Below are positions 1 to 11,207 of a DNA stretch of 11,207 nucleotides, piece by piece; position 1 is the first letter of the stretch; each line of letters starts with the position of its first letter. A program made the translations under genes and the position numbers. The stretch lies in contig JAHIZU010000160.1 in the NCBI GenBank assembly GCA_018814265.1, forward strand, positions 1 through 11,207, read 5' to 3'. The notes under the pieces were generated by a model. That model was given only the letters and a program-made list of their open reading frames with translations, was not told the origin of the DNA and did not search any database. This stretch comes from Candidatus Margulisiibacteriota bacterium (GTDB lineage: Bacteria > Margulisbacteria > WOR-1 > O2-12-FULL-45-9).

Positions 1-53
1 CGCTTCCGTCCGACGCTTCTTGCTTCGCTTCCGCCCGACGCGCATCGCTCCTC
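1..53 (-). repeat. GC-rich direct repeats downstream of the four-helix-bundle gene
   Basis: Positions 23-53 match positions 468-498 without gaps at 26 of 31 bases, in the same orientation. Positions 1-16 (CGCTTCCGTCCGACGC) are identical to 471-486, and 26-41 is a one-mismatch copy of the same 16-mer. On the minus strand the copy begins at the last two bases of the four-helix-bundle stop codon, so repeat units bracket that gene. The array may continue beyond the left edge of the window. Confidence 0.8.
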
Positions 54-501
54 AACGCCTATACTTCGAGTAACTCCGCCAGGAATGTGACAAATTAAAA
101 AGCTGCCTGCTTATCTTGTCATATAGATCTATTAGTTTAATGAGAGCAGCCGAGTTGGCTGTTGAGGCGTATAGATCCTTGACTTGAGTTAAAGAAACGA
201 TCGTCTCATTTGATTCAGCGTGAGCATCATCAATATATTTCTGAAATCCCCTGGCCTGATGCCGTTTAGAATGTCCTTCAGCGATCAGCCTGGGGATCGC
301 CTTGCAGGAACGCCTTAATTGATCGGCCAGATCGAATCTTTCTTCTTTTGGCAAAAGCGGCAGGATATGTTTGAAAATGGTTAGCATAGCTTTGTAACTG
401 TTTTGATAAACATCCAAGTCCCCGTATCCTCTGATGACGCCCGACGCCTTTCGCCTAACGATTCGCTCTTCGCTTCCGTCCGACGCATAACGCTCTTCCA
501 T
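52..501 (-). CDS. Four-helix-bundle protein (S23/IVP family)
   Basis: This 149-residue protein resembles the four-helix-bundle family first described from 23S rRNA intervening sequences, which shares its fold with the Avd accessory protein of diversity-generating retroelements. Family signatures I can see are YGDLDVYQNSYK near residues 26-37, LADQLRRSCKAIPRLIAEG near 58-76, the RGFQKYIDDAHAESNE helix near 84-99, and a C-terminal helix with LIDLYDKISRQLFNL. Biochemical function is not established; members are thought to oligomerise and bind nucleic acid. The ATG at 501 is supported by a GGAGG about 8 bases upstream. Family members normally begin close to the YGDLDVYQ segment, so residues 2-25 are an extra, charged leader encoded by repeat DNA. 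The gene starts three bases after the ORF6N stop codon, which implies co-transcription and probably coupled translation. I see no reverse transcriptase or template repeat that would make it a retroelement Avd. Confidence 0.85.
   Translation of the reverse strand: MEERYASDGSEERIVRRKASGVIRGYGDLDVYQNSYKAMLTIFKHILPLLPKEERFDLADQLRRSCKAIPRLIAEGHSKRHQARGFQKYIDDAHAESNETIVSLTQVKDLYASTANSAALIKLIDLYDKISRQLFNLSHSWRSYSKYRR
468..498 (-). repeat. Upstream copy of the bracketing direct repeat, inside the 5' coding end
   Basis: This is the partner of the copy at 23-53 (26 of 31 identical, gapless). It encodes residues 2-11 plus one base of the four-helix-bundle protein. Translated in the corresponding frame, the downstream copy gives nearly the same peptide (EERCASGGSE against EERYASDGSE). 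Further GCG-rich, degenerate units continue through about 437-467, so the whole extra leader of the protein looks repeat-derived. Confidence 0.75.
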
Positions 502-504
502 TGC

Positions 505-1026
505 TCAATCCTCCTTTTTAGTAATAAAGCCGATATTAGTTTTTGGTTTTGCTTCGGTCGCGATCATTTTTTCAATTGCTTTGATGATCAGTCCGATCTC
601 AGTATCGTGCCGGTCGACCTTGTGTTTGAGCTCTTTAAATAAATAGGTGAGGTCTTTGTTTGTGGCGAGGACCGTCCTTAGCTTAACAAAGGTGCGCATT
701 ATCTGAATGTTCACTTCCGCAGCTTTCTCGCTGTGCAAGACGGATGAAAGCATGGCTAACCCTTGCTCGGTGAAAGCGTAGGGTTGATACCTGCGGCCAC
801 CTCGTTTTGAGGTTCCATTTTGGAACCTCATGTTATCGTGTTCCTGCTGGGTAAGTTGGAACATAAAATCAGCTGGAAACCGCTTTGGATTCCTTGAAAC
901 AGCCTTGTTTAGATTTTTTGTTCTGACCCCATATAGTTTTGCTAGATCACTATCAATCATTACTTTTTGACCTCTGATGAAATAAATCTTGTTCTCTATT
1001 CTCTCAATCGGCATCAACTTGTTCAT
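505..1026 (-). CDS. ORF6N (KilA-N-like) DNA-binding domain protein
   Basis: This is a 173-residue protein with an N-terminal ORF6N domain (residues about 8-95), a DNA-binding module common in phage antirepressors and in chromosomal genes of many bacteria. Hallmarks are VMIDSDLAKLYGVRTKNLNKAV (22-43, ending in the predicted DNA-contact helix), RFPADFMFQLT (49-59), GGRRYQPYAFTEQGLAMLSSVL (76-97) and the AAEVNIQIMRTFVKLR helix (102-117). Residues 110-160 look like a charged coiled coil, probably for oligomerisation, followed by a Lys-rich tail. I chose the ATG at 1026: GGAG at 1032-1035 lies five bases upstream of it. A TTG at 1039-1041 would add five residues but would place that site inside the gene. 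Residues 67-72 (RFQNGT) are encoded by a palindrome matching two palindromes in this gene's own upstream region, so autoregulation is likely. It is probably a transcriptional regulator; the target is unknown beyond that inference. Confidence 0.85.
   Translation of the reverse strand: MNKLMPIERIENKIYFIRGQKVMIDSDLAKLYGVRTKNLNKAVSRNPKRFPADFMFQLTQQEHDNMRFQNGTSKRGGRRYQPYAFTEQGLAMLSSVLHSEKAAEVNIQIMRTFVKLRTVLATNKDLTYLFKELKHKVDRHDTEIGLIIKAIEKMIATEAKPKTNIGFITKKED
808..830. repeat. Coding-embedded palindrome (P3) of the AGGTNNCAAAWTGNNACCT family
   Basis: Perfect 10-bp arms TGAGGTTCCA (808-817) and TGGAACCTCA (821-830) surround three T. It encodes RFQNGT at residues 67-72 of the ORF6N protein. The layout matches the two palindromes at 1056 and 1086, with the variable dinucleotide being TC/GA. 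It could be an internal operator of the gene or a substrate for recombination with the upstream copies. Confidence 0.8.
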
Positions 1027-1031
1027 TTTTT

Positions 1032-1037
1032 CTCCTT
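1032..1037 (-). promoter_or_regulatory. Ribosome binding site deciding the ORF6N start
   Basis: AAGGAG read on the minus strand, with five A before the ATG at 1026. It favours that ATG over the TTG at 1039-1041. Confidence 0.6.
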
Positions 1038-1044
1038 TCAATAT

Positions 1045-1073
1045 GTATTAGCTTTAAGGTCACAAATTGTGAC
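1045..1073 (-). promoter_or_regulatory. Putative promoter of the ORF6N/four-helix-bundle pair
   Basis: On the minus strand, GTCACA (1068-1073) and TAATAC (1045-1050) are spaced by 17 bases, each a 4-5 of 6 match to the sigma-70 consensus. The implied transcript would begin just ahead of the ribosome binding site. The palindrome at 1056-1076 covers the -35 element and most of the spacer, the usual position of a repressor operator. A second reading, with TTGGCA inside the palindrome at 1086-1102 as the -35 element, is also possible; either way the palindromes sit on the promoter. Confidence 0.35.
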
Positions 1074-1076
1074 CTT
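1056..1076. promoter_or_regulatory. Perfect palindrome P1, likely operator of the ORF6N gene
   Basis: Arms AAGGTCACAA and TTGTGACCTT surround a single A, a perfect 10+1+10 palindrome. Its centre (1066) is 40 bp upstream of the ORF6N ATG and 28 bp from the centre of the next palindrome. Read as minus-strand codons its core would give R-S-Q-F-V-T, the same pattern as the RFQNGT encoded at the matching site in the gene. Confidence 0.7.
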
Positions 1077-1085
1077 GAACGAACC

Positions 1086-1102
1086 GGTGCCAATTTGGCA
1101 CC
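1086..1102. promoter_or_regulatory. Perfect palindrome P2, likely second operator
   Basis: Arms GGTGCCAA and TTGGCACC surround a single T. On the minus strand it fits the AGGTNNCAAAWTGNNACC frame with GC/GC at the variable positions, and its codons would read R-C-Q-I-G-T. Its centre (1094) is 68 bp upstream of the ORF6N start codon. Confidence 0.7.
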
Positions 1103-1163
1103 TTAAAAGTATTACAGCAATCTTATTGCCACTATTAACTAACAAAACGCTCGCTTCGCTCGC

Positions 1164-1264
1164 TACAACTTACAACTAACAACTTATATTGATTTTTATT
1201 ATAATAATAGGGAATTAGATATAAGTTGTAGGCCCGAAGGGCCGTGTTGTTTGTTGTAAGTAGT
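1164..1264. repeat. AT-rich imperfect inverted repeat in the divergent intergenic region
   Basis: The left arm at 1164-1189 is built from ACAACT/TAACAAC words; the right arm at 1219-1264 is built from the complementary words. The inner stem is an exact 11-bp match (1179-1189 with 1219-1229); the outer part (about 1165-1183 with 1244-1262) pairs with a few mismatches. A GC-rich mini-hairpin at 1231-1243 interrupts the right arm. The gap 1042-1353 has no convincing gene: it holds palindromes P1 and P2, this element, and the holB promoter. Low-complexity elements of this style recur in uncultivated-bacterium genomes, from memory. Confidence 0.5.
1231..1243. repeat. GGCCC-GAA-GGGCC hairpin
   Basis: A perfect 5-bp GC stem with a GAA loop lies between the two parts of the larger inverted repeat. 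No uniform T run follows on either strand, so I do not call it a terminator. Confidence 0.45.
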
Positions 1265-1337
1265 TAGTTAATAGGTGTCGAGATCACGACAGGATGGAGT
1301 AGGGGATATTCCGCTCCTTTTTCCAGCCTCAAAATCA

Positions 1338-1346
1338 TGCTATAAT
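1338..1346 (+). promoter_or_regulatory. Extended -10 promoter of the holB operon
   Basis: TGCTATAAT is a perfect extended -10 element; no good -35 is visible 16-18 bases upstream, which is common for extended -10 promoters. Transcription would start around 1352-1354, at the holB ATG itself, and no Shine-Dalgarno sequence precedes that ATG. The operon's first message may therefore be leaderless. Confidence 0.5.
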
Positions 1347-1353
1347 TATCCAA

Positions 1354-2055
1354 ATGTCGCGGGTGAAAAAAATCCTCAATGGGATCGCGAAATGCGATCG
1401 CGTAGTAGGGGCTTATTTGTTCGTTGGGCCGCCTGGAGTTGGCAAAAAACAAGCAGCGCAGGACTTTGTGGCGTCGCTTAAGTGCCAAAAGCAGGATGTG
1501 TTCAATGTCGCGCCTACCGGCAAGAGCTTGAAGATAGACGAGATCAGAGAACTGCAAAAGTGGGTGCGATTTGGCCCCTCGATCAGTCCTTATCTGGTGG
1601 TCATTGTTGAGCAAGCAGATACTTTAACTGATCAAGCGGCCGCGGCTTTTCTGAAGACCTTGGAAGAGCCGGCAGCGGGTGTGGTTTTTGTGCTGCTGGC
1701 AGAGCGCGAAGATAAGCTTCCAGCAACAATCTTATCGCGTTGCCAGAAAATAGTTTTTGCCGAGCTAGCCATTCCGTGGCAGGCTGATCCTGGCCTGGAT
1801 ACTTTTTATAGCGGCTTAAGGGATATTAAAGGCAAAGGGGTAGAGGCAGCGTTGAGTTTTGCGATCAGATTAGGCACGGAAAAAGACAGGATCGAAGACC
1901 TGCTTTACGAGTTAGCCAGCTTTGTGCGCTATGACCTGCTTGACGCCAAGGCGGCCAGGATAATCCTTGATACTGTGCGCTACATCAAGCGCCGGGCAAA
2001 TTTAAAATTGGCTTTGGATGTTATGTGTTTAAAATTAGGTGGGGAAAATGTCTGA
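1354..2055 (+). CDS. holB: DNA polymerase III delta prime subunit
   Basis: This is the clamp-loader subunit that helps load the beta sliding clamp at replication forks. The AAA+ fold is recognisable: AYLFVGPPGVGKK (20-32) is the P-loop, with Lys rather than Ser/Thr after the Walker lysine, consistent with the poor or absent ATPase of delta prime. VVIVEQAD (82-89) is the Walker-B region, AAAFLKTLEEP (96-106) the following conserved helix, and LSRC (127-130) the SRC motif carrying the arginine finger. The zinc-binding cysteines of DnaX are absent, which argues against dnaX. At 233 residues it is about 100 shorter than E. coli HolB, so the C-terminal collar domain is reduced. No in-frame start lies closely upstream and the N-terminus fits the family, so the ATG at 1354 is preferred. 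The last codons overlap ricT, as in the holB-ricT cluster of Bacillus. Confidence 0.88.
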   Translation: MSRVKKILNGIAKCDRVVGAYLFVGPPGVGKKQAAQDFVASLKCQKQDVFNVAPTGKSLKIDEIRELQKWVRFGPSISPYLVVIVEQADTLTDQAAAAFLKTLEEPAAGVVFVLLAEREDKLPATILSRCQKIVFAELAIPWQADPGLDTFYSGLRDIKGKGVEAALSFAIRLGTEKDRIEDLLYELASFVRYDLLDAKAARIILDTVRYIKRRANLKLALDVMCLKLGGENV

Positions 2056-2725
2056 AAAAGATGCAACAGATAAACATCAGTTAGCGATCAAGCTCAGGAA
2101 ATTCAACCGGATCTGTCCTATTGCCGGTTATAAAGAGGGATCGATCCGGGTTGGTTCGCCGGTAATTGTCCAAACCGATCGGGGGATCGAATGCGGGGAG
2201 ATCGTGTCCTATCCGCTGGGGCTGCCCAAAGCCTTGTCCCGCGACGTCAAACTAAAAAAAGTCGTTCGTTACGCCACCGCCCAGGACCAAGCTAAGATCG
2301 AAACCCTGCCGGAGATGGAAACCAAGGCCCAACAAATGGCTGCAGAAAAAATTCGCGAGCATGAGCTGCAGATCAAGATCATTAGCGTTGAATACCTGTT
2401 TGATACCGGCCGGGCGACTGTCTACTACAAGGTCCACGAAGGCAAAAAGATCAATAACCTGCGCGACCTGACCAGGGACCTGTCGAATAGTTTAGCCGCC
2501 CGGGTTAATTTGCGCCAGCTCTCTCCGCGGGATGAAGCCCGGATCCTGAGCGGATTGGGGACCTGTGGCAGAAAGTTATGTTGCTCAAACTGGCTGGAAA
2601 AACCCAGACATGTTACGGTCAGGATGGTCAAGGATCAGGGTTTGCAGATCTCGCCGTCCAAAACCTCGGGCATCTGCGGCCGGCTGATGTGCTGCCTGGA
2701 ATACGAACACGAAAAAAAACAATAG
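2048..2725 (+). CDS. ricT: PSP1-domain protein, RicT/YaaT family
   Basis: This 225-residue protein belongs to the PSP1 family, named stage 0 sporulation protein in Bacilli, where RicT joins RicA and RicF in a complex that binds [4Fe-4S] clusters and acts with RNase Y in mRNA maturation. The diagnostic cysteines are present: GTCGRKLCC (171-179; C173, C178, C179) and GICGRLMCC (208-216; C210, C215, C216). The preceding DLTRDLSNSLAARVNLRQLSPRDEA stretch is also typical. Nothing suggests sporulation, so an RNA-processing or regulatory role is more plausible here. I chose the ATG at 2048, preceded by a GGTGGGG purine run; a GTG at 2039 would add three residues. The start overlaps the holB end by 8 bases, which implies translational coupling. 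Confidence 0.88.
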   Translation: MSEKDATDKHQLAIKLRKFNRICPIAGYKEGSIRVGSPVIVQTDRGIECGEIVSYPLGLPKALSRDVKLKKVVRYATAQDQAKIETLPEMETKAQQMAAEKIREHELQIKIISVEYLFDTGRATVYYKVHEGKKINNLRDLTRDLSNSLAARVNLRQLSPRDEARILSGLGTCGRKLCCSNWLEKPRHVTVRMVKDQGLQISPSKTSGICGRLMCCLEYEHEKKQ

Positions 2726-2726
2726 T

Positions 2727-2734
2727 AAGGAGGG
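2727..2734 (+). promoter_or_regulatory. Strong Shine-Dalgarno of rpsU
   Basis: AAGGAGGG lies 6 bases before the rpsU ATG and is the best ribosome binding site in the operon. rpsU is also the only operon gene other than the lipoprotein that does not overlap the gene before it, so it probably recruits ribosomes independently. Confidence 0.7.
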
Positions 2735-2740
2735 AAAATT

Positions 2741-2935
2741 ATGCCAAGGATAGAAATCAGAAAAGGTGAGGGACTGGAAAAGGCGCTGCGCAAGTTCAAG
2801 ATGAAACTCCGTCAGGAAGGAGTCCTGGATGAGGTTAAGAAGCGCGAATTCTATGAAAAGCCTTCCCAGCGAAAACGCAAACAAGCGGAAGCAGCTGTTC
2901 GACGGGAGAAAAAACGAGTCAGAGATTCTGAATGA
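2741..2935 (+). CDS. rpsU: 30S ribosomal protein S21
   Basis: This 64-residue, very basic protein matches bS21, which sits near the 3' end of 16S rRNA beside the anti-Shine-Dalgarno and assists initiation. Family features are an N-terminal strand (PRIEIRKGE), then EKALRKFKMKLRQEGVLDEVKKREFYEKPSQRKRKQ with the conserved REFYEKPSxRRK-type motif near residues 35-47, and a Lys/Arg-rich C-terminal helix. Length is normal. Its stop codon overlaps the start of the next gene (ATGA), tying expression of a membrane permease to a ribosomal protein. Confidence 0.93.
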   Translation: MPRIEIRKGEGLEKALRKFKMKLRQEGVLDEVKKREFYEKPSQRKRKQAEAAVRREKKRVRDSE

Positions 2936-4008
2936 AAGTAATTGACCGTTACGTTTTCATGGAGATGCTCGGGCCGTTCATGATCGGCGTGATCGGCTTT
3001 GTGCTGGTCCTGGCGGTTGATCTGCTGTTTACCATGGCGGACCTGATCATCAACAAAGGGATACCGCTTTGGGCCGTGCTAAAACTTTTGCTCTATAAGC
3101 TGCCGGCGATCATGGTGTTGACCTTTCCGGTCTCAACGCTCTTTGCTACAGCTATGGCCCTGGGCCGGCTGTCCAAGGATAATGAGATCATCGCCCTGCG
3201 CACCTCCGGCATAACCCTTTTTCGGATCTCCGTGCCGATAGTGATCATCGGCGTAGTTGTCAGCCTGGCTTCTTATATTACCAATGAAAAGATAGTGCCG
3301 CATGCCAATTTCGTTTCCTCCAACATCATCAGGCAGATCATTTATAAACGGCCGCTGCCGGAGGTGAAAGAGAACGTTTTCTTTAAAGACGCCCGTGACC
3401 GCTACTATTACGCCCGCCGTGTTGATATGAAAACTAAGACCATGGACAATATCATGGTTTATGAAATAACTGATGAGCGTTTTCCGCGGGTTATCCTGGC
3501 TGATCGGGCGACTTTTCAAGGCAGGATCTGGGATCTTGAGAAAGGCATTATCCATAAATATGACGAAAAAGGTTATCTAAAATACGAAGCAGCTTTTGCC
3601 AATATGCAGCTGAATGTCTCAGAGGATGTCTTAAGCTTCAGCGAACAAAAGACTTCGCAGAACATGAACAGTTTTGAATTAAAAAGCATGATCAACACCC
3701 TGAGCAAAGGCGGGGTCAATACCCACGCCTTTCAGACCGAGCTTTATATGAAATATTCCATCCCGCTGACCTGTTTTGTTTTTGCTTTGATCGGCATTCC
3801 TTTTTCTTTGCCCTCGCCGCGCACGGGCCGGACCTGGGGCATGGTCATGACGATCGTCTTTATGTTTACTTTCTATGTTTTTGCCTCAGTTTTCCGCTCA
3901 CTGGGCACGGGAGGCATCCTGCCTCCGCTGGTAGCGGCTTTTACGCCGCAGGTCTCCTTTACAATTCTCGGCGGGCTATTGCTTTTCCGCGAAGGCTCAT
4001 TTAAATAA
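2932..4008 (+). CDS. lptF/lptG: LptF/LptG-family LPS-export permease
   Basis: This 358-residue inner-membrane protein belongs to the YjgP/YjgQ family. Together with the LptB ATPase, LptF and LptG form the ABC transporter that extracts LPS from the inner membrane and passes it to LptC/LptA. The topology fits: membrane segments near 14-36, 48-73 and 99-117, a periplasmic beta-rich domain near 120-265, then segments near 274-293, 302-324 and 330-352. The motif GRLSKDNEIIALRTSGITLFRI (78-99) after TM2, and ELYMKYSIPLTCFVFALIGIPFSL (270-293) at TM4, are characteristic. F and G paralogues cannot be separated by eye. Only one permease gene is present here, so a partner must be elsewhere or the protein pairs with itself. 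Start and stop codons overlap both neighbours (ATGA with rpsU, TAATG with the TPR gene). Confidence 0.88.
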   Translation: MKVIDRYVFMEMLGPFMIGVIGFVLVLAVDLLFTMADLIINKGIPLWAVLKLLLYKLPAIMVLTFPVSTLFATAMALGRLSKDNEIIALRTSGITLFRISVPIVIIGVVVSLASYITNEKIVPHANFVSSNIIRQIIYKRPLPEVKENVFFKDARDRYYYARRVDMKTKTMDNIMVYEITDERFPRVILADRATFQGRIWDLEKGIIHKYDEKGYLKYEAAFANMQLNVSEDVLSFSEQKTSQNMNSFELKSMINTLSKGGVNTHAFQTELYMKYSIPLTCFVFALIGIPFSLPSPRTGRTWGMVMTIVFMFTFYVFASVFRSLGTGGILPPLVAAFTPQVSFTILGGLLLFREGSFK

Positions 4009-6410
4009 TGCGCGCCATGGAAGAGATCAACGATATCAGGGAGAAATTGAGAAAGGACCCCAATAATCCTTATGCCTTAAGGGCGGTGGGGAAATATTAT
4101 TTGCGTGCAGGCCAGTATAAGCTGGCCAAAAATCATTATAACCAGGCGGTCAGCCTTTTTCCCCGTCTCTGGCCTGAGGTCATGCTTGATTACGAGCAGC
4201 AGATAGAACGTGAGCCCAAAAAAGTTGGGCCGCGGATGTCCTTGGCTGGGTTTGATGTTTTCCAGGGCGATGTGGAAGCGGCGATACTGGAATTAGAGGA
4301 GATCCTGGAGGTCAGCCCCAAAAATGTTGAAGCTTATAATATCCTGGGGAAGATCTTTGTTTTGCAGGGCAGGGTAGATGAGGTCATTGCCCTGCTGGAG
4401 AGGTCAGTCCAGCATGGGATCAAGGATGTGGCCTTAACAGAGATCCTGGCCGGCGCTTACCTGGAAAAAGGCAGAATTAATGAAGCGATCAGATTCTACA
4501 ATGAGATCCTTCATTATAAACCAGGTGATAAACAGACCCTGCGGATCCTTGGTGAATTATACAACCGGGTAGAAGAGTATAATCAGGCGGCCCTGAGCTA
4601 TCAGGCAATGTTTTCCGATGATCCGGAAGTCAGCCGCGAAGTGGTCCAGCGTTTGGAAGCGTTATTGCAAAAGCAGGAAGGCAATGTCTTTATCCGGGAG
4701 ATCCTGGCGGACATCTATATGAGATCGCTGAAGCCCGAGGCCGCGGTCGCTAAACTGCTGGAAATAATTCACCTGGATCACCAAAAGCTAAATGATGTTG
4801 TTGTTAAATTGAAAGCGATCTTAAAGAACTACCCCGGGCATCCGCCAGCCTGCCTGGCTTTGGCCGAGGCGCTGCGCCGGCAGGGCAATTTTAGCGAAGC
4901 GATCGAGCATTACCATGATCTGGTCAAGAACCAGCCGGATTATATTGCTGACGCCATGCGCGGGTATCAGGAAGTGCTGGAGTTTTGTCCGGAGCAGGTC
5001 CTGGGCCGGACCTATCTGGCAGAAGCTTTCCTGTATAAGAACCAGGTCAAGGAAGCGCTGGAACAATTTGAGCTGATGCTCCGGGTTGATGTGAGTTCAG
5101 CCGAAGCCGTTGTCCGCCGCTGCCGTGAGATCATTAAATCCCAGCCCCAGCTGTTATTGGCTCGTCTGGTACTGGGCAGGGCTTATTTGGCTCTGGGGGA
5201 TATTCAGCGAGCAGCTGTGGAAGCCGAAGGCATCGTGGCCATTGACAAAAAATTTACCGCAGCTTATTTGCTGCTGGGTGAGGCCTATTTCAAATTAAAG
5301 CTTTGCCGCAAGGCTGTTAAAGTCGTAGGCCAGGCTTTGATCATGGAGCCATATAATATCCGTATCCAGGAAAAGTATCGCGAGATCAAGGAAAGGGAAC
5401 TTGAGCTGGAAACTGAGAAAGCGAAAAGTAGAATTGTTGAAGATCCCTGGAGGATCGCTCTTCACCTGGACCTGGCCAAGCTTTATATCCAAAAAGACAT
5501 GCAGGAGGAAGCGATCCGCGAATTGCAGACCGCGATCAAGGACCAGGCCCGCGCGCCTTTTGCTTTTAATCTGCTGGGCTGCCTTTATCGGGGAGATGGC
5601 CGCTTTGATCTGGCCGCGGCGCAGTACAATCGGGCCTTAGAGCTGGCCCCGGCTGAGCTGGCGGATTTTAAAAAGACCGCGCGGTTCAATCTGGGGACAA
5701 CGTTTGAAGCTTGCGGGCAGGTGAGCAAGGCGATCAAGATCTACGAGAGCATCCTGCAAGAAGATATTGATTTTGGTGATGTCGGACGCAGGGTCAAATA
5801 CCTTAAAGCTACGAGTTTGAAAAGCATGCAAGCCAAATCCCTTTTAATGGTATTTCTCAAACCAGGAGCCAAGGAGATCGTGGCTGTCTGGGGAAGGGAA
5901 GGCAAGACCGGCAAAGGCGGCCGGAGAGAGGAGATGAGCCTTTCATTTGGGCAGACCCATAACGCGGCTGGCTTCGAGTATTTTATGAAGGGCATGTACA
6001 AGGCCGCGATGGAGGAATTTCAGCTGGCTGTCCAGCTGGACGTTAAATTTGCCAATGCCTTGAATAATCTGGGCGTAGCCTTGCTCAAAGAGGGGAAACT
6101 TTACGAAGCCAGAGCTAAGTTTGAGAGCGCGATTGAGATCGACCAGGCTTCGCTGGTCTATCGCAGCAATCTCGGCTTGGCTTACTTTTTACTGGGCCAG
6201 CTTGACCAGGCTGCTTACGAAATTGAAAAGGCCTATACTATTGATCCGGAAAATAGCGCTGTTCGCCTCAACCTGGGCGATATCTGTTATCTGAAAAAAG
6301 ATATTAAACGAGCGATGGATCTTTATCAGCGTACCGGCAGTTTTGATGTCTTAACCGAGATCGCTGAGCAGCGGCTGCGGTTTAAAATTCCCCAACTTAA
6401 GACAGAATGA
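4008..6410 (+). CDS. Large tetratricopeptide-repeat protein
   Basis: This 800-residue protein is almost entirely TPR helices, roughly fifteen to twenty repeats by eye. Clear units include NNPYALRAVGKYYLRAGQ near the start, ALNNLGVALLKEGKLYEARAKFE near residue 685, and SNLGLAYFLLGQLDQAAYEIE near 720. A Lys/Glu-rich linker lies near 460-480, and a non-TPR, Gly/Lys-rich insert near 615-650 separates the last repeats from the rest. I see no signal peptide or membrane segment, so it should be cytoplasmic and act as a protein-binding scaffold. Position between the LPS permease and lptD suggests a role in LPS export or envelope control; the cytoplasm-facing TPR protein LapB/YciM of E. coli is a loose analogy only, since no rubredoxin-type cysteines or membrane anchor are seen. 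The ATG at 4008 overlaps the upstream stop; a second ATG at 4017 is possible. The partner is unknown. Confidence 0.8.
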   Translation: MRAMEEINDIREKLRKDPNNPYALRAVGKYYLRAGQYKLAKNHYNQAVSLFPRLWPEVMLDYEQQIEREPKKVGPRMSLAGFDVFQGDVEAAILELEEILEVSPKNVEAYNILGKIFVLQGRVDEVIALLERSVQHGIKDVALTEILAGAYLEKGRINEAIRFYNEILHYKPGDKQTLRILGELYNRVEEYNQAALSYQAMFSDDPEVSREVVQRLEALLQKQEGNVFIREILADIYMRSLKPEAAVAKLLEIIHLDHQKLNDVVVKLKAILKNYPGHPPACLALAEALRRQGNFSEAIEHYHDLVKNQPDYIADAMRGYQEVLEFCPEQVLGRTYLAEAFLYKNQVKEALEQFELMLRVDVSSAEAVVRRCREIIKSQPQLLLARLVLGRAYLALGDIQRAAVEAEGIVAIDKKFTAAYLLLGEAYFKLKLCRKAVKVVGQALIMEPYNIRIQEKYREIKERELELETEKAKSRIVEDPWRIALHLDLAKLYIQKDMQEEAIRELQTAIKDQARAPFAFNLLGCLYRGDGRFDLAAAQYNRALELAPAELADFKKTARFNLGTTFEACGQVSKAIKIYESILQEDIDFGDVGRRVKYLKATSLKSMQAKSLLMVFLKPGAKEIVAVWGREGKTGKGGRREEMSLSFGQTHNAAGFEYFMKGMYKAAMEEFQLAVQLDVKFANALNNLGVALLKEGKLYEARAKFESAIEIDQASLVYRSNLGLAYFLLGQLDQAAYEIEKAYTIDPENSAVRLNLGDICYLKKDIKRAMDLYQRTGSFDVLTEIAEQRLRFKIPQLKTE

Positions 6411-8764
6411 CCAAGCAAATTCCAAGTTACAAGCTACAAATTACAAGCAAAAAACAAAAAACAAATCACAAATTACAAATTTGGAAATTGTTAATTGTAA
6501 TTTGCTTGGGATTTGGAATTTGTAGTTTGGGATTTTGTGGCCCAATCCTTGCTCAAGAGATCCCCGTTAACATTAAAGCTGACAAGCTAAAATTCATCGA
6601 AGGGACCAGCCTGGTCACGGCTTCTGGCTCGGTTGAAGTAAGCCTTAAAGGCGTAATTATTCAGGCTGATAAATTGCTGATGGATTCAGCCAGCAATATT
6701 GCTACTGCTGAAGGCAATGTAAAGTTGATCACCAAAGATTATCAAGCAGAATCAAGCTATATTGTTTACGACGCTGACGGGGAAATAACCTCCTTTGCTG
6801 ATTTTAAGACCAAGCTGCGGCCAAAAACACTCAAGGGCCCCTTGTTTTTGTCGGCCAAGGAATTAAATGACCGTGGTAAGGAAATGCTGGGAGAGCAGGG
6901 TGAGCTGACCACGTGTGAAGATGAAATACCCCACTTTTTTTTGCTGGCTGATCGGGTAGAGTATTACCCCGATGATAAGGTGCTGGCCTTTAATGTTATT
7001 ATTTATGTGGGTAATATGCCGGCTTTCTGGCTGCCGTTCATCTATTATGATCTAAGCAAAAAGGGCCAAAGAAATTGGGTCTATGGCCACAATGAGGTGG
7101 AGGGTGATTATTTGAAAACCACCTGGGGTTATCCGCTGGGCATTCTTTATCTCGATCAAATGGAGAAGAAGGGTTTTGGCCAGGGCACGGAGCTGGCTTA
7201 TGGTCTCCTGGGTTTGGGCGCGGGCACGCTGTTCCTTTACCATCTGGATGAGAAGGATACCGGGATAACAGATTGGGTCACGCGGATCAATCATACCAAA
7301 CAAATTAATCCCTGGACCACTTTGAATCTGAATCATAAATATACCGCGACATATCTTATCCCTGCCGGCAGAAATGACCAGACGGATTTTGGCTTGAGCC
7401 TGGGATATAATAATAAAGCCCGCTGGAATCTCGGGCTGAACATGTTTGAGGACCGGCTGGCGTTTTTGCAGAGAAACTCTTTTGGCTTTAGTCAATCTTA
7501 TGAGCAGATCGCCACGACCTATAATTTCAATTATGACCAGTCTAAACGAGATCCAAAATGGATCAGGGCGTCGCAACGGCTGACTTACCGCCGGCCGCTA
7601 TCGGACAGAACCACGTTAAGTACCAGGATGAATTATTATAATAATGTGGCTGCGGGCGGGCAGCCCGGGGATGAGCGTTTGGAGCCGGTGGTTGATATTT
7701 CCGGCAGGGAAAATGGCTACAGCTGGCGCCTGACCGAGAATTGGTATATTGATCTGGACGGTGATACCTATACCGGCGATGAGTCATATCAGTTTATGGA
7801 AAAACTACCAGAGCTGGAGGTCACGCCCAATCCCATTGATCTTAAGCTTTTTACCCTGCGGCCCAAGTTTGGCTATGGGCATTATCATGAGGTGCGCTAT
7901 GTGCCGGCCTTAGGCCGCAACCGGGATTTTGCAGCCCAGCGTTACCAGTCTACCTTAAGCCTTGATCGTAGCGTTTCCCTGGCTCTGGGCACAGTGGCGA
8001 CCTTAGGGCTTGGCCTGGACCAATTTCTTTATTCACCGGGTGATGAACGATATAGCTACCGTGAAAGCCTGGCGCTGCGCACAAGCCTGGGCGGTTTTTT
8101 CAGCAATAACATCAATTTTCAAAAAGGCAGCAGTGACGGCAACACGCCTTTTTTGTTTGACCAGCTCGGGACCAACTATCATAATGTTCGCGACCAAATG
8201 ACTTTTTCCCGCGGCAGTCAGCTGGTCTGGACCATCGATGGCGGGCACAACTGGCAGACCCACCAGTGGTTTGACGTGATGACTAATTTGACAGTCAGAC
8301 CGGATCAAAGGCTGGCCTGGAACATCCGCACTGGCTGGAGCATTGAAGAGAGAAAATCCCGCGATCTGGTAAATAGCCTGACCCTGTCGCCTTATAGTTT
8401 CTTGTCCACGCAGTTTTCCACGGTCTCGGATATGAACGTGGGCTTATTGAAATCCGGCAGCATCTTGTATGATGTCTTTTTTCTGGAAGGCCAGGCTAAC
8501 CAGCTGCATCTGAAGTTTAGCCAGGTCTATGAGGTTGCCACTGAACAATTCAAGCTGCGTGATATAATGGTGATAAAGGATCTGCATTGCTGGGAGCTTA
8601 GATATACTTACTCCGAGTATCGCAAAGAATTCAGTATGACCATCAGTTTAAAAGCCTTGCCTGGCGAGCCGGTGGGCATGTCGACCGGCCGGGGATTCTA
8701 TTTTGAGGGGCTAGAGAGAGAGCTGGGAGAGATTAAGCCAGAAGGGGCCATTAGGAGGTATTAG
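6407..8764 (+). CDS. lptD: LPS-assembly outer-membrane protein LptD
   Basis: LptD is the outer-membrane beta-barrel translocon that, with the LptE plug, places LPS in the outer leaflet. The 785 residues are close to E. coli LptD in length. A signal peptide has a hydrophobic core at about 28-48, with likely cleavage near LAQ 48-50. An OstA/LptA-like beta-jellyroll domain follows (about 52-145; IKADKLKFIEGTSLVTASGSVEV), then the conserved GELTTCEDEIPHFFLLADRVEYYP segment (165-188) and NMPAFWLPFIYY (203-214). The rest is aromatic-rich barrel ending in DLHCWELRYTYSEYRKEFSM (725-744), typical of the LptD C-terminus. The mature protein has just two cysteines, C170 and C728, at places that match the inter-domain disulfides of E. 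coli LptD. The start overlaps the TPR stop (ATGA) with no Shine-Dalgarno, so translation should be coupled. The signal-peptide region is encoded by a low-complexity inverted repeat. No lptE-like gene is obvious unless it is the next one. Confidence 0.9.
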   Translation: MTKQIPSYKLQITSKKQKTNHKLQIWKLLIVICLGFGICSLGFCGPILAQEIPVNIKADKLKFIEGTSLVTASGSVEVSLKGVIIQADKLLMDSASNIATAEGNVKLITKDYQAESSYIVYDADGEITSFADFKTKLRPKTLKGPLFLSAKELNDRGKEMLGEQGELTTCEDEIPHFFLLADRVEYYPDDKVLAFNVIIYVGNMPAFWLPFIYYDLSKKGQRNWVYGHNEVEGDYLKTTWGYPLGILYLDQMEKKGFGQGTELAYGLLGLGAGTLFLYHLDEKDTGITDWVTRINHTKQINPWTTLNLNHKYTATYLIPAGRNDQTDFGLSLGYNNKARWNLGLNMFEDRLAFLQRNSFGFSQSYEQIATTYNFNYDQSKRDPKWIRASQRLTYRRPLSDRTTLSTRMNYYNNVAAGGQPGDERLEPVVDISGRENGYSWRLTENWYIDLDGDTYTGDESYQFMEKLPELEVTPNPIDLKLFTLRPKFGYGHYHEVRYVPALGRNRDFAAQRYQSTLSLDRSVSLALGTVATLGLGLDQFLYSPGDERYSYRESLALRTSLGGFFSNNINFQKGSSDGNTPFLFDQLGTNYHNVRDQMTFSRGSQLVWTIDGGHNWQTHQWFDVMTNLTVRPDQRLAWNIRTGWSIEERKSRDLVNSLTLSPYSFLSTQFSTVSDMNVGLLKSGSILYDVFFLEGQANQLHLKFSQVYEVATEQFKLRDIMVIKDLHCWELRYTYSEYRKEFSMTISLKALPGEPVGMSTGRGFYFEGLERELGEIKPEGAIRRY
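6411..6540. repeat. Low-complexity imperfect inverted repeat encoding the LptD N-terminus
   Basis: The left half is A-rich, made of words such as CAAATTACAA and CAAATTCCAAG; the right half carries the complementary words. Exact paired words are 6412-6421 with 6499-6508 (CAAGCAAATT), 6434-6442 with 6517-6525 (CTACAAATT) and 6469-6478 with 6495-6504 (CAAATTACAA). The element lies wholly within lptD codons 2-45 and encodes both the n-region and the hydrophobic core of the signal peptide. Base composition differs sharply from flanking sequence. Repeats of this wording occur, from memory, between genes in several uncultivated lineages. Confidence 0.7.
8753..8758 (+). promoter_or_regulatory. Shine-Dalgarno deciding the lipoprotein TTG start
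   Basis: AGGAGG, inside the last lptD codons, is 8 bases before the TTG at 8767 but 26 bases before the next candidate, ATG at 8785. This supports the TTG start. Confidence 0.65.
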
Positions 8765-8766
8765 TT

Positions 8767-9414
8767 TTGCGTGTTTGGCGGGTAATGTTGTTAGTAATTA
8801 GTTGTTTGTTGCTGGTGGGCTGCTCCAGAACCGTGACCCAGATAGTCAACTATGGTGACCAGATGACTGTTTCCGTGACTTTGCGGGGGAACATAGATGT
8901 TAGCGCCAATCGCTACTTTATGGTCTTAAGCGACAATCAGAATTTTAAGGTGCCGCTGCCGCCGCCGGACCAGCTGGACACGGCGCCGGAATTTATTGAG
9001 CCGGACATGACACCCCAGACAGGTTCCCTTGAGGCTTATTTTACAAATTTCTTCTCTGCCTGGTCAGGCTATGTTGTTTTGGACACCACTGGTTATACCC
9101 TGGTTACCGGGCCTTTTGTGATCAACCAGGCGCCGACCAGAGAAGTCTTGTCAACGCTGGGGAGCATTAACACCACGATCAGTTTTGACTTCCGCCTGGG
9201 CGAATTATTTGCCACTGTGCCTGACCTGATCTATTTTGATATTATTGCGGTTTCCTGGCCGGATGGGGCGGAAAAAGTGCCGGCTGATCATTTGCCCTCC
9301 ACGGACAATTCGATCTCCAAGATCCAGGGTTCGATCAAGACGGTTGCTGACATAGAGGATCCCAGCCTGGATCCCGGTCTGGATATTATAAACTGTACGG
9401 TAGAGATCCAATGA
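8767..9414 (+). CDS. Putative outer-membrane lipoprotein of unknown function
   Basis: This 215-residue protein has a classical lipoprotein signal: Arg at 2 and 5, a hydrophobic core MLLVISCLLLV (7-17), and the lipobox L-V-G-C with the acylated cysteine at 19. The next residue is Ser, not the Asp that retains E. coli lipoproteins in the inner membrane, so an outer-membrane location is expected. The mature part looks beta-rich and is Pro/Asp-rich near 65-90, without a motif I recognise. It starts on TTG, supported by AGGAGG 8 bases upstream, and ends overlapping lnt (ATGA), whose product would N-acylate this very cysteine. Position right after lptD makes an LptE-like partner thinkable, but there is no sequence sign of LptE homology. 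Function left open. Confidence 0.75.
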   Translation: MRVWRVMLLVISCLLLVGCSRTVTQIVNYGDQMTVSVTLRGNIDVSANRYFMVLSDNQNFKVPLPPPDQLDTAPEFIEPDMTPQTGSLEAYFTNFFSAWSGYVVLDTTGYTLVTGPFVINQAPTREVLSTLGSINTTISFDFRLGELFATVPDLIYFDIIAVSWPDGAEKVPADHLPSTDNSISKIQGSIKTVADIEDPSLDPGLDIINCTVEIQ

Positions 9415-10823
9415 TAAATATTGCCTTGGCCGCAGCTTCCGCAGTAGCCGCGGCCTTGATCTTTCCAAAATTTAATCTGTATTGGCTGGCCTGGCTGGCC
9501 CTGGTGCCGTTTTTCCTGTCGCTGTATCGGGCCAAAGGCTGGCGCGAAGCGCTGTGCTGCGGCTTTATTTTTGGAGTGATCTTCTTTGGCATTCACCTGG
9601 CCTGGCTCTTGACCCTTTTTCGCTTTGTCTCCTGGTGGATAGCGCTGGGCTGGGTCTGTCTGGTCTTGTTTCAAACTTTATTTATCCTGTTATTTGTCTG
9701 GCTTTTTCGCCTCAGCCGTTTTGTTGATTTTGCCAATGCCCTGGTTATTGCTTTGCTTTGGACAGCCATAGAGTGGCTGCGAGCCTGGGGGCCTTTTGGG
9801 GTTACTGGCGGGGACTTGGGGTATTCGCAGGTTCAGTTTCTTCCTTTGATCCAAATAGCTTCCTTTAGCTCTGTTTATGGGGTCAGTTTTCTAATTGTTC
9901 TGGTTAATGTAACAATTGCGGACATACTAATGGAACCAGCGACTAAACGTCGCGGTTCCATAATATTTACTATCGCTTTGCTAATTGTGTCCCTAAGCTA
10001 TGGTTTTTTTGTGTTGCGAGGGAACCGACCTGCCTTGCCGGCAGGCAGGGAAGTTTATTCTCAGGTTCCCGAGCAAAGTCTCAAGGTAGCTTTGATCCAG
10101 CCTAATATAGACCAAAGGGATCGGCTTGATCCCAGAAAGGTCAAGACTATTTTCAACATCAATAAGCAGCTGACCCAACAGGCGCTGCAGCAGAAACCAG
10201 ATGTTGTCGTCTGGCCGGAAACATCCTTGTTTACTTACGTGCTGCATGATCAAGCTTTATTCGCGGAGATAAAAGAGCTTGCCAGACAAACTGGGGTCTG
10301 GCTGGTCATGGGAGTGCCGCACTATGTCGGGAACAAAGCTTATAACTCGCTAATTTCGATCTCACCCTCTGGTGAGGTTGTCTCCCGTTATGATAAGCAG
10401 CACCTGGTGCCTTTTGGTGAATATTTGCCTTTCCGCGCCTTGCTTTATCCCTTCCTCAGAGGGGTGGGCTATTATGAAGGAGCCTATGATTCTAATCCCC
10501 AGCCGCAGCAGCTGAAAGTCGGGAAGTTAGATCTGGCAGCGGCGATCTGCTTTGAATCTACTTTTCCTTATGCTATCAGGGACCGGGTTAAACCAGGGTC
10601 GGCTTTTATTTTACTTGTTACTAATGATGCCTGGTTTAACGATTCTTCGGCCCTTTATTTTCATCTAAACTGCGGAGTGTTTAGGGCGATCGAAAATAGA
10701 AAGTATTTTATTCAGGTCGGGAATACTGGTATTTCTGCGGTTGTCGATCCCTATGGCCGGATACTTGAGGAATTGCCGGTTAACCAGCGCCAGGTCTTAA
10801 TTTTTAAGGTACCGCTCTCCTAG
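9411..10823 (+). CDS. lnt: Apolipoprotein N-acyltransferase
   Basis: Lnt transfers an acyl chain from phospholipid to the N-terminal cysteine of diacylated lipoproteins at the periplasmic face of the inner membrane, the last step of lipoprotein maturation. Membrane segments fill residues 4-201 (including FNLYWLAWLALVPFFLSLY and WTAIEWLRAWGPFG), followed by a nitrilase-like domain from about 224 to 465. The catalytic triad is intact: E270 in VVWPETS, K329 in RYDKQHLVPFGEY and C380 in AAICFES; E337 in FGEY is also conserved. At 470 residues it is about 40 shorter than E. coli Lnt and stops right after the nitrilase fold, without the final C-terminal membrane helix. Two palindromic sequences lie in its coding region, one spelling PALPAGR between membrane and nitrilase domains. 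The start overlaps the lipoprotein stop (ATGA); the 3' end overlaps a convergent gene by 27 bases. Confidence 0.92.
   Translation: MINIALAAASAVAAALIFPKFNLYWLAWLALVPFFLSLYRAKGWREALCCGFIFGVIFFGIHLAWLLTLFRFVSWWIALGWVCLVLFQTLFILLFVWLFRLSRFVDFANALVIALLWTAIEWLRAWGPFGVTGGDLGYSQVQFLPLIQIASFSSVYGVSFLIVLVNVTIADILMEPATKRRGSIIFTIALLIVSLSYGFFVLRGNRPALPAGREVYSQVPEQSLKVALIQPNIDQRDRLDPRKVKTIFNINKQLTQQALQQKPDVVVWPETSLFTYVLHDQALFAEIKELARQTGVWLVMGVPHYVGNKAYNSLISISPSGEVVSRYDKQHLVPFGEYLPFRALLYPFLRGVGYYEGAYDSNPQPQQLKVGKLDLAAAICFESTFPYAIRDRVKPGSAFILLVTNDAWFNDSSALYFHLNCGVFRAIENRKYFIQVGNTGISAVVDPYGRILEELPVNQRQVLIFKVPLS
9930..9961. repeat. Bulged hairpin within lnt
   Basis: ATGGAACC (9930-9937) pairs with GGTTCCAT (9954-9961). 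After one bulged A, GCGAC (9939-9943) pairs with GTCGC (9949-9953) around a TAAAC loop: 13 base pairs in 32 bases. It encodes MEPATKRRGSI in the loop between the last two membrane segments before the nitrilase domain, a place tolerant of insertions. Confidence 0.55.
10029..10049. repeat. REP-like palindrome in the Lnt linker
   Basis: CCTGCC (10029-10034) and GGCAGG (10044-10049) flank TTGCCGGCA, giving a near-perfect palindrome that exactly fills seven codons, PALPAGR (residues 207-213). Its core TGCCGGCA occurs also inside lptD, in CTGCCGGCAG at 7362-7371, where it likewise encodes PAGR. Palindromes of this wording are, from memory, dispersed in many bacterial genomes and often read in frame as xLPAGRx. 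Confidence 0.55.
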
Positions 10824-11186
10824 GATCACCGCGGCATAATCATCGATCAGTACCGGGGGCACGCGTAAGGAAGCTGGCACCAGACACCACAAGCCTTTAG
10901 GTTTATTCTCCTGCCAATAACGCTGGCGAGCTTCCAGGGTTGAATTTTTTTCCGAGACAAAAACAACATGGAGATTAAGGTCCAGTCTGGCGATCTCTTT
11001 TTCCAGCTGCCTGCCAGAAGAGCTTTGGCCGACTACAAGATTGCTGACCTGATAGCTGGTGGTGTATTGGAGAATTGCCCGGGCAATGTCTGCTCTGGCT
11101 TGGACCTTTTTGTCCAGCACCCGGCCAGCTGGATCAAGGACCGCGAGCCCGCATTTGTTTTTGCCTGGGTCGATAGCGATAATCAT
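10797..11186 (-). CDS. YqgF/RuvX-like RNase H-fold nuclease
   Basis: This 129-residue protein has the RNase H-like fold of the YqgF family (putative pre-16S rRNA nuclease or Holliday-junction resolvase): IIAIDPGKNKCGLAVLD (2-18) with D6, LVVGQSSSGR (50-59) at the position of the family's VVGLP motif, FVSEKNSTLEARQRYW (76-91) with E79, and LIDDYAAVILGERYL (113-127) with D115/D116. The combination of DPGxxKCGLAV, RYWQENKPKGL and PASLRVPPVLIDD resembles the variant I recall from cyanobacteria more than E. coli YqgF. Length is normal for the family (E. coli 138). The ATG at 11186 lacks a Shine-Dalgarno and overlaps a putative upstream stop codon in ATGA form, suggesting coupling. Its end overlaps the end of lnt on the opposite strand. 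Confidence 0.82.
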   Translation of the reverse strand: MIIAIDPGKNKCGLAVLDPAGRVLDKKVQARADIARAILQYTTSYQVSNLVVGQSSSGRQLEKEIARLDLNLHVVFVSEKNSTLEARQRYWQENKPKGLWCLVPASLRVPPVLIDDYAAVILGERYLKN

Positions 11187-11207
11187 TGGTAAAAGATCTT
11201 GAAATCC
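11183..11207 (-). CDS. Possible C-terminal end of an upstream gene (partial)
   Basis: On the minus strand the window edge is open in the frame reading DFKIFYQ followed by TGA at 11183-11185, which overlaps the nuclease ATG in the ATGA form seen at several junctions in this window. Only seven codons are visible, so the product cannot be named. It is proposed because the nuclease gene otherwise has no ribosome binding site. Confidence 0.3.

Follow-up and report, generated by a model that had tools for sequence, protein, structure and literature searches.

The window, i.e., the whole stretch of 11,207 nucleotides analysed in this work, harbors a gene for an ORF6N-domain protein and three similar palindromes, two of which precede the gene and one of which falls within its codons. 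This raises the question of which protein reads these sites and why one of them is embedded in a coding sequence. A sequence-only reading of the window had advanced two ideas: i. the ORF6N protein represses itself and recognises palindromes of one family, with a specificity that can change; ii. the upstream copies are donor cassettes that rewrite residues 67-72 by recombination.

The ORF6N gene and the palindromes of the window

The features considered are the following:
505..1026, minus strand: ORF6N-domain gene (173 aa), with ATG at 1026 and an RBS-like AGGAG just 5' of the ATG
895..921, minus strand: predicted recognition helix T-K37-N38-L-N-K41-A-V-S (residues 36-44), the second helix of the helix-turn-helix modelled by AlphaFold2
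808..830, minus strand: P3, intragenic palindrome TGAGGTTCCAAAATGGAACCTCA in the codons of residues 66-73; span 810-828
1056..1076, no strand assigned: P1, upstream palindrome AAGGTCACAATTTGTGACCTT, type TCA, with its centre 40 bp 5' of the start codon; span 1057-1075
1086..1102, no strand assigned: P2, upstream palindrome GGTGCCAAATTGGCACC, type TGC, with its centre 68 bp 5' of the start codon; full span 1085-1103 with a mismatched outermost pair, 1086-1102 being the perfect part
52..501, minus strand: 23S_rRNA_IVP four-helix-bundle gene, directly 3' of the ORF6N gene (PF05635, E = 1.8e-17; also TIGR02436)

The product of the ORF6N gene matches PF10543 at residues 12-96 (E = 3.9e-36, 123.6 bits against a cut-off of 27.8); beside ORF6N, its sole other Pfam match is Phage_pRha, weak and below its cut-off, and Pfam detected no CTPase, ATPase, or ParB-type CTPase domain in it. 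No restriction-modification (R-M) gene was found among the five ORFs of the window scanned with Pfam. Seven of the eight PHROG families matched by the protein carry an anti-repressor label, and the PADLOC models of PDC-S05, a candidate-defence label assigned by guilt by association, match it with a best E of 1.4e-59. The available parts of PMC12988326 and PMC13356809 name PDC-S05 and give no mechanism. In the AlphaFold2 model, helices at residues 25-32 and 36-44 form a block with pLDDT 87-91, and the weak fold matches of the model include MerR-type DNA complexes. The modelled helix pair, together with the covariation of residues 37, 38, and 41 with site bases reported below, fits a helix-turn-helix; judging from model and sequences, the gene would encode a small DNA-binding protein of the helix-turn-helix type, which its C-terminal helices probably make a dimer.

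The three palindromes of one design are present as the sequence-only reading had described them, and its numbering of residues 67-72 is correct when counted from the ATG at 1026. Searching the 11-kb window for the pattern with up to three mismatches gave six strand-matches at three places, while 200 dinucleotide shuffles of the window gave a mean of 0.66 and a maximum of 4, none of the 200 reaching six. The minus-strand frame said to be shared by all three needs two small corrections: P1 reads CAATTTG on that strand (one mismatch, its plus strand being an exact match), and P2 deviates at one outer base.

The search was extended to the assembly of the same genome (1.48 Mb, 301 contigs, 80.5% complete), in which the exact 15-bp patterns RTYRCAWWWTGYRAY and RTKCCAWWWTGGMAY occur at four and two places, respectively. 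All six sites sit in or just upstream of the three ORF6N genes of the assembly, three of them coding (one per gene) and three upstream: contig C45 has P1, P2, and P3, C122 has one coding site plus one upstream of the gene, and C187 has one coding site. The reversed patterns, used as a control, were found at one and zero places.

The coding palindrome across the ORF6N family

The ORF6N sample comprised genes from relatives, loci from named genomes (the best 80 of 587), 47 loci from viral contigs, and 117 further stretches. The relatives (about 150 among the matches listed) were ranked by similarity score and are therefore biased towards the subfamily of the window. An HMM built from 18 ORF6N loci gave 312 domain hits, 291 of which had all the needed columns and 275 of which were distinct; loci L317-L354 were examined separately and left out of the main statistics.

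Within the loop, which runs from the FMFQL motif to the YxP motif, the top palindrome has 8/8 complementary pairs in 145 of the 275 domains and 7/8 in a further 107. At least 7/8 pairs are thus found in 252/275, while about 15 (0.8 at 8/8 and 14.5 at 7/8) would be expected if the same peptides were recoded synonymously with the codon usage of each gene. According to these data, the RxQxxT codons, whose palindromicity in homologues had been proposed as a check, are palindromic far beyond codon chance. Demanding a CA-N3-TG core still leaves 240/275 domains at 7/8 or better. The loop is mostly encoded by a palindrome of 25-27 bp, with symmetry out to +/-13, and the pairs at +/-4, 5, and 7-13 show more complementarity than expected for independent columns (197 distinct sites). 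Moreover, the same DNA is translated in two frames, giving RSQFVT-like or LVTNCDR-like peptides; the two reading frames and a palindrome beyond recoding therefore show that it is the DNA, not the peptide, that is kept. Loop residues 68/71 vary by class (S-V, S-A, C-G, F-G). Two or more loop sites were found in 14/275 genes, some as in-frame tandem copies, which implies that duplication happens.

Among 13 named plasmid or phage loci, L317, L323, L326, L327, and L329 have no standard 7/8 palindrome. One of them, L327 (674-1291), lies on a 4.1-kb Segatella copri plasmid annotated solely with a replication protein and this ORF6N protein. Bacteroides-like members (L125 and L317) show loop peptides such as RCKNCTS, and L125 and L165 carry a variant palindrome, GTGCAA..TTGCAC, instead of the CA-WWW-TG core.

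Within 300 bp upstream, 46 sites of at least 7/8 pairs precede 35 of the 275 genes, against 1.0 in shuffles, in agreement with the upstream enrichment anticipated from the window. Downstream, 16 sites were found, nine of them inside another detected ORF6N domain. In principle, such palindromes could be terminators or mobile palindromic repeats without any relation to the protein, and viral contigs do supply matches of this kind: no ORF6N domain lies within 400 bp in 112/120 among the matches listed for one pattern and in 68/69 stretches for another, and many of the ORF6N-free viral-contig matches shown resemble terminator hairpins. Around the ORF6N genes, however, only 4/46 upstream sites are terminator-like, no T-run follows P1-P3 on either strand, and the six exact sites of the window's genome all belong to ORF6N genes; furthermore, unrelated repeats would not track the helix of the protein, as described in the next section. 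We consider this origin extremely unlikely. As a caution for pattern searches, terminator-like hairpins AAAAGAGGTC..GACCTCTTTT on many AT-rich viral contigs (L355-L434) resemble the palindrome.

Helix residues and site bases

The helix motif of the family is LYGV-x-T-37-38-L-x-41-x-V, and residue 41 pairs with the inner trinucleotide of the site. The code reads as follows, in at least one half-site: Q41 with TCA, E41 with TCG, K41 with TTC, and R41 with TGC. It was written down before the hold-out loci (L166-L282) were examined; by then the training set had been partly seen, and three of the six batches of hold-out loci were known, by coordinates only. Several hold-out genes share source genomes with training genes, and three share loop DNA with a training locus. 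To pass the main test, a gene needs a loop palindrome that has a CA-N3-TG core, 5/8 pairs or more, and a match to the code in one half; genes whose residue 41 is other than E, K, Q, or R (2/110 hold-out and 2/165 training genes) were left out.

The code holds in 103 of the 108 hold-out genes (E 16/16, K 26/26, Q 44/46, R 17/20), 92 of which match it in both halves, while shuffling residue 41 among these genes over 2000 rounds gave a mean of 30.8 matches and a maximum of 45. For hold-out genes less than 80% identical to training genes the figure is 69/73. A stricter count, with the three loop-sharing genes dropped and the top-scoring site only, gave 98/105 (shuffled mean 29.1, maximum 45), and the training loci gave 147/163 (E 32/33, K 27/28, Q 62/66, R 26/36). 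The hold-out misses are two Q genes with TCA halves around a mutated centre and three R genes, of which one combines an Asn38 helix with a TTC-type site and the other two have CGC variants. L235 and L240 have two palindromes each, and the code-matching one is not top-ranked. In the named-genome loci, 73/79 genes obey the code, covering 17 phyla plus five loci without a phylum label; the six misses belong to Bacteroidota (17/21 obey), Elusimicrobiota (2/3), and Chlorobiota (1/2).

An unbiased scan of the domain columns outside the loop (238 genes of unambiguous site type) assigned to residue 41 1.84 of 1.89 bits and to residue 38 1.52 bits; ranks 3-6 also fell to columns of the helix segment, and no column elsewhere exceeded 0.10 bits. 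Base by base, residues 38 and 41 go with positions +/-4 and +/-5, and residue 37 goes with +/-7 and less with +/-8. In all of the 126 distinct Lys37 cases, both halves have G at +/-7, and Phe37 is accompanied by A at +/-7 in 21/21, Arg37 and Gly37 being mixed. A fifth class was observed at L052, L054, L248, and L253, where Leu41 occurs with inner TTG (three genes) or TTT (one gene).

In the window, P3 is of type TTC with G at +/-7, as the code predicts for its protein (K37, N38, K41). The match between coding and promoter sites that the sequence-only reading had proposed fails here: the letters of P1 (TCA) would be expected for a Q41 protein and those of P2 (TGC) for an R41 protein. The other two ORF6N proteins found in the incomplete assembly are both E41, so that it supplies no reader for P1 or P2. 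Over the whole sample, 18/46 upstream sites are of their gene's own helix type, against 13.7 expected by shuffling (P = 0.07).

The covariation might in principle stem from the protein itself, loop residues 68 and 71 contacting helix residues 38 and 41, with the palindrome as a by-product; that the loop residues vary by class would fit such contacts. Synonymous bases, counted by peptide motif without requiring a palindrome, obey the code nonetheless. The Ser68 codon is TCA in 87/87 motifs of Q41 genes and TCG in 41/42 of E41 genes; the Arg67 codon is AGG in 95/95 with K37 and AGA in 7/7 with F37; the Gly71 codon is GGA in 51/51 with K41 and GGC in 30/33 with R41. With other residues at position 37, the Arg/Lys codons are looser (AGA 26/30, AAA 23/30). 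Moreover, all 15 genes that translate the palindrome in the other frame obey the code in at least one half, and palindromicity far exceeds what recoding of the same peptides gives. We attach practically no weight to this explanation.

Selection for a hairpin in the coding-region mRNA, serving translation control or RNA binding by the protein, is also very unlikely in our view. An RNA stem would likewise produce complementarity and compensatory change; it should, however, prefer G.U pairs, and the sense-strand mismatches are A.C/C.A in 44 cases and G.T/T.G in 20 (raw counts). Furthermore, in both half-sites the inner base pairs go with the putative DNA-recognition helix, some genes are preceded by palindromes of this design, and no Rfam match at gathering scores was obtained for window positions 1-2400.

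Kinship was controlled with 55 disjoint closest pairs of genes that differ at residue 41 and are at least 75% identical elsewhere. Both members obey their own rule in 53 pairs, and no gene of the 55 pairs carries its partner's type in place of its own; on extending the pairs to 50% identity, both obey in 112/118, with one partner-type case. Close pairs differing at residue 41 number 579 against 306 sharing it, and specificity therefore turns over fast.

These pairs also bear on the second idea of the sequence-only reading, that upstream palindromes act as recombination templates for residues 67-72. The upstream copies can indeed be read as alternative versions of the loop, and the genes with two or more loop sites, some in tandem, attest to duplication. 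Against it, 240/275 genes have no template within 300 bp upstream, and the close pairs lack any exchange of one type for the partner's. The coding type keeps following the helix, which lies about 95 bp from the site, and this correspondence would be lost if the loop alone were rewritten. The segment from helix to loop is about equally similar in pairs differing at residue 41 (0.736) and in pairs sharing it (0.757), while the helix itself differs (0.606 and 0.742, respectively); the intervening stretch is thus not exchanged along with helix and site. A diversification system would call for templated variants in a region free of other constraint, and here the coding type is tied to the helix. 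The donor-cassette idea is not supported, and we deem it very improbable.

The covariation is best explained if the protein directly reads the site in the gene that encodes it. The site follows the helix down to synonymous bases and in either reading frame, and the ORF6N protein therefore very probably binds a site within its own gene. With this, the changeable specificity and the self-directed site of the first idea are strongly supported, through a relation between helix and coding site that the sequence-only reading had not proposed; its self-repression would be a plausible corollary, and the own-type match of promoter sites is at best weak.

Possible uses of the in-gene site

Taken as a whole, the explanation that we consider probable is that a dimer reads the in-gene palindrome, that the site changes with the helix, and that the bound protein limits its own production. 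Each subunit would read one half of the 25-27 bp palindrome: counted from the centre, bases 4 and 5 by means of residues 38 and 41, and base 7 by means of residue 37. The target would lie about 200 bp after the start of the protein's own gene, over a loop tolerating quite different peptides, and a change in the helix would be accompanied by a change in the in-gene site. The simplest way for bound protein to limit its own production would be to stand in the path of RNA polymerase, as C.Kpn2I does in its own gene. P1, P2, and other upstream sites would serve as additional operators, in many cases of a type that different ORF6N proteins recognise. By analogy, autorepression would be the likeliest use of the site, perhaps by a transcription roadblock; this would suit genes that occur on viral contigs, in plasmid records, and in chromosomes and cannot count on any one promoter.

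R-M controller (C) proteins have an XRE-type helix-turn-helix and are encoded next to restriction and modification genes; the window protein is ORF6N by Pfam and lies outside that group. A close parallel is C.Kpn2I, a small regulator whose site lies inside its own coding region and which, when bound, stalls RNA polymerase and limits its own mRNA; in the available part of the paper, the authors call this arrangement unique among known C-proteins and possibly widespread in C.Kpn2I-like proteins (PMC6237814). The likeness would lie in a small regulator with a binding site in its own coding region; in ORF6N genes, the site is present and matched to the helix, and its binding is predicted. C.Kpn2I belongs to one R-M system, whereas ORF6N is a different family (PF10543) in which the site has a fixed place in the protein and tracks the helix across the sampled phyla; the roadblock demonstrated for C.Kpn2I would here be a putative one.

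Self-binding may alternatively serve tethering, partition, marking or counting of copies, or exclusion of related elements, in the manner of ParB-like proteins with parS. A parS site of B. subtilis lies inside the parB gene. The available part of PMC7333895 contains no mention of this placement. According to the part of PMC7383237 at hand, in ParB-parS and Noc-NBS few protein residues match the palindrome bases, and a change to Gln goes with adenine, which resembles Q41 and the A at +/-4 in ORF6N sites. ParB and Noc are, however, another family, with two specificities, CTP, and roles in segregation and nucleoid occlusion, while ORF6N has at least four specificities. The Pfam matches of the window protein, limited to ORF6N and weak Phage_pRha with no CTPase or ATPase domain, argue against uses of this kind, as do the ORF6N gene of the 4.1-kb plasmid, without a standard site, and the genome of the window, with no exact site away from ORF6N genes. 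We hold such a use to be unlikely.

Across 13 genomes, sites away from ORF6N genes do occur: among 54 distinct exact sites, 29 fall within ORF6N domains, 6 within 300 bp of one, and 19 elsewhere, 14 of these 19 being symmetric and one lying inside a Bro-N gene. In a one-contig genome (G010), three full palindromes of types TGC, TCA, and TTC (L315 1501-1786; C1, about 1644944-1645229) fall within an intergenic stretch of 290 bp that precedes a gene judged ArsR-like by eye, and a similar pair stands at the start of contig C33 of G012 (L316).

The Bro-N gene found through its site (L544, 809-1651) is one of the 22 of 31 Bro-N (PF02498) loci that could be anchored, and as such is not an unbiased member of this set. 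In the first 80 or so codons of the anchored genes, an 8/8 palindrome occurs in 11 and a 7/8 palindrome in 8, against 0.1 and 1.4 expected; on viral contigs, 36/42 usable loci reach at least 7/8, against 1.1 expected, both null models assuming uniform codon use. The 42 were drawn from 52 loci, the rest being duplicates or partial, and some of the 42 are near-identical. By eye, helix RDYW(Y/F)(K/R)MK goes with GTCGAC (7/7) and YWRKLK with GTGACA (5/5), and the viral helix groups YWRVLK, YWSVLK, YIKxMR, and (P/A/S)RRYWSDLK as against PRKYWxDLK have inner letters of their own. L556, L564, and L576, of another helix type, reach just 6/8, and three viral YIKK(L/M)(K/R) genes have a 6/8 palindrome only. 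On an exploratory basis, these sequences suggest that Bro-N (L544 and L555-L636, with helices YWRKLK, YWRVLK, YWSDLK, YWYKMK, etc.) is a second family with the same architecture.

With both families in mind, a more tentative and rather doubtful reading is that Bro-N and ORF6N genes are self-addressed, with an in-frame address rewritten at each helix mutation and used for copy sensing or silencing, not promoter control. If so, each copy would recognise only itself and copies bearing the same code word, across chromosomes, phages, and plasmids, and self and incoming relatives would be silenced at the gene level.

ORF6N and Bro-N belong to a phage-regulator network of domain-swapping DNA-interactive proteins (PMC10111431), and its profile match places the window protein in this network; the available part of that paper says nothing on binding sites or on sites inside ORF6N or Bro-N genes. 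Among the matches listed for open-licence PMC papers, no report of sites inside these genes was found, and the exact palindrome and peptide strings had no match in such papers.

For the common and little-studied ORF6N family, whose name occurs in five of the open-licence PMC papers searched, sequence alone provides a concrete predicted DNA target and a residue-by-base code, in which three helix residues suffice to predict the site of a given member. The coding sequence is under two constraints at once, one from the protein and a second, very probably, from DNA binding, and with site and reader co-evolving in one gene, the evolution of DNA-binding specificity becomes traceable in many natural pairs. 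Returning to autorepression, if this is confirmed, mobile regulators would stay self-limiting after transfer without a matching promoter; if the roadblock is real, the gene would be a self-contained autoregulated unit needing no particular promoter after horizontal transfer.

Concerning the surroundings, the four-helix-bundle gene next to the window ORF6N gene represents an association only. By eye, a four-helix-bundle-like protein likewise follows the ORF6N gene in L292. In L287, at a locus that looks metG-like by eye, a TCG-type site (1215-1229) directly precedes a gene of four-helix-bundle appearance, and the relative L290 has an ORF6N gene at this same locus. In the window, a 51-bp GC-rich direct repeat (3-53 and 448-498, 75% identical) lies around both ends of the four-helix-bundle gene, and the divergent intergenic region beyond P2 (1132-1274) is filled by nested inverted repeats, with arms at 1132-1143 and 1263-1274 and at 1165-1183 and 1246-1264.
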